Source: Bosea sp. OAE506 (GTDB lineage: Bacteria > Pseudomonadota > Alphaproteobacteria > Rhizobiales > Beijerinckiaceae). Taken from it: 64,000 bases of DNA. A program made the position numbers and the translations under genes. Below are positions 1 to 64,000 of this stretch, one piece after another. The DNA is taken from NCBI RefSeq assembly GCF_040546595.1, contig NZ_JBEPOB010000001.1, positions 4,341,001-4,405,000 of the forward strand, given 5' to 3'. The notes under the pieces were generated by a model. It made no database searches. It was not told the DNA's origin and saw only the letters and a program-made list of their open reading frames with translations. Position 1 is the first letter of the stretch. Each line of letters begins with the position of its first letter.

Positions 1-290
1 GTTTCACCGAGCTCGCGAAGATAGTCCCAGCCGAAGATGCCGGTGTCGTGCATGTCGTCGAAGGTTAGCTTCACGGCATAGTGACCGACCGGCTCGACCT
101 TGAGGATCTCGACCTCGCGCTTGCCGGGGATGGTCTTCTTCTGCGTCGGGCCATGGCCCTGGACCTCGGCCGAGGGGCTTTCGACCCGCAGCAGCTCCGC
201 GGCCAGCGCGTGGCTCGCGCCATCGTCGAAGCTGACGTGGAGGGTGCGGCGGTCCTTCGAGAGACGGATCTCGGTCGGCCAGGACGACAT
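1..290 (-). CDS. DUF971 domain protein (3' end beyond window)
   Basis: Reading leftward from an ATG at 290-288 gives an uninterrupted protein of at least 96 residues that begins [19 protein letters not shown] and runs off the window edge. The [13 protein letters not shown] and [15 protein letters not shown] segments are typical of the short DUF971 family (the N-terminal domain of gamma-butyrobetaine hydroxylase-like proteins), usually about 110-130 residues, so only a short C-terminal tail should be missing. Its role is not established; relatives often sit near Fe-S or cofactor genes. It is divergent from moaA, and its start codon overlaps the most upstream possible moaA start. Family assignment is secure; function is unknown. 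Confidence 0.8.
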
Positions 291-381
291 GATGGACACT
301 CCGCTGGCGGTCCGCGACGATCGCTCCCGCTTGACCTCGGCGGCTGCAATGCCAATGTCTCCGGCTCAACGCAATGCCGGG

Positions 382-1491
382 ATGGGTTTAAGCCTGCCGC
401 AAACCCGGCCACCGAACGGACAGTTGCCGATCGTGCTTCTCGACAGCCCTCTGCCAGATGCCGCCGCACGGCCGGGTATCGCGCCCCTGGCGCGGCCCGT
501 GTTGACCGACCCGTTCGGCCGCGACATCTCCTATCTGCGCATCTCGGTGACGGATCGCTGCGATTTCCGCTGCGTCTACTGCATGTCCGAGGACATGACC
601 TTCCTGCCGAAGCGCGACCTGCTGACGCTCGAGGAAATCGACCGCCTCGCCACGGCCTTCATCGCGCGGGGAACGCGCAAGCTGCGCCTGACCGGCGGCG
701 AGCCGCTGGTGCGGCGCGACGTGATGAGCCTGTTCCGCTCGCTCTCGCGCCACCTGACCTCGGGCGCGCTCGAGGAGCTGACGCTGACCACGAACGGCTC
801 CCTGCTCGACCGCTACGCGCAGGAAATGGCCGATTACGGCGTGCGGCGGATCAACGTCTCGCTCGACACGCTCGACCCCGACAAGTTCCGCCAGATCACG
901 CGCTGGGGCGATCTCGACAAGGTGCTGGGCGGTATCGAGGCAGCCCGCAAGGCGGGAATGCGGGTCAAGATCAACGCGGTTGCGTTGAAGGGCGTCAACG
1001 AGGACGAGATCGAGAGCCTGATGGTCTGGGCTCACGGCCTCGGCATGGATCTGACGCTGATCGAGGTGATGCCGCTCGGCGAGATCGAGCCCGGGCGCAT
1101 CGACCAGTTCCTGCCGCTCTCGGTTGTGCGGGCCCGGCTGATGGACAAGTACAACCTCGTCGAGGACCCCTACCGCACCGGCGGGCCGGCCCGCTATGTC
1201 CGCGTTCAGGAGACCGGCGGGCTCGTCGGCTTCATCACGCCAATGACGCACAACTTCTGCGAGAGCTGCAACCGCGTGCGGCTGACCTGCACGGGCACGC
1301 TCTATATGTGCCTCGGCCAGGAGGATGCCGCCGATCTGCGCGCGCCGCTGCGCGCCTCCGCAGACGACGCGCTTCTGCACAGGGCGATGGAGGAGGCGAT
1401 CGCGCGCAAGCCGAAGGGCCATGACTTCGTCATCGACCGTCGCCGCGCGAAGCCGGCCGTCGGGCGCCATATGAGCGTCACCGGCGGTTGA
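382..1491 (+). CDS. moaA: GTP 3',8-cyclase MoaA
   Basis: Radical-SAM enzyme that, with MoaC, converts GTP to cyclic pyranopterin monophosphate, the first step of molybdenum cofactor synthesis. The N-terminal cluster motif CDFRCVYC (C-x3-C-x2-C) follows SVTDR, the TGGEPL segment is the radical-SAM GGE motif, and the C-terminal cluster cysteines are in [11 protein letters not shown] and LYMC. The protein ends in Gly-Gly, as MoaA proteins do. The frame is open further upstream, with ATGs at 289, 292, 349 and 355. I chose 382 (369 residues) because family members are about 330-370 long and the 289/292 starts would collide with the divergent gene. The cofactor is needed by the nitrate reductase at 39-42 kb. 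Confidence 0.95.
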
Positions 1492-1609
1492 GGGCGATTT
1501 TCCGGCCTGGAAACCAAGCGCGACGGGGCTTTTGCCTGACGTTGCGGCGCCTTGACGCGTCGCGGCAAAGCCCCGACCTTGGTTCCGTGGTGGAGGTTGC
1601 GAGCGTCCG

Positions 1610-2197
1610 ATGATCAGGAGCCTGTGGTCCCGGCTGCGTTCGGCCGGGCAATCCGTCTGGCATTTCGTGCTCGAGACGCAGATTGCGCGGCTCGCGATCA
1701 TCGCGCGACGGCTCTGGCCGGACCTCAAGCTCCCGTCGGCACTCGTCGCGCTGCTGGTTTGCGGGTGCCTCGCTCTGGCCCTCTCGACTGCCTGGACCGT
1801 CCATCTGACGCTGTTGCCGGCCTCCCCCACCGGGATCGGGGCCTGGCTCGCCGCCGCTATTGCCTTCTTGCTCGTTCTCGAACTCGCCGCCCTGGCGGCC
1901 ACGGCGGGCCTTGGCCTGACCCTGCAGCTCGCGCGCGATCTCGGCCGCCACCGGATCGCGGCCCTTCTGGCGCTGGCGACATTTCTGGCCGTCGCCGTCA
2001 CGCTGCTGCGGCTGAATGCCGGCGATGCGCTCGGCGGCGACGCCGCGGCGACCTTCGGCATCACGGCCGTTCTGCTCGCGCTGACGGTCTGGTTCGAGCG
2101 TCGCTACCGCAACCCCGGCTGGCGGCGCTTCCGCGATTTCCATGTCGATGTCGTCGAGGCGCGGCGCTTCCTGATGCGAGAGGCCCATGGCGTCTGA
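1610..2197 (+). CDS. Hypothetical membrane protein (first of three-gene cluster)
   Basis: A 195-residue protein I do not recognise. A basic N-terminus (about residues 1-45) is followed by roughly four hydrophobic segments (about 46-66, 77-100, 115-133 and 145-162). An amphipathic, Arg-rich C-terminus contains ERRYRNPGWRRFRDFHVDVVEARR. It probably sits in the inner membrane with both ends cytoplasmic. Its last 11 bases overlap the start of the next gene, so the two are likely translated together. No enzymatic motif is visible. Confidence 0.65.
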   Translation: MIRSLWSRLRSAGQSVWHFVLETQIARLAIIARRLWPDLKLPSALVALLVCGCLALALSTAWTVHLTLLPASPTGIGAWLAAAIAFLLVLELAALAATAGLGLTLQLARDLGRHRIAALLALATFLAVAVTLLRLNAGDALGGDAAATFGITAVLLALTVWFERRYRNPGWRRFRDFHVDVVEARRFLMREAHGV

Positions 2198-3644
2198 CCG
2201 CGGCACGGCCGGCGCGATTCCGCCGATCACCGCCCATCACCTCGCCGAGGTGGTGCAGGCCGGCCATCACGGCGCCCGCGACGCGCTGGACAACCAGCCG
2301 CCCGCGAGTTCCGCTTCGCCCTCGCAGACGGAGCTGACGCTGCTCTCGCGCGTCATCGAACTGTTCACCGCGATCCGGCAGGAGGCTTCCGCGACGCTCA
2401 ACGGCCTCGGGGCCGAGATCGCCGCGCGGCGGGAGCAGTTCACGCAGGAGCGCTATGAGGGCCGCATCCGCTCGATCGAGGCCGCGATGCGCGCGCTGCT
2501 CAACCGCCATGGCGGAGAGCTGGAGCAGCGCGTCTACGACGCGCTGAAGGCGAAGCGCGAATACGAGTTCTTCAACTACACCCACAGGCGATCGGCCGAC
2601 CCGAAGGTCGACAAATGGCAGTTCATCCTGCTGTTCCTGATCGTGCCGCTGACGCTGGAGAGCCTGCTGAACGGCAATTTCTTCGCGGAGGCCAGCGAGT
2701 TCGGTCTCGTCGGTGGCGCGGCGACAGCCGTCATCATCTCGGCGCTCAACATCGCGCTGGGCTTCCTGACGGGGCTCGGGCCGGCGCGCTACTGCCAGCA
2801 TGTGCGCCCGTCGCATCTGCTGTGGGCCCTGCCCGCCTATGTCGCGCTGATCGTCCTGATCGTGATGTTCAACCTCGCCGTCGGGCATTACCGCGAGATG
2901 CTGATCGCGACGCCCGATGCCCGCTCGCTGCAGGTCCTGCCGCGGCTGATGGCGGATCCCTTCGCGATCACCGAGCTGAAATCGGCGGCGCTCGTTATCA
3001 TCGGCTGCCTGGTCGCCTTCGCCGCGGCGGTGAAGGGCTATTCCGCCTTCGGGACCTATCCCGGCCATGGCGCCGCCTATCAGCGCTGGCGCCAGCGCTG
3101 GAGCGCGGTGGAGGAGGAGCGGCGCCGGCTCGATGCCGAGCTCTTGCCCGAGCTGGAGACGGTGCGCTCGCGCATCGACGGCTTCAAGGAGGACTGCGCC
3201 CGCGAAAGCACCCGCCTGCAGGCCGTGAAGGCCGCCGCCGACGAGGCGCGCGACCTCTATGGAGCCCGACTGACCCAGCTGCGCACGGCGAAGGATGCCG
3301 CGCTGATGCAGTACCGCGAGGCCAATCTGCGGGTGCGGACGGACATACCGCCGGCCTATTTCTCGCAGAACCTCAACGTGTCCGAGATCGACCAGCCGGT
3401 GGCGCTGGCCGAATATGCGGCGCTGCGGGCCGCGATCGACGATTTCGAACGTCAGCTCGCCACGATGCCGGCGCTGGTGGAAGCCAAGCTGCGCGAGCAG
3501 CTCGCCCTGGTGCGGGGGCTCGACCTGGCCGGGGAAATCGAGCGGCTGAAGGCGCGCGCCGCCGAGGCCGGGCGCGACGCCTTCGAGCAGGACGAGGCGA
3601 CGCGTCGCCAGATCCGGGACGAGTTCGCCGCCGCCCCGCGCTGA
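2187..3644 (+). CDS. Hypothetical membrane protein with long coiled-coil tail
   Basis: A 485-residue protein I do not recognise. Residues about 45-130 are predicted helical and charged. Four hydrophobic segments follow (about 145-165, 175-198, 208-232 and 267-290). The last 180 residues are Glu/Arg/Ala-rich with heptad-like spacing (VEEERRRLDAELLPELE, AAADEARDLYGARL), suggesting a long cytoplasmic coiled coil. Overlap with the upstream gene and a 113-base gap to the downstream von Willebrand-like gene suggest one unit. The arrangement of membrane helices plus a coiled coil resembles scaffold or motor-type membrane proteins in outline only; no MotA/TolQ signature is evident. Confidence 0.65.
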   Translation: MASDRGTAGAIPPITAHHLAEVVQAGHHGARDALDNQPPASSASPSQTELTLLSRVIELFTAIRQEASATLNGLGAEIAARREQFTQERYEGRIRSIEAAMRALLNRHGGELEQRVYDALKAKREYEFFNYTHRRSADPKVDKWQFILLFLIVPLTLESLLNGNFFAEASEFGLVGGAATAVIISALNIALGFLTGLGPARYCQHVRPSHLLWALPAYVALIVLIVMFNLAVGHYREMLIATPDARSLQVLPRLMADPFAITELKSAALVIIGCLVAFAAAVKGYSAFGTYPGHGAAYQRWRQRWSAVEEERRRLDAELLPELETVRSRIDGFKEDCARESTRLQAVKAAADEARDLYGARLTQLRTAKDAALMQYREANLRVRTDIPPAYFSQNLNVSEIDQPVALAEYAALRAAIDDFERQLATMPALVEAKLREQLALVRGLDLAGEIERLKARAAEAGRDAFEQDEATRRQIRDEFAAAPR

Positions 3645-3757
3645 TCCACAGGCCGTGGCGCCGCGCAGGACCGCTCGGGTGACGCCGCCGCCCGCCCCGG
3701 CTAGACAGCCCCCGTAGCGCAGGCCCGCGCCCAGAGACGAAAGAAGACGAACGGCCG

Positions 3758-4522
3758 ATGAAGAGCGAAAGCTGGGCGATCGTCGCCTCCATCCTCGCCG
3801 GCGTGGCGCTGGTCGGCTTCTTCGCCGCGCCCTCGCTGCTCAAGGGTCCGCCGCGGGACCCCGACAGCCTGTGCCTGAAGACGGGCGCCATCGGACACAC
3901 GCTGGTCCTGGTCGACAAGAGCGATCCGTGGAGCGAGGTGCAGTCCGGACGGCTGAAACGGCTGGTCAAGCAGATCGGCGAGACCCTGCCCGCCGACCGG
4001 ATGCTCTCGATCTATGTCTTCAAGGACGTGTTCGAGCCCGGCTTCCCGCCGCTGCTGTCGCTGTGCAATCCCGGACGGACCGCCAGCGAACTGATCGGCA
4101 ATCCCCGCCGCGACTATCTGCGCTGGGTCGAGAAATTCGGCCGTCCGCTCGACGAGGCCCTGTCGGTGCTGACCCAGCCGGCGAAGGGCAATCTCTCGCC
4201 GATCGTCGAGGCGGTGGGCGACGTCGCCTCGCGACCCGAGACGCGCGTGCGCGAAGGCGATAAGGCGCTCGTGCTCGTCTCGGACATGCTGCAGAACTCC
4301 GGGCAGTTCACGTTCTTCGGCTCCGCGCCGGGAGCGCGCGATGGCGAGCGGCTGAAGCGCCTCGTCGGAAAGGTCTGGCAGGATTCGGACGCCCGCAGCT
4401 GGCAGCTCCAGGTCCATCAGGTCCAGGGCGTCTATGAGCCGCAGCGGCTCGAACAGGCCAGCACCCTCTGGCAGCAGGCGTTGCGCGGCTCGGGCATTCC
4501 CTTCGTCTGGGAGCGCCTCTAG
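3758..4522 (+). CDS. Membrane-anchored von Willebrand A-like protein
   Basis: A 254-residue protein with one N-terminal membrane segment (about residues 7-25), then a soluble domain. The segment GHTLVLVDKSDPWSEVQ looks like the first strand and a degenerate metal-binding motif (DKSDP in place of DxSxS) of a von Willebrand factor A fold. KALVLVSDMLQNS resembles a later strand with an acidic residue. This is inference from strand pattern only. It closes the three-gene set begun at 1610. No function can be assigned. Confidence 0.6.
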   Translation: MKSESWAIVASILAGVALVGFFAAPSLLKGPPRDPDSLCLKTGAIGHTLVLVDKSDPWSEVQSGRLKRLVKQIGETLPADRMLSIYVFKDVFEPGFPPLLSLCNPGRTASELIGNPRRDYLRWVEKFGRPLDEALSVLTQPAKGNLSPIVEAVGDVASRPETRVREGDKALVLVSDMLQNSGQFTFFGSAPGARDGERLKRLVGKVWQDSDARSWQLQVHQVQGVYEPQRLEQASTLWQQALRGSGIPFVWERL

Positions 4523-4533
4523 AGCCCGGCGCG

Positions 4534-6348
4534 CTACATCCGGTAGGCCATGCGCACGCCGCCCCAGTGGCGGCCGTTGATACGGACCGGCGCATCGACC
4601 TCGCGGACGATCTCGGTCACGCCGCCGCCCATATCGCGCAGATAGGACTGGACGAGGAAAGGCCGCACCGAGCGCGCCGCCGCGATACCGGCGCGGTCGT
4701 CGAAGATGCGCCGGTTGCGGGAATGCGCGGCGTTCCAGACCGGATCGCCCGGCCGCTGCGGCATCGCATAGGCCGTGTTGTGCACGGGGATGAAGCCGTT
4801 GCGGTCGATCGGCACGGTGAAGAGCAACCGCGGATCGCGCGCCACCGTCCGGGCCAGGAGCGGCGGGAGGATCTGCTCCAGCACCGGCAGGGCGCGGTTG
4901 CGCACCTGCTGCGGGTCCGTGTCCGGCATGGCGACATAGTCGACGTCGAACAGATCGGCCTCTGTCAGCTGCTTGCTCGCCAGCGCCTCGGCGAAGCAGG
5001 CCACGACCTCGGCGGCGAAGCCCTGGGCCCGGTCGATCAGCGGACGGTAGCCCGTCTCGATCGACCCGATCATCTCGTCGAGCTGCGCCGCCTGGTCGTC
5101 GAGTTGACGGTCGAAGGCCATGTGAAGGCCGAGATCGGTTGCGGCGGCCATGCGGCAGGGCATCGGCGGAAGGTCAGCGATCTCGATCGTGCCGCGCAAT
5201 CCCGGGACAAGGTTGCGCCCATCCGGCCGCACGATCAGAACGCCACCGCGGCCGAGATCGATGGTGTGGCTGGTGAAATCGTCGGGGCCCAGCTTCGCCT
5301 TGACCACATGCTCGACCGGGAATCGGTCATGGACGCGGCGGTCGGCAAAGGAGGAGTGGCGAAGAGTCGGAATGAAGCGCCGCAGCATCCCGTCCGCCAG
5401 GCTCGCGCCCTTGGCGGTCGCCCGACGGGCATTGGCACTCTCGGTCGCCGCCGAGAGCGCGACGCGGTCGATCTCCTCGACACGCTGCACCACCGTGTCG
5501 ACGAAGCGCGCGGTCTCGCCGGCGTTCCGGGACAGCTCGGCGGTTGCGGTCGCCTGTTCCTGAGAGGCGTTGCCGATGGCGGCGATGACCGGGTTCACGT
5601 CCCGGACCATCTGCAGCGCGTCCGTGACGATGGCCGCAGAGCCATGGGCGGCCTGGGTGAGGCGGTCGACGCGGTTGCGGATGTTCTCCACCGCCTCACG
5701 TACCTCGACCGAGAGGACCTTGACCTCCTGGGCGACGACGCCGAAGCCGCGGCCGGCCTCGCCGGCACGCGCCGCCTCGATCGAGGCGTTGAGCGCCAGC
5801 AGATTGGTCTGGCGGGCGATCTCGGCAATGGAATCGACGATCCCGCGGATCTCGGCCGTCGCGATGGCGAGGCCGGTCATCATCTCGGTGGCCTCGCCCG
5901 CCCGCGTGGCGGCGGCGTCGAGCCGGTCGCGGGCATGGTTCATCGAGGAGCCGATCTGCCCGGCGGCATCCGACACCTGACGCGAGGCCGTGACGAGGGC
6001 GGCCGAATTGGCGCTCGCGGTGGCGGTGGCCTCGCGCATGCCGAGCACGCGCTCATGGATCACGCTGGAGCGCGTCTCGGATTCGGTGGAGTAGTGCTCG
6101 GCCTCGCCGAGATCGGCGGCAAGGCGGCGCATCGCGGCCACGACGTCCTGTTCGAGGACGGCGACGGCCTCGCGATCGACGGTATCCGTGGTTGCAACGG
6201 CCAATGCGGGGCCGGCCGCGGGCGGCGACGCCCCAGCCGAAACGGGGTCGTCGGCGTCCGTCCGGCTTCGACCGCTCAGCCAGCGTCGAACCCTTCGGTG
6301 CATCACCCCACCCAGTTCCTCAAGCCATGCCCTGTTATGGTCGGACAT
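4534..6348 (-). CDS. Soluble methyl-accepting chemotaxis protein with PilZ domain
   Basis: Chemoreceptor-type signalling protein of 604 residues, starting [14 protein letters not shown] at 6348. It has no transmembrane segment, so it should be cytoplasmic. The kinase-control tip is clear at about residues 180-215 ([31 protein letters not shown]). A PilZ-like region follows at about 335-410 ([11 protein letters not shown] and [10 protein letters not shown], matching RxxxR and a D-x-G-x-x-G variant), suggesting cyclic-di-GMP input. The last 150 residues contain [26 protein letters not shown] and RDMGGGV, a module seen in other chemoreceptors. The frame stays open to 7731, but that extension lies opposite the oxidase gene and is not coding. 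Confidence 0.88.
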
Positions 6349-6501
6349 CGTTAACAAAGGCTCACCACCATGCCGCGACGGGCCGCCCTGCACGGGCGAG
6401 CATGGACCGTCGCGGCGCGTCGGGTTAAGGCTCGGGACGCGGCTTGCCTGCCGCTCCCGTCGATCCCTCCCCTCCCGCATCACCTGCCGAGCGAACCTCC
6501 G

Positions 6502-7641
6502 ATGAACAGCAACAGCTATGACGTGATCGTCGCAGGTGTCGGCGCCATGGGCTCGGCCGCCTGCTGGCATTTGGCGCAGCGCGGCCTGCGCGTCCTGGGG
6601 CTGGAGCGCTTCGATCTCGGCCACACGATGGGCTCCTCGCACGGGCTGACACGGATCATCCGGCTGGCCTATTTCGAGGGCTCGAAATATGTGCCGATCG
6701 TCCAGCGCGCGCATGAACTCTGGCGGAAGACGGGCGATGAGGCCGGTCTGAAGCTGCTGCATGTCACCGGCTCGCTCGATCTCGCGCCGGCCGGCGCCGG
6801 CCAGGTCGAATCCTCGCTGCAATCCTGCCTGGACCATGGGCTCGAGCACGAGCAGCTCGACGCGAAGGAGCTCGCGCGGCGCTTTCCGGGCTTCACCCTG
6901 CCATCGGGCCATATCGGGCTTTGGCAGCCGGGCGGCGGCTTCGTCGCCTCCGAGAAGGCGATCTTCGCCCATGTCGGCCTCGCCCAGTCGCGCGGCGCCG
7001 AGATCCGCACCAACGAGCCGATGCTCGACTGGTCGCCGACCGCCGATGGCGGGGTGACGGTGCGGACGGCGCGCGGCACCTACAGCGCCGGACGGCTGGT
7101 TATCACCTCGGGCGGCTGGATCGCCGATGCCGTGCCTTCGCTGGCGCAGACGGTGACGACGGTGCGCCAGGCGATCGGCTGGTTCACCACCCGCAAGCCC
7201 GAGCTCTACCGCGAAGGCGTCTTTCCGGTCTTCATCCTCACCGTTGAGGAAGGCAATTTCTACGGCTTCCCGCTCTACGAGCATCCCGGCTTCAAGCTCG
7301 GCGGGCCACATTTCGGACGCGAGCCGATGGATCCGCGCGAGGACGACCGCACGCCGAGCCCGCGCCAGGTCGAGCTGATCCGCGCCTGCCTCGCCCGCTA
7401 TCTGCCGGATGCGGCGGGCGAACCGCTGACGCTGAAGGGCTGCCTCTACAGCGTGACGCCGGACGAGGATTTCATCATCGACAGCGTGCCCGGCGTGCCG
7501 CAGGCGGTCTTCGCCTCCTGCTGCTCGGGGCACGGCTTCAAATTCGCCAGCGCGATCGGCGAGATCCTGGCCGATCTCTCCGACAGCGGGCAATCGCGCT
7601 TCGACCTCGCGCCCTTCTCGCTGGCGCGCTTCGCGGCCTGA
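6502..7641 (+). CDS. Sarcosine oxidase / N-methyl-L-tryptophan oxidase-like flavoenzyme
   Basis: FAD-dependent amine oxidase of the DAO family, 379 residues, close in length to monomeric sarcosine oxidase and SolA. The dinucleotide-binding motif is at the N-terminus ([21 protein letters not shown]), followed by [21 protein letters not shown], the family's FAD-contact region. [20 protein letters not shown] near the C-terminus fits the segment carrying the covalent-FAD cysteine of monomeric sarcosine oxidases. It should oxidise an N-methyl amino acid to the free amino acid, formaldehyde and peroxide; the exact substrate is not readable. The start at 6502 places the Rossmann motif at residue 7. 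It is followed after 19 bases by an exporter gene. Confidence 0.85.
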
Positions 7642-7660
7642 GACGAAAGAACCGAGCCGC

Positions 7661-8563
7661 GTGGCCAGCCCCGAGCAGAACCGAAGCGGCATCATCGCCA
7701 TGCTGGCCGCGATGGCGCTCTTCGTCTGCAACGACGCGCTGATGAAACTCGCCCGTGAGGTCTATCCGGCCGGCCAGGCGATCACGCTGCGCACGGGCTT
7801 TGCGCTGCTGAGCGCGCTCAGCCTCGTCATTCTGTTCAAGGAAGGCCCCAAGCTGCGGCTGGCGTTCCGGCCGATCGTGCTGCTGCGCGGGCTGATCGAT
7901 GCCGGCGTGACGCTGACCTTCATCTGGGCGCTGGCCGAGATGCCCTTGGCGGACGTGACCGCCATCCTGCTGGCATCGCCGATCATCATCGTGGTTCTGG
8001 CCGTGGTGCTGCGGATCGAGCGCGTCGGCTGGCGCAGGACGCTGGCTGTCTTCCTCGGCTTCTGTGGCGTGCTGGTCGTGCTGCGGCCTGCGACGGATTC
8101 CTTCAACGCCGCGGCCCTCGTCGCCCTGATCAGCGCCGCCATGGCCGCCGCGCGCGACCTGCTGACCCGGCGGATCGGCAACGAGATCCCCTCCACGGTG
8201 ATCGCGCTGATGACGACGGCGATCGTCGGCCTCGTCGCCTGTGCGTATGGGTTCTTCGAGGTCTGGCAGCCGGTCTGGCGGCGCGAGACGGGCTATGTCG
8301 CGGCCGCGGCCGCATTGATGACCGCGGGCAGCATCTGCATCATCAGCGCTTACCGCAACACCGATGTCGGGGTCGTCTCGGGCTACCGCTATTCGGTCGT
8401 CATCCTGGCGGTGATCATGGGCTATGCCGTCTGGGGCCATGTGCCCGATGCGCTGGCGGGGCTCGGCATTGCGATGATCGTGGCGAGCGGGCTCTACACC
8501 ATGCACCGGCAGCGGGTCGTGCCGCAGTCCCAGCTCAAGCTGCCGAGCACGCCCCCGACATGA
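7661..8563 (+). CDS. EamA/DMT-family transporter
   Basis: A 300-residue inner-membrane protein with about ten hydrophobic helices in two EamA repeats of five. The N-terminal [21 protein letters not shown] segment and the mid-protein RKTLAV-like region ([23 protein letters not shown]) are characteristic of drug/metabolite transporters. Translation starts with GTG at 7661. Its stop overlaps the ATG of the next gene (ATGA), so the pair is coupled. The cargo is unknown; export of small metabolites or amino acids is typical of the family. Confidence 0.85.
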
Positions 8564-9750
8564 ACGCCAGCGCCCTCAAGCCGACCCTCACCGTCCTGGT
8601 CGCGATGTCGGCTCTGCAGCCGATCGCGCTCAACCTGCTTGCCCCCGCCGCACCGGCGCTGTCGCGCCATTTCGGCTCGAGCTACGCCACGATCCAGCTT
8701 GCACTGACCTTCTTCCTCGTCGCCGTCGCGCTGACCCAGCTCGTCAGCGGCCCCCTCTCCGACCGGTTCGGCCGGCGGCCCTGCGTCAATGCCGGCATCG
8801 TGCTCTTCATCGCCGGCTCGGTGCTCGGGGCGCTCGCTCCCTCGATCGAGGTGCTGCTGCTGGCCCGCGTGCTGGAAGGCGCAGGCTCGGGCTCCGTCTT
8901 CGCGCTGTCGCGCGCCATCATCCGCGACACCGCAAGCCGCGACGAGGCGGCCAGCCAGATCGCCACGGTGACGATGGTGATGGTGGTCGCACCGATGATC
9001 GCGCCCTGGCTCGGCGGGCAGATCGAGACGGCGCTGGGCTGGCGGATGATCCTCTGGTTCATGGCGGCGAGCGGCGTGGTCACGCTGATGCTGACACTCG
9101 CCCGCCTTCCCGAGACCGCGCCGAACCTGGGGCAGCGCACGCCGCTGCTGGGGGTCTTTCGGGCTTTCCCCGAGCTGATAACCAACCGCGTTTTCGTCCT
9201 CAACGTGGTGGCCGTCTCGACCAGTTCGGCGACCTTCTTCGCCTTCATCGCGGCAGCGCCCTATATCGTCGTCGAGACGATGGGGCGCGGCAGCGACACC
9301 TATGGCGCCTTCTTCATCCTCAATGCTGCGGGATACATGGTCGGCAACTTCGCGATGGCGCGGCTGGTGGTCAAAATCGGCGCGCCGCGCATGGTGCGGC
9401 TGGGGCTCGTCATTTCTTCGATCGCGATGACCGTCGCGGTGCCGTTGTCGCTGAGCCCCGCCTGGTCGCCGCTGATGCTGTTCCTGCCGCTCGCGATCAA
9501 CTCGATCGGCAACGGCATGACGATCCCCGGTTCGACGGCGGAGGCGCTCTCCGCCAGACCGGAACTCGCCGGGTCGGCCGCCGGCCTGATGGGCGCGATC
9601 CAGCTCGGGCTCAGCGCGCTGATGACGGTGCTGATCAGCTGGCTGGTGACGATCTGGCCACCCTCGCTGGTGGTGCTGATGTGGGTTCTGACCCTGACCG
9701 GACTCGTGGCGGTCTATTTCGGCCGGCGTGGCACGAGCCCACGCCGCTGA
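8560..9750 (+). CDS. MFS drug resistance transporter, Bcr/CflA type
   Basis: A 396-residue major facilitator protein with twelve predicted membrane segments. The loop 2-3 signature DRFGRRPCVNAG (motif A) and ARVLEGAGSGSVFALSRAIIRD match the Bcr/CflA group of proton-driven exporters (bicyclomycin, chloramphenicol and similar). The start overlaps the preceding EamA gene by four bases. Both transporters may be co-transcribed with the upstream oxidase. Substrate cannot be inferred from sequence. Confidence 0.87.
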   Translation: MNASALKPTLTVLVAMSALQPIALNLLAPAAPALSRHFGSSYATIQLALTFFLVAVALTQLVSGPLSDRFGRRPCVNAGIVLFIAGSVLGALAPSIEVLLLARVLEGAGSGSVFALSRAIIRDTASRDEAASQIATVTMVMVVAPMIAPWLGGQIETALGWRMILWFMAASGVVTLMLTLARLPETAPNLGQRTPLLGVFRAFPELITNRVFVLNVVAVSTSSATFFAFIAAAPYIVVETMGRGSDTYGAFFILNAAGYMVGNFAMARLVVKIGAPRMVRLGLVISSIAMTVAVPLSLSPAWSPLMLFLPLAINSIGNGMTIPGSTAEALSARPELAGSAAGLMGAIQLGLSALMTVLISWLVTIWPPSLVVLMWVLTLTGLVAVYFGRRGTSPRR

Positions 9751-9773
9751 CGCGGCGCGGGCTAGCCATATCC

Positions 9774-10640
9774 TCAGTCTTCCAGGCGGGCGATCAGGCT
9801 CGAGGTGTCCCAGCGACGGCCGCCGAGCTTCTGGACCTCGGCATAGAACTGGTCGACCAGCGCGGTGACGGGGAGCTGCGCCCCGTTGCGGCGAGCCTCC
9901 TCCAGCACGATGCCGAGATCCTTGCGCATCCAGTCGACGGCGAAGCCGAAATCGAATTTGCCGGCATTCATCGTCTTGCCGCGGTTTTCCATCTGCCAGG
10001 AGCCGGCAGCGCCCTTCGAGATCACCTCGAGCATGGTCTCGACGTCGAGACCGGCGCGCTTGGCGAAATGGACGCCCTCGGACAGCGCCTGGACGAGGCC
10101 GGCGATGCAGATCTGGTTGACCATCTTGGTGAGCTGGCCGGAGCCGGCAGGGCCCATCAGCTTGCACATGCGGGCGTAAGACCCGATCACCGGCTCGGCG
10201 CGGGCGTAAGCCTCGGGCTCGCCACCGCACATCACGGTGAGAACGCCGTTCTCCGCACCCGCCTGGCCGCCGGAAACCGGTGCATCGACGAAGCCGAAGC
10301 CGCCGACCTTCGCCGCCGCGGCGAGTTCGCGCGCGACATTGGCCGACGCCGTGGTGTGGTCGACGAAGATCGCACCTTTTTCCATGCCTGCGAAGGCGCC
10401 CTGCTCGCCCAGCGTCACCGAGCGCAGGTCGTCATCATTGCCGACGCAGGCGAAGACGATCTCCTGGCCCTTCGCCGCGTCGGCGGGCGTGGGCGCCGAG
10501 ACGCCGGCATGCTGCGAGACCCAGGCCTGAGCCTTCGTCGGGTTGCGGTTGTAGACGGTGACCTCGTGGCCCTTGGCCTTGAGGTGACCCGCCATGGGAT
10601 AGCCCATGACGCCGAGACCGATGAACGCGACTTTGGCCAT
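9774..10640 (-). CDS. 3-hydroxyisobutyrate dehydrogenase / tartronate semialdehyde reductase family
   Basis: NAD(P)-dependent beta-hydroxyacid dehydrogenase of 288 residues, normal for the family. The Rossmann motif is at the start (IGLGVMGYPMAGHLKAKGHE). The substrate-binding loop is VDAPVSGGQAGAENG at about residues 118-132, and the catalytic lysine lies in GQLTKMVNQ. FDFGFAVDWMRKDLGI matches the conserved C-terminal region. Members interconvert 3-hydroxyisobutyrate, D-glycerate or similar acids with their semialdehydes; I cannot decide which. It is divergent from the methionine aminopeptidase gene and not obviously in an operon. Confidence 0.9.
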   Translation of the reverse strand: MAKVAFIGLGVMGYPMAGHLKAKGHEVTVYNRNPTKAQAWVSQHAGVSAPTPADAAKGQEIVFACVGNDDDLRSVTLGEQGAFAGMEKGAIFVDHTTASANVARELAAAAKVGGFGFVDAPVSGGQAGAENGVLTVMCGGEPEAYARAEPVIGSYARMCKLMGPAGSGQLTKMVNQICIAGLVQALSEGVHFAKRAGLDVETMLEVISKGAAGSWQMENRGKTMNAGKFDFGFAVDWMRKDLGIVLEEARRNGAQLPVTALVDQFYAEVQKLGGRRWDTSSLIARLED

Positions 10641-10785
10641 GTTTCGCTCCGCTGGATTGTTCTGATTTCGATCAGCGCTTTACCCTGCGGCCGGCGCTCT
10701 GCAAAGGCGCGCGGCTGTGCTGCCGCATATGCGCGATGACGCGGTGTCGGTTGTGAGCGTTCCGGGATGCGGCTAGGCACCCGCC

Positions 10786-11535
10786 ATGACGATCTCGAAC
10801 GACGACGACCTCAAGAGCCTGCAGGACATCGGCCGCATCGTCGCGCAGACGCTGGCCGCCATGGGCAAGGCAATCGAAACCGGGATGACGACCGCCGAGC
10901 TCGACCGGATCGGGCGGGCCCTGCTGGAGCGCGAGGGTGCGCGCTCGGCGCCGGAGCTGGACTACGACTTCCCCGGCGCGACCTGCATCAGCGTCAATGA
11001 CGAGATCGCCCATGGCATCCCCGGCGCGCGGCGGATCGAGGCCGGCGACCTCATCAATATCGACGTCTCCGCCGAGAAGGCCGGCTTCTATTCGGACACG
11101 GGCGCTTCCTTCGCCGTGCCACCCGTGGCCCGCAGGACGGAGCGGCTCTGCCGCGACGGGCGGCGCGCGCTCTGGGTCGGGATCGGGCAGGTCGGCGCCG
11201 GCAAGCCGCTGTCAGGCATCGGGAATGCGATCGGCCGCTTCGCCGAGAAGAACGGCTATACGCTGGTGCGAAATCTCGCGAGCCACGGCGTCGGGCGCTC
11301 GCTCCACGAGGAGCCGAAGGAACTCGCCACCTGGCCAGACCGGTCCGAGCGGCGGGTGATGCAGAAGGGCCAGGTCTTCACCATCGAGCCCTTCCTCTCG
11401 CTGGGCGCGAACTGGGCCGAGAACGGCGATGATCCGTGGACGCTCTATGGCGAGCCGCGCGCACCCACCGTGCAGTACGAGCACACGCTGGTGGCCACCG
11501 CCAATGGCGCGATGGTGCTGACGCTGCCGGCCTGA
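10786..11535 (+). CDS. map: Methionine aminopeptidase, type I
   Basis: Removes the initiator methionine from nascent proteins. The five metal ligands are visible in order: Asp in LINIDVS, Asp in YSDTGAS, His in ASHGVGRSLHEEP, Glu in FTIEPFLS and Glu in VQYEHTLV. At 249 residues without an N-terminal zinc-finger extension it is type Ia. Alphaproteobacteria of this group often carry more than one map gene, so this may not be the only copy. The NDEIAHGIPG segment is the conserved substrate-pocket region. Confidence 0.93.
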   Translation: MTISNDDDLKSLQDIGRIVAQTLAAMGKAIETGMTTAELDRIGRALLEREGARSAPELDYDFPGATCISVNDEIAHGIPGARRIEAGDLINIDVSAEKAGFYSDTGASFAVPPVARRTERLCRDGRRALWVGIGQVGAGKPLSGIGNAIGRFAEKNGYTLVRNLASHGVGRSLHEEPKELATWPDRSERRVMQKGQVFTIEPFLSLGANWAENGDDPWTLYGEPRAPTVQYEHTLVATANGAMVLTLPA

Positions 11536-11554
11536 CCGCGACCGCGGCCGGCCC

Positions 11555-12271
11555 TCAGCGCAGGGCCATGTGGCGCGTCAGCCTCAGCTCCAGCCGGTCC
11601 CAGACGCGGCGGACGATCTCGACAAGCAGCAGATAGATCAGCGCTGCGTAGAGGTAGATCGACAGGTCGAAGGAGCGCGAGAAGGCGAGCCTCGTCGCGC
11701 CCATCAGGTCGTAGAGGGTCACCAGCGAGGCCAGCGCGCTCGACTTGATCATCACGATCAGCTCGTTGCCGAGGGGGCGCAGCGCCAGAATCATCGCCTG
11801 CGGCAGGATGACGTGGCGCAGGCTCGACCAGCGGTGGAGGCCGAGCGCCAGTGCGCCCTCGAACTGGCCGCGCGGGATGGACTGGATGGCGCCGCGAAGG
11901 ATCTCGGCCTGATAGGCGGCCGTGTTGATCACGAAAGTCAGCAGCGCGCAGTAGAAGGGTTCGCGGAAGAACCACCACAGGCCGATATCGGTCCAGAACA
12001 GGCGGAACTGGCCGAGCCCGTAATAGACCAGGAAGAGCTGGCAGAGCAGCGGCGTGCCGCGGAAGAAGGTGGTGTAGCCGTTGATCAGGGCCTGCGCCCA
12101 GCGCGGCCCGTAGAGCCGCGCCACGGCGAGCCCGATCGCGAGCAGGAAGCCCAGCGACACCGAGATCGCAACGAGCTGGAGCGTCAGCCCGACGCCGGTG
12201 GCCATCCGGCAGCCATAGTTCTGCAGGACCTCGCTGCCGACGGCCCAGCCGGGATACTCGCACCAGGTCAT
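11555..12271 (-). CDS. Polar amino acid ABC transporter permease (HisM-like)
   Basis: A 238-residue inner-membrane permease of the His/Glu/Gln/Arg transporter class. Five to six hydrophobic helices are present, and the ATPase-coupling loop AYQAEILRGAIQSIPRGQFEGALALG is the EAA motif. Its start overlaps the stop of the neighbouring permease gene by four bases, so the two are translated together and presumably form a heterodimer. No ATP-binding protein gene follows; the next gene is map on the other strand. Confidence 0.92.
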   Translation of the reverse strand: MTWCEYPGWAVGSEVLQNYGCRMATGVGLTLQLVAISVSLGFLLAIGLAVARLYGPRWAQALINGYTTFFRGTPLLCQLFLVYYGLGQFRLFWTDIGLWWFFREPFYCALLTFVINTAAYQAEILRGAIQSIPRGQFEGALALGLHRWSSLRHVILPQAMILALRPLGNELIVMIKSSALASLVTLYDLMGATRLAFSRSFDLSIYLYAALIYLLLVEIVRRVWDRLELRLTRHMALR

Positions 12272-12996
12272 CGCGTCGTGCCCCCGAAGGCGGCGATGCC
12301 GCGGTTGGCGCGGGCCTCCATCCGGCCGATGCCCCAGGCCGAGATCATCGAGAAGACCAGATAGATCGCCATCGCCGCGCCGAAGAACAGGAACGGCTCC
12401 TTGGTCGCGACATTGGCGCGGGTGGTGATGAACATGATGTCCGGCAGGGTGATGACCGAGACCAGCGAGGTCTCCTTCAGCAGCACCATCCAGTTGTTGC
12501 CGAGGCCGGGCAGCGCGACGCGGATCAGCTGCGGGAAGACGACGAGGCGGAAGGCTTGGCCCTTGGACAGGCCCAGCGCCGCTGCAGCCTCGCGCTGGCC
12601 CTTGGGAATCGAGTTGAGCGCGCCGACCCAGACCTCGCTGGAGAAGGCCGACAGCACCACGCCGAGCGCGACCATGCCGGCGACGAAGGGCGGCATCGAG
12701 AAGGAGCCCGGCAGGCCGAGCCAGCGCCAGGCCTCCTGCAGCAGGACCTGGACGCCGAAATAGATGATGTAGAGCGTCAGAAGCTCGGGCACGCCGCGGA
12801 AGACGGTGGTGTAAGCCGTTGCCAGCATGCGCGGCACAGCGCGCTGCGAGCGGGCTCCGAGCGCGACGATCAGCCCGAGCGCGAGGCCGAAGGGAAGCGT
12901 CGCGAGCGCGATTGAGATGGTGATGCCGGCGCCCTGGAGCAGAGCGAGCCCCCAGCCGCCATCGCCGAAACCGAGGAGCGCGAACTTGTCGAACAT
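12268..12996 (-). CDS. Polar amino acid ABC transporter permease (HisQ-like)
   Basis: Partner permease of 242 residues. The EAA loop is AFSSEVWVGALNSIPKGQREAAAALG at about residues 118-143, and the N-terminal TISIALATLPFGLALGL helix is typical of HisQ/GlnP proteins. It lies downstream of the binding-protein gene, separated by a short gap containing a GC hairpin. Likely imports a basic or polar amino acid; specificity is set by the binding protein. Confidence 0.92.
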   Translation of the reverse strand: MFDKFALLGFGDGGWGLALLQGAGITISIALATLPFGLALGLIVALGARSQRAVPRMLATAYTTVFRGVPELLTLYIIYFGVQVLLQEAWRWLGLPGSFSMPPFVAGMVALGVVLSAFSSEVWVGALNSIPKGQREAAAALGLSKGQAFRLVVFPQLIRVALPGLGNNWMVLLKETSLVSVITLPDIMFITTRANVATKEPFLFFGAAMAIYLVFSMISAWGIGRMEARANRGIAAFGGTTR

Positions 12997-13028
12997 CGAT
13001 GGGGGGTGCCGGGCCTTGGAAGCGTGAA

Positions 13029-13051
13029 CCGGCGCGGGGGAACCGCGCCGG
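13029..13051 (-). other. GC hairpin between binding-protein and permease genes
   Basis: A perfect 9-bp inverted repeat (CCGGCGCGG and CCGCGCCGG) with a 5-base loop. It sits 19 bases past the stop of the binding-protein gene and before the permease genes. There is no T tract after it on the minus strand, so it is more likely an mRNA-end stabiliser or partial attenuator than a full terminator. Such hairpins commonly keep binding-protein mRNA more abundant than permease mRNA. The role here is inferred. Confidence 0.6.
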
Positions 13052-13069
13052 CCGCGAATGCCGAACCGA

Positions 13070-13849
13070 TCAGAGGATCGGGATCTTGAAATACTTGTCG
13101 GCGATCTTCTTGTGCGAGCCGTCGGCGATGGTCTCGGCGATGGCCTTGTCGAAGAGCGCCTTCAGCGCGGTGTCATCCTTGCGCACGGCGCCACCAACGC
13201 CGGGGCCGTGGATCGCGGGATCGCGGGTGATCTCGCCGATCTTCTTGCAGCAGTCCTTGCCCTTGCCGTTGAGGAAATCCTCGAGCGAGAGCGAGTCGGC
13301 GATGATGTAGTCGAGGCGGCCGCTGAGCAGGTCGAGGTTCGCCTCCTCCTGCGTCGGATAGGGACGCGCGGTGGAATCCTTGTAGACCTTCTCGACATAG
13401 TTCGAATGGACGGTCGAGCCCTGCACGCCGATGGCCTTGCCCTTCAGGGCGGCGGGCGAGACGTCGGTCGAGGTCGTCGTCTTCGGGCCGATGATCCAGA
13501 TCGGCGTCTTGGTGTAGACCGAGGTGAAGTCGACGCGCTTCTTGCGCTCGTCGGTGGCGTTCATGCCGGCGATGATGATGTCGTACTTGTTGGAGAGCAG
13601 CGCCGGGATGATGCCGTCCCAGTCCTGCACGACCCAGGTGCACTTCACCTTCATCCGCTCGCAGAGCAGGTTGCCGTAGTCGATCTCGAAGCCTTCCAGT
13701 TCCTTCTTGGCGTTCAGGTTGTTGAAGGGCGGATAGGCGCCTTCGGTGCCGATCCGGACTTCCTTCCACTCCTTGGCCTGCGCCAGGGCGCCGCTGGCTC
13801 CGACGGCCGTCAGCAGCGCGACGGCGATGACTCGTGCGAAACCTTTCAT
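13070..13849 (-). CDS. Polar amino acid ABC transporter substrate-binding protein
   Basis: A 259-residue periplasmic binding protein (SBP family 3) with a Sec signal peptide ending near GASGALAQA. RIGTEGAYPPFNNLNAKKELEGFEIDY is the family signature for lysine/arginine/ornithine/histidine-type binding proteins. PALLSNKYDIIIAGMNATDERKKRVDF forms the ligand-pocket region. The start at 13849 has GGGAGG six bases upstream. With the two downstream permeases it forms an importer operon that lacks its ATPase gene in this window. Confidence 0.92.
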   Translation of the reverse strand: MKGFARVIAVALLTAVGASGALAQAKEWKEVRIGTEGAYPPFNNLNAKKELEGFEIDYGNLLCERMKVKCTWVVQDWDGIIPALLSNKYDIIIAGMNATDERKKRVDFTSVYTKTPIWIIGPKTTTSTDVSPAALKGKAIGVQGSTVHSNYVEKVYKDSTARPYPTQEEANLDLLSGRLDYIIADSLSLEDFLNGKGKDCCKKIGEITRDPAIHGPGVGGAVRKDDTALKALFDKAIAETIADGSHKKIADKYFKIPIL

Positions 13850-14119
13850 GGTACCTCCCATTGGGTTCGGCCGGCCGGGCTTTCGCGGTCCCGTTGCCGG
13901 CTCTGCCCACAGATTGGGCGATGCCGCGGGCAGGCCGCAAGTGGGCGCGAGCAGCTTTTGTGAGCCCGCGCGCCGAATTATGCGGCAGGCTCCCCGCCCG
14001 GTGCGGCAATGCGGAACCAGCCCGGCATCGAGGACACGGCTCTGGACGACGGCGCCGCGCTCTCCTACCACCCCCGCATCCTCCCGCGCCGGGAGCCCCT
14101 CCGACCGCGAGACGAGCCC

Positions 14120-14797
14120 GTGATCCCCTGGACCCTGCTGGACACGGCCACCCTGCCCGGCGCCGCAGGACGCGAATTGCGGCTGAAGCGGCGCGGCGCC
14201 GAGTTCTCGATCATGCTCGGCACGATCGAATTGATGAACAGCCGTCTCAGCGGCTCGGAAGAAGCCCTCGCCACGCTCGTCGCGACGCGGCTTGCCGGGC
14301 GGACGAAGCCGCGCCTCCTGATCGGCGGGCTCGGCATGGGCTTCACCCTGCGCGCGGCGCTCGCGAGCTTTCCGGCCGAGGCCGAGATCACCGTGTCGGA
14401 ACTGATTCCGGCCGTTGTCGAATGGGCCAGGGGGCCGATGGCGGAGCTGTTCGCGGGCTGCCTGGACGATCCCCGCGTCACCATCGCGGTGCAGGATGTC
14501 GGCCGCGTCATCGCGGACGGCGCCGGGCGCTACGACGCGATCCTGCTCGATGTCGACAATGGGCCGGAGGCGCTGACGGTCGCCGCCAATGACCGGCTCT
14601 ACGAGGATGGCGGCCTCGGCCTGGCCAAGGCGGCGCTGCGCTCCGGCGGCATCCTGGCGGTCTGGTCGCAGGGTCCCGACCGGCGTTTCACGGGGCGGCT
14701 GCGCCATGCCGGCTTCGCCGTCGAGGAGGTGATGGTGCGGGCCCATCGCGGCAAGTCCGGAGCCCGCCACATCATCTGGCTGGCCCGGAAAGCGTGA
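14120..14797 (+). CDS. Spermidine synthase-like methyltransferase-fold protein
   Basis: A 225-residue protein of the spermine/spermidine synthase-like group. RLLIGGLGMGFTLRAAL is the nucleotide-binding loop, EITVSELIPAVVEWARG the following acidic strand, and YDAILLDVDNGPEAL the second acidic motif. These are the SAM/dcSAM-binding elements, but the usual N-terminal beta-barrel of SpeE is short here, so true polyamine synthase activity is uncertain. I chose the GTG at 14120 (VIPWTLLDTATLPG) because relatives begin at this point; the frame is open to 14009. It is convergent with the agmatinase-family gene, a suggestive polyamine pairing. Confidence 0.75.
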   Translation: MIPWTLLDTATLPGAAGRELRLKRRGAEFSIMLGTIELMNSRLSGSEEALATLVATRLAGRTKPRLLIGGLGMGFTLRAALASFPAEAEITVSELIPAVVEWARGPMAELFAGCLDDPRVTIAVQDVGRVIADGAGRYDAILLDVDNGPEALTVAANDRLYEDGGLGLAKAALRSGGILAVWSQGPDRRFTGRLRHAGFAVEEVMVRAHRGKSGARHIIWLARKA

Positions 14798-14806
14798 GCG
14801 CCCCTC

Positions 14807-15859
14807 TCAGGGCCGCCCCTTACCCAGCGCCCTCGCCTCGGTGATCAGGCAGAGTTCGGTGAAGAGCACCTGTGCCGCGCAATGGGCGGTGTTGGAGGTT
14901 GCGTCATATTGCGGGGCGATCTCCACGACGTCGGCACCGACGATGTCGGCGCCCTTCAGCCCGCGCAGGATGGCGAGCGCCTCGCGCGGCGTCAGCCCGC
15001 CGACTTCGGGCGTCCCGGTACCCGGCGCGAAGGCGGGGTCGAGCGAATCCACGTCGAAGGAGACATAGGTCGGCCCGTCGCCGATGACGGCGCGCGCCCT
15101 GGCGATCACGGCCTCAATGCCGAGCCCGTCGACCTCGTCGGCATGGATCACGGTCATGCCGCTCTCATAGGAGAACTCCCAGAGATATTCGGCACCGCCG
15201 CGGATGCCGATCTGGATGACGCGCTGCGGATCCAGCACGCCGTCGAGCACCGCCTGCCGGAACGTCCCGCCATGGTGGAACTTCGAGCCCTCATAGGGGC
15301 CGGACGTGTCGCAATGGGCGTCGATATGGACCATGCCGACCGGGCGCCTGGCGCCGACCGCCCTGAGGATCGAATAGGTGATCGAATGGTCGCCGCCGAC
15401 CGCGAGCGGCGAGACGCCGGCCTCGACGATGGTGCGGAAGGTCGCCTCGATGTCCTCGTGGCAGCTTTCCAGCGAGTAGCGCGAGCGAAAGGGCACGTCG
15501 CCGATATCGGCCGCCTTCAGCATCGTCAGCGGTGCCGTGCCCATGACGTGATCCATCGGGCCGATGCGCTCGATGGCGCGCACGGCACGGGGGCCAAGGC
15601 GCGTGCCGGCGCGGTTGGTGACGCCGAGATCCATGGGCAGGCCGATGATCGCAACGTCGAGGCCGCCGAGACCCGGGGTGCTGAGGGCATCCGGGCGATA
15701 GGGCGCGCCAAGGAAGGTCGCGACATCCGAGAAGGGCCATTTGCGCTTGTCGCCCTGGAACTGGCCGGCGGCGACCCTGGCGAAGTGGGGATCGTGAATA
15801 TCGGCGCCGCTGGCCCCGGCGTAGCGCTGCCTCAGCTGCGCGAGCTTGTCCTGATCCAT
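14807..15859 (-). CDS. speB: Agmatinase/ureohydrolase family protein
   Basis: Binuclear manganese ureohydrolase of 350 residues that should cleave agmatine, or a related guanidino compound, to urea and an amine. The three metal-binding motifs are present: GGDHS, DAHCDT and SFDVDSLDPAFAPGTGTPE. The start at 15859 (MDQDKLAQL) follows GAGGCAGGG, a plausible ribosome site; a GTG at 15883 is an alternative. Guanidinobutyrase and proclavaminate amidinohydrolase are close relatives, so substrate is not certain. Released urea could feed the urease encoded at 47-55 kb. Confidence 0.85.
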   Translation of the reverse strand: MDQDKLAQLRQRYAGASGADIHDPHFARVAAGQFQGDKRKWPFSDVATFLGAPYRPDALSTPGLGGLDVAIIGLPMDLGVTNRAGTRLGPRAVRAIERIGPMDHVMGTAPLTMLKAADIGDVPFRSRYSLESCHEDIEATFRTIVEAGVSPLAVGGDHSITYSILRAVGARRPVGMVHIDAHCDTSGPYEGSKFHHGGTFRQAVLDGVLDPQRVIQIGIRGGAEYLWEFSYESGMTVIHADEVDGLGIEAVIARARAVIGDGPTYVSFDVDSLDPAFAPGTGTPEVGGLTPREALAILRGLKGADIVGADVVEIAPQYDATSNTAHCAAQVLFTELCLITEARALGKGRP

Positions 15860-16056
15860 GCCCTGCCTCGTTGCGTCCTGCACCGGGGGCGGCGGCCGCC
15901 CGTGACGGCAGCGGTTGTAGCCGAGCTTTCGGGGCCTGCCAAAGCATGAGCCGCCCTAGCTGAAAGTCGAAGACCACCTCAGCGAAAAGGCTCGCGAATG
16001 GCGCAGCGTTCCTCTAGAAAGCTGAGCAAGTCTCAATGCTTGGCGAGGGCGGATGA

Positions 16057-17184
<1,128 letters not shown>

Positions 17185-17226
17185 GGCTGGCCCGCCTCCG
17201 GGCGGTCTGCCACGCCTTCTGTTGCG

Positions 17227-17250
17227 AAAGCCCGGCCTTGGCCGGGCTTT
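17227..17250 (+). terminator. Intrinsic terminator after TRAP binding protein copy 1
   Basis: A perfect 11-bp inverted repeat, AAAGCCCGGCC and GGCCGGGCTTT, separated by two bases and ending in T residues. It lies 43 bases after the stop of the first TRAP binding-protein gene. The symmetric A/T ends mean it could terminate in either direction, but there is no minus-strand gene to serve. Confidence 0.8.
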
Positions 17251-17417
17251 CTGCGTTTTGCAGGCTGCTTTTGCGGCTTGTGGAGCGCCCGCCCTGCTTC
17301 AGGCGCGCGACCGAGACTTGACCTAAGGGAATACATGCACCCAACGCATGATCTGCATGCATTTTCCGCTTGCGTTGCGCTCAAGACCTGCTTTCCTGAC
17401 GCGATCGTGATGCCTGA

Positions 17418-18551
<1,134 letters not shown>

Positions 18552-18591
18552 CAAGGAGCGACCGGCCGCTGCGCGGCCCAACTGACCCCAC

Positions 18592-18616
18592 ACCCCGGTC
18601 GCGAGGCCGGGGTTTT
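18592..18616 (+). terminator. Intrinsic terminator after TRAP binding protein copy 2
   Basis: Stem ACCCCGG / CCGGGGT with an eight-base loop, followed by TTTT. It lies 41 bases after the stop of the second TRAP binding-protein gene. Confidence 0.8.
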
Positions 18617-18705
18617 CCGATTCAGGCGTCCGCGTTAGGGTCGTGCCACAGCGCCGCCTTGTTGTCGGGCGAGCCTGCCAGATCCGTCAACCTCGGACCG
18701 AGCCC

Positions 18706-19092
18706 ATGATCCGCGCAACCGCCACGGCCCTCGCTCTTCTGCTGACCGCAGCAGCGGCGCAGTCGCAGTCGATCGGCGAGCCCCTGCCCGGCCGCGGCCC
18801 CGCCAAGGAGCGCGCCAAGCCCGCGCGGGTTGATGCAGGCGCGACGCGTCCCTGCCCCGAATACGGCCCCGGCTTCGTGCGGATCAACGGCTCGACCTCC
18901 TGCGTTCGCGTCGGCGGATCCGTGCGGATGGACATGGGGAAGAGTTCGCGCAGCGGATACGGCACCTCGGCCGGTGCGCTGGTTCAGCTCGAAGGGCGCG
19001 GCGAATCCGCTGTGGGGCCGGTCCGCACCGTGCTTCGCGTCCGGGGACAGGTCGATCGCGGGCTGGAATCAGGCAGCTACAACTACCGCTGA
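18706..19092 (+). CDS. Small secreted protein resembling the N-terminus of an alphaproteobacterial porin
   Basis: A 128-residue protein with a signal peptide (MIRATATALALLLTAAAAQS). The segment CPEYGPGFVRINGSTSCVRVGGSVRMDMG closely resembles the conserved start of mature porin_2 (Omp2-type) porins, CPxYGxGFxxIPGTxTCxRIGGxVR, including both cysteines. The remainder (SAVGPVRTVLRVRGQVDRG) looks like one or two more barrel strands, then the protein stops. Porins of this family are usually 300-400 residues, so this is a short domain rather than a full barrel. It could be a decayed porin or a small periplasmic/outer-membrane protein in its own right. Confidence 0.65.
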   Translation: MIRATATALALLLTAAAAQSQSIGEPLPGRGPAKERAKPARVDAGATRPCPEYGPGFVRINGSTSCVRVGGSVRMDMGKSSRSGYGTSAGALVQLEGRGESAVGPVRTVLRVRGQVDRGLESGSYNYR

Positions 19093-19117
19093 CGCCGGTC
19101 GCGACGCGCGCGCCCGC

Positions 19118-19744
19118 TTACGCCACCAGCCGCGCGACTTCGTGGCGCAGCACCGGCAAAAGCTCGTCCTCGAACCAGGGATGTCGCCGCAGCCAGCCAT
19201 TGTTGCGCCAGGACGGGTGCGGCAGTGGAATGACACGGGGCTGGACCGGCCGGTCGAGGATGGCCCGCCACTGTGCCACGGTCTGCGAGAGGGTCGTTCC
19301 CCGCTCCGCGCCCAGATGCCAGGTCTGCGCATACTGCCCGATCGCGAGAACGAGCTCGATCGAAGGCAGTGCGTCGAACACCCGGCCCCGCCACAGCGGT
19401 GCGCACTCGGCCCGGGGCGGCAGGTCGCCGCCCTTGGCGTCGAGCCCGGGGAAGCAATGGCCCATCGGCACGATGGCGATCTTGCTCGCATCGTAGAAGT
19501 GGGCCTCGTCGAGGCCCAGCCACTGGCGCAGCCGCACGCCGGACGGATCGGTGAAGGGACGGCCGCTGGCATGAACGCGTGTGCCCGGCGCCTGCCCGGC
19601 GATGCACAGCCTGGCGGTGGCTGAGGCCTGGATGACCGGGCGCGGCTCATGTGGCAGCGGCGGCCCGCGCAAGGGTGCGTCCCGGCACAAACGGCAGGCC
19701 CGCAGGTCCCGCAGCAGTTCGTCCAGCTCCTCTCCCACCGTCAT
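19118..19744 (-). CDS. Uracil-DNA glycosylase family protein
   Basis: DNA-repair glycosylase of the uracil-DNA glycosylase superfamily, 208 residues. The water-activating loop is IAGQAPGTRVHASGRPF (family 4/5-like GxAPG), and the second active-site motif is PLPHPSWRN. Four cysteines (CRLC near residue 18, then GHC and AEC about 110-130) could ligate the [4Fe-4S] cluster typical of family 4. The start ATG at 19744 overlaps the stop of the upstream gene (ATGA), making it the last gene of a tightly overlapping four-gene set with two secreted proteins and a GST. Confidence 0.85.
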   Translation of the reverse strand: MTVGEELDELLRDLRACRLCRDAPLRGPPLPHEPRPVIQASATARLCIAGQAPGTRVHASGRPFTDPSGVRLRQWLGLDEAHFYDASKIAIVPMGHCFPGLDAKGGDLPPRAECAPLWRGRVFDALPSIELVLAIGQYAQTWHLGAERGTTLSQTVAQWRAILDRPVQPRVIPLPHPSWRNNGWLRRHPWFEDELLPVLRHEVARLVA

Positions 19745-20208
19745 CGGCTGGCGAGATGCGTGGCGCCTGGCACCGACGAGATCAGCCCGTCGCAGCTCCA
19801 GTTCGGCGAGCCGGCGCTGGCTCCGTCCGGATCGCCCGGCGCGACGGTCCCCATGGCGTTGATTTCGCCGCCCGGCTGGCGGCGCAGGATGTAGAGCCGC
19901 TCGCTCCGCTCGACCGTGAAGCAGTAGGTCCTGCGGGTCTCGCGCGGTCCGTAATAGTAGCAGACGGAATCGGCCATGGTCGTCCAGCACGCATCGGTGT
20001 TGGGGACCCCGCGATTATGGCCCGTGGCACGGCCGTCCTGATGGTGATGCTCGCTGAAGGGGTGGTTGGTGCCGGCATAGCGGCCTGCGACGGTGTTGCC
20101 CTCGAAGGCACGGCGGATCGCCTCGCCGTCCAGCCGCTCGGCGGCAATCGCGACCTCGACTGATGCCAGCCCGGCGAGGAGGGCGAGACAAACCGTGGCC
20201 GCCAGCAT
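19741..20208 (-). CDS. Secreted protein of unknown function (tandem copy B)
   Basis: A 155-residue protein with a signal peptide ending near VAIAAE. The mature part contains ERLDGEAIRRAFEGNTVAGRY, HNRGVPNTDACWTT, VCYYYGPRETRRTYCFTVE and WSCDGLISSVPG. Four conserved cysteines suggest disulfides in the periplasm. The same blocks occur in the adjacent upstream gene, so this is a tandem paralogue. The stop of the upstream gene overlaps its start (TGATG). No function is known to me; the pattern resembles small alphaproteobacterial exported proteins of undefined role. Confidence 0.7.
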   Translation of the reverse strand: MLAATVCLALLAGLASVEVAIAAERLDGEAIRRAFEGNTVAGRYAGTNHPFSEHHHQDGRATGHNRGVPNTDACWTTMADSVCYYYGPRETRRTYCFTVERSERLYILRRQPGGEINAMGTVAPGDPDGASAGSPNWSCDGLISSVPGATHLASR

Positions 20209-20678
20209 CAGCGCGCCGCCACGCGCCGCCGCGTCATCGGAACCTCCGGGGCCTTCGAGATCAGGCCGTCGCAATACCAGGACTCGCCATTGTCGCCGTG
20301 CTTGCGCGGATTGCCCGGCTCGACGGAAGCCAGCGCGTTGATCTGGCCGTTGCCGGCGTTGCGGAGGATGTAGAGATCGCGATTCAGCTCCACGGTGAAG
20401 CAATGCACCGTGCGGTCGCTCTGCGGGCCATAATAATAGCAGACCTGGTCGCCCCGCGTGGTCCAGCAGGCGTCGCGGTTGGGCTGCCAGCCATTGTGGC
20501 CGAGCGCGCGGCCGTCGGGATCATGAAACTCGGTGAAGAAGCCGCCATTGGTGTAGCGGCCGCTGACGGTGTTGCCCTCGAAGGCGCGCTTGATGGTATC
20601 GCCGTCGAGACGCTCGACCGCCCGCGCCGGTCCATGCAGCGCCGCCAGCGCCGCCAGCAGGAGAAGGCCGCTCCGCAT
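20208..20678 (-). CDS. Secreted protein of unknown function (tandem copy A)
   Basis: A 156-residue paralogue of the next gene, starting MRSGLLLLAALAALHGPARA (signal peptide). Shared blocks are VERLDGDTIKRAFEGNTVSGRY, GHNGWQPNRDACWTT, QVCYYYGPQSDRTVHCFTVE, LYILRNAGNGQINALASVEPGNP and WYCDGLIS. Its start codon overlaps the stop of the GST gene (TGATG), so the operon is translationally coupled throughout. Function unknown. Confidence 0.7.
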   Translation of the reverse strand: MRSGLLLLAALAALHGPARAVERLDGDTIKRAFEGNTVSGRYTNGGFFTEFHDPDGRALGHNGWQPNRDACWTTRGDQVCYYYGPQSDRTVHCFTVELNRDLYILRNAGNGQINALASVEPGNPRKHGDNGESWYCDGLISKAPEVPMTRRRVAAR

Positions 20679-21289
20679 CAGGCCTTCCAGCTCGGTCGTG
20701 CGGTCAGCTCCGCATGCCAGCGCCGGATCTGCACGAAATCCTCCGGAAGCGGAATGCGCGAGGGCTTCATGAAGTCGATCGCGATGCCGGCCGTGATATC
20801 GGCGACGGTCAGGTCCTCGCCACAGACGAAGCGGCTGCCGGCGAGCTGAAGCTCGAGCAGCCAGAGATGGTCGTCGATCTGCTCGCGATTGGCCTCGGCC
20901 CATTCGGGCACCTGCGTCTCGAGTTCGGCCATCGAGGGATGGGAGTGGCGGAACACCGCTGCCACGGCGGCAAAGAGACCCAGCTCGATGCGCCGGTTCC
21001 ACATCTCCACCAGGGCCTGCTCGCGCGCATCGCGTCCGAAGAGCGGCGGCTGCGGGTGCAGGCTCTCGATGTAGCGGCAGATCGCAATCGTTTCGGCCAG
21101 CGCGGTGCCATCCTCCAGGACGAGGACCGGCAGGCGCTGCGCGGGGTTGAGCTTGGTGAAGGCCTCGCTCTTGTGCTCGCGCTTGCCCATGTCGACCGGC
21201 ACGAGCTCGGGCAGCGGCACGCCCTTCTCGGCGAAGAAAATCCGCACCCTGCGCGGATTGGGGGCCCGCCCGCCGTCATAAAGCTTCAT
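20678..21289 (-). CDS. Glutathione S-transferase
   Basis: A 203-residue GST with the N-terminal thioredoxin-like domain (MKLYDGGRAPNPRRVRIFFAEKGV; the glutathione-contact region includes LPVLVLEDGTALAETIAICRYIE) and an all-helical C-terminal domain (DLTVADITAGIAIDFM is the conserved N-capping box). I preferred the ATG at 21289, with GAGAGG six bases upstream, over the ATG at 21295. It probably conjugates or reduces electrophiles in the cytoplasm. First gene of the overlapping set running to the uracil-DNA glycosylase. Confidence 0.9.
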   Translation of the reverse strand: MKLYDGGRAPNPRRVRIFFAEKGVPLPELVPVDMGKREHKSEAFTKLNPAQRLPVLVLEDGTALAETIAICRYIESLHPQPPLFGRDAREQALVEMWNRRIELGLFAAVAAVFRHSHPSMAELETQVPEWAEANREQIDDHLWLLELQLAGSRFVCGEDLTVADITAGIAIDFMKPSRIPLPEDFVQIRRWHAELTARPSWKA

Positions 21290-21383
21290 CGACATCCTCT
21301 CCCGTCGCCGCGCGACCCGACCATGCCGAAGGCGGACCGGTCAATTCCTTTCCAGCCGTTTCGTGATGGTTCTATGGCGTTCG

Positions 21384-21935
21384 TCAGTGCGGGTGCATCC
21401 GCCGCCAGGTCTCGGGCCGCTCGAAGCGCAACGCCCAGAGCCCCCGCCCAGCCGCCTGGGCCTGCGCCTCCTCGCTGCGATAGCCGCCATAGGCGACGGC
21501 ATGGCCGTCGCGCACCAGCGTCGCGTTGATATCGGTCTCGCCCTGCCGGCACTGGGCCAGGCCCCGGCCATAGCGGTCGATCCGGCCGATCTCGCAGGTG
21601 ACGAGGCCGCGCGCCAAGAGCACCTCCAGCGCGCGACGGGATGCGCGGCCGCACTCCACCGTCCGCCCCGCAGGGTCGGTGCAGGTCTGGCGGAATTCGG
21701 GCGCGTCGAGCCCCTGAAGCCGCAATTCCTCGCCGGCGAGCCGCAGCGAGTCGCCGTCGATGGCGCGGGCGACCCCGACGAGCGAGCGGGCGGGGCCGAG
21801 GCGGTACTGGAGGACGGCACCCGCGATGGCGAGCAATCCGAGCAGCCCCAGCGCCACGACGATGTCGACCGGGCGGCCGACCCGCCGCCAGCCGAGGGGG
21901 CCATCCTTCCAACGGGGGAATCCGAAGCGCGCCAT
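21384..21935 (-). CDS. Membrane-anchored thermonuclease-like (SNase) protein
   Basis: A 183-residue protein with one N-terminal membrane segment (about residues 23-42) and a staphylococcal nuclease-like domain: VARAIDGDSLRLAGEELRLQGLDAPEF carries the calcium-site Asp and Arg, followed by GRASRRALEVLLARG and RYGRGLAQC. The catalytic Arg-Glu-Arg pattern is only partly recognisable, so activity is not certain. It is likely anchored with the domain in the periplasm. Confidence 0.8.
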   Translation of the reverse strand: MARFGFPRWKDGPLGWRRVGRPVDIVVALGLLGLLAIAGAVLQYRLGPARSLVGVARAIDGDSLRLAGEELRLQGLDAPEFRQTCTDPAGRTVECGRASRRALEVLLARGLVTCEIGRIDRYGRGLAQCRQGETDINATLVRDGHAVAYGGYRSEEAQAQAAGRGLWALRFERPETWRRMHPH

Positions 21936-22003
21936 CAGGAAGAGCTTAACGATTTGCCGACCATGATGGCAGACCCGGCGCGCACTCCGTGCACCGGTAG
22001 AGG

Positions 22004-23539
<1,536 letters not shown>

Positions 23540-23630
23540 CCGCTGCCCGAATCGTGCCACAGCTCTCGTCGACACCCGTTTCCGCGCCGCCCACGCTCTC
23601 TGTCTCTCCTCCCTCTCGGATTGTTCGATC

Positions 23631-24752
23631 ATGAACCGGAAAACGCGCGTCGCGGTGCTCTATGGCGGCAAGTCGGGCGAGCATGAGGTCTCGCTGAAGT
23701 CCGCGGCGTCCGTGCTGCGCTATCTCGACCGCGAGCGCTTCGAGCCGGTGCCGGTGAGCATCGACAAGGAAGGCCGCTGGCAGTGCCATGATCTGCGCCG
23801 GATCGAGGCCGCCAACACCGAGAGCCTGCCGATCCCCTCGGACTCGCCGGCGATCCGCCTCGAGCCGCAGGCGGATGGGCGCACCGCGATCCTGCCGAGC
23901 AACGCCGATGCCTCAGCGATCGCCCCGGTGGACGTCGTCTTCCCGGTGATCCACGGCCCGCTCTGCGAGGACGGATCGCTGCAGGGCCTGCTCGAACTCG
24001 CAGGCGCAGCCTATGTCGGCTCGGGCGTGCTCGGTTCGGCGGTCTCGATGCACAAGGACATTGCCAAGCGGTTGGCGGCCCTGGCGGGCCTGCCCGTCGC
24101 GCCCTATTTCGCGGTTGCGCGGCGCGACTATCGCCGGGACCCTGCTGCGGCAACGCAGGCCGCCCGCGCAGGGCTAACGCTGCCGGTCTTCGTCAAGCCC
24201 TGCAACATGGGCTCCAGCGTCGGCGTGCACAAAGTGAAGCGCTGGGAGGATCTCGACGCCGCGCTGGCGGACGCCTTCGAATACGATCTCAAGGTCCTCA
24301 TCGAGCAGGGCATCGACGCCCGCGAGATCGAGGTGGCCGTCCTCGACGGCGAGCCACCGGTGGCGAGCGTCGCCAGCGAGCTCAACGCCGGCCCGCAGCA
24401 CGAGTTCTACTCCTACGAGGCGAAGTACATCGACCAAGACGGCGCCAGCGTCGACCTGCCGGCGAAGCTCGACGACGCGCAGATGGCGCGCGTGCGGCAG
24501 CTGGCGATCGACGCCTTCGTTGCGCTCGACTGCAGCGGGCTGGCGCGCGTCGACTTCTTCCTCGACCGCCAGAGCGGGGCCTTCTTCTTCAACGAGATCA
24601 ACACGCTGCCGGGCTTCACCGCGATCAGCATGTATCCGAAGATGATGGAAGCTTCGGGCATGCCCTACCCCGCGCTGCTGACGCGGCTGGTCGAGCTAGC
24701 GCAGGAGCGCCACGCCGAGCGGGCTGGGCTGAGGACGAGCTACGAGGCCTGA
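23631..24752 (+). CDS. ddl: D-alanine--D-alanine ligase
   Basis: ATP-grasp enzyme making the D-Ala-D-Ala dipeptide for peptidoglycan. GGKSGEHEVSLKSA is the N-terminal signature, FVKPCNMGSSVGVHK the ATP-binding loop at about residue 190, and FFFNEINTLPGFTAISMYPKM the catalytic C-terminal motif. At 373 residues it matches the longer DdlA-type enzymes. It stands outside any murC/ftsQ cell-division cluster, so a second ddl in the main division cluster is likely. Its 3' end overlaps cobT, which is convergent, by 13 bases. Confidence 0.95.
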   Translation: MNRKTRVAVLYGGKSGEHEVSLKSAASVLRYLDRERFEPVPVSIDKEGRWQCHDLRRIEAANTESLPIPSDSPAIRLEPQADGRTAILPSNADASAIAPVDVVFPVIHGPLCEDGSLQGLLELAGAAYVGSGVLGSAVSMHKDIAKRLAALAGLPVAPYFAVARRDYRRDPAAATQAARAGLTLPVFVKPCNMGSSVGVHKVKRWEDLDAALADAFEYDLKVLIEQGIDAREIEVAVLDGEPPVASVASELNAGPQHEFYSYEAKYIDQDGASVDLPAKLDDAQMARVRQLAIDAFVALDCSGLARVDFFLDRQSGAFFFNEINTLPGFTAISMYPKMMEASGMPYPALLTRLVELAQERHAERAGLRTSYEA

Positions 24753-25768
24753 TCCTTCCCCGTGACCCCCGCCTGCGCGAAGGTCGCCATGCCGTTGTGG
24801 ATCGCAGCCGCCGCCTTCACGAGGCTGGCGGCGAGAGCGGCGCCCGAGCCTTCGCCCAGCCGCATGTCGAGCGCCAGCAGCGGCGCCTTGCCGAGCGTCG
24901 CCAGCACCTGCGCATGGGCGCCCTCGGCCGAGAGATGGCCGGCGATGCAGTGGTCGATCGCGGAGGGCTCGATCGCGTGCAGGATGGCGGCAGCGGCCGT
25001 CACCACATAGCCGTCGAGGATCACGGGAATGCGCTGCGAGCGGGCGGCGATGATGGCGCCGCAGATGGCCGCGACCTCGCGCCCGCCGAGCCGACGCAGC
25101 ACCTCGAGCGGGTCCTTGAGATGGGCCCGGTGCAGCGCGATGCCGGCCTCGACCGCGGCGATCTTCCGCTTCAGGCCGTCATCGTCCAGCCCCGTGCCGC
25201 GGCCGCACCAGAAGGCGGCGTCGCCGCCATAGAGCGCGGCATAGATCGCCGCCGCCGAGGTGGTGTTGCCGATGCCCATCTCGCCGAGGCAGAGCAGATC
25301 CGTGCCGCCGACCAGCGCTTCCATGCCGAAGGCCATGGTGGCGACGCAGGCGCGCTCGTCGAGCGCATCGCCTTGGGTGAAATCGCCCGTCGGCAGATCG
25401 AGGGCGAGATCGAAGACCTTGAAGCCGAGATCGAAGGCGGCGCAGATCTGGTTGATCGCGGCGCCACCGGCGGCGAAGTTCTCCAGCATCTGGCGCGTCA
25501 CCGCCTGCGGAAAGGCCGAGACGCCCTGCGCCACGACGCCGTGATTGCCGGCGAAGACGCAGACCAGCGGACGGTCGACCGAAGGCTTGCCCTTGCCCTG
25601 CCAGGCGGCGAGCCATTCGGCGATCTCCTCCATGCGGCCGAGGCTGCCGGCGGGCTTGGTCAGCTCCTTGTCGCGGGCGCGCACCATGTTCGCGGCCGCC
25701 ATGTCGGGGCCGGGCATCGCGGCGATCAGTTCGCGGATGTCGTCGAAGGGCAATCCAGAAACGGCCAT
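24740..25768 (-). CDS. cobT: Nicotinate-nucleotide--dimethylbenzimidazole phosphoribosyltransferase CobT
   Basis: Activates dimethylbenzimidazole to alpha-ribazole phosphate for the lower loop of cobalamin. At 342 residues it has normal length. Diagnostic segments are KPAGSLGRMEEIAEWLA, VFAGNHGVVAQGVSAFP, LGEMGIGNTTSAAAI and RLGEGSGAALA. The start ATG at 25768 is divergent from cobS at 25850, leaving about 80 bases for two promoters. CobT and CobS act in the same nucleotide-loop assembly branch. Confidence 0.95.
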   Translation of the reverse strand: MAVSGLPFDDIRELIAAMPGPDMAAANMVRARDKELTKPAGSLGRMEEIAEWLAAWQGKGKPSVDRPLVCVFAGNHGVVAQGVSAFPQAVTRQMLENFAAGGAAINQICAAFDLGFKVFDLALDLPTGDFTQGDALDERACVATMAFGMEALVGGTDLLCLGEMGIGNTTSAAAIYAALYGGDAAFWCGRGTGLDDDGLKRKIAAVEAGIALHRAHLKDPLEVLRRLGGREVAAICGAIIAARSQRIPVILDGYVVTAAAAILHAIEPSAIDHCIAGHLSAEGAHAQVLATLGKAPLLALDMRLGEGSGAALAASLVKAAAAIHNGMATFAQAGVTGKDQAS

Positions 25769-25849
25769 GGCGGACTCTGTGGCTAAGGACAGGCGGCGGC
25801 GCTTCGGCGATGGCCCCGCGGTTGCCGCTGCTGCTATAGGCTGCAGCGG

Positions 25850-26743
25850 ATGAAGACAATCGAGGACAGGGATGCCGCGCCGCCGCAGGCCGCGCCTGTG
25901 CCGCCAGCGGGCGCCGAGCCAGCGTGGCCGGGCTGGGCTATCGCCACAGCGATCTGCATCCGGTTCTATTCCCGCCTGCCGGTCCCGGCCCTGCCCGGCG
26001 AGGCGGATCCCCATGCCGCACCCGATTTTCGCACCGTGCCGCGCGCCCTGCCCTTCGCGGCGCTGGTCATCGCCCTTCCGGCCGGGCTGGTCCTGGCCGG
26101 AGCCGGAGCCGCCGGGCTCGGCGGGCTGCTCTCGGCCACGCTCGCCATCGCGACGCTCGCGATCACGACCGGCGCTCTGCATGAAGACGGGCTCGCGGAC
26201 GCAGCCGATGGGCTGTTCGGCGGGCGCAACGTCGAGCGGCGTCTGGAGATCATGAAGGACAGCCGGCTCGGCAGCTATGGCGCACTGGCGATGGGGCTTG
26301 CGCTGCTGCTGCGGGTCACGGCGCTGGCCCTCGTTATCGACCGCGCCGGGCCCGTCGCGGCCTCAGCCGTCTTCCTAATGGCCGCGATCCTGTCGCGGCT
26401 GTCGGGCGTGCGGCTTCTCGCCATGATGGCGCCCGCCCGCGCCCATGGGGCGTCGGCCGCGGTCGGGCGGCCGACACGACTGACCGCCGGGCTCGCCTAC
26501 GTCATTGGCCTCGTGCTGGCACTGAGCTTCTGTCTCGTCGCCGGATTGCCGCTGCGCGCGCTTCTGCTGGGGCTGGTGCTGACCGCACTCAACGCCGCAC
26601 TCGTCACGCGGCTGTGCCGGCGGCTGATCGGCGGGCAGACTGGGGATATCGCCGGCGCGACGCAGCAGTGCGACGAGATCGCGCTTTATCTCGGCTTTGC
26701 GCTGCTGCTCAATGCGGGAATGTCCTGGACCGGCGCCGCATGA
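25850..26743 (+). CDS. cobS: Adenosylcobinamide-GDP ribazoletransferase CobS
   Basis: Membrane enzyme joining adenosylcobinamide-GDP to alpha-ribazole (phosphate), the last step of cobalamin synthesis. At 297 residues, it has [10 protein letters not shown] near the N-terminus, [18 protein letters not shown] with the catalytic acidic cluster, [18 protein letters not shown], and five to six hydrophobic helices. [17 protein letters not shown] is the conserved C-terminal loop. It overlaps the next small gene by four bases. Confidence 0.95.
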
Positions 26744-26913
26744 CTGCGATCTCCTCGCCCTGCGTCAAACTCTGCCAGCTCGACCCTGCAACCCGGCACT
26801 GCCTCGGCTGCGGACGCTCGCTCGACGAGATCGGGCGCTGGAGCAGCCTGAGCGAGACGGAGCGCCGCGCGATCATGGCGCGGCTGCTGAGCCAGACGAC
26901 CCGCAAGGCCTGA
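26740..26913 (+). CDS. DUF1289 small cysteine-rich protein
   Basis: A 57-residue protein beginning [16 protein letters not shown] and containing [19 protein letters not shown]. The four-cysteine pattern (CVKLC, CLGCGR) and the RTLDEI-W segment are the DUF1289 family, short proteins probably binding a metal or cluster. The ATG overlaps the cobS stop (ATGA), so it is co-translated with cobS. Function is not known. Confidence 0.85.
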
Positions 26914-26937
26914 GGCGCGGCGTCAACGCGCGGTCTG

Positions 26938-27771
26938 TCAGACCACCAGCGACCAGATGAAGCGGGCAGCAACGATCAGCAGGAACAGGCCGAAGACGAC
27001 CTCGAGCTTGCGCTTCGACAGCCGGTGGGCGAGGCGCGCACCGATCGGCGCCGTCCAGATCGAGGTCGGGATGAACAGAATGAAGCCGATCAGCGAGACA
27101 TAGCCGAGCGAGAGCGGCGGCAGCACGTCCATCTTCGGCCAGCCGGCATAGATGAAGCCGAGCGCGCCGGGGATCGAGATCAGCACGCCAAGCCCCGACG
27201 AGGTCGCGACTGCCTGGTGGATCGGGCGGCCATAGAAGGTCATGAACAGGCTGGAAAGCTGGCCGCCGCCGATGCCCATCAGCGCCGAAAGCACGCCGAT
27301 GACGCCGCCATAGATCGTCATCAGCACCTTGCCCGGCATCTCCGTGCCAAGCTGCCAGCGGTCGGAGGCGAAGAGCAGGCGCAGCGCGCTGAAGATCGCG
27401 ACGATGACGAAGATGATCTTGAACAGGTCGGCAGGCGCGAAGCGGGCGATGTAGCTGCCGACGATGACGCCGAGGACCACGGGGACCGCCCAGATCTTCA
27501 GGATCGACATGTCGACCATGCCCTTGGCGCGATGGGCGTTAAAGGAGCGGATCGAGGTCGGGATGATGACCGCCAGCGAGGTGCCGACGCAGAGCGGCAT
27601 GCGGACATCCTCGGGCACGCCGATGACGCGGAAGACCTCGTAGAGGATCGGCACGATAACCGCGCCGCCGCCGACGCCGAAGACGCCCGCGAGCAGGCCG
27701 GTGACGGCCCCCGCTGCGACCAGCGAGATGGCGAGGAAGACGAGGTCGCCGACGGGAATTCCAGCAAGCAT
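26938..27771 (-). CDS. TauE/SafE family sulfite/organosulfur exporter-like permease
   Basis: A 277-residue inner-membrane protein with about eight hydrophobic helices in two repeats. GLLAGVFGVGGGAVIVPIL in the first and GVLSALMGIGGGQLSS in the second are the duplicated glycine-rich TauE motifs. Members export sulfite, sulfoacetate or related anions; specificity is not readable here. Start ATG at 27771. Divergent from the SMP-30-like gene. Confidence 0.88.
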   Translation of the reverse strand: MLAGIPVGDLVFLAISLVAAGAVTGLLAGVFGVGGGAVIVPILYEVFRVIGVPEDVRMPLCVGTSLAVIIPTSIRSFNAHRAKGMVDMSILKIWAVPVVLGVIVGSYIARFAPADLFKIIFVIVAIFSALRLLFASDRWQLGTEMPGKVLMTIYGGVIGVLSALMGIGGGQLSSLFMTFYGRPIHQAVATSSGLGVLISIPGALGFIYAGWPKMDVLPPLSLGYVSLIGFILFIPTSIWTAPIGARLAHRLSKRKLEVVFGLFLLIVAARFIWSLVV

Positions 27772-28096
27772 GACAGCGTTCCGAGACAGGGGAGGCTGCT
27801 GTGGGGGATTTCCGGCGCCGGAGCAAGCACGGCAGGGCGGAGCCGATATGCAGCGATGATCCGACAGCCGCGCCCGCGCCGTGTCCAGGACCCAGCAAGA
27901 CGGGTGCCGCGGAGAGCCCTGCTCCATGCTCGCTTTGCACGGCGGCCCCCACGCCGGCGCCGCTCGACCCCGGCCCGTCCCGCTGATGATCTGCGTCTCG
28001 TCCGCCCGTCGCGGGCGAACGACCAGAGGAGACCGTCACAACGAACCGATGCCGGCACCAAGCCGGACAGCAACCATCATCTGGGAGGATAAAGCG
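27772..28096. other. Divergent intergenic region (325 bases)
   Basis: Separates the TauE gene (minus) from the SMP-30-like gene (plus), so it should hold both promoters. A 12-base perfect palindrome TCCGGCGCCGGA lies at 27811-27822. A good ribosome site (GGGAGGAT) precedes the plus-strand gene. The plus frame is open from 27881 into that gene, but its composition does not look coding. I see no RNA gene. Confidence 0.5.
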
Positions 28097-29338
28097 ATGA
28101 CAGACCCTACTGTTCACGACCACGATCCCACCGAGACGCAGCCTGCGATCCTGTCGCGGCGCCGCCTGATCCACGCCGCAGGGCTCGGAGCGCTTGCCGC
28201 CGCCACCGGGCCGGCTTTCGCCCAATCCACCGCGAACCGGCCATCCCCACCGACGACCGTCACCAGCCCGCCCCGCGACTTCAGCCGCCAGGGCGCGCCG
28301 ACGACCTATTTCTGGGACCCGGACGTGATCGCCGTCGATCCCGCCTTCAACGGGCTGGCGCAGCCCAATGCCGCGATCCAGCGGATCTGGACCGGCGGCC
28401 TTTGGGTCGAGGGGCCGGCCTGGAACGCCCAGGGCCAGTACCTCGTCTGGAGCGACATCCCGCGCAACCGCCAGATGCGCTGGATCGAGGATGACGGCCA
28501 TGTCAGCGTCTTCCGCGCGCCGTCCGGCAACAGCAACGGCAACAGCTTCGATTTCCAGGGCCGGCAGCTCTCCTGCGAGCACCTGAACCGCCGCGTCGTG
28601 CGCTACGAGCTCGACGGCTCGGCGACGGTGCTGGCGGATTCTTTCGACGGCAAGAAGCTGAACTCGCCAAACGACATCGTCGCCCATCCCGACGGCAGCT
28701 ACTGGTTCACCGATCCGCCCTATGGCGGCCAGCTCTACGAGGGCGCACCCGACGCACCGGGCGGGCCGAGCAACGCCAACGGCAAGATCAATCCGCGGCT
28801 GGGCCAGCCACCGGGCATCGGGCTCGCCAAGCGCGAACTGCCGACCAACACCTACCGCCTCGACCCGAGCGGCCGCGTCGAGCTCGTCGTGCCGGAATCG
28901 CAGGTGCCGGACCCCAACGGCCTGTGCTTCTCGCCCGACTTCAAGCGGCTCTACATCGCCTCGACCGGCAAGGGACCGGGCGATACCGGGACGGGCGGCA
29001 AAGGCGACATCCATGTCTTCGATGTCGGCGCCGACAACAAGCTCAGCAATGGGCGGGTGTTCTCGGACTGCATGTTCGACGGCGTGAATTGCGGGCCCGA
29101 TGGCTTACGCTGCGATGTCGAGGGCAATCTCTGGGCCTCGTCCAATGCCGGGCGCAATGTCGGCTACAACGGCGTCAACGTCTTCAACCCTGCCGGCAAG
29201 CTGATCGGCCGCATTCGCCTGCCGGAGGTCTGCGGCAACATCTGCTTCGGTGGGCCGAAGCGGAACCGGCTGTTCATGGCCGCGAGCCAGTCGATCTACG
29301 CGCTCTATCTGGGCACGCAGGGCGCCGGGCCGGGCTGA
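28097..29338 (+). CDS. Exported SMP-30/gluconolactonase-family protein
   Basis: A 413-residue beta-propeller protein, probably a lactonase or other hydrolase. A Tat-type signal is at residues 20-45 (SRRRLIHAAGLGALAAATGPAFAQS). WVEGPAWNAQGQYLVWSDIPRNRQMRW is the first metal-ligand Glu and propeller blade, KLNSPNDIVAHPDGSYWFTDPPYG carries the conserved Asn/Asp pair, and DPNGLCFSPDFKRLYIASTG the next blade. INVDGPDG-like NCGPDGLRCDVEGNLWAS completes the calcium-site set. GGGAGGAT lies seven bases upstream of the ATG. Substrate unknown. Confidence 0.87.
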   Translation: MTDPTVHDHDPTETQPAILSRRRLIHAAGLGALAAATGPAFAQSTANRPSPPTTVTSPPRDFSRQGAPTTYFWDPDVIAVDPAFNGLAQPNAAIQRIWTGGLWVEGPAWNAQGQYLVWSDIPRNRQMRWIEDDGHVSVFRAPSGNSNGNSFDFQGRQLSCEHLNRRVVRYELDGSATVLADSFDGKKLNSPNDIVAHPDGSYWFTDPPYGGQLYEGAPDAPGGPSNANGKINPRLGQPPGIGLAKRELPTNTYRLDPSGRVELVVPESQVPDPNGLCFSPDFKRLYIASTGKGPGDTGTGGKGDIHVFDVGADNKLSNGRVFSDCMFDGVNCGPDGLRCDVEGNLWASSNAGRNVGYNGVNVFNPAGKLIGRIRLPEVCGNICFGGPKRNRLFMAASQSIYALYLGTQGAGPG

Positions 29339-29349
29339 GAACGACACTG

Positions 29350-29380
29350 CGACCGGCCCAGCGTAGAGCCGGGCCGGTCG
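29350..29380. terminator. Hairpin between convergent genes
   Basis: Perfect 10-bp inverted repeat CGACCGGCCC / GGGCCGGTCG with an 11-base loop. It occupies nearly all of the 42-base gap between the SMP-30-like gene (plus) and the SRPBCC gene (minus), so it probably serves both 3' ends. No long T tract is present, so efficiency is uncertain. Confidence 0.6.
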
Positions 29381-29821
29381 TCAGGCGAACAGCGCCTCCA
29401 GCTTGGCCAGCGAGCCGGTCCAGCCATGGGTGTGGCCCTTGACCGCCTGCTCGTCGAAGAGCTGCTCGTGCAGCAGGGTCAGGATCGTGCCCGCGCCATC
29501 GGGCTTGAAGGTGACGATCACCCGCGAGACGCGCTCGGGCGTCGTGATCCATGACCAGGAGAAGACCAGCTTCTTGTTCGCGACGACCTCGTAATAGGTG
29601 CCGGAAACCTCGTGGCGCTCGCCGGTATCCTCCAGCATCACCACGCGGAACCCGCCGCCGACACGGGGGTCGACCGAGACCTCCTGCGTCACGACGTTTT
29701 CCGGCCCGAACCACTGCATCAGCAGCGTCGGATCGGTCCAGGCCTCGAAAATTTCCGCCGGCGTGGCGTTCAGCCGGCGCTTGATCGTCAGGCTCGGCGT
29801 GGTCGCGACGGACTCGTCCAT
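29381..29821 (-). CDS. SRPBCC / AHSA1-domain protein
   Basis: A 146-residue START-like (AHSA1) domain protein. RRLNATPAEIFEAWTDPTLLMQWFGPE and ATGHTHGW-type GHTHGWTGSLAKLEALF are standard for the group. Such proteins are small hydrophobic-ligand binders of mostly unknown role. It lies 25 bases downstream of an ArsR-type repressor gene, a very common pair (the repressor controls its own operon). ATG at 29821. Confidence 0.88.
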   Translation of the reverse strand: MDESVATTPSLTIKRRLNATPAEIFEAWTDPTLLMQWFGPENVVTQEVSVDPRVGGGFRVVMLEDTGERHEVSGTYYEVVANKKLVFSWSWITTPERVSRVIVTFKPDGAGTILTLLHEQLFDEQAVKGHTHGWTGSLAKLEALFA

Positions 29822-29846
29822 GGCCGGTCCTCTCTCGGGGCTGCGC

Positions 29847-30200
29847 TCACTCGGCCTCTGTGGGGGCCTTGCGGCGCGCCTCCAGCATCGCCTCCAGAGC
29901 ATCGAGGCGCTGCGTCCAGAACCGCTGATAGCGTGCGAGCCAGCCCATCGCCTCCTCCATCGGGTCGGCATTGAGACGGCAGGAGACGGTGCGGCCCGCC
30001 TTCGTCCGCGTGATCAGCCCGGCATCCGACAGCACGTCGAGATGCTTCATCACCGCCGGCAGCGACATCGCGAAAGGCCGCGCCAGTTCGCTGACCGAGA
30101 CCGCTTCCTCGCCCTCGAGGCGCGCGAGCAGGGCCCGGCGCGTCGGATCGGACAGAGCCGCGAAGGTCCGGTCCAGCTGCGACGACTCCAACTTAACCAT
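29847..30200 (-). CDS. ArsR-family transcriptional regulator
   Basis: A 117-residue winged-helix repressor. FAALSDPTRRALLARLEGEE opens the domain, and LARPFAMSLPAVMKHLDVLSDAGLITRTKAGR is the helix-turn-helix and wing. The ELCVCDL metal-binding motif of ArsR sensors is absent, so it is probably of the metal-independent subgroup that accompanies SRPBCC genes. A perfect inverted repeat lies across its start codon and may be its own operator. Confidence 0.9.
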   Translation of the reverse strand: MVKLESSQLDRTFAALSDPTRRALLARLEGEEAVSVSELARPFAMSLPAVMKHLDVLSDAGLITRTKAGRTVSCRLNADPMEEAMGWLARYQRFWTQRLDALEAMLEARRKAPTEAE

Positions 30201-30210
30201 CGCGTTAAGT
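30191..30210. promoter_or_regulatory. Inverted repeat over the ArsR start codon, probable autoregulatory operator
   Basis: ACTTAAC, six bases, GTTAAGT: a perfect 7-bp inverted repeat of 20 bases whose centre falls at the first base of the arsR-type gene. A winged-helix dimer bound here would block transcription or translation start. This AT-rich pair stands out in the local GC-rich sequence. The assignment to the adjacent repressor is inference. Confidence 0.6.
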
Positions 30211-30250
30211 TACCTAAGGTCCGCTATAAGCGTCAAGTCGCGCAGCCGCG

Positions 30251-30706
30251 TCAATCCGACACGCCCTCGCGCCCGCCGACCGCCATGCAGGTGGCGGTGA
30301 GCATGGCGCAAAGCTTCTCTGCTCCGTCCCGGACCGCGAAGACCTCGGCGAGAGCGAGCGTCAGCGTCCGTCCCGCCTTCACCACGCGACCCCGCGCAAT
30401 GAGCTTTTCGCCGGCAGCGGGCGCCAGCAGGTTGATCTTGAACTCGGCGGTCAGCACGCCCGCCCCCGCCGGCATCTGCGTCAGCGCCGCGTAGCCGCAG
30501 GCGGAATCGGCGATGGCCGCGACCGCACCGGCATGCACGAAACCATGCTGCTGCGAGACCTGCGGGCCGACCGGCAGTTCGATCTCGACCTCGCCCGGCG
30601 CGACGCGCAGGAGCCGCGCGCCCAGCGTCGTCATGAAGCCCTGCTTGCCGAAGCTGTCGGCCACGCGGCGGCCGATCTCGGTGTCGGAAGGCGCCTCGGC
30701 CATCAT
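30251..30706 (-). CDS. PaaI-type hotdog thioesterase
   Basis: A 151-residue hotdog-fold protein, likely an acyl-CoA thioesterase. VSQQHGFVHAGAVAAIADSACGYAA contains the HGG-like (HGFVHAG) active-site segment with the catalytic Asp, and EFKINLLAPAAGEKLIARGRVVKAGRT is the central helix/strand region of PaaI enzymes. GAGGAGG lies just upstream of two consecutive ATGs (30706 and 30703). Its start is nine bases after the dusA stop, so the two are an operon. Confidence 0.88.
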   Translation of the reverse strand: MMAEAPSDTEIGRRVADSFGKQGFMTTLGARLLRVAPGEVEIELPVGPQVSQQHGFVHAGAVAAIADSACGYAALTQMPAGAGVLTAEFKINLLAPAAGEKLIARGRVVKAGRTLTLALAEVFAVRDGAEKLCAMLTATCMAVGGREGVSD

Positions 30707-30715
30707 CTTGCCTCC

Positions 30716-31717
30716 TCAGGCCGCGCGCTCGGCGTCGTGCCGGGAGACATGGGCGATCGCCGCGCGCAGATCGGCCAGCCCTGCGCCGACCGCGACGCAA
30801 TGCTCGGCGAGATGGCGGCGGAACTGGCGCGCGCCTGGCCGGCCGGGAAACAGGCCAACGAGATGGCGCGTGAAGGCATGCAGCCGGCCGCCGGCATCGA
30901 GATGGCGCGCGAGATGCGGCTCCAGCGCCTCCAGCATGGCGAAGGCGTCCGCAACCGGCGCGTCCTCTCCAAAGAGTAGCGGATCGACGCGCAGCAGGAT
31001 TTCCGGGTTCTGATAGGCCTCGCGACCGATCATGACGCCGTCGAGATGCGCCAGATGGCCCGCCCATTCCCCCGGTGCGCGGATGCCGCCATTGATGGCG
31101 ACCGGCAGAGCGGGATGGGCCGCCTTCAGCCGGTAGGCGCGGTCATGGTCGAGCGGCGGGATCTCGCGGTTCTCCTTGGGCGAGAGCCCCTGCAGCCAGG
31201 CCTTGCGGGCATGGACGATCAGCCCATCGACGCCCGCCGCCGTGACCGCCTGCGTCAACGCATCAAGCGCTGCTTCCGGGTCCTGATCGTCGACGCCGAT
31301 GCGACACTTCACCGTGACGGGGATCGCAACCGCCGCCTTCATGGCCGCAACGCAGTCTCCGACCAGCGCCGGCTCGCGCATCAGGCAGGCCCCGAAGGCC
31401 CCGCCCTGGACGCGGTCGGAGGGGCAGCCGCAGTTGAGGTTGATCTCGTCATAGCCGAAATCGGCGCCGATCCGGGCGGCCTGCGCCAGAAGCACGGGAT
31501 CGTTGCCGCCGAGTTGCAGCGCGACCGGATGCTCGACCGCGTCGAAGCCGATCAGTCGCTGGCGGTCGCCGCGGATCACGGCCTGCGCCGTCACCATTTC
31601 GGTATAGAGCCGCGCCCGGCGCGACATCAGGCGGTGGATGACGCGGCAATGCCGGTCGGTCCAGTCCATCATCGGCGCGACGGAAAAGCGCAGCAGCTCG
31701 GGCGAAAGGGCGGTCAT
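30716..31717 (-). CDS. dusA: tRNA-dihydrouridine(20/20a) synthase DusA
   Basis: FMN enzyme reducing uridine 20/20a in the tRNA D-loop. At 333 residues it shows SVAPMMDWTDRHCR at the N-terminus, NLNCGCPSDRVQGGAFGACLM with the catalytic cysteine, VKCRIGVDD, and VHARKAWLQGLSPKENREIPPL, the last being specific for DusA. INGGIRAPGEW and GVMIGREAYQNPE are the FMN phosphate-binding segments. It begins the two-gene unit with the thioesterase. Confidence 0.94.
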   Translation of the reverse strand: MTALSPELLRFSVAPMMDWTDRHCRVIHRLMSRRARLYTEMVTAQAVIRGDRQRLIGFDAVEHPVALQLGGNDPVLLAQAARIGADFGYDEINLNCGCPSDRVQGGAFGACLMREPALVGDCVAAMKAAVAIPVTVKCRIGVDDQDPEAALDALTQAVTAAGVDGLIVHARKAWLQGLSPKENREIPPLDHDRAYRLKAAHPALPVAINGGIRAPGEWAGHLAHLDGVMIGREAYQNPEILLRVDPLLFGEDAPVADAFAMLEALEPHLARHLDAGGRLHAFTRHLVGLFPGRPGARQFRRHLAEHCVAVGAGLADLRAAIAHVSRHDAERAA

Positions 31718-31773
31718 GGCGGCTGACTAGCGGAAAATCCGTCGCGATGCACCTGTGGCGGCCGCCCGCAGGA

Positions 31774-32787
31774 TCAGGCCGCGACCAGCCCGAGCGCGCG
31801 CTCGATCCGCGTGCAGGCGCCGCGGGCCTTGGCCTTCTCGTAGCAACGCTTGAGCCGGCCGGTCGCATAGGCGCGCAGCACGATAGCATGGACATAACTC
31901 TTGCGGACGACGGCCGGCGTGTTGACCAGCCGCTCCGAGATGGCGCGCATGATGTCGGCGAGCTGACGCTTCTTGCCCGTCTCGGTCGCGATCACCTCGC
32001 CCGCCAGCAACAGCTCGGCCGCCGCCGCATTGGCGGCGAGCATGCGCAAATCCTTGGCGCTGACCGGCAGGCCGCTGACGCGCTTGAGGTAGGCGTTGAT
32101 CTCGCTCGCCCTGACCTCGGCGATGGCGCCATCCTCGCGCCGGTACTGCAGCAGGCGTTTGCCCGGGAGGGTCATCAGCCGTGCGAGGGCGCGTGCCAGT
32201 GTCGGATCCGTGTGGTCGCAGGCGATCTGCTTGCCGCTTTTGCCCTTGAAGGACAGTTCGACGCGGTTGCCGGTGACGCGGGCATGGCGCTTGAGCAGGG
32301 TGGACGCGCCATGGCTGCCATTGGTGCGGGCATAGGTCTCGTTGCCGACGCGGATATGGCAGCGGTCGATGATCGCCGCCGCGCAGGCCAGCGCCTTGTC
32401 GCGCGTAAGCTGCCTGTCCTTTAGGTCGCGGGCGATCGCCGCGCGCAGTTTCGGCAGGGCATCGAGCAGGCATTTCAGGCGCTTCAGCTTGCGCCGCTCG
32501 CGCACCTTCTCCCAGCCGGGATGATAGCGATGCTGGACGCGACCGGCCTCGTCATGGCCGACCGCCTGGAGATGGGCGCGCGGGTCGGCTGCGATGCGGA
32601 CATCGACATAGGCCGGGGGGATGGCGAGCGATCGGATCCGGGCAAGCGTCGCCGCATCGGTGACGCGCTGTCCCTCACGATCGCGATAGCTGAAGCCCTT
32701 GCCGGCGCGATGACGGGTGATGCCGAGGTCCGTGGCCGTGGCGCGCTTCAGGCGAACCGGGGCCTCATCCTTTTCCAGCAACGCCAT
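31774..32787 (-). CDS. DNA topoisomerase IB (poxvirus type)
   Basis: A 337-residue type IB topoisomerase that relaxes supercoils through a 3'-phosphotyrosine. The N-terminal domain has GKGFSYRDREGQRV and IRSLAIPPAYVDVRI. The catalytic region contains RVGNETYARTNGSHGASTLLKRH, LSFKGKSGK (catalytic Lys) and VSAKDLRMLAANA. The nucleophile is the Tyr in VVRKSYVHAIV near residue 300. Such viral-like enzymes are widespread in Hyphomicrobiales. It is 72 bases from the phnM-like gene, which ends upstream on the same strand order, with no evident functional link. Confidence 0.93.
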   Translation of the reverse strand: MALLEKDEAPVRLKRATATDLGITRHRAGKGFSYRDREGQRVTDAATLARIRSLAIPPAYVDVRIAADPRAHLQAVGHDEAGRVQHRYHPGWEKVRERRKLKRLKCLLDALPKLRAAIARDLKDRQLTRDKALACAAAIIDRCHIRVGNETYARTNGSHGASTLLKRHARVTGNRVELSFKGKSGKQIACDHTDPTLARALARLMTLPGKRLLQYRREDGAIAEVRASEINAYLKRVSGLPVSAKDLRMLAANAAAAELLLAGEVIATETGKKRQLADIMRAISERLVNTPAVVRKSYVHAIVLRAYATGRLKRCYEKAKARGACTRIERALGLVAA

Positions 32788-32858
32788 GGCACCGCTCCCG
32801 ATCTCGACGGGTCTACAATCGGTGCAGCCGGCGAAAGTTCCGGACGGAACCGGGCCCC

Positions 32859-34010
32859 TCAGCCGAGCAGGCGCTGATCGGCCAGGTGGACCAGCCGGCC
32901 GCCGGCGATGGTCGCGACGATGCGGGGCTGGGGGCCTTCCTCGACGAGGACGAGATCGGCGCGCTTGCCCGGCGCGATGACGCCGCGGTCGTGGAGCCCC
33001 AGCGCCTGAGCCGGCGCATGCGAGACCAGCGCCCAGGCCTCGGCGAAGGAGGCCGCACCGCTGCGCGCCAGCAGGAACGGCGCGAGCGCCAGCGCCGGAT
33101 AGTAATAGTCCGACGCCAGGATGGTGCAGAGGCCGGCGCGCACCATCTCCTCGGCGCTGGGGCAGCCCGTATGCGAGCCGCCGCGCACGACATTGGGCGC
33201 GCCGAAGACGATGGCCTCCCCATGGGCTGCCGCCTCGCGCGCGGTCGCCTCATCGATCGGGAATTCAGCGACGGCGACGCCGAGCGACCGGTACGAGGCG
33301 CGCATTTCGGGCGTCATGTCGTCATGGGAGAACATCGTCACGCCGGCCGCGCGCGCCGCCGCGGCAAGCCGCGTGATCGAGCCCTCGACCTCGGATTTGC
33401 GGGCATAGACGGTCTCGACCAGCGCCATGAAGGCCTCCGTGGTCAGGCCCGTGCGCTCGACCATCTTGCCGATCTTGTCGGGCCGGTGGCGGGCCTTCAG
33501 CGTGCCTTCGGTATGATCGTTGAAGGCGAGCACGGCGATGCGGCCCTGCGCCAGCCAGGCGAGGATCTGCGGCTCGGCCTCGAGGTTGAAGGTCTCGTGG
33601 CGCAGGTGGAAACGTGTGTCGGCGCCCAGTTCCGGCTGCAGCCGCGCGATCGCCTCGGCCAGAGCCCGGGCGTTCTCCGCCCCGCGCAGACCCGGCTCCC
33701 AGGACCAGGTGACGCCGTGAAAGGCAGTGGTGATGCCATTGGCGAGCAGGGCCCGGTCGGCATCCCTCAGAGCAAGGTCGATGTCGAAGGCGACGCGCGG
33801 CCGCGGCATGATGTGACGCTCGAAGGCGTCGCCATGGCAATCGACGAGGCCGGGCAGGACCAGAAGCCCGGTGGCGTCGAGCGTCAACGAAGCTTCGCCG
33901 ACGCCGTCAATATCGGCGATCCGGCCGTCTTCCAGATAAAGATCGCAGCGCTCGAGACCTTCGAGCAGAACCTGCCCACCCCTGATCGCGATCGACACCG
34001 AATCCCCCAT
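32859..34010 (-). CDS. phnM: PhnM-like alpha-D-ribose 1-methylphosphonate 5-triphosphate diphosphatase
   Basis: Amidohydrolase-fold enzyme of 383 residues from the C-P lyase pathway. LPGLVDCHGDAFERHIMPRP is the metal-binding start of PhnM proteins, and HLRHETFNLE, AFNDHTEGT, MFSHDDMTPE and ILASDYYYPALALAPF follow in the usual order. The ATG at 34010 gives normal length. None of the other phn genes (phnGHIJKL) lies in the window, so it is either detached from the pathway operon or has a different role. Confidence 0.85.
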   Translation of the reverse strand: MGDSVSIAIRGGQVLLEGLERCDLYLEDGRIADIDGVGEASLTLDATGLLVLPGLVDCHGDAFERHIMPRPRVAFDIDLALRDADRALLANGITTAFHGVTWSWEPGLRGAENARALAEAIARLQPELGADTRFHLRHETFNLEAEPQILAWLAQGRIAVLAFNDHTEGTLKARHRPDKIGKMVERTGLTTEAFMALVETVYARKSEVEGSITRLAAAARAAGVTMFSHDDMTPEMRASYRSLGVAVAEFPIDEATAREAAAHGEAIVFGAPNVVRGGSHTGCPSAEEMVRAGLCTILASDYYYPALALAPFLLARSGAASFAEAWALVSHAPAQALGLHDRGVIAPGKRADLVLVEEGPQPRIVATIAGGRLVHLADQRLLG

Positions 34011-34101
34011 GGCCGCGCCTGCGGACGATCCCCGCCCTTGGAACGTCGGGATGACGGCACCGTGACACAGCACGGGCGCCCTCTGCCAGCCGGCCCCGCT
34101 C

Positions 34102-35691
34102 TCAGTAGACGTCGGCCTGGTAGCGTTCCGCCTTCCGGAGCGCCGCGACATAGGCCACCGCCTCCTCGGCCGAGCGCTGGCCATGCGCGGCGACGACATC
34201 GACCATGGCGCGCTCGACGTCCTTCGCCATGCGCTTGGCGTCGCCGCACACATAGAAATGCGCGCCCTGCTCCAGCCAGGCGAAGAGTTCGGCGCCGCGC
34301 TCGCGCATGCGGTCCTGGACATAGATCTTCTCGTCGCCGTCGCGCGACCAGGCAAGCGTCAGGTTGGTCAGCAGGCCCTCCTGCTTCATCGCGCTCAGCT
34401 CATCCTCGTAGAAGAAATCGCTGGCGCGGCGCTGATGGCCGAAGAACAGCCAGTTGCGGCCCGGCGCCTTCGTCGCCCGCCGGTCGTGCAGGAAGGCGCG
34501 GAACGGCGCGATGCCGGTGCCCGGTCCGCACATGATGATCGGCGTATCCGGATTGGCCGGCAGGCCGAAGCCATGCGCGCGCTGGACATAGACCGGCACC
34601 GTCTCGCCGGGCTCGACGCGTTCGGCCAGGAAGGTCGAGGCGACGCCCCAGCGTGGGCGCGTGCCGATGCGATAGCGCACGGCATCCACCGTCAGCGAGA
34701 CGCGACCCGGCGTGGCGTTGTGGGAGGACGAGATCGAATAGAGGCGCGGCTGCAGTGGATCGAGCGCCTCGACGAAGGCTTCAGGCGAAAGCCTGGCATG
34801 GGCGAATTTGTGGAGCGTGCCGAGCACGTCGAGCCGGTCGAGATCGCCATCAGGGTCCTCGCCGGCCGCCAGCCGCTTCGCCTTTGTTCGGGTCTCGCCG
34901 CCGGTGACGTAGGAGATCAGCTGGAACAGCGCGTCGGGCGCGGGGCCGAGTGCAACGTCCGAGATCAGCGCCCCGCGAAGAGTCTTGCCATTCACGATCG
35001 CATCGGGTCGGGCGCCGAGCAGGGCAATGACGGCGTCGGCCAGGCGCGGATCGTTCTGCGCGACGACGCCGAAGGCATCCCCCACCACATAGTCGAGCCC
35101 GCAGCCCGAGAGGTCGAACTCGACATGCCAGGTCTCCTTCTGCGAGCCCTCGCCATTGAGCTTGCGGCGGGAGAGGAAGGTGGCGAGGGCCGGGTTCTCG
35201 CGGCAACGCCCCAGCGGGCCGAGCGTGGCGGGCGCGGGCACGTCCGTCGCAGAAGCCGCAGGAGCAACCGCGCCCCCTTCCTCCATCAGCGCCTTGACCT
35301 GGCGCAGCGTATCCTTGCCGCCCGGCGCGCAGAGATTGAGCCTTGCCTCGGCGCCCGAGGCGATCGCCGCCGAATAGGTCTCGCAGAGATAGCCGCACTG
35401 GCCGCAATCCTGCTGGGCCATGGCGGCGAAGAGCCGGCGCGGGAGAGGCTTGCCCTGCGCGAGCTGCATTCGCTCGGGCAGTTCCATCGAGGGATCGTGC
35501 CAGGGCGCGCCATCATCCTCGGCCTGGCCCATCACGGCGGCGTTCTGCGCCGGAGACAGTGCGGTGACGCCGGCATTGTCGAGTGAGAGCAGCCCCGCGA
35601 AGAAGCCGTTCAGCCAGGAGCGCTGTTCCTCGCTGAAGGGCGCGGTCTCGGGCAGGACCTGGACGATGGGGCTGGCGGTCTGGATGGTCAT
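34102..35691 (-). CDS. Fe-S/flavin reductase, CysJ-like without flavodoxin domain
   Basis: A 529-residue protein, probably the NADPH-dependent electron donor to NirA. Residues 90-125 contain CGQCGYLCETYSAAI and a fourth Cys in NLCAPGG, the [4Fe-4S] pattern of the PF04060 type. Residues about 160-370 form the FAD domain of diflavin reductases (RLYSISSSHN for FAD; GVASTFLAERV), and residues 380-529 the NADPH domain (MCGPGTGIAPFRAFLHDRR, GHQRRASDFFYEDEL, YVCGDAKRMAKDVE, ending in DVY). The flavodoxin domain of CysJ is missing and the Fe-S module takes its place. The start overlaps the nirA stop (ATGA). Often annotated as sulfite reductase alpha; context favours nitrite reduction. Confidence 0.85.
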   Translation of the reverse strand: MTIQTASPIVQVLPETAPFSEEQRSWLNGFFAGLLSLDNAGVTALSPAQNAAVMGQAEDDGAPWHDPSMELPERMQLAQGKPLPRRLFAAMAQQDCGQCGYLCETYSAAIASGAEARLNLCAPGGKDTLRQVKALMEEGGAVAPAASATDVPAPATLGPLGRCRENPALATFLSRRKLNGEGSQKETWHVEFDLSGCGLDYVVGDAFGVVAQNDPRLADAVIALLGARPDAIVNGKTLRGALISDVALGPAPDALFQLISYVTGGETRTKAKRLAAGEDPDGDLDRLDVLGTLHKFAHARLSPEAFVEALDPLQPRLYSISSSHNATPGRVSLTVDAVRYRIGTRPRWGVASTFLAERVEPGETVPVYVQRAHGFGLPANPDTPIIMCGPGTGIAPFRAFLHDRRATKAPGRNWLFFGHQRRASDFFYEDELSAMKQEGLLTNLTLAWSRDGDEKIYVQDRMRERGAELFAWLEQGAHFYVCGDAKRMAKDVERAMVDVVAAHGQRSAEEAVAYVAALRKAERYQADVY

Positions 35692-37481
35692 GCCGCGTCT
35701 CCCGTCTGCGCGACGAGCGCCTGCAGCGCTCCGATCTCGTGGCGGCGGGCGAAGGCGACGAAGCTCTCGTCGGGCGCGGCGCGGTGCGTCTGCCAGGTGC
35801 GCAGGATCGCCTCGACCACAGCCGGCGCCTCCTCCGCCTTCACATTCGTGCGAAACTCGCGGCCGATGCCGCCCTCGATGCCGAAGCCGCCACCCACGAA
35901 GACATGGTAGCCCGGGACCGTGTCACCCTCCTCCCCGACCGGGACCTTGGCGCCGATCAGGCCGAGATCGCCGATATAGTGCTGGGCGCAGGAGTTGTGG
36001 CAGCCGGTGAGGTGGATGTTAACGGGCGTATCCAGCGTGATCCGCGGCTCGCAATGCGCGGCGATCGCGAGCGCATCCTCCTTGGTGTAGGCGCCGGCGA
36101 ATTTGCACCCCGTCGCGCCGGTGCAGGCGATCAGCCCGGCGCGCAGGATCGAGGTCTCGGCCGAGAGCCCGGCCGCCTGGAGATGGGCCAGCACGTCGTC
36201 GACCTTCGCATCCGGCACGCCGGAGATCAGCAGGTTCTGCCAGACGGTCAGGCGGATGTCGCCATCGCCGCATTGGCGCGCGACGCAGGCGATGACCCGC
36301 ATTTGGGCGACGGTGAGCTTGCCGACGGGCAGCGCCACGCCGACCCAGTTGAGGCCCGGCTGGAGCTGGCGGTGGACTCCGATATGGGCGAGCCGGTCAT
36401 AGACCGGCCGCGGTGCGACGAAGGCGGTCTCGACCCGGATCAGGCGCCGCCCTAGCTTCTCCTCGACGGCGGCGAGGAAGCGCTCGAAGCCCCAGGCGTC
36501 GAGCACGTATTTCAGCCGTGAGCGGTTGCGGTCGGTGCGGTCGCCATTGGCGATGAAGACGCGCAGGATCGCGTCCGAGACGGCAACCGCATCCGCGGGC
36601 GCGACGACGACACCGGTGTCGCGAGCGAGGTCCTTGTGGCCGGTGATGCCGCCGAGCGCGAGGCGATACCAGATGCCGGGCGCCACGGGCTGTCCCTCGA
36701 AGCTGGCGCCCTCCAGCACCTCGATCGCCTGGAAGCCGATATCGTTGGTGTCCTCCAGCGTCGCGATCGAGCCGGCGCCATCGAAAGCGACATTGAACTT
36801 GCGCGGCAGGCCGTAGAGCGAGCGGTTGTTGAGGATGTGATGGTGCCAGGCACGGGCGTGGGGCCGCGTGTCGAGCAGTTCGAGCGGGTCGATGCCGGCG
36901 GTGGCCGAGCCCGTGACGTTGCGGATGTTGTCGGCGCCAGAGCCCTTTGCGGTCAGGCCGAGATCGACGAGCCCTTCGAGGAAGGCCGGCCCGTTCTCGG
37001 CCGTGATCTCGCGAACCTGGAGATTGGCGCGAGTGGTGACATGGCTGTAGCCGCCGCCCAGGCGCTCGGCGAGATCGGCGACGCCCTCGAACTGCCAGGC
37101 GGTCAGAATGCCGTTGGGAATGCGCAGGCGGCACATATAGCTGTTCTGCGCGGGCGCTACGTAGAAGAGCCCGTGATAGCGCCAGCGGAAATTGTCGTCC
37201 GGCTTGGGATAAGTGCCAGTCCCCGCCTGCTGCTTGAAGCGGGCATAGGCGTCGAAGGGATGTTCGGCCGCTTTCCATTTCTCCTGGTCGACGAGCTTGC
37301 CGCCGTCAGCGACCTGGCGCGCCTGCGCCTCCAGATGCTCGCGATCGGGACCTGACGGCGCGGCCGCGGGAGTCGCCCCACCGCCGAGCGGGCCCAGGCC
37401 ACGCGCTGTGCGGGCGGACTGCATGCCGGACATGAAGCCTTCGAGATAGCGCTTCTGCTCGGGGGTGAAGTCGTCGCTCAT
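35688..37481 (-). CDS. nirA: Ferredoxin-type assimilatory nitrite reductase NirA
   Basis: Siroheme/[4Fe-4S] enzyme reducing nitrite to ammonium with six electrons, 597 residues. The shared cluster/siroheme cysteines are CTGATGCKFA near residue 452 and GCHNSCAQHYIGDLGLIGA near 492 (C-x5-C...C-x3-C). The two half-repeats with TTRANLQVREI and RLTVWQNLLI are those of nitrite/sulfite reductases. Sulfite reductase is the main alternative, but its place in the nitrate operon decides for nitrite. A 152-base gap with a palindromic repeat separates it from nrtD upstream. Its first 17 residues resemble those of the overlapping reductase gene. Confidence 0.93.
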   Translation of the reverse strand: MSDDFTPEQKRYLEGFMSGMQSARTARGLGPLGGGATPAAAPSGPDREHLEAQARQVADGGKLVDQEKWKAAEHPFDAYARFKQQAGTGTYPKPDDNFRWRYHGLFYVAPAQNSYMCRLRIPNGILTAWQFEGVADLAERLGGGYSHVTTRANLQVREITAENGPAFLEGLVDLGLTAKGSGADNIRNVTGSATAGIDPLELLDTRPHARAWHHHILNNRSLYGLPRKFNVAFDGAGSIATLEDTNDIGFQAIEVLEGASFEGQPVAPGIWYRLALGGITGHKDLARDTGVVVAPADAVAVSDAILRVFIANGDRTDRNRSRLKYVLDAWGFERFLAAVEEKLGRRLIRVETAFVAPRPVYDRLAHIGVHRQLQPGLNWVGVALPVGKLTVAQMRVIACVARQCGDGDIRLTVWQNLLISGVPDAKVDDVLAHLQAAGLSAETSILRAGLIACTGATGCKFAGAYTKEDALAIAAHCEPRITLDTPVNIHLTGCHNSCAQHYIGDLGLIGAKVPVGEEGDTVPGYHVFVGGGFGIEGGIGREFRTNVKAEEAPAVVEAILRTWQTHRAAPDESFVAFARRHEIGALQALVAQTGDAA

Positions 37482-37530
37482 GGTTTTGCTTTTCCGGGTC
37501 GTGGGGTGATCCCGTCTCCCCACACTGAGC

Positions 37531-37613
37531 CGTCATCCCGGGCTTGACCCGGGATCCATCGGAGGGCTCGACGGCGCCCTATAATGGATCCTGGAGCTGC
37601 GTCCGGGATGACG
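37531..37613. repeat. Intergenic palindromic repeat element between nrtD and nirA
   Basis: Outer arms CGTCATCCCGG and CCGGGATGACG are an exact 11-bp inverted pair. Inside, GGATCCAT (37552) pairs with ATGGATCC (37584). The CCCGGGCTTGACCCGGG stretch is itself a short hairpin. The sequence type (starting CGTCATCCCGGGCTTGACCC) is one I know as a dispersed intergenic palindrome in alphaproteobacterial genomes. In the transcript it could form a large cruciform-like hairpin in the middle of the operon. Confidence 0.75.
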
Positions 37614-37633
37614 CGGAGGGTGGCATCAAGGGC

Positions 37634-38425
37634 TCACGCCGCATCGACGAAGCGGTGGCGCTCGTAGAGGAACTTCAGCACCGCCTCGCGGGCGGCGATG
37701 TAGGTCCGGTCGGAGACCAGATCGAGCCGCTTGCGAGGCCGCGCGAGCCGAACGTCGAGCACCTCGCCGATGCGGGCGGAGGGGCCGTTGGTCATCATCA
37801 CGATGCGGTCCGAGAGCAGCACCGCCTCGTCGACGTCATGGGTGATCATGATCATCGTGTTCCCGAGCGTGGCGTGAATCTGCATGATCGAATCCTGCAG
37901 ATGCGCCCGGGTCAGCGCGTCGAGCGCCCCGAAGGGCTCGTCCAGCAGCAGGATCTTCGGCTCCATCGAGAGGCCGCGCGCGATTCCGACGCGCTGCTTC
38001 ATGCCGCCGGAGATCTCGGCCGGGCGCTTGTCCTTCGCGTGCCCCATCTGGACGAGGTCGAGATTGTGCAGGATCCAGTCATGCCGCTCGGCCTTCGACT
38101 TGCGGCCGCCGAAGACCTTGTTCACGGCCAGCGCGACATTGTCGTAGACGGTGAGCCAGGGCAGCAGCGAGTGGTTCTGGAAGACCACGGCGCGCTCGGG
38201 GCCGGGATCGCGGACCTCCCGGCCTTCGAGCAGGACCGCGCCGCTCGTGATCGGCGTCAGCCCCGCGATGATGTTGAGCAGGGTCGACTTGCCACAGCCG
38301 GAATGGCCGATCACGGAGACGTATTCGCCCTTCTCGATCTCGAGGCTGATGTCCTTGAGGACGGGGGTCGAGGTCGCGCCGCGCTGGAAGGTTTTGTCGA
38401 CATGGTCGATCTTGAGATAGCTCAT
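37634..38425 (-). CDS. nrtD: Nitrate ABC transporter ATP-binding protein NrtD
   Basis: A 263-residue ATPase. Walker A is GHSGCGKST, the signature is ISGGMKQRVGIARGL, Walker B is ILLLDEPFGALD, and the switch His is in MITHDVDEAV. NHSLLPWLTVYDNVALAV is the Q-loop typical of the nitrate/taurine/sulfonate subclass. It has only one ATPase domain and no fused binding domain (so NrtD rather than NrtC). Spaced 13 bases from nrtB. Confidence 0.94.
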   Translation of the reverse strand: MSYLKIDHVDKTFQRGATSTPVLKDISLEIEKGEYVSVIGHSGCGKSTLLNIIAGLTPITSGAVLLEGREVRDPGPERAVVFQNHSLLPWLTVYDNVALAVNKVFGGRKSKAERHDWILHNLDLVQMGHAKDKRPAEISGGMKQRVGIARGLSMEPKILLLDEPFGALDALTRAHLQDSIMQIHATLGNTMIMITHDVDEAVLLSDRIVMMTNGPSARIGEVLDVRLARPRKRLDLVSDRTYIAAREAVLKFLYERHRFVDAA

Positions 38426-38438
38426 CGGTCGATCCTCC

Positions 38439-39347
38439 TCAGTTGACGAGCGTGCCGCGGGTGACGATCGCGCCGACGAAGGCGACCAGGCGGTCGAGCA
38501 GGAAGCCGACCACGCCGATGTAGACGAGCGCCACGATGATGTCGGACAGGCGCGAGGAATTCCACGCGTCCCAGATGAAGAAGCCGATACCGACGCCGCC
38601 GGTCAGCATTTCGGCCGCGACGATGGCGAGCCAGGACAGGCCGACCCCGATGCGCAGCCCCGTGAAGATGTAAGGCGCCGCCGAGGGCACCATGATCTTG
38701 AAGAAGAACTCGACCTGGTTCAGCCGTAGCACCTGCGCGACGTTGCGGTAGTCCTGCGGGATGTTGCGGATGCCGACGGCCGTGTTGATGATCACCGGCC
38801 AGATCGCGGTGATGAAGATTACGAAGATCGCCGAGGGCTGGCTGTCGCGGAAGGCCGCGAGCGAGAGCGGCAGCCAGGCCAGTGGCGGCACGGTGCGCAG
38901 CACCTGGAAGACCGGATCGAGCCCCCGCATCGCCCAGACCGACTGGCCGACGAGCGCGCCGAGCAGCACGCCGACGATCGCAGCGAGGCTGAAGCCGATG
39001 GCGACGCGCTGAAGCGAGACCAGGATGCGCCAGCCGAGGCCAATATCCTGCGAGCCCGCCCAGTAGAACGGTTCGACGATGAGATCCTTCGCCTCCTCCC
39101 AGATCTTGGTCGGCGGCGGCAGCGAAGATTGCGGGCCCGAGGCCGCGATCTGCCAGAACAGTGCGATCAGCGCGACCGTCACCAGCGGCGGCAGCACATT
39201 GACGAGGATCGCCCTGAGCCAGGGCAGCAGCCTGGCCGACAGCGGCTTGCGGGCGGGCGCCGGCAGCGCCACCACGCCGGGCTTGGCGCCCGGCAACGCA
39301 ACCACCGTCGCGCCCGTCTCCACTTCCTTCAGGACGGCCCGACCCAT
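38439..39347 (-). CDS. nrtB: Nitrate ABC transporter permease NrtB
   Basis: A 302-residue inner-membrane permease with six hydrophobic helices. The EAA-type coupling region is VAQVLRLNQVEFFFKIMVPSAAPYIFTGLRIG. RTVPPLAWLPLSLAAF and IIVALVYIGVVGFLLDRL are typical of NrtB/SsuC/TauC proteins. AGAGGAG lies six bases before the ATG at 39347. Pairs with NrtD and the binding protein NrtA, from which it is separated by the reductase genes. Confidence 0.93.
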   Translation of the reverse strand: MGRAVLKEVETGATVVALPGAKPGVVALPAPARKPLSARLLPWLRAILVNVLPPLVTVALIALFWQIAASGPQSSLPPPTKIWEEAKDLIVEPFYWAGSQDIGLGWRILVSLQRVAIGFSLAAIVGVLLGALVGQSVWAMRGLDPVFQVLRTVPPLAWLPLSLAAFRDSQPSAIFVIFITAIWPVIINTAVGIRNIPQDYRNVAQVLRLNQVEFFFKIMVPSAAPYIFTGLRIGVGLSWLAIVAAEMLTGGVGIGFFIWDAWNSSRLSDIIVALVYIGVVGFLLDRLVAFVGAIVTRGTLVN

Positions 39348-39381
39348 CAGATTCTCCTCTGGTTGTCGCATCGCGAGGGCT

Positions 39382-42087
39382 TCATGCCGCGATCGTGGCG
39401 CGCGCCTGCGCGCCGATGCGGCGGATTTCGGGGAGGCAGGAGCCGCAATTGGTACCCGCCTTGAGCTGTCGGCCGATCTCGTCGGGGCTTGCCGCGCCTC
39501 CGGCGAAGGCGGCGCGGATCGCCGCGAGGCCGACGCCGAAACAGGCGCAGACGGTCGGGCCGGCATCGGCCGCGCCGTCAAGGCTGCGCCCGGCTAGCAG
39601 CGCGAGGCGATTGTCCGGCAGCGCCGCGTGATCAGCGAAGGCGCGTTTCATGCTGTCCCAGAGCGGCAAGCCGCCGAAGGGGGCAAGGAACAGGGCAGCC
39701 AGCAGCCGGCCGTCGCGGATGACGGCGCAGCGATAGGCGCCGCCGGCCATGTCGACCATCTCGGTCAGGTCCGCCTCTTCGAAGCGGGCCCTGACGGCGG
39801 CCATCAATTCGGCCGGCCCGGCATCCGTCGCGAAGAGCCGCGCCTCGCCGCCCTCGACCGCGAGCCTTGACCACCAGCTGCCCTCGGGCAGCATAAAGTC
39901 TTCGCGCGACAGCACGAAACCCTGCGCGGCATAGGTCACAGGCTCGACCGATGACGGCGTCGCCTTCATCTCCGGCTGGCCGGACCAGGGATCGCAGACA
40001 GCCTGGACGGCCGCACCAATGCGAGCATGAGAAGCGGTCTCCGCCGACCAGTGGATCGGTGCGAAGAGCGACCCGCGCGTCATGCCGGGATCGAGCGCGA
40101 CCTTCAGCACGACGCTGCCATGGGCGTTGGCGATACGGGCGAAGCCGCCCTCTGTCAGAGCGTAGCGGCGCGCATCCTCAGGATGGATCTGGACGGATGG
40201 CTCGGCGCTGTGAGCGCTGAGCCGGGGGCTGAGGCCAGTGCGCGTCATCGTGTGCCAGTGATCGCGCAGGCGCCCCGTATTGAGCAGCAGCGGCATGGCT
40301 TCGCTCGCAGCACTGGCAAGCGCCGGGGTGGCGAGCGGCACCATCCGGGCGCGGCCATCCGCCGTGAAGAAGCCGCCTTCGGCGAAGAGGCGCGGCGTGC
40401 CGAGCGGCCGGGCGGCGGGGGCCGGCCATTGCACAGGCTGGAGTGCGTCATAGGCGCGCTTCGTCAGACCCGCATGGGCGCCGATGTCGAAATCGCGGCG
40501 GCCCTCATTCTCGAAGGCCGAGAGCGCGGCATGCTCGGCATAGATTGCGGCCGGGCCGGCATGGGCGAAGGCGTCCGCGAAGCCCAGACGCTGCGCGACC
40601 TGCGCGATAATCCACCAATCCGGCCTGACCTCGCCTGGCAGTAGCAAGAAGGCACGCTGGCGCGAGATGCGGCGCTCGGAATTGGTGACCGTGCCGTCCT
40701 TCTCGCCCCAGGCGGCCGCCGGCAGGATGAGATGCGGCTTCGCCGAGAGCGTGTCGTTGGAGAGCACGTTCTCCGAGACGACGAAGAGGTCGAGCCCGGA
40801 GAGCGCCGCGCGGACCCGGTCGGCCCGGGGCAGCGAGACAGCCGGGTTGGTCGCCATCACCCAGAGCGCGCGGATGCGCCCGGCCTCGACCGCCTCCATC
40901 ATCGCGACGGCCTTCAGGCCCTCGGCCTGCGCCATCCGGGGCGCATTCCAGAAGCGCTGGACGCGGTCGATCTCCGCCGGGGCATAGCCCATATGGGCGG
41001 CCAGCATATTGGCCAGCCCCCCGACCTCGCGGCCGCCCATCGCGTTGGGCTGGCCGGTGAGCGAGAAGGGTCCGCTGCCCGGCTTGCCGATGCGGCCCGC
41101 CGCCAGGTGGCAGTGCAGGATCGCCGCGACCTTGTCGGTGCCCTGCGCCGACTGGTTGACGCCCTGGCTCCAGGCGGTGACGACGGCCGGCGTCTCGCTC
41201 CAGAGCGCGTAGAAGGCGGCGATCTCGGTCTCGTCGAGCCCCGTCCCGCGCGCGACCGCCGCCAACGAGGGCGCGATCTCGCGGGCATTGGTGAGGGCGG
41301 CTTCATAGCCCTCGACATGGCAGGCGAGGTAGTCCGCATCGGTCAGGCCGTGATCGGCGAGATGGACCAGCAGACCGGCAAAGAGCAGCGTGTCAGAGCC
41401 GGGCGCCAGCCGCAGCACCCTATCCACGTCTTCGCTCGTGGCGGTCGCGCGCGGGTCGATGACGACGATGCGGGCGCCGCGCTGCGCCCGGTTCTGCTGC
41501 ATGCGGCGGAACAGGACCGGGTGGCACCAGGCGGCATTCGAGCCGACGAGGACGATCAGATCGGCCCGGTCGAGATCCTCATAGCTGCCCGGCACGGTAT
41601 CAGAGCCAAAGACGCGGCGCTGACCGGCGACGGTCGAGGCCATGCAAAGCCGCGAATTGGTGTCGACATGGGGCGAGCCAATGAAGCCCTTCATCAGCTT
41701 GTTGGCGAGGTAGTAGTCCTCGGTCAGGAGCTGCCCGGAGAGATAGAAGGCGACCGCGTCCTGCCCATGAGCGGCGATGACGCCTTTCAGCCCATCGGCG
41801 ACCGCGTCCAAGGCCACATCCCAGCTGACGCGCTCATAGCCGCCGGTTGCGGTGCGGCGCAGCGGATGCAGCACGCGCGAGTCGAGGCCTAGCGTTTCGC
41901 CCAGTGCCGCCCCCTTGGAGCAGAGCCGGCCGAGATTGGCGGGATGGGACGGATCGCCCGCGATGGTCGCACCGCCGCGCCCATCCGGTGTCGCGAGAAC
42001 GCCGCAGCCGACGCCGCAATAGGGGCAGGTCGTGCGGATCGCCTCGGCAGGCATGGGTGGCCCGGGCTGATCGGCATCGCGACGCAT
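39382..42087 (-). CDS. nasA: Assimilatory nitrate reductase catalytic subunit NasA
   Basis: Molybdopterin enzyme reducing nitrate to nitrite, 901 residues. The N-terminal [4Fe-4S] motif is CPYCGVGC with a fourth Cys in RLCSKG; the probable Mo ligand Cys is in DTNSRLCMAST at about residue 150. HLILPAAAWGEKDGTVTNSERRIS and NTGRLRDHWHTMTRTG mark cofactor contacts. The last 55 residues form a BFD-type [2Fe-2S] domain (VCACFGV, NCGSCLPEI). Electrons should come from the FAD protein immediately upstream (one-base gap). Needs molybdenum cofactor, consistent with moaA in the window. Confidence 0.95.
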   Translation of the reverse strand: MRRDADQPGPPMPAEAIRTTCPYCGVGCGVLATPDGRGGATIAGDPSHPANLGRLCSKGAALGETLGLDSRVLHPLRRTATGGYERVSWDVALDAVADGLKGVIAAHGQDAVAFYLSGQLLTEDYYLANKLMKGFIGSPHVDTNSRLCMASTVAGQRRVFGSDTVPGSYEDLDRADLIVLVGSNAAWCHPVLFRRMQQNRAQRGARIVVIDPRATATSEDVDRVLRLAPGSDTLLFAGLLVHLADHGLTDADYLACHVEGYEAALTNAREIAPSLAAVARGTGLDETEIAAFYALWSETPAVVTAWSQGVNQSAQGTDKVAAILHCHLAAGRIGKPGSGPFSLTGQPNAMGGREVGGLANMLAAHMGYAPAEIDRVQRFWNAPRMAQAEGLKAVAMMEAVEAGRIRALWVMATNPAVSLPRADRVRAALSGLDLFVVSENVLSNDTLSAKPHLILPAAAWGEKDGTVTNSERRISRQRAFLLLPGEVRPDWWIIAQVAQRLGFADAFAHAGPAAIYAEHAALSAFENEGRRDFDIGAHAGLTKRAYDALQPVQWPAPAARPLGTPRLFAEGGFFTADGRARMVPLATPALASAASEAMPLLLNTGRLRDHWHTMTRTGLSPRLSAHSAEPSVQIHPEDARRYALTEGGFARIANAHGSVVLKVALDPGMTRGSLFAPIHWSAETASHARIGAAVQAVCDPWSGQPEMKATPSSVEPVTYAAQGFVLSREDFMLPEGSWWSRLAVEGGEARLFATDAGPAELMAAVRARFEEADLTEMVDMAGGAYRCAVIRDGRLLAALFLAPFGGLPLWDSMKRAFADHAALPDNRLALLAGRSLDGAADAGPTVCACFGVGLAAIRAAFAGGAASPDEIGRQLKAGTNCGSCLPEIRRIGAQARATIAA

Positions 42088-42088
42088 C

Positions 42089-43303
42089 TCAGGCCGCCTC
42101 CGCCAGGCAATAGGGCTCGCCGAAGGGCAGTTCGCTGCGGATGGCGGAGATGTCCTGCCCCGAGCGGATCAGCCGGAGATAGAACAGCGCGCCCTGCGTA
42201 TCGCCGACGAGGACGCAGCCGGCGAGGTGGCCGTCGCGGATGACGAATTTGCGGTAGAGGCCGGTCGCGCGGTCGCGCAGCACGATGGTCTGCGCCCCCT
42301 CCCCCGCCTCGAACTCTCCCGCGGAGAATACGCCGATGCCGCTGACCTTGAGATTGGTCGCCAGCAGCGAGCCGCGATAGCGCGCCTGCTGGCCGGCAAG
42401 CCGACGCGCCAGCACGCGCGCCTGTTCATAGGCCGGCTCGACCAGCCCGTAGACGCTGCCGTCGTGCTGGGCGCATTCGCCGATCGCGAAGATATCGGGA
42501 TCGCTCGTGGCCAAACCATCGTCGACGAGGATGCCGCGGTCCACGCCGAGCCCGGCAGCCCGCGCGAGTTCCGCATGGGGCCGCACACCGATCGCGACGA
42601 CGACGAGGTCCGCCGGCAGCACGGTTCCGTCCTGGAGCTCGACGGCCTCGACATGGTCGCGTCCGACGAAGCCTCGCGTGGCGGCGCCCAGCCGCAGATC
42701 GATGCCGCGCAGCGCGACGGCCTCGGCCAGCAGGGCCGCGCCCTCGGCATCGAGCTGGCGCTCCATCAGCCGGTCAACCAGATGCAGCAGCGTCACCCGC
42801 CCACCGCTGCGCGACAGCCCATAGGCAGCCTCGATGCCGAGCAGGCCGCCGCCGATGACGACGATGCGCGCGCCGCTACGGGCCCGCTCGCGCAGGGTCC
42901 GCACATCGGCCATGTCGCGGAAGGTCATCACGCCCGGCAGGTCGGTGCCCGGCAAAGGCGGCCGGACCGGCTTCGAGCCGGTCGCCAGGACGAGCTTGCC
43001 ATAGGGCAGCGTTGCGCCGTCCGCGAGGGTCACGATCTTCGCGCCGCGGTCGATGGCGGTGACGCCGCGCCCATAGAAGGTCGAGACGCCGCGGGCGCGC
43101 CACCAGGCGGCCGGCTTCAGCTCGACATCGGCCTCGGCGATCTCGCCGGCCAGCAGCGGCGAGAGCAGGACGCGGTTATAGGCCAGCCGCGGCTCCTCGC
43201 CGATCACCGCGATGGCATGGCGACCGAGCGCGCGCTGGCCGAGTTCCTCGACCAGCCGCGTCGCGGCCATGCCCTTCCCGACGATGACGAGGGGCTCGGC
43301 CAT
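42089..43303 (-). CDS. FAD-dependent NAD(P)H oxidoreductase, nitrate reductase electron-transfer subunit
   Basis: A 404-residue flavoprotein matching the N-terminal half of NirB/NasB. FAD and NAD sites are VIVGKGMAATRLVEEL and IVVIGGGLLGIEAAYGL, with RLAYNRVLLSPLLAGE and ATGSKPVRPPLPG as in that family. IFAIGECAQHDGSVYGLVEPAYEQARVLA is the second FAD motif. It lacks the BFD and siroheme domains of full NirB; NasA carries the BFD domain instead. Likely passes NADH electrons to NasA. Equivalent to nasB of Bacillus or nasC of Klebsiella. Confidence 0.88.
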   Translation of the reverse strand: MAEPLVIVGKGMAATRLVEELGQRALGRHAIAVIGEEPRLAYNRVLLSPLLAGEIAEADVELKPAAWWRARGVSTFYGRGVTAIDRGAKIVTLADGATLPYGKLVLATGSKPVRPPLPGTDLPGVMTFRDMADVRTLRERARSGARIVVIGGGLLGIEAAYGLSRSGGRVTLLHLVDRLMERQLDAEGAALLAEAVALRGIDLRLGAATRGFVGRDHVEAVELQDGTVLPADLVVVAIGVRPHAELARAAGLGVDRGILVDDGLATSDPDIFAIGECAQHDGSVYGLVEPAYEQARVLARRLAGQQARYRGSLLATNLKVSGIGVFSAGEFEAGEGAQTIVLRDRATGLYRKFVIRDGHLAGCVLVGDTQGALFYLRLIRSGQDISAIRSELPFGEPYCLAEAA

Positions 43304-43307
43304 CGGC

Positions 43308-44627
43308 TCAGGCGACCCGCTTGATCTTGAGGGCCTTGAGGTAGTCCATCGGCGCCGCGGGATCGAACTTCACGCCGTCGAAGAAGGTCTCGACGCCGCG
43401 GGAATCCGCGGTCGGGGCACCGGAAACGCCCAGTGTCTTGGCCGCCTCGCGCCAGAGATCCGAGCGGTTGGTCTTGTCGACCAGCGCCTTGATGTCGATC
43501 GTCGGCTCGAACTTGCCCCATCGGATGTTCTCGGTGACGAACCAGGTGTCGAGGCTCTTCCAGGGATAGGATGACGAGCCGCCCTCGCCCCAGAACTTCA
43601 TCTGGAGATTGGTGCCCTTCACCTCGCGGCCATTGCCGTAGTTGATGTCGCCGAGCAGGCGCTTGTTGATGTCATTGACGGGAACGTTGAACCACTGCCG
43701 GCGGCCGACGATTTCGGAGAGTTCCTGGCGGTTCTCGCGCTTGTCGGCCCATTGCTGGGCTTCCATCACCGCCATCAGGATGGCCTGCGTCGCCTTCGGG
43801 TTGGCGTCGACGAAATCGGCCCGCATGCCGAGGATCTTCTCGGGGTGCCGCGACCAGAGTTCGCCGGTGGTCAGGGCGGTGTAGCCGATGTTCTGGTTGA
43901 CGAGCTGCTCGTTCCAGGGTTCGCCGACGCAGAAGCAGTCCATCGTGCCGACCTTCATGTTCGCCACCATCTGCGGCGGCGGCACGGTGATGACCTTGAT
44001 GTCGGTGTCGGGGTCGATGCCGCCGGCGGCGAGCCAGTAGCGGATCCAGAGGTCGTGGGTGCCGCCCGGGAAGGTCATGGCGGCGGTGAGTTCCTTGCCC
44101 GCCGCCTTCTTTCGCTCGAAGGCGAGCTTCAGCGGCGAGGCATCCTTCTGAACGTTCAGGTCCTTGTATTCGTTGGAGACCGAGATCGCCTGGCCGTCCT
44201 CGTTGAGGTTCAGCAGCGTGTACATCGGCAGCGGCTGGTTGTTCTGCATCACCTTCCCGGTGGAATAGAGATGCGTCTTCGGGCGCAGGATGTGGCCGCC
44301 ATCGATGCCGTTGTTCTTGAAGCCGAGCGCCATGTTGTCGCGCGTCGCGCCCCAGCTCGCCTGCTTGGCGATGTCCATGTCGGGCAGGCCGTACTTCGCG
44401 TAGAGGCCCTTTTCCTTGGCGATGATCAGGGGCGAGGCATCGGTCAGCGCGATGTAGCCGAGACGCGTGCCCTTGACCTCGGGGCCCGCGCTCTGCGCGA
44501 AGGCGCCGGACGGCAGCGCGAGGCGCGCGGCGCTCAACAGCGCGGCGGCGCCCGACAGCTTCAGCAGCCGGCGGCGGCCGACATTCACGGATGCGGGCTT
44601 TGTGCTGGTCTCGACTGTGTTCGTCAT
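43308..44627 (-). CDS. nrtA: Nitrate ABC transporter substrate-binding protein NrtA
   Basis: A 439-residue periplasmic nitrate binder. The leader VGRRRLLKLSGAAALLSAARLALPSGAFAQS is Tat-type. KGTRLGYIALTDASPLIIAKEKGLYAKYGL and ASWGATRDNMALG are the NrtA/CmpA signature, with the GGHILRPK, FPGGTHDLWIRYWLAAGG and DCFCVGEPWNEQLV ligand regions. RBS GAGAGG is eight bases before the ATG. It is the first gene after the antiterminator leader and begins the structural operon. Confidence 0.95.
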   Translation of the reverse strand: MTNTVETSTKPASVNVGRRRLLKLSGAAALLSAARLALPSGAFAQSAGPEVKGTRLGYIALTDASPLIIAKEKGLYAKYGLPDMDIAKQASWGATRDNMALGFKNNGIDGGHILRPKTHLYSTGKVMQNNQPLPMYTLLNLNEDGQAISVSNEYKDLNVQKDASPLKLAFERKKAAGKELTAAMTFPGGTHDLWIRYWLAAGGIDPDTDIKVITVPPPQMVANMKVGTMDCFCVGEPWNEQLVNQNIGYTALTTGELWSRHPEKILGMRADFVDANPKATQAILMAVMEAQQWADKRENRQELSEIVGRRQWFNVPVNDINKRLLGDINYGNGREVKGTNLQMKFWGEGGSSSYPWKSLDTWFVTENIRWGKFEPTIDIKALVDKTNRSDLWREAAKTLGVSGAPTADSRGVETFFDGVKFDPAAPMDYLKALKIKRVA

Positions 44628-44675
44628 CGATCGCCTCTCGGTTTGCGAAGGAAGGCCCGCCTGCCGCCGAACACG

Positions 44676-44722
44676 AAAAACGCCGCGCGAATGCACCCAT
44701 GGGCACGTTCGACAGCGGCGTT
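44676..44722 (-). terminator. Leader terminator upstream of nrtA
   Basis: On the minus-strand transcript the 5' arm AACGCCGC (44722-44715) pairs exactly with the 3' arm GCGGCGTT (44686-44679). An inner hairpin (CGAA...TTCG around CCCATGGG) extends it, and five T residues (44680-44676) follow. This is a strong intrinsic terminator 48 bases before the nrtA start. Its 5' arm is shared with the loop and 3' arm of the second ANTAR-type hairpin, so the two cannot form together. This is the usual logic of NasT antitermination. Confidence 0.82.
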
Positions 44723-44768
44723 GCTGTGCAGTTCCGGTTCGGAGGATGGCGCGGGCAGCGTTGGCCGC
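44712..44768 (-). ncRNA. ANTAR-type two-hairpin antiterminator element (NasT target)
   Basis: Two stem-loops in the nrtA leader. P1 is GCGGCC-AACGCT-GCCCGC (44768-44751) with one C-C mismatch one pair below the loop. P2 is ACAGC-AACGCC-GCTGT (44727-44712). Both have six-base loops with A at position 1 and G at position 4, the residues known to be recognised by ANTAR proteins, and the first five loop bases are identical. The linker is 23 bases, longer than I would expect. NasT, encoded just upstream, is the obvious ligand; bound P2 would occupy the terminator's 5' arm. Confidence 0.78.
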
Positions 44769-44782
44769 GTCGGATCAAGCCT

Positions 44783-44798
44783 TACAAGGTTCGTGCCA
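44783..44798 (-). promoter_or_regulatory. Sigma-54 promoter of the nrtA operon
   Basis: TGGCACGAACCTTGTA matches the sigma-54 consensus TGGCACG-N4-TTGCW at all but one core position (TTGT for TTGC), with correct -24/-12 spacing. Transcription would start near 44772, a few bases before hairpin P1, exactly where the leader should begin. This implies NtrC-type activation under nitrogen limitation, in addition to nitrate-dependent antitermination. I did not find a convincing NtrC site upstream. Confidence 0.72.
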
Positions 44799-44934
44799 GC
44801 CGGCGCCGCGCAGGCGGCTGTCTGGAATTACAACAGCTTGGACGGTGCACGCAGGGGTTGGTGGCGCGATCAGACCCGGCCGATGAAGCGCAGAAATCAG
44901 GCGTGACTGCTCATTTCGGCGCCACGCCAGCGGA

Positions 44935-45981
44935 TCAGGCGGTATCGATCGGAAAAGCGGCAGGCCGGAACACGGCGCGCGCCTGCTCCAGCATTCCGGG
45001 CGACGGGACGATCTGTCCGGCGCGTTCCATGCCCGCCAGAATCCAGTCGGCCTGCTCGGGAACCGGGCGCAGCGCCTCGCGATCGAAGCGGATGAAGCGC
45101 TCGACCTGGCGCGGCGGTCGCCCCGCGCCCTGCAGCAGATTGAAGTGCAGCACCGGCTCGAGGATTTCGACCGGGAGTGCGAGCCGGTCAGGCGCCGAGA
45201 GGTGCGCGGCGAAGCGCGGGATGTTGGCGGGGTCGCAGGCCCAGTCGCTGGCCCGCAGGATGGCCGCTGTCAGCTTCTGGACCGCGGCCGGGCGGCGCTC
45301 GATATCGTCGGCCTGCCAGGCGAGGACCTTATCGGGGCAGTCTCGCCGCAGATCGGTGCTGGTGTGGACCATCGCGCCGACCCCGGCCGCCACTGCAGCG
45401 GCATTCCACGGCGCACCCGCACAGAAGCCATCGACGCGGCCGCTGCGCAGGGCCTCGACCGTCTGGGGCGGTGGAACAACCTCGAAGCGGATATCCGTCC
45501 CCAACGAGAGCCCGGCCTTCGCCAGCCATTCGCAGATCAGATAGGTGTGGCTGGAGAAGCCGAAGACGGCCGCCAGCGTGAGCGGCGGCAGCCCCGAGGC
45601 CTTGCGGCGGGCGACCAGCGCCGCGAGCGCGCGGGCGGACACCGTCGTATCGGCCATATCGCCCTCGGCGAGGCGCGCGAGTTCCTCATAGCGCCGCAAC
45701 GTCACCGTGATCGCGGCACCGTCGAGATTGAGCGCGAGCGGCACTGCCATGGGCGCCCGGACGCCACCGACGCCGAGCGTCGCGGCGATGGCGGCTGGGC
45801 CGAGCATATGGGCGGCGTCGAACAGGCGAACGTTGAGCTTGTCGCGCAGATTGGACCAGGACACCTCGCGCACGAGTTCGAGGTTCAGCCCCTCGGCCTC
45901 GGCGAACCCCTCGTCCTTGGCCAGCACGACCAGCGCGCAATCGACCAGCGGCATGAAGCCGACCCGCAGATGCAGCGTCAT
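44935..45981 (-). CDS. nasS: Nitrate sensor NasS (cytoplasmic NrtA-like)
   Basis: A 348-residue relative of NrtA with no signal peptide (it starts MTLHLRVGFMPLVDCALVVLA), so it should be cytoplasmic. VSWSNLRDKLNVRLFDAAHMLGPAAIA and RVDGFCAGAPWNAAAV are the ligand-binding regions. In related alphaproteobacteria NasS holds NasT inactive and releases it when nitrate binds. It lies between nasT and the leader of the operon it should control. Its start region contains a tandem 17-base duplication. Confidence 0.9.
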   Translation of the reverse strand: MTLHLRVGFMPLVDCALVVLAKDEGFAEAEGLNLELVREVSWSNLRDKLNVRLFDAAHMLGPAAIAATLGVGGVRAPMAVPLALNLDGAAITVTLRRYEELARLAEGDMADTTVSARALAALVARRKASGLPPLTLAAVFGFSSHTYLICEWLAKAGLSLGTDIRFEVVPPPQTVEALRSGRVDGFCAGAPWNAAAVAAGVGAMVHTSTDLRRDCPDKVLAWQADDIERRPAAVQKLTAAILRASDWACDPANIPRFAAHLSAPDRLALPVEILEPVLHFNLLQGAGRPPRQVERFIRFDREALRPVPEQADWILAGMERAGQIVPSPGMLEQARAVFRPAAFPIDTA

Positions 45982-46015
45982 GTCAGCACCTCGGTCATGT
46001 CAGCACCTTGGTCAT
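45977..46015 (-). repeat. Tandem 17-base repeat at the nasT-nasS junction
   Basis: On the minus strand ATGACCAAGGTGCTGAC (46015-45999) is followed directly by ATGACCGAGGTGCTGAC (45998-45982) and then ATGAC of the nasS start (45981). Units differ at one base. The first ATG overlaps the nasT stop. The first two ATGs open six-codon frames (MTKVLT and MTEVLT) that end at a TGA overlapping the next ATG, so each stop abuts the following start. Looks like recent slippage duplication of the ribosome-binding region. Confidence 0.75.
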
Positions 46016-46596
46016 TTGAACACCTCGGCGGCCGTGATGATCGAGCGCGCGATGTCGACGAGCTTGCGCTTGTCGTTCATGGCGGTGCGCCGCAGCAGGG
46101 CATAGGCCTCCTCCTCCGGCAGGCTCTTCATGCGCATGACGATGCCCTTGGCTTTGTCGACCAGCTTGCGCTCCTCGAGCTGGGAGCGGGCCTCGTCCAG
46201 TTCCTCGCGGAGCTTGCGGAAGGCGTTGAAGCGGCTGATGCAGGTCTGCAGGATCGGTTGCATCCGCTCCTTCTTCAGCCCGTCGACGATATAGGCGGAG
46301 ACGCCAGCCTCGACTGCGGCCTCGATCGAGGCGGAATCGGACTGGTCGACGAACATGGTGATCGGCCGCCGGACATGGCGGCTGACCAGGAACATGTCGG
46401 CCAGCGCATCGCGGCTGGGGTCCTCGAGGTCGATCACGACCACGTCGGGATCATGGGTCTCGATCGCCTTGACCAGGCCCTGCGTCGCGCCGATCCGCAC
46501 GAGATCGGTGAAGCCGGCCTCGCGCAGGCCCTCGTCGATGATCGCCGCCCGCACCGGGTTGGCATCGACGATCAGGATCTTGAGATCGGGCCTCAC
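46012..46596 (-). CDS. nasT: ANTAR antitermination response regulator NasT
   Basis: A 194-residue regulator. An N-terminal receiver-like domain (residues 1-120; KILIVDANPVRAAI, VVIDLEDPSRD, AYIVDGLKKE) joins a coiled helix and a C-terminal ANTAR RNA-binding domain (LVDKAKGIVMRMKSLPEEEAYALLRRTAMNDKRKLVDIARSII). It should bind the twin hexaloop hairpins in the nrtA leader and prevent termination when NasS has bound nitrate. Directly upstream of nasS. Confidence 0.93.
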   Translation of the reverse strand: MRPDLKILIVDANPVRAAIIDEGLREAGFTDLVRIGATQGLVKAIETHDPDVVVIDLEDPSRDALADMFLVSRHVRRPITMFVDQSDSASIEAAVEAGVSAYIVDGLKKERMQPILQTCISRFNAFRKLREELDEARSQLEERKLVDKAKGIVMRMKSLPEEEAYALLRRTAMNDKRKLVDIARSIITAAEVFK

Positions 46597-46629
46597 GGGC
46601 GGCGCCGGGTCAGGCGGTGCGACGGCCGC

Positions 46630-47208
46630 CTAGCCCGCGAGCAGGGCCAGCCCCGCCAGCGCCACGCCGCCACCGGCAATGCGCGCCAGCAGGGGGGCCC
46701 GCGCAGCCAGAACACCGGCCGCAGCGAGCCCCGCGCCATGCAATGCGGCGGTCGAGAGGACGAAGCCGAGTGCGTAGCCGAGCCCGCTTGCGCCTGCGGG
46801 AAGCTCGGCACCATGGGCGTAACCGTGGAAGATCGCGAAGATCGCGCAGGCTGCGGCGCCGGCCGTCAGCGGCGGGCTCGCCTTCAGCGCGATGGCGAGG
46901 CCGAGCACGACCACCGAAACGGCGATGCCGATCTCGACGCCGGGCAACGCCTCACCCGACATGCCCCAGAGCCCGGCCAGCACCATCATGCCGACGAAGG
47001 CGAACGGATAGGCGAAGCGCGCGCGACCGCCGGTGAGCCCGGCCCAGAGGCCGACGGCGACCATGGCGAGGACATGGTCTATCCCGAGCAGCGGGTGCAT
47101 CAGCCCCGCCCCGAAGCCATGCACGGCGCCGGTGCCGGTATGGGCCAGAGCGGGCCCGGCGAGCGCCGTCGCGATCAAGGCCAGAGCCATTCGTGTCGTC
47201 GCCGCCAT
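46630..47208 (-). CDS. ureJ: HupE/UreJ family nickel permease
   Basis: A 192-residue membrane protein with a cleavable-type N-terminus (LALIATALAGPALA), then HTGTGAVHGFGAGLMHPLLGIDHVLAMVAVGLWAG. The His residues and HPLxGxDHxLAM motif are diagnostic of HupE/UreJ nickel (or cobalt) transporters. A second metal motif is IFHGYAHGAELP. It has six to seven hydrophobic helices. Downstream of ureG by 22 bases, it likely supplies nickel for urease maturation. Confidence 0.92.
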   Translation of the reverse strand: MAATTRMALALIATALAGPALAHTGTGAVHGFGAGLMHPLLGIDHVLAMVAVGLWAGLTGGRARFAYPFAFVGMMVLAGLWGMSGEALPGVEIGIAVSVVVLGLAIALKASPPLTAGAAACAIFAIFHGYAHGAELPAGASGLGYALGFVLSTAALHGAGLAAAGVLAARAPLLARIAGGGVALAGLALLAG

Positions 47209-47230
47209 CGTTGCAATCCCCGTCCGTTCG

Positions 47231-47863
47231 TCATGCCGCCGGCGCAGCCCTCAGCCCGCCGGCCGTCTCGATGAAGTCGATCACCGCGTCGACGCCCTCG
47301 CCCGCCTTGGTGTTGGTAAAGGCGTAGGGCCGCTTGCCGCGCATCGTCTTCGTGTCGCGTTCCATGACTGCAAGATCCGCGCCGACATGGGGGGCGAGAT
47401 CGGTCTTGTTGATGACCAGCAGATCGGAGCGGGTGATGCCGGGGCCGCCCTTGCGCGGGATCTTCTCGCCGGCCGCGACGTCGATCACATAAATCGTCAG
47501 ATCTGCCAGTTCGGGCGAGAAGGTGGCGGCGAGATTGTCGCCGCCGGACTCGATCAGGATCATGTCGAGATCGGGAAACTTGCCGCGCATCTCCTCGACG
47601 GCGGCGAGATTGATCGAGCAGTCCTCGCGGATCGCGGTATGCGGGCAGCCGCCGGTCTCGACGCCCATGATGCGCTCCTGCGGCAGCGCGCCGGCCACCG
47701 TCAGCAGCCGCGCATCCTCCTTGGTGTAGATGTCGTTGGTGATGGCGCAGAGGTCGTAGCGGTCGCGCATGCGCTTGCAGAGCACCTCCATCAGCGCCGT
47801 CTTGCCGGAGCCGACGGGGCCGCCGATGCCGACGCGGAGAGGGCCATGGGGGGAACGGGTCAC
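47231..47863 (-). CDS. ureG: Urease accessory GTPase UreG
   Basis: A 210-residue SIMIBI-class GTPase that drives nickel insertion into urease. P-loop: [19 protein letters not shown]; the nickel-site CPH is in [35 protein letters not shown] and [15 protein letters not shown] are switch and G4 regions. It acts with UreF, UreD and UreE. It lies three bases downstream of the DUF3995 gene. Confidence 0.96.
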
Positions 47864-47866
47864 GGG

Positions 47867-48304
47867 TCAGACTCCTTGAAACAGCAGAACGGCGTAGCCG
47901 GCGGCAACCGTGAGACACAGCGGCGAATACATGCGCCCGTCGATCGTGGCGAAGGGCTCGACGGGATGCTTGCGCCGCCAGGCCGGCAGGAAGCCTGCGA
48001 TGCCCCGGAGCAAGAACACGGCCATGATGGCGCCTCCGACGCTCCGGGCGAACCAACCCGTCGCGACCGTCCCGAACCAGCCGGCCAGCAGCAGCGGCCA
48101 GAGCGCGGTGACGGCGATCACGGCTGCCACAAGCAGGCACATGGCCGGCGGTGGCATGCGCTTCAGACGGGGGTCTCCGACGACCCGGCGAACGAGGTCC
48201 TGCTCGCCGGAAGCCGGCCAGAGACCGCCAAGTCCCCAGTAGGCATGGAGAAGTGCGACCGCCGCCAGCACGAGCGCGAGCGCCGGGGCGACGACGCCCG
48301 TCAC
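47867..48304 (-). CDS. DUF3995 membrane protein within the urease accessory operon
   Basis: A 145-residue protein with four hydrophobic helices. LLHAYWGLGGLWPASGEQDLVRRVVGDP and a C-terminal FLPAWRRKHPVEPFATIDGRMYSPLCLTVAAGY are typical of DUF3995. It starts with GTG at 48304 overlapping the ureF stop and ends three bases before ureG, so it is translationally embedded between two urease maturation genes. No function is known; context allows a role in nickel or urea handling, but that is inference. Confidence 0.75.
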   Translation of the reverse strand: MTGVVAPALALVLAAVALLHAYWGLGGLWPASGEQDLVRRVVGDPRLKRMPPPAMCLLVAAVIAVTALWPLLLAGWFGTVATGWFARSVGGAIMAVFLLRGIAGFLPAWRRKHPVEPFATIDGRMYSPLCLTVAAGYAVLLFQGV

Positions 48305-48975
48305 GAGCGGAACAGCCGCGAATACTGCGTCTCGTGGCGCAGAGAGGCGAGATCGGAGCGGAAGGCGCAGCCGCCGAGGTCATCCAGCGTCGCAGGCTCG
48401 GCTTCCGCGGCCGCCGCCTGCACGGCGGGAACCAGTGCGGCGGTAAGCCTCTGCCCGTCGGTCTGGCCGACGATGCCGAGCCGCACCGAGGCCGAGACGA
48501 GATTGGCGACGAAGGCCAGGCCATAGGCCTCCAGCGACGCCGCGAGCGGCAGGCCGTGACCCGCGCTGGCTGCCGCGACGGCCAGCGGATAGGCGATATC
48601 CTCCGGCCAGATCCGCTTGAGGCGCTCGATCGCCTCGCAGGGCCAGGCGGCCCGCAGCGCCGCGACGAAGGCGTTGCCCTGCGTCACCGTCTCGAGCCGG
48701 CGCTCGGCGGAGTTCGCCAGCGCCAGGGCGAGTTCGGCGATCTCGGCCAGCGCCGCATCGTCGCCTGCATTGAGCGCACGGGCGGCACAGGCGAAGAGGA
48801 TCAGGTCGTTGCGCAGCGAGCCGTGGACGACGAGCGCCTCGAGCCAGTCCCGCAGTGTCGCAGCGTCATGCAGGTCGCCGCATTCGAAGGCCCATTCGAG
48901 GCCGTGGGAATAGGCGAAGGCGCCGACCGGGAAGGACGGCGACAGCCAGACCATCAGGGGCAGATGGGCCGCCAT
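48301..48975 (-). CDS. ureF: Urease accessory protein UreF
   Basis: A 224-residue helical chaperone that with UreD docks UreG on the apo-urease. WLSPSFPVGAFAYSHGLEWAFECGDLHD at the N-terminus is the UreF signature, and a conserved segment near the C-terminus reads GCAFRSDLASLRHETQYSRLFRS. Normal length. Overlaps the following DUF3995 gene by four bases. Confidence 0.95.
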   Translation of the reverse strand: MAAHLPLMVWLSPSFPVGAFAYSHGLEWAFECGDLHDAATLRDWLEALVVHGSLRNDLILFACAARALNAGDDAALAEIAELALALANSAERRLETVTQGNAFVAALRAAWPCEAIERLKRIWPEDIAYPLAVAAASAGHGLPLAASLEAYGLAFVANLVSASVRLGIVGQTDGQRLTAALVPAVQAAAAEAEPATLDDLGGCAFRSDLASLRHETQYSRLFRS

Positions 48976-48984
48976 GCGCGCTGC

Positions 48985-49704
48985 TCAGTGATCGTGGCTG
49001 TGGCCCTTGTGGCCGTGTTCGGCGCCGTGCTTGTGGCCATGGTCGTGATGCGCGTGGTCATGCCCGCAGCCGCAGGCGTCACCATGGGCGTGCGCATGCG
49101 CTTCCGCATGGGCGTGCCCCTTGTCGCCATGAGCGTGCGCCTCGGCATGACCATGGGCGTGCGTCGCGTGATCGTGCCCATGATGCGCGTGGTCGTGATC
49201 ATGGTGGTGGTCGTGATGACCATGATCATGATGGCCATGGGCGTGGCTGGGATGGTCGCAATTGGCGTGGTCGTGGTCGTAGGCGCCGCGCTCGGGCTGG
49301 AACGGCCGCATCACGGCCTGCATGGCGCAGCCCTGACCGCGCACCATTTCGGCCAGCACATGGTCGTTCTCGATATAGATCGCGTCAGTGGTGATCTCGG
49401 CGGGCGTATGCCGGTTGCCGATATGCCAGGCGACGCGCATCAGCCGCAGCGGGTTCTCGGCCTTGATCTCGAGCAGGCTCTGCGGCGCGGCCTTCACCAG
49501 CACCAGACGGCCATCCTCGAGCTTGACGGCGTCGCCGTCGCCGAGCGCCGTCGCCTTGTCGAGATCAAGCAGCACGTCGAGCCCGCCATCGGCCTTGAGC
49601 GCGAGGCGGCGGCGGTTGCGATCGTCATGGTCGAGCGTCAGCGTATCGACGACGCGGTCTTGCCTGACGGCGGCCTTGCGAACGACGGAGGTGGCGCGAA
49701 GCAT
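48985..49704 (-). CDS. ureE: Urease accessory nickel chaperone UreE with His-rich tail
   Basis: A 239-residue nickel-binding protein. The first 155 residues form the UreE domains (LTLDHDDRNRRRLALKADGG, YHIGNRHTPAEI-like AWHIGNRHTPAEITTDAIYIENDHVLAEMV). The last 85 residues are an extreme His/Asp/Ala/Gly tract with more than 35 histidines plus CGCG, a nickel store or shuttle. Such tails occur in UreE but this one is long. The His codons produce the repeated CAT/CAC pattern seen in DNA here. Confidence 0.95.
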   Translation of the reverse strand: MLRATSVVRKAAVRQDRVVDTLTLDHDDRNRRRLALKADGGLDVLLDLDKATALGDGDAVKLEDGRLVLVKAAPQSLLEIKAENPLRLMRVAWHIGNRHTPAEITTDAIYIENDHVLAEMVRGQGCAMQAVMRPFQPERGAYDHDHANCDHPSHAHGHHDHGHHDHHHDHDHAHHGHDHATHAHGHAEAHAHGDKGHAHAEAHAHAHGDACGCGHDHAHHDHGHKHGAEHGHKGHSHDH

Positions 49705-49732
49705 GATGGATAGTCCGTGACTGAAGCGAAGA

Positions 49733-50042
49733 TCAGAGGCGGTCGATCGACCGCGGCTCGATCACTTCGATCACCGGAGGCGCCATGACGCAAGCCCTCG
49801 TCGCCTTCAGGAATGTCACCATGTGCTCCGAGCGCATGTGGCGGTCGATGTCGGCGCGGGTCTCCCAGCTCTCGAACGACACGAAGCGGCAGGGGCTCGT
49901 CAGGCTCTCGTGGAACTCGTAGCCGAGGCAGCCGGGTTCCCGGCGGGTCGCCTCGATGCAGGCAGTGGCGGCGGCGACGAACGTCTCCCAGGTATCGGGG
50001 GCGGACCTCGATACGGGCAATGACGAGAAAAGGATCGGACAA
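49733..50042 (-). pseudogene. Antibiotic-biosynthesis-monooxygenase (ABM) domain gene with +1 frameshift
   Basis: The ABM domain reads DTWETFVAAATACIEATRREPGCLGYEFHESLTSPCRFVSFESW in one frame, but its expected first strand (FLVIARIEVRP) lies in another frame just upstream. Removing one C from a run of five (plus-strand GGGGG at 49997-50001) joins them into VIARIEVRPDTWETF, a normal ABM start. A TTG at 50042 would then open a protein of about 102 residues. Without correction only a TTG at 50020 is available. Either a real lesion or a homopolymer error. Inserted between ureE and the iron-binding-protein gene. Confidence 0.6.
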
Positions 50043-50128
50043 AAAGCCAGGCTCCGAACGCAACGGTGATGAAGCCCGATTACGCGAAGGAGCGGCTGGC
50101 GGATGCAGATGCCCGATCCTCCCCGCGC

Positions 50129-51166
50129 TCAGCGCGGCTGGGACTTCACCTCCGCATCGAACTTCTTCAGCAGTCGCGACCGCTCGGCCGGGGAGCCCCA
50201 GCGCGGGGTATCGTAGTCGATCAGCTTCATCTCCGAGAACTTCGGCGCGTCGGGGGACAGGGCCGAATTCCGGTTCGAGGGGATCGAGTTGATCTTGAGC
50301 TTGGCGTTGATGTTCTGCGCCTCGGGCGACAGCGTGAAATCGACGAAGCGTCGCGCGGCGTCGGGATTGCGGCCGCCCTTGATGATCGAAACCGAGCCGG
50401 TCTCGTAGCCCGTGCCCTCGCAGGGAGCGACGGTCTCGATCGGCGCGCCCTGCAGCTTCTGGGTCAGCATGTCGTGGATGAAGGCGATGCCGACCGTCGT
50501 CTCGCCGAGCGCGGTCGCCTTGACCGGGGCGATCCCGGACTTCGTGTACTGGTTGATGTTCCGGTGAAGCGCCTTGAGGTACTCGAAGCCCTTCTCCTCG
50601 CCGAGGCGCTGAACCGTGGTGGCGAGGAAGACATAGGCCGTTCCCGAGGAATTGGGATCGGCGATCTGGACCTCGTCGCGGAGCTTGGGATCGAGCAGGT
50701 CGGCCCAGCATTTGGGGGCGGCGATGCCGCGCTTCTTGAGCAGTTCGGTGTTGTAGCCGATGCCGAGCGCCCCGAGATAGATGCCGTTCGTCCGGAATTT
50801 CGACTGCTCGGCATGGCGCTGCGCCCAGTCGAGCAGCTCGGGGAGTTTCGGCGACTTGTACTCGTCCAGCAGCCCCTCTTCCGCCGCCTGGAGATGCGGC
50901 TCGCCGGGCCCGCCCCACCAGACATCGCCGCGCGGATTGCCGGCCTCCGCCTTCACCTGAGCATAGACCTCGCCCGTGCTCTTGCGGACCATTGCGACCT
51001 TGATGCCGGTCGATTTCTCGAACATCGCCGCGCCCTCGCGGCACTGTTCCTCAAGAATGGAACAGTAGACGGTCACCTCCTGCGCCTTGGCGGGCGCGAG
51101 ACCGCCCCAGGCGGCGCCCAAGAGGGACAAAGCCGCCAGAATGCGGGTGGTCTGGCGTCGATCCAT
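50129..51166 (-). CDS. Iron(III)-type ABC transporter substrate-binding protein
   Basis: A 345-residue periplasmic binding protein (SBP family 1, FbpA/AfuA-like) with a signal peptide ending GLAPAKAQE. VTVYCSILEEQCREGAAMFEKSTGIKV opens the mature domain; DVWWGGPGEPHLQAAEEGLLDEY and ALGIGYNTELLKKRG are family segments. IAFIHDMLTQKLQGAPIETVAPCEGTGYETGSVSIIKG is the hinge region. The tyrosine pair of ferric-binding proteins is not obvious, so other ligands (phosphonate, polyamine) are possible. No permease or ATPase gene is adjacent. Confidence 0.85.
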   Translation of the reverse strand: MDRRQTTRILAALSLLGAAWGGLAPAKAQEVTVYCSILEEQCREGAAMFEKSTGIKVAMVRKSTGEVYAQVKAEAGNPRGDVWWGGPGEPHLQAAEEGLLDEYKSPKLPELLDWAQRHAEQSKFRTNGIYLGALGIGYNTELLKKRGIAAPKCWADLLDPKLRDEVQIADPNSSGTAYVFLATTVQRLGEEKGFEYLKALHRNINQYTKSGIAPVKATALGETTVGIAFIHDMLTQKLQGAPIETVAPCEGTGYETGSVSIIKGGRNPDAARRFVDFTLSPEAQNINAKLKINSIPSNRNSALSPDAPKFSEMKLIDYDTPRWGSPAERSRLLKKFDAEVKSQPR

Positions 51167-51238
51167 GGCGTTCTTCCCTGTCGGCTTGTGTTTTGCCGAC
51201 TAGAGAATGGACGAGGCCGGGCTGTCAATGATGCGGGT

Positions 51239-51490
51239 TCAGCCGTCGCGCGTGCGATCCGGCAGGGCATCGACCGCTTCGGCGGCGCCCTGATCCCGGC
51301 CGAGTACGCCCTCGCGCAGCACCTTCGTCGCCGCCTCGGCCTTCGCCTCCGGTGCGGTGGCGAGCGGCTCGGTGTCCGGCGTTGCGGTCAGACCGATCTC
51401 CGCAGGCTTGCGGGAATCGTTTCGCGCCGTCGCGGCGAAGGTGGCGAGCGCTTCCGGCTGCTGCCCTTCGGGATCCTTGTCGGTAGCCAT
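51239..51490 (-). CDS. Small hypothetical protein (83 residues)
   Basis: A soluble Ala/Glu/Thr/Asp-rich polypeptide (MATDKDPEGQQPEALATFAATARND), without hydrophobic segments or recognisable domain. I accept it as a gene because GGGAGG lies six bases before the ATG. It probably is largely disordered. It sits between ureC and the iron-type binding protein gene. Function unknown. Confidence 0.6.
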   Translation of the reverse strand: MATDKDPEGQQPEALATFAATARNDSRKPAEIGLTATPDTEPLATAPEAKAEAATKVLREGVLGRDQGAAEAVDALPDRTRDG

Positions 51491-51561
51491 GGCGAACCTC
51501 CCTGTTCTGGAGGGAGAGGAACGCCAGGGCGAGGTGGGCTGTTCCGCGCCGTGCTGCGTCG

Positions 51562-53298
51562 TCAGAACAGGAAATAGCGCTGCGCCAGCGGCAGTTCCTT
51601 GGCGGGCTCGCAGACGAGCAGTTCGCCGTCGGCAACGACCGCATAGGTCTCCGGGTCGATCTGGATGTCGGGCGTGGCGTCGTTGTGGATCATGCTCTTC
51701 TTGGAGATGCCGCCGCGGGTGTTCTCGACCGCGACCATCTCCTTCTCGGTGCCCAGCCGGTTGCGCAGGCCGTTGGCCATCGCGGCCTGCGAGACGAAGA
51801 CCAGCGAGGTCGAGGTCACCGCCTTGCCGAAGGCGCCGAACATCGGGCGGTAATGCACCGGCTGCGGCGTCGGGATCGAGGCGTTCGGGTCGCCCATCGG
51901 GGCAGCGGCGATCATGCCGCCCTTGATGATCAGGTCCGGCTTGGTCGCGAAGAAGGCCGGCGACCAGACCACGAGATCGGCGAGCTTGCCGATCGCGATC
52001 GAGCCGATATGGCGCGAGATGCCATGCGCGATGGCGGGGTTGATCGTGTATTTCGCGACATAGCGCTTGGCGCGGAAATTGTCGGCGCCGGTGCCGACAT
52101 CCTGCGCGAGCGTGCCGCGCTGGACCTTCATCTTGTGCGCGGTCTGCCAGGTGCGGGTGATCACCTCGCCGACACGGCCCATGGCCTGGCTGTCCGAGGA
52201 CATCATCGAGAGCGCGCCGAGATCGTGCAGGATGTCCTCGGCCGCGATCGTCTCCTTGCGGATGCGGCTCTCGGCGAAGGCAAGATCTTCCGGGATCGAG
52301 GGCGACAGGTGATGACAGACCATCAGCATGTCGAGATGCTCGTCGAGCGTGTTGACGGTGAAGGGCCGCGTCGGATTGGTCGATGACGGCAGGACGTTCT
52401 CGAGGCCTGCGACCTTCATGATGTCGGGCGCATGGCCGCCGCCCGCCCCTTCCGTGTGGAAGGCATGGATGGTGCGGCCCTTGAAGGCGGCGATCGTGTC
52501 CTCGACGAAGCCGCTTTCGTTGAGCGTGTCGGTGTGAATCATCACCTGCACGTCGTAGTCGTCGGCGACGGAGAGGCAGTTGTCGATCGCAGCCGGCGTC
52601 GTGCCCCAGTCCTCGTGCAGCTTCATCGCGCAGGCACCGGCCTCGACCATCTCGATCAGGGCGCCGGGCAGCGCCGCGTTGCCCTTGCCGGCGAAGGCGA
52701 GGTTCATCGGGAAGGCGTCGGCGGCCTTGATCATCTGGCCGAGGTGCCAGGGGCCGGGCGTGCAGGTCGTCGCCAGCGTGCCGTGCGCGGGGCCGGTGCC
52801 GCCGCCGAGCATGGTGGTGAGCCCGCTCATCAGCGCATCCTCGATCTGCTGCGGGCAGATGTAATGGATATGGCTGTCGAAGCCGCCGGCAGTGACGATC
52901 TTGCCCTCGCCTGCGATGACTTCGGTGCCCGGGCCGACGATGATCGTCTCGGTGGGGTCGAAATTGCCGAAGCCGCTCTGGATGTCGGGATTGCCGGCCT
53001 TGCCGATGGCACAGATGCGGCCCGCGCGGATGCCGATATCGGCCTTCACGATGCCCCAGTGGTCGAGGATCAGCGCGTTGGTGATGACGGTGTCGACGGC
53101 GCCGTCGGCATTGCGGACCTGGCTCTGGCCCATGCCGTCACGGATGACCTTGCCGCCGCCGAACTTCACCTCCTCGCCATAGGTCGTGAAATCCTTCTCG
53201 ACCTTGATGACGAGATCGGTGTCGCCGAGGCGCACCGTGTCGCCGGTGGTGGGGCCGAACATCGCGGCATAGGCGTTGCGGGGGTAATTGAAGGGCAT
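51562..53298 (-). CDS. ureC: Urease alpha subunit UreC
   Basis: Catalytic subunit of nickel urease (urea to ammonia and carbamate), 578 residues. Nickel ligands lie in [25 protein letters not shown] (carbamylated Lys), [27 protein letters not shown] and [32 protein letters not shown] is the active-site flap region. Start [20 protein letters not shown] at 53298. It is directly downstream of ureAB. Confidence 0.97.
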
Positions 53299-53353
53299 CG
53301 TGTCATCTCCTCGAGGCGGATCAGGGCTGCGGCAGTTCAGAGCGTCAGACCGC

Positions 53354-53974
53354 TCAGAGCTTCCCCATGACCTCCTGCCGGAACCCGTAGACCTCGCGCT
53401 TGCCGGCGACTGCGACCAACCTGACCTCGCGGGTCTGGCCCGGCTCGAAGCGCACCGCCGTTCCGGCGGGGATATCGAGCCGGAAGCCAAGCGCCTTGTC
53501 GCGCTCGAAGGCGAGTGCCGGATTGGCCTCGAAGAAATGATAATGCGAGCCGATCTGGATCGGCCGGTCGCCGGTGTTGGAGACGGTGAGCGAGAGGCTC
53601 TCGCGGCCCTCGTTCATGACAAGGTCGCCCGGCAGCGTCGTAACTTCGCCGGGCTTCATCGTGTCGGACGCGCCGCGGATCGGCTCGTGGACGGTGACGA
53701 GCTTGGTTCCGTCAGGGAAGGTCGCCTCGATCTGGACGTCGTGGATGAGGGCGGCGATACCGTCCATGACCTGGTCGGCGCGCACCACATGGGCGCCCGC
53801 CTGCATCAGGTCGGCGACGGAGCGGCCGTCGCGCGCGCCCTCGACGACGAAGTCGGTGATCAGCGCGACGGCCTCGGGATAGTTCAGCTTGACGCCGCGC
53901 TCGAGCCTGCGTCGCGCGACCATGGCGGCCATGGCGACGAGCAGCTTGTCCTTTTCGCGCGGCGTCAGATTCAT
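53354..53974 (-). CDS. ureAB: Fused urease gamma/beta subunit
   Basis: A 206-residue fusion. Residues 1-100 are the gamma subunit ([61 protein letters not shown]). Residues 105-206 are beta ([46 protein letters not shown]). Separate genes are commonest in bacteria; fusion is known in Helicobacter and in some alphaproteobacteria. The start overlaps the stop of the acidic ORF upstream. Confidence 0.95.
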
Positions 53975-54285
53975 GTCTTGTCCTTCTCTTCGTCCTCGTC
54001 GGCGCCGTCCGAACCCTCGTCCTCGCCGTCCTCGTCTTCCGAACCGTCTTCGTCCTCGATGCCGAAATCGGCATATTCATAGGCGAAGACGATCTCGCCC
54101 GTCGCCGGGTCGAAGGCGCTCGCAGTCGAGTCCTCGAAGGCCTCGATCAGCATCTCGGCATCATCGGGGCCGGCTACGTCGAAGCGGCGCACCGCCTCCT
54201 CGCCCTCGCCGCTCAGCGCCAGCTCGATCGCCCAGCCCCGCGCGCCGGTGTCGTAGATGCATTTCAGACCCTGGATCGCCAGCAT
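53971..54285 (-). CDS. Acidic small protein between ureD and ureAB
   Basis: A 104-residue protein. Residues 1-72 form a compact part ([30 protein letters not shown]...[19 protein letters not shown]), and the remainder is almost entirely Asp/Glu/Gly/Ser. GAGGAG lies seven bases upstream of the ATG, and the stop overlaps the ureAB start. I do not recognise the family. The tight embedding suggests a urease-related role (metal buffering is conceivable), which is inference. Confidence 0.75.
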
Positions 54286-54295
54286 GATGCTCTCC

Positions 54296-55150
54296 TCAAG
54301 TTGACCAGGTGCGCGGCAGCGCACGGCCGGTCAGATGCCCGAGCAGCGTGACGAGCACGCGACGTAGGGCCTGGGCATCGGGAGAGAGAAGGCGGACGAC
54401 CAGAAGGTCGCAGACGAGGCCGGCGCCGAGCTCGACCGCGCCGGCCTGCGCCTCCTCGGCGAGCGCGCGGACCTGCTCCAGCCTGTCGGCGAGCTCGCCA
54501 CCGGCGACGAGGATCGTCGCGGCGGCGCGGGCGCCGGCGCCGATCGCGGAGCGCCCCAGCGTTTCGGCAATCGCGCCCTCAAGCCGGGCATCCTCGGCAA
54601 AGACGAGCTTCCCGTCGCGGCGGATGCGCCAGCGGTCGCGCAAGGCGCCGCGCTGCACGCTCTCGCCCATGGCGCTGCGGCCGAAGAACACGCTCTCGCA
54701 GGCGACGAGCCGGGCATCGGCCGCAAGATCGACGGCGAGGCGGCGGTTCAGGCGCGCGCCGGAGAACAGGATGCTCTCCTGCGGCACCCAGCAGAGCGAG
54801 GCGCCGGCGGCGACGCTCAGGCGGGTCTCGATGCGGGTGTCGCCCCCCTGGCTGCGGTAGATCTTCTCGGCGGCCTGGGTGGTGACGATCGCTTCGCTGC
54901 CGGGGCCAAGATCGACCGTCACGCTCATCGTGTCGCCGCCGGCCATGCCGCCGCCGGTGTTGATCAGCACGGCCTCGCTGGTTGCGTCGAAGGTGGTGGG
55001 GAAGCGGGCGCGGTAGCCGCCGGATTCGGAGAGGTCCAGCCGTAGCGTCTGTGCACCGACGCGGCCAAAGCGCAGCGCCACCCCGCCCGCGGCGCGGACA
55101 TAGGCGGGCAGCAGCGGATCGGTGGCGGCCGGAACGGGCGGCGCGTACAT
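54296..55150 (-). CDS. ureD: Urease accessory protein UreD
   Basis: A 284-residue maturation chaperone. INTGGGMAGGDTMSVTVDLGPGSEAIVTTQAAEKIYRS is the UreD signature, followed by WVPQESILFSGARLNRRLAVDLAADA and VFFGRSAMGE. I used the ATG at 55150 (MYAPPVPAATDPLLP); a TTG at 55219 gives an unneeded N-terminal extension. First gene of the urease set, ten bases before the acidic ORF. Confidence 0.93.
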   Translation of the reverse strand: MYAPPVPAATDPLLPAYVRAAGGVALRFGRVGAQTLRLDLSESGGYRARFPTTFDATSEAVLINTGGGMAGGDTMSVTVDLGPGSEAIVTTQAAEKIYRSQGGDTRIETRLSVAAGASLCWVPQESILFSGARLNRRLAVDLAADARLVACESVFFGRSAMGESVQRGALRDRWRIRRDGKLVFAEDARLEGAIAETLGRSAIGAGARAAATILVAGGELADRLEQVRALAEEAQAGAVELGAGLVCDLLVVRLLSPDAQALRRVLVTLLGHLTGRALPRTWST

Positions 55151-55273
55151 GGAGGGTCCCGAACGGGCTGGCGGAGTCGAACGACGCTGCAATCTTCCGC
55201 GCGCGTCGTTTTCCGGCAAGAGCCTCGCCCGCCTCGGCTGCCCAAATAATGGGCAATCCCGGCCTATGGGCTC

Positions 55274-56167
55274 TCAGCCCCGCTGCGTCAGAAAGGTCTC
55301 GATCTCCTCACGCCGCGGCGTACCGGCCCGCCCGCCGAAGCGGGTGCATTTGATCGCCGCTGCCGCCGAGGCGAAGCGGATCGCCGATCGCTCGCTTTGC
55401 CCCTCCGCCAGCGCGAGCGCGAAGGCGCCGTGCCAGACATCGCCGGCGCCGAGCGTGTCGACGGCCTCGACCGCGAAGGCGGGCAGATGAGCGACCGTGC
55501 CGTCCTCGACGAAGAGCACGCCGTCCCGTCCGAGCGTGACCGCCAGCCAGGTCGACCCGTCGCGTGCGATCCGGGCGAGACCGGCGCGCGGGTCCTCCTC
55601 GCCGGAGAGTTCCGCCAGGGCCTGGGCGCTGAAGGCGACATGGCTTGCGGTCGCGACCAGATCGGGATGGGGTGGCTTGCGGTCGCCGTCGAGCACACCG
55701 GGCACGCCGGCGGCGCGTGCGAGCCGCAACGCCGCGAGCGCGCCCTCGCCCCAGCGCGTGTCGGCGAGCACGGCCCGCGCCCCCTCCGGCAAGGCGTTCG
55801 GGAGCCAGTCCGTGTCCTCCGGCATCTCCGGATCAGAGTAGGAGATCACCATGCGCTCGCCTTGGGCATCGACCAGGATGGCCGAGACCGGCGAGCGCAG
55901 GCCGGGCACGCGGCGGGCAAAGCCGGTTTCCACGCCCTCGCGCGCGAGATCGGCGACGATCTGGTCGCCGGTCAGGTCGTCGGCGAGACGCGTCGCCAGC
56001 CAGCACCGGCCGCCGAGCCTGGCGATGGCCACCGAAGCATTGCCGGCGCAGCCACCACCGACGACCGCGAGACCCTTCGAGCGGTATTTTTCACCGCGCG
56101 TAGGAAGGGTCTCGACGCTGTAGACATAGTCCAGCGTCGAGATGCCGAGACAGAAGACGCCGGTCAT
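55274..56167 (-). CDS. PfkB-family sugar kinase
   Basis: A 297-residue ribokinase-like kinase. GEKYRSKGLAVVGGGCAGNASVAIARLG is the N-terminal substrate loop, and VEAVDTLGAGDVWHGAFALALAEGQ the C-terminal motif with the catalytic Asp (DTLGAGD). VSAILVDAQGERMVISYSDPEMPEDTDWL is close to sulfofructose-kinase-like members. The sugar is uncertain. It lies upstream of ureD by more than 120 bases and is probably unrelated to urease. Confidence 0.85.
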   Translation of the reverse strand: MTGVFCLGISTLDYVYSVETLPTRGEKYRSKGLAVVGGGCAGNASVAIARLGGRCWLATRLADDLTGDQIVADLAREGVETGFARRVPGLRSPVSAILVDAQGERMVISYSDPEMPEDTDWLPNALPEGARAVLADTRWGEGALAALRLARAAGVPGVLDGDRKPPHPDLVATASHVAFSAQALAELSGEEDPRAGLARIARDGSTWLAVTLGRDGVLFVEDGTVAHLPAFAVEAVDTLGAGDVWHGAFALALAEGQSERSAIRFASAAAAIKCTRFGGRAGTPRREEIETFLTQRG

Positions 56168-56287
56168 CGCAGCGGGTCGCGGTCCGTCCGGGCAGCAATG
56201 CGACGCTCCCGTTCAACGCAAATGGGTCCTTCCGGATGCATCACCCCATCCCCTCACAGACGCGCACCAGTTGCCAGCATCCGGCGC

Positions 56288-56737
56288 CTACCAGACGCCG
56301 GTGTTCGGCATGCTCAGCCACGGCTCCGCCGGGGCCTTCGGGTCGCCCTTCTGGAGCAGTTCGATCGAGATATTGTCGGGCGAGCGGACGAAGGCCATGT
56401 TGCCGTCGCGCGGCGGGCGGTTGATGGTGACGCCGGCCTTCATCAGCTTGTCGCAGGTGGCGTAGATGTCATCGACCTCATAGGCGAGATGGCCGAAATT
56501 GCGGCCGCCCGTGTAGGTCTCGGGGTCCCAGTTATAGGTCAGCTCCAGCGTCGGACGACCGCGGCTACCCTGCTGGCGCACGGTCTCGACCTCGTCGGGC
56601 GCGGCCAGGAAGACCAGGGTGAAGCGGCCCTTCTCGTTTTCGATCCGGCGGGTTTCGACCAGGCCGAACTTGTTCACATAGAAATCCAGCGAGGCGTCGA
56701 GATCGGTCACGCGGACCATGGTGTGGAGATAGCGCAT
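56288..56737 (-). CDS. gloA: Glyoxalase I-like (VOC) protein
   Basis: A 149-residue lactoylglutathione lyase-like protein that would isomerise the methylglyoxal-glutathione adduct. [31 protein letters not shown] is the first beta-alpha-beta module with His6; [36 protein letters not shown] carries Glu and His metal ligands; ISIELLQ has the last Glu. All four metal ligands appear conserved. Start ATG at 56737. Confidence 0.9.
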
Positions 56738-56889
56738 CGATTTGTCCGTTTCCTCTTCGGCCCGACGGTGGCGGCGGGCGCATCCTTGCGGCGTTCACCT
56801 GATGGTGTCGGGTTGATCCTACCGTTGAATCGGGCGAAAGCATCGCCGCTCGTGAACACAGTTCCAAGACGCAGCCGGCAGGACAGGCC

Positions 56890-58335
56890 ATGAGCTCAAC
56901 GCAAGACGGTCTGGAGGGCACGCCCGCCCGCGCCAGCGCCGCCCAGATGGCGCAGATCAAGCAGCGCGCCGCGATTCTCTCGGTGATGGCGACGCTGCTG
57001 CTCACCGGCGCCAAGATCGTCGGCGCGATCCTGTCGGGCTCGCTCGCCCTGCTGACGGACGCCCTCCAGGGCCTGATCGATGTCGGCTCGACCCTGTTCA
57101 CCTGGTTTGCCGTGCGCGTCTCGGACAAGCCGGCCGATGACGAGCACCATTACGGCCATGGCAAGGTCGAGGCGCTGGCCGCGCTGGTCGAGACCGCGAT
57201 CCTGTTCACGCTGGCGGGCGCGATCCTTTGGGAAGCCGGCAACCGGCTCTGGACGGGGCTGATCGAGACCGTCTCGGTGACGCCCATCGTCATCGGCATC
57301 ATGCTGCTCTCGATGGTGGTGGATGCGATCCGCTGGCGCTCGCTGACGAAAGTCGCGAAGGAGACCGGGAGCGAGGCGCTGGCGGCCGAAGCGACGCATT
57401 TCTCCGCTGATTTCGTCGGCTCCGCCCTCGTGCTCGCCGGTCTCGTCGGCGTCTGGTACGGCGTCGCCCGGGCCGACACGATCGCCGCCTTCGCAATCGC
57501 GGCCTTCACCGCGCTGTCGGCCTACCGGCTGGGGCGGCGGACCATCGACACCCTTCTCGACGCGGCGCCCAAGGGGGTGAGCGAGCGCCTGCGCGAGGGC
57601 GCCGAGAGCGTGCCCGGCGTGGTCGGCGTCAACTGGCTCAAGGTCCGCCCGACGGGCGGGCGCATCCATGGCGAGATCGGCATCACCGTCTCGCGCACGC
57701 TGCCGCTGGAGCGGGTGGCGGCGATCCGCGAGGCTCTGACCGCAGAGTTCGAGCGGATCGAACCCGGCGCCGCGATCGCAGTCACCACCGACCCGGTCCA
57801 GGTCGACGACGAGACCGCGCTGGAGCGCGTGCTGCTGATCGCGCTCAAGCTCAAGATCCCGGTACACCACGTCTCCGTGCACACGATCGGGCAGCGGCTC
57901 TCGGTCAGTCTGGACATGGAGGTCGAGGCGCGCCTGACGCTAGGCGAGGCCCATGAGATCGCGACGCGGCTTGAGGCGGCGATCCGGGACGAGTTCGGCG
58001 GCGAGACCGAGGTCGAAACCCATATCGAGCCGATGGAGACCGGTGCGCCGGCCGGCCATGACGCCGCCTGGGATACAGTCGAGGATATCGGCAAGGCACT
58101 GGCCACTGAAACCGCGACGCTGAAGGGGCCGATCCACGACATCCACAATGTCAGGGTCCGCCAGACGTTGAACGGCCTGGTGGTGAACTATCACTGCCGC
58201 GTCGATCCGGCGCTCGACGTCGCCGCGGTTCATGCTGCCGTCGACCAGATCGAGCGGGCCGTACGGATCGCGCGGCCGCAGGTCTGCCGCCTCGTCAGCC
58301 ATGCCGAACCCGCCATCGCCGGGCCCGCAAGCTAG
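56890..58335 (+). CDS. Cation diffusion facilitator with duplicated C-terminal domain
   Basis: A 481-residue CDF efflux protein. Six membrane helices occupy residues about 28-215: SGSLALLTDALQGLIDVGST (site in TM2), DEHHYGHGKVEALAALVET (HxxxHG-KxE loop) and THFSADFVGSALVLAG (TM5 with HxxxD). The cytoplasmic part is about 260 residues, twice the usual size, with two ferredoxin-like units (VPGVVGVNWLKVRPTGGRIHGEIGI and IHDIHNVRVRQTLNGLVVNYHCRV). Likely exports Fe(II), Zn or Mn. ATG at 56890. Confidence 0.9.
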   Translation: MSSTQDGLEGTPARASAAQMAQIKQRAAILSVMATLLLTGAKIVGAILSGSLALLTDALQGLIDVGSTLFTWFAVRVSDKPADDEHHYGHGKVEALAALVETAILFTLAGAILWEAGNRLWTGLIETVSVTPIVIGIMLLSMVVDAIRWRSLTKVAKETGSEALAAEATHFSADFVGSALVLAGLVGVWYGVARADTIAAFAIAAFTALSAYRLGRRTIDTLLDAAPKGVSERLREGAESVPGVVGVNWLKVRPTGGRIHGEIGITVSRTLPLERVAAIREALTAEFERIEPGAAIAVTTDPVQVDDETALERVLLIALKLKIPVHHVSVHTIGQRLSVSLDMEVEARLTLGEAHEIATRLEAAIRDEFGGETEVETHIEPMETGAPAGHDAAWDTVEDIGKALATETATLKGPIHDIHNVRVRQTLNGLVVNYHCRVDPALDVAAVHAAVDQIERAVRIARPQVCRLVSHAEPAIAGPAS

Positions 58336-58424
58336 GCGCAGGCACCCTCCGGCAGGCTTTCGGCCCAGCGACACGGGGCCGAGCTTTCGGCTCGCGGGCC
58401 GCCGGGCTACAGACCTTTCTACAT

Positions 58425-58440
58425 ATCCGGCGCGCCGGAT
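58425..58440. promoter_or_regulatory. 16-base palindrome upstream of pepN
   Basis: ATCCGGCGCGCCGGAT is a perfect palindrome 27 bases before the pepN ATG. It could be an operator or simply GC-rich chance structure. No known site matches. Confidence 0.3.
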
Positions 58441-58467
58441 GAACCGAAACGCAGATCCGAGTTCCCG

Positions 58468-61114
58468 ATGCGCCCCGACGACACGCCCCTGATCCGCCTC
58501 GAGGATTACCGCCCCAGCGACTGGCTGATCGACACGGTCGATCTCGACATCAGCCTGCACCCGACGAAGACGCGCATCCGCTCGCAGCTCGGGTTGCGGC
58601 CGAACCCCGCCGGGCGCCCTGGGGCCCCGCTCGTGCTCGACGGTGACGAGCTCAAGCTGGTGGCGCTGCGGCTCGACGGGCTGCTGATCGACGAGGCGGC
58701 CTACAGCGTCACCCCGCAGCAGCTGACGCTGCACGCCCCGCCGGCGCGGCGCTTCACGCTGATGATCGACACGGAGGTCGACCCCTCCGCGAACACCAAG
58801 CTGATGGGGCTCTACCTCTCCTCGCATGTCTATTGCACGCAGTGCGAGGCGGATGGATTCCGCCGGATCAGCTACTTCCTCGACCGGCCGGACGTGATGT
58901 CCGTCTACACGGTGCGGCTGGAGGCGAAGAAGCTGATCGCCCCCGTGCTGCTTTCCAACGGCAATCTCGTTGCATCGGGCGAGGTACCGGGCGGCGAGCG
59001 GCATTTCGCGGTCTGGCACGACCCCCATCCCAAGCCGGCCTATCTCTTCGCGCTGGTGGGCGGCGCGCTCGACCATGTCCGCCAGAGCTATGTGACCGCC
59101 GAGGGCCGCAGCGTCGAACTCGCCGTGTATGTCGAGCCCGGCAAGGCCGACCGCGCGGGATGGGCGATGGACAGCCTGGTGCGCTGCATGCGCTGGGACG
59201 AGCGCGTCTTCGGCCGCAACTACGATCTGGACGTGTTCAACGTCGTCGCCGTGTCGGATTTCAACATGGGCGCGATGGAGAACAAGGGCCTCAACATCTT
59301 CAACGACAAATACGTGCTGGCCGACCCGCAGACCGCGACCGACGGCGACTACGCTTCGATCGAGGCGATCATCGCGCATGAGTATTTTCACAACTGGACC
59401 GGCAACCGCATCACCTGCCGGGACTGGTTCCAGCTCTGCCTGAAGGAGGGCCTCACGGTCTTCCGCGACCAGGAGTTTTCGTCCGACGAGCGCTCCCCGC
59501 GCGGTGAAGCGTATCGCCGATGTGCGGACGCTGCGCACGACGCAGTTCTCCGAGGACGCCGGGCCGCTGGCGCATCCCGTGCGGCCGCGCGCCTACAAGG
59601 AAATCAATAACTTCTACACGCCGACGGTCTACGAGAAGGGCGCGGAGGTGATCCGCATGCTCAAGCTGCTGGTGGGCGAGGCCGCCTTCCGCGCCGGCAT
59701 GGACCTCTATTTCGCGCGCTGCGACGGCACGGCGGCGACCATCGAGGATTTTCTCGGCTGCTTCGCCGAGACCTCCGGCCACGACCTCACCCATTTTGCG
59801 CGCTGGTACGAGCAGGCGGGAACGCCGACGATCGTCGCTTCCGGCCGCTACGACGCGGCGGCGCGCAGCTACACGCTGGATCTGGCGCAGAAGACGGCTC
59901 CGACGCCAGGCCAGCCGGAGAAGCAGCCCGTCGTCCTCCCGGTCGCCCTCGGCCTCGTCGGACGCAGCGGCGACCTGCCCCTGACCACGGACTCGGAGGC
60001 CTATGCCGGCGACGGTTTGATCGTGCTCGACCGGCCCTCGCTCTCGGTGACCTTCACCGATGTGGGCGAGCCACCGATCCCCTCCCTGCTGCGCGGTTTC
60101 TCGGCGCCGGTGCGCCTCGAGCTCGACCTTGCCGACGCCGATCTGCTGCGGCTGTTCTCGGCCGACAGCGACCCGTTCAACCGCTGGCAGGCTTGGCAGA
60201 CGGTGGCGATGCGCGCGCTTGTCGAGGCCGGGCGCGACCCCGCCCAGATCGAGGCCCTGCGCGTCACGGGGCGGGACCTGGCTGATGGGCTGGGGGATTT
60301 CCTGCGTGACCAGGCGCCGTCCGACCCGGCTTTCGCAGCGCAGGTGCTGCGTCTGCCCGCGATGGGCGACGTTGCACGCGAGATCGGGCGCGACGTCGAT
60401 CCCGACGCCATCCAGGCCGCCCATCGCGCGCTCTCAACCGAGATTGGCCTTCGCCTCGGTTCGCAATTGTCGGATCTGCGGGAGAAGCTCGGCGTGTCGG
60501 CCCAGTACAGCCCCGATGCCGCTTCAGCCGGCCGTCGGGCGCTGCGCAACGAGACGCTTGGGCTGATCGCGCTAGCCTCCCCGCAGGAGGGCGCCCGCCT
60601 CGCCGAGGCGCAGTTCGCCAGCGGCGACAATCTGACCGACCGGCTCGCCGCGCTGGCAGCCATGACGCTCGTCCCGGGCGAGGCTCGCGAGGCGCTGATC
60701 GCCCGCTTCGCCAAGACCTACGCGGCCGAGCCGCTGGTCCTCGACAAGTGGCTTATGGCGCAGGCGCTGATCGCGGAGCCGACGACGCTCGACCGCGTCC
60801 GCGACCTGATGCAGCATCCGGCCTTCTCGCTGAGCAATCCGAACCGGGTCAGGGCGCTGATCGGCGGCTTTGCGGCCAACCTCACGCAGTTCAACCGCAC
60901 CGACGGCGCAGGCTACGCCTTCGTGGCCGAGACCGTGATTGCGCTCGACCGCAGCAACCCGCAGATGGCCTCCCGGCTGCTCGCCTCCTTCAAGAGCTGG
61001 CGCATGCTGGAGCCCGGCCGGAAAGCCCTGGCGCAGGCGAAGCTCGCCATGGTGGCCGAGACGCCGAACCTCTCGCGCGACGTCGCCGACATCGCCGAGC
61101 GGACGCTCGCGTGA
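58468..61114 (+). pseudogene. pepN: Aminopeptidase N (pepN) with single-base frameshift
   Basis: M1-family zinc aminopeptidase. Residues 1-345 read in one frame and include GAMENKGLNIFN and the zinc site HEYFHNWTGNR with Glu in LKEGLTVFRDQEFSSDERS. The rest continues in the next frame from 59502: AVKRIADVRTLRTTQFSEDAGPLAHPVRP, then the helical C-terminus to 61114. Four Cs at 59495-59498 should be three (CGC TCC CGC GCG GTG). Corrected length is about 881 residues, as in E. coli PepN. Without correction the first frame ends at 59610 with 35 false residues. Either an inactive gene or a homopolymer error. Confidence 0.88.
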
Positions 61115-61142
61115 AGGGGTTAACGGCCACCTGTCGAAAAGG

Positions 61143-61157
61143 TTAACGCTTCATTAC
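61143..61157. promoter_or_regulatory. Possible CtrA box upstream of the PAS histidine kinase
   Basis: TTAACGCTTCATTAC fits the CtrA consensus TTAA-N7-TTAA at seven of eight defined bases. It lies in the 213-base AT-richer gap after pepN and about 175 bases before the kinase start. GTTAA also occurs at 61120 and 61176. A single near-match is weak evidence. Confidence 0.35.
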
Positions 61158-61327
61158 GCGCACAAGATTCAATCGGTTAAACACCACAACCTGAAGGCGA
61201 AATCGGCGTTCCCGATTCAACTCAAGGCTAGACAAACCGACCCGCGCGGATTCAACTGAAAGTGATTCGCGGGGATGCGGCACGTCTCCCGATCTACTGT
61301 CGGTAAAGTATCCGAAGGGGGACGGGC

Positions 61328-63625
61328 ATGACGCGTGCCAACGCGGGCTGCGCAACTGTGCGCGCAGATTCGATTCTGGGTGTCGCACGATCGCTGACAC
61401 ACCCGCTGTATCAGCGCTTCGAAAGTCTCGAACCGACGATCCGGACCGTCATTCCCGGGCTGGTCGCGCTCTTCATCATCCTGCTGGCCACCGGCGCCGC
61501 GATCCAGACCACGGCCATGCGCGAGGACGCCCTCACGGACGCCGCCAGCGACATGGATCTGGTCTCGGCCCTGCTGGCCCGCGAACTCGACAACGCCTCG
61601 CAGCGCGGCCTCGCACCGGCCCTGGTGCTGTCCTCGCTCGCCACGCGCCATCTCGCCGCCCATGGCCGCATCGTCCATGTCAGCGCCGAGGACGGCCATG
61701 TCATCGCCAGCGAGCCGGCGATCGGCCAGACGCGGCGCACGCTGGTCGATTTCCTCGGCCCGACCCAGCCGCTCACCGCCTTCGGCGACCGCGCCGGCGT
61801 GATGCGCATCACCCTCCCGGACGGCGTCGAGGCAATCGCCACCGTGCGCAACCTGTCCGCCCCCCTCGGGCAGGTCGCAGTGCTCCACCCGGTGTCCCGC
61901 GTGCTGTCGATCTGGCAGCAGCGCCGCAGCGGGCTGGCCCTGCTCTTCGCCACCGCTGGCATCGTGCTGACCGCCATCACCATCGGCTTCATCGTGCAGT
62001 CCCGCCGGGCGCGTGCCGCCGACGAGGATTGCGACTGTATCCGGGAGCGCATCGACACCGCCCTCAACCGCGGCCATTGCGGGCTGTGGGACTGGGACCT
62101 CGCCCGCGGCCGGATCTATTGGTCGGATTCGATGTACGCCATGCTCGGCTATGCCCGCACCGGCCAGTACATGTCCTTCGGCGAGGTCAGCGGCTTCATC
62201 CATCATGACGATGTCGATCTCTACGCACTTGCGGACGCGATCAGCCGCGGCGAGGCCACCCATCTCGACCAGGAGTTCCGCGTCCGCGACAGCGCCGGCA
62301 ACTGGATCTGGCTGAAGGCGCGTGCCGAGCTCGTCACCGACCGCCGCACCAACGCCAAGCATCTCGTCGGCATCGTCGTCGACATCTCCGAGCAGCGGCG
62401 CATGGCCGAGCGCACGGCCACGGCCGATGCCCGCCTGCGCGACGCGGTCGAGGCCATTTCCGAGGCGTTCGTGCTGTGGGATGCCGAGAACCGGCTCGTG
62501 CTCTGCAACGCGAAATACCAGCAGCTCCACAAGCTGCCGCCCGAGCTCGCCGTCGCCGGCATCTGCCATGACGAGATCATGCGATCGAGCGCCCAGCCCA
62601 CGATCGACCAGGAGCCTCTGCGCTCGCTGCGCGGCACGGATGGCTCATCGTCCTACGAGGCGCGCCTGTCGGACGGCCGCTGGCTGCAGATCAACGGCCG
62701 GCGCACCAAGGATGGCGGCTCGGTCTCGGTCGGCACCGACATCACCAAGCTGAAGCAACAGGAAGAGCGGCTGACCCAGTCGGAGCATCAGCTCCTGATG
62801 CACGTCACCGACCTGAAGGCCTCGCGCCAGAAGCTCGAAATGCAGGCCCAGCAGCTCGCCGACATGGCCGAGCGCTATCTCGAGCAGAAAGCGGCGGCGG
62901 AGAGCGCCAACCGCGCCAAATCCGAATTCCTCGCCAATATGAGCCATGAGCTGCGCACGCCGCTGAACGCGATCATCGGTTTCTCCGAGATCATGGAGAA
63001 CGGCATCTTCGGGGCGCTCGGCGACAAATACGCGGATTATGTCAGCGACATCAGCTCAAGCGGCCGCTACCTGCTCGGCATCATCGAGGACATCCTCGAC
63101 ATGTCGCGACTGGAGTCGGGCAAGGTCCATCTGGAGAAGACCGACATCGTCGTCGGGCTCGTCGTCGACGAGGCGGTCCGCAAGGTCCAGGACGAAATCA
63201 ACCGCAAGGGGCTCCAGCTCACCGTCGAGGGGCCGCGCGACGCCCATCTCGAGGCCGACCCGCACGCGCTCTACCAGATCCTCGGCAACCTCCTCGACAA
63301 CGCCGTCAAGTTCACGCCCGACGAGGGGCAGGTCGCGGTCCGCATCCGCCCCGTGCCGGGCGCGCTCAACATCTTCGTCGAGGACAGCGGCATCGGCATC
63401 CCGCGCGAGAAGATCGACCGGATCGGCCGCCCCTTCGAGCAGGTCGAGGGCGACCTCACCCGCAGCTACAAGGGCTCGGGCCTCGGGCTCGCCATCGCCC
63501 GCTCCCTCACCGAGCTGCATGGCGGCTCGCTGCGGCTGCGCTCGGCGATCGGCGCCGGCACCATCGTCATGGTCCATCTGCCGCTCGACGGCGGCGCCGG
63601 CCGGGTCATGGCGAAGGCGGCCTGA
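61328..63625 (+). CDS. PAS-domain sensor histidine kinase, PleC-like
   Basis: A 765-residue membrane kinase. Two hydrophobic segments (about residues 42-62 and 200-222) flank a periplasmic sensor domain of about 135 residues. A PAS/PAC domain (WDWDLARGRIYWSDSMYAMLGY...WIWLKARAELVTD) and a second PAS (AISEAFVLWDAENRLVLCNAKYQQ) follow, then a coiled coil. The phosphoacceptor His near 540 is in MSHELRTPLNAIIGFSEIMENGIFG; the ATPase N, G1 (EDSGIGIP) and G2 (GSGLGLAI) boxes are intact. The order pepN - kinase - glnE is one I associate with PleC in Hyphomicrobiales. It should feed the DivK-CtrA pathway. Confidence 0.9.
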   Translation: MTRANAGCATVRADSILGVARSLTHPLYQRFESLEPTIRTVIPGLVALFIILLATGAAIQTTAMREDALTDAASDMDLVSALLARELDNASQRGLAPALVLSSLATRHLAAHGRIVHVSAEDGHVIASEPAIGQTRRTLVDFLGPTQPLTAFGDRAGVMRITLPDGVEAIATVRNLSAPLGQVAVLHPVSRVLSIWQQRRSGLALLFATAGIVLTAITIGFIVQSRRARAADEDCDCIRERIDTALNRGHCGLWDWDLARGRIYWSDSMYAMLGYARTGQYMSFGEVSGFIHHDDVDLYALADAISRGEATHLDQEFRVRDSAGNWIWLKARAELVTDRRTNAKHLVGIVVDISEQRRMAERTATADARLRDAVEAISEAFVLWDAENRLVLCNAKYQQLHKLPPELAVAGICHDEIMRSSAQPTIDQEPLRSLRGTDGSSSYEARLSDGRWLQINGRRTKDGGSVSVGTDITKLKQQEERLTQSEHQLLMHVTDLKASRQKLEMQAQQLADMAERYLEQKAAAESANRAKSEFLANMSHELRTPLNAIIGFSEIMENGIFGALGDKYADYVSDISSSGRYLLGIIEDILDMSRLESGKVHLEKTDIVVGLVVDEAVRKVQDEINRKGLQLTVEGPRDAHLEADPHALYQILGNLLDNAVKFTPDEGQVAVRIRPVPGALNIFVEDSGIGIPREKIDRIGRPFEQVEGDLTRSYKGSGLGLAIARSLTELHGGSLRLRSAIGAGTIVMVHLPLDGGAGRVMAKAA

Positions 63626-63637
63626 GCCACACCCACC

Positions 63638-64000
63638 TCAGCCCGAACGCGCGACGCCCAGCACACGGTTGAAGATGGCGCGCACCCCGGCGCGCACCTC
63701 GTCCAGCTCGGCCCGCAGGACCTTGGTGTCGGGGCGGCCCACCGATGTCGCGATGCGGGTCATCACCCGGGCGGGCACGGCCGCGGGATCGAACGCCTCC
63801 TCCACCGTGAAGCGCTGCCAGAGCTGAACATCGCCGATCAGCCGTGCGGCCTCCTCCAGCGCCGCGGCATCGGCCGCCGCCAGCACGCCCGCACCGCGTG
63901 CCGCCGCAAAGACCGAGATCGTGTCTCGGGCGAGCAGGCCCGGATGATCGGCCGCATGGGCCAGAACGAGATACTGCGCCAGGAAGTCGAGATCGGTCAG
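63638..64000 (-). CDS. glnE: Glutamine synthetase adenylyltransferase GlnE (3' end only)
   Basis: The window contains the last 120 or so residues, open to the right edge: LTDLDFLAQYLVLAHAADHPGLLARDT, then AARLIGDVQLWQRFTVEEAF and RIATSVGRPDTKVLRAELDEVRAGVRAIFNRVLG. These match the C-terminal adenylyl-transferase half of GlnE, including the conserved D-D-F-LAQYL segment. Its product adjusts glutamine synthetase activity to nitrogen status. It is convergent with the kinase gene (12-base gap). Confidence 0.9.
   Translation of the reverse strand: MTDLDFLAQYLVLAHAADHPGLLARDTISVFAAARGAGVLAAADAAALEEAARLIGDVQLWQRFTVEEAFDPAAVPARVMTRIATSVGRPDTKVLRAELDEVRAGVRAIFNRVLGVARSG

Follow-up and report, generated by a model that had tools for sequence, protein, structure and literature searches.

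The 64-kb stretch of Bosea sp. OAE506 DNA analysed here (the window) carries a set of genes that all lie on the minus strand, in the order nasT, nasS, leader, nrtA, FAD oxidoreductase, molybdopterin oxidoreductase, nrtB-like, nrtC/D-like and NirA-like (Table 1). The nasT gene, with its receiver and ANTAR domains, sits about 1.2 kb upstream of the leader, where the preliminary description had placed it, and was the sole ANTAR gene found in the genome of this strain. The closest NrtA proteins among named records were mostly from Bosea. A second NrtA-like gene, 34% identical, is present in the same genome at C1:1287891-1289069.

Table 1. Position and strand of the genes and leader elements in the window, with the basis of each assignment
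Feature	Position	Strand	Basis
nasT, receiver + ANTAR (Response_reg + ANTAR)	46012-46596	-	domain search
nasS-like nitrate-binding partner (NMT1_2)	44935-45981	-	domain; named by position beside nasT
Degenerate activator dyad, one half (TTTCTGC) retained, the second half lost	44880-44896	-	half-site aligned by eye
Sigma-54-type promoter TGGCACG-N4-TTGT (-24/-12), TGGCACGAACCTTGT	44798-44784	-	read from sequence
Putative transcription start	44772	-	12 nt past the -12 base, by sigma-54 geometry
P1 (also P0, the distal hairpin), CGCGGCC-AACGCT-GCCCGCG, hexaloop	44769-44750	-	sequence, composite scan, folding
Linker, 22 nt	44749-44728	-	between P1 and P2
Weak candidate spacer hairpin TCCG-AAC-CGGA in linker	44743-44733	-	-3.2 kcal/mol, p = 0.125, alone not significant
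P2, ACAGC-AACGCC-GCTGT, hexaloop, 5 bp	44727-44712	-	sequence, composite scan
Intrinsic terminator AACGCCGC...GCGGCGTTTTT	44722-44676	-	5' arm = P2 loop + P2 3' arm
Candidate post-read-through partner of linker: U-tract + next bases	44660-44678	-	complementarity, -18.8 kcal/mol
nrtA-type nitrate-binding protein, first gene of controlled operon	43308-44627	-	name from context
FAD/NAD(P) oxidoreductase, likely operon member	42089-43303	-	domain search
Molybdopterin oxidoreductase with Fer2_BFD, likely the operon's nitrate reductase	39382-42087	-	domain search
nrtB-like ABC permease	38439-39581	-	domain search
nrtC/D-like ABC ATPase	37634-38425	-	domain search
NirA/sulfite-reductase-like protein, likely last operon gene	35688-37523	-	domain search

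Direct reading of positions 44,676-44,798 recovered the parts that had been reported there, that is, a sigma-54 site, two hexaloop hairpins and a terminator reusing a loop. Both loops, AACGCT in P1 and AACGCC in P2, have A at position 1 (A1) and G at position 4 (G4), and each is closed by a C:G pair (C44763-G44756 in P1, C44723-G44716 in P2). The 5' arm of the terminator was indeed made of the second loop and its 3' arm, as had been proposed, and P2 and the terminator, which share these bases, are mutually exclusive; the terminator T-run spans 44680-44676. The P2 stem is intact. P1 carries a C·C mismatch at the second pair counted from the loop and has a slipped alternative fold. It begins 14 nt after the TGGCACG-N4-TTGT site. 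The linker between P1 and P2, first given as 23 bases, measures 22 nt, the earlier figure holding if P1 is counted as six pairs.

These elements recall several known systems. In Klebsiella oxytoca, nasF/NasR couples a nitrate-assimilation operon to Ntr control and nitrate-dependent ANTAR antitermination (PMC5424462), and the nasF leader has two hexaloop hairpins with a C:G closing pair, A1 and G4 (PMC7496416). SELEX with NasR returned a C:G pair closing each loop, and the two-hairpin motif was considered likely to be general, NasT included (PMC7496416). However, Klebsiella uses the one-component NasR, whereas the Bosea locus encodes NasS-NasT. The latter pair is shared with Paracoccus denitrificans, in which the leader is found at the equivalent location, a nasS-nasA interval of ~200 bp, a leader hairpin is needed for nasA expression and NtrBC exerts control (PMC5424462, PMC3795266); NasT was reported to bind the nasA leader RNA and nitrate to dissociate NasS-NasT (PMC3795266). 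There, in contrast, the downstream operon is nasABGHC and the NtrC site lies at nasT. Published accounts describe nitrate-dependent ANTAR antitermination under Ntr control in Klebsiella and argue for it in Paracoccus (PMC5424462, PMC3795266). In Bradyrhizobium diazoefficiens, NasT acts on the nosR mRNA, interacting with the leader and interfering with the terminator there, and the NasT regulon has predicted hairpins in other leaders as well (nirA, coxS) (PMC6759348); the target genes differ from ours, and the text of PMC6759348 does not mention nrtA. Finally, the eut leaders of Enterococcus faecalis, read by EutV, have dual A1/G4 hexaloops, the second overlapping a terminator (PMC3369931, PMC8934654). 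They differ by their length-sensitive linkers of 5-12 nt (PMC3369931), as against 22-23 nt in Bosea, where the distal hairpin is also mismatched at one of the two pairs nearest the loop.

We propose that the feature combines a sigma-54-type promoter with a leader subject to NasT-dependent antitermination and that it controls the nrtA nitrate-uptake/reduction operon; we give this reading a probability of roughly 0.87. The pairing of such a promoter with an ANTAR leader, already suggested in the preliminary description, was well supported by conservation, by co-occurrence with an ANTAR gene and by the uniqueness of the composite motif in the window, as detailed below. The regulatory logic proposed here, in which a nitrogen-limitation promoter is combined with nitrate-dependent antitermination, is already established for nas operons, and the layout of the window leader is an unusual variant. 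According to this proposal, RpoN polymerase would start at about 44772 and P1 would emerge from about +4. In the absence of nitrate, NasS would hold NasT and the transcript would form the terminator from the P2 loop and 3' arm. In the presence of nitrate, freed NasT would bind P1 and then P2 and hold the latter open against the terminator; the operon would then be read. The linker hairpin would keep the two binding sites, 22 nt apart, at a workable distance.

The promoter site is present, with GG at -24 and the correct spacing, but its -12 element departs from consensus. Since the consensus sigma-54 -12 element is GC and the window has GT, we limit the claim to a sigma-54-type site. Among 139 related leaders, 67 sites ended in C, 37 in A, 33 in T and 2 in G (72/139 without C), and all 23 Bosea-type leaders had the site, ending in T in 19, in A in 4 and never in C. 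The pattern TGGCACG-N4-TTGY (TGGCACGNNNNTTGY) occurred 8 times in the genome versus once for the reversed control, the leader copy being the sole TTGT. One RpoN was found in the genome and one NtrC exceeded the cut-off, at 708 bits. Many relatives (e.g., L004, L103 and L105; L numbers designate individual loci) have a dyad, TTTGTGC-N3-GCACAAA, upstream of TGG, at a distance of ~95 nt in Bosea and up to ~155 nt in Rhizobium. In the window, its left half TTTCTGC is still recognizable by eye at 44896-44890; the best dyad score was 9/14, which 15/60 shuffles equalled, and the close relative L137 scored 8. We make no claim for this dyad as an NtrC site: the exact TGTGC-N3-GCACA occurs nowhere in the genome of the strain, and we take the palindrome to be different from the enteric NtrC site. 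Nitrogen control of the leader promoter is what we infer, and an AND gate combining nitrogen limitation and nitrate would be consistent with the published systems.

We then turned to rarity, using a composite scan rule that combined a hexaloop hairpin, another hexaloop hairpin and a terminator overlapping the second loop. On both strands of the window it returned a single site, the leader itself, and 200 simulated 64-kb strands contained no such site; the 1.17 Mb of collected loci yielded 62 matches, at most one per locus. Dropping the first hairpin from the rule left 2 window sites and 9 sites across the 200 simulated strands. The additional window site, at 18561 (+), is a hexaloop hairpin in which the loop and a terminator-like repeat overlap, with no upstream partner hairpin. 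The P2-terminator pattern occurred once in the 5.0-Mb genome. Another possibility was that the terminator simply ends the nasTS transcript, which its location directly downstream of nasS and in the same direction would fit, and that the hexaloop likeness is coincidental. We consider this barely credible in view of the result on simulated strands, of the near-constant spacing downstream of the sigma-54-type site and of the leader preceding nrtA also at loci where nasT falls outside the stretch studied.

Folding calculations gave -23.7 kcal/mol for the terminator and -5.4 kcal/mol for P2. For P1, the hexaloop fold had -7.1 kcal/mol (-8.0 with an A1-U6 pair added) and the slipped tetraloop -6.9; since the slipped and plain hexaloop folds differ by no more than 0.2 kcal/mol, P1 appears nearly bistable in calculation. 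The minimum free energy of the leader was not exceptional in two tests (z = -1.20 and -1.10), so that our argument draws on motif logic and conservation rather than on stability.

In 23 aligned Bosea-type leaders (the window's own, those of named Bosea, close relatives and a few assemblies labelled otherwise), no change was seen in the six pairs of P1, in either base of its C·C mismatch or in the five pairs of P2, P1 varying solely at loop positions 2-3, and the core stem of the terminator was paired in 99.5% of cells. Aligning the leaders of related genomes, as had been suggested, showed that 23/23 keep the mismatched P1, P2 and the core of the terminator, and this invariance supports a function. 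Covariation of the terminator was not above shuffles in these 23 leaders. Because invariant P1 and P2 pairs leave no covariation within the Bosea group, covariation was sought further out. There, the distal and middle hairpins of Rhizobiaceae-type leaders covaried, with 28 both-side-changed cells versus 10.9 expected and 0/500 shuffles as high. RNAalifold predicted these two hairpins unprompted.

Leaders upstream of nrtA were collected over the order from a family search (18), an order search (28 more), by region (31) and from named genomes (80, the best 80 of 580). Six near copies (L093, L106, L107, L110, L111 and L147) were dropped from order-wide counts; others stayed in, e.g., L046/L133 and L060/L070. 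With the six removed, 139/151 leaders had a sigma-54-like site. A hexaloop hairpin 28-66 nt from TGG was present in 111/139 leaders versus 8.5% of shuffled leaders, one with an A1 loop in the same range in 100/139 versus 2.1%, and one obeying a six-pair, one-mismatch rule in a narrower range in 99/139 versus 6.3%, ratios that do not come from independent samples since the leaders are related. The distance from TGG to the distal loop was 36 nt in 40/71 A1 leaders and 32-41 nt in all of them (31-42 nt searched). If transcription starts 26 nt beyond the T of TGG, this would place the loop at ~+11 and the hairpin close to the very 5' end of the RNA.

Among distal hairpins with a single mismatch, pair 2 was affected in 39, pairs 3, 4, 5 and 6 in 7, 3, 7 and 5, respectively, and pair 1 in none, while in shuffles the positions were spread about evenly. 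The 39 pair-2 mismatches comprised 33 C·C (23 Bosea-type, 10 Bradyrhizobium-type), 3 C·A (L005, L109, L139), 2 C·U (L009, L140) and 1 G·A (L108), and outer stems differed between groups sharing a mismatch there. Pair 2 is one of the two loop-closing pairs whose sequence mattered for EutV (PMC3369931). The linker and the mismatch had been called atypical. This holds in comparison with eut, but decay of one strain is not the cause, since the C·C is invariant in 23/23 Bosea-type leaders and since many of the nrtA leaders compared combine a distal hairpin and a long linker.

The imperfect P1, with its near-equal slipped fold, raised the question of whether P2 alone counts for antitermination, P1 being a recruitment site or a relic. 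As a matter of fact, the EutV-RNA structure contacts a single hexaloop, and the minimal motif was redefined as one (PMC8934654). Yet NasR binds the two-hairpin RNA at ~1 uM and P2 alone at ~12 uM (PMC7496416), and both the constancy of P1 among Bosea-type leaders and the frequency of the distal hairpin over the order speak against this view; we hold a P2-only mechanism to be distinctly improbable.

A linker of 22-23 nt lies beyond the 5-12 nt of eut (PMC3369931) and within the 2-25 nt accepted in actinobacterial ANTAR searches (PMC8164766). Rhizobiaceae-type leaders have 25-37 nt between their distal and P2 hairpins, and this space contains a further hairpin. Its fold reached p <= 0.05 versus shuffles in 22/26 distinct linkers (from 29 loci, L050 having no distal hairpin by rule and two being copies), and the unpaired remainder was 7-9 nt in 17/26, close to eut linkers. 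In Bosea, the linker hairpin had negative energy in 14/15 distinct linkers, leaving 5-11 nt unpaired in these 14. We rejected it as a strong element of the Bosea leader: it was significant in 1/15 linkers and its helix was paired in 74.7% of cells. Because it is weak there, its putative spacer role in Bosea is drawn from relatives. Weak in Bosea and strong or replaced by a hexaloop in relatives, the linker hairpin would most likely act, by analogy, as a distance keeper.

The leader could also be an ordinary dual-hexaloop one in which linker length is irrelevant for NasT and the middle hairpin incidental. The weakness of the Bosea hairpin would fit such a view, as would the 20-nt linkers of L007 and L099, which are devoid of predicted structure, and the range of linkers taken in actinobacteria. 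In contrast, the middle hairpin is strong and covarying in Rhizobiaceae-type leaders, and EutV is sensitive to length, linkers of 3 or 14 nt drastically reducing induction (PMC3369931) and 20 added nt abolishing antitermination (PMC8934654). Overall, irrelevance of the linker seems rather unlikely to us.

In part of Bosea, the linker might instead pair mainly with the U-tract and the following bases after polymerase has moved on, and shut the leader following read-through. True linker-downstream pairs beat permuted ones (0/5000; 15/5000 with 15 distinct linkers; 0/2000 permutations as strong with 12 representatives), and this segment was the best partner among sampled 30-nt pieces of the own stretch in 14/23 Bosea-type leaders. 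However, it was not the best partner in the other 9/23, column-wise covariation was not above shuffles in a fixed alignment (243/500 as high) and nothing significant appeared in five other groups. We consider it improbable that this pairing is the main function of the linker; the helix may serve as a post-read-through clamp.

A broader view was obtained by counting layouts in 150 leaders, near copies and L112 (cut short) being dropped; for P2, the CAGC-N6-GCTG core was used where present, and the G4 of P2 is not a result since P2 rules require it. No P2 was found by rule in 29 leaders, including Bradyrhizobium-type ones with a distal hairpin. The most frequent layout, with 60/150, was an A1 distal hairpin and no hexaloop beside P2, and 17/150 carried solely an A1 hexaloop, spaced 15-20 nt from the loop of P2. 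Both hairpins were present, each with A1, in 7/150 (L076, L082, L086 and the Xanthobacteraceae-type L139, L140, L144 and L154), and with a non-A1 distal loop in 10/150. In the others, an A1 distal hairpin was accompanied by a non-A1 neighbour (4), a non-A1 distal hairpin stood alone (5), a non-A1 neighbour stood alone (2), neither hairpin was present (9) or there was no sigma-54 match (7). Three consecutive hexaloops were readable in L139 (Azorhizobium doebereinerae) and in L140, L144 and L154 (Xanthobacter); L143 was arranged in the same way, its distal loop, AACTGC, lacking G4. Family f35 comprises eleven leaders; in the ten considered (L080, from another genus, being excluded), the middle loop had A1 and G4 in 10/10 and the distal loop G4 in 10/10 and A1 in 3/10. 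The three f35 helices paired in 99.2% of cells and varied too little for covariation to stand out, 198/500 shuffles being as high. L114, a Beijerinckiaceae MAG, has a GATGCA hairpin followed by AGTGCC and AAGGCT hexaloops, and is possibly another three-hairpin leader, with a G1 distal loop.

These layouts led us to a tentative proposal, which we rate at somewhat less than even odds: NasT leaders of Hyphomicrobiales would form a three-hairpin ANTAR class, with a distal hexaloop locked to the start and often mismatched at pair 2, a middle hairpin that can be a third hexaloop or simply a spacer, and a last hexaloop gating the terminator. If so, NasT would act across non-adjacent hairpins, and natural linkers would be counted by their unpaired rather than total length. 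We found no description of a three-hairpin ANTAR leader, or of this order-wide layout, in the open-licence PMC literature. The variant bears on the question of how an ANTAR dimer reads two hairpins: spacing matters in eut, yet loop-to-loop distances within this order range from 16-19 nt up to 53 nt. Long linkers with covarying spacers, three-hexaloop leaders and a repeated mismatch beside the closing pair amount to a natural experiment, to which are added nrtA operons without leader and ANTAR gene that retain a promoter-like site.

Profile searches gave another picture of this diversity. No Rfam family matched the leader at the gathering threshold, and at E up to 10 there were sub-threshold matches only, among them narK RNA at 11.5 bits. 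A covariance model built from 23 Rhizobiaceae-type leaders was intended as an independent detector. Its 22 matches at E up to 10 did not include the window leader, and neither did its 8 matches in the whole genome of the strain (150/8235 candidates scored). Over 46 other loci, 15 matches were obtained at E up to 1, with 5 on leaders (L017, L018, L075, L144 and the Bosea-type L092, E 0.42). A cross-family model that misses the window leader indicates a variant not captured by one simple profile, and we count this failure against easy transfer between families. The best match of the model in the own genome was at C1:4708441-4708513 (+), with E 0.089. Elsewhere in the window, RF02514 (5' ureB sRNA) matched at 52836-53146 (+), antisense to the urease alpha gene, with E 1.2e-26; this is more likely conserved coding sequence than an sRNA.

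Last, we looked at whether leader and ANTAR gene go together. An ANTAR gene was present in 38/38 genomes with a leader or distal hairpin versus 4/18 rule-negative ones. Among named loci (the best 80 of 580), 53/80 had nasT within the stretch studied, and 41/53 of these passed the leader rule. The other 12 were the six near copies, L092 and L101, which missed the score cut, L112, and L138, L141 and L155, which failed without obvious reason despite a nearby nasT. From the 27 other named genomes, 26 were searched for an ANTAR gene, L140 being left out since its nasT is cut by a contig end. It was found in 16/16 positives (14 with a leader, 2 with a distal hairpin only) and in 0/9 negatives, L126 being counted as leader-negative for its AT-rich P2 match without sigma-54 site or upstream hairpin. 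In L130 (Tagaea sp., ~1-1080), nasS runs straight into nrtA with no leader, although an ANTAR gene is present in the genome. Judged by a loose pattern, 7/9 named negatives retained a sigma-54-like site.

Because these nine negatives were all metagenome assemblies, in which a missing gene could reflect incompleteness, the test was repeated on 30 genomes of stated completeness. Six were leader-negative, five of them without an ANTAR gene (L006, 100% complete; L045, 99%; L044, 98%; L012, 82%; L043, 56%) and one with it (L087, 98%). The other 24 all had an ANTAR gene: 19 had P2 by rule, 3 a distal hairpin only (L052, L053, L059) and 2, L062 and L067, were negative by both rules, with a hairpin and terminator visible by eye. 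The rule-negative genomes with an ANTAR gene were L130, L087, L062 and L067. Upstream of nrtA in L006, we noticed GCAGCGATGCCGC followed by GGCGGCGGTG, with no T-run; by eye, this element looks like the remnant of a leader in a 100%-complete genome lacking the ANTAR gene.
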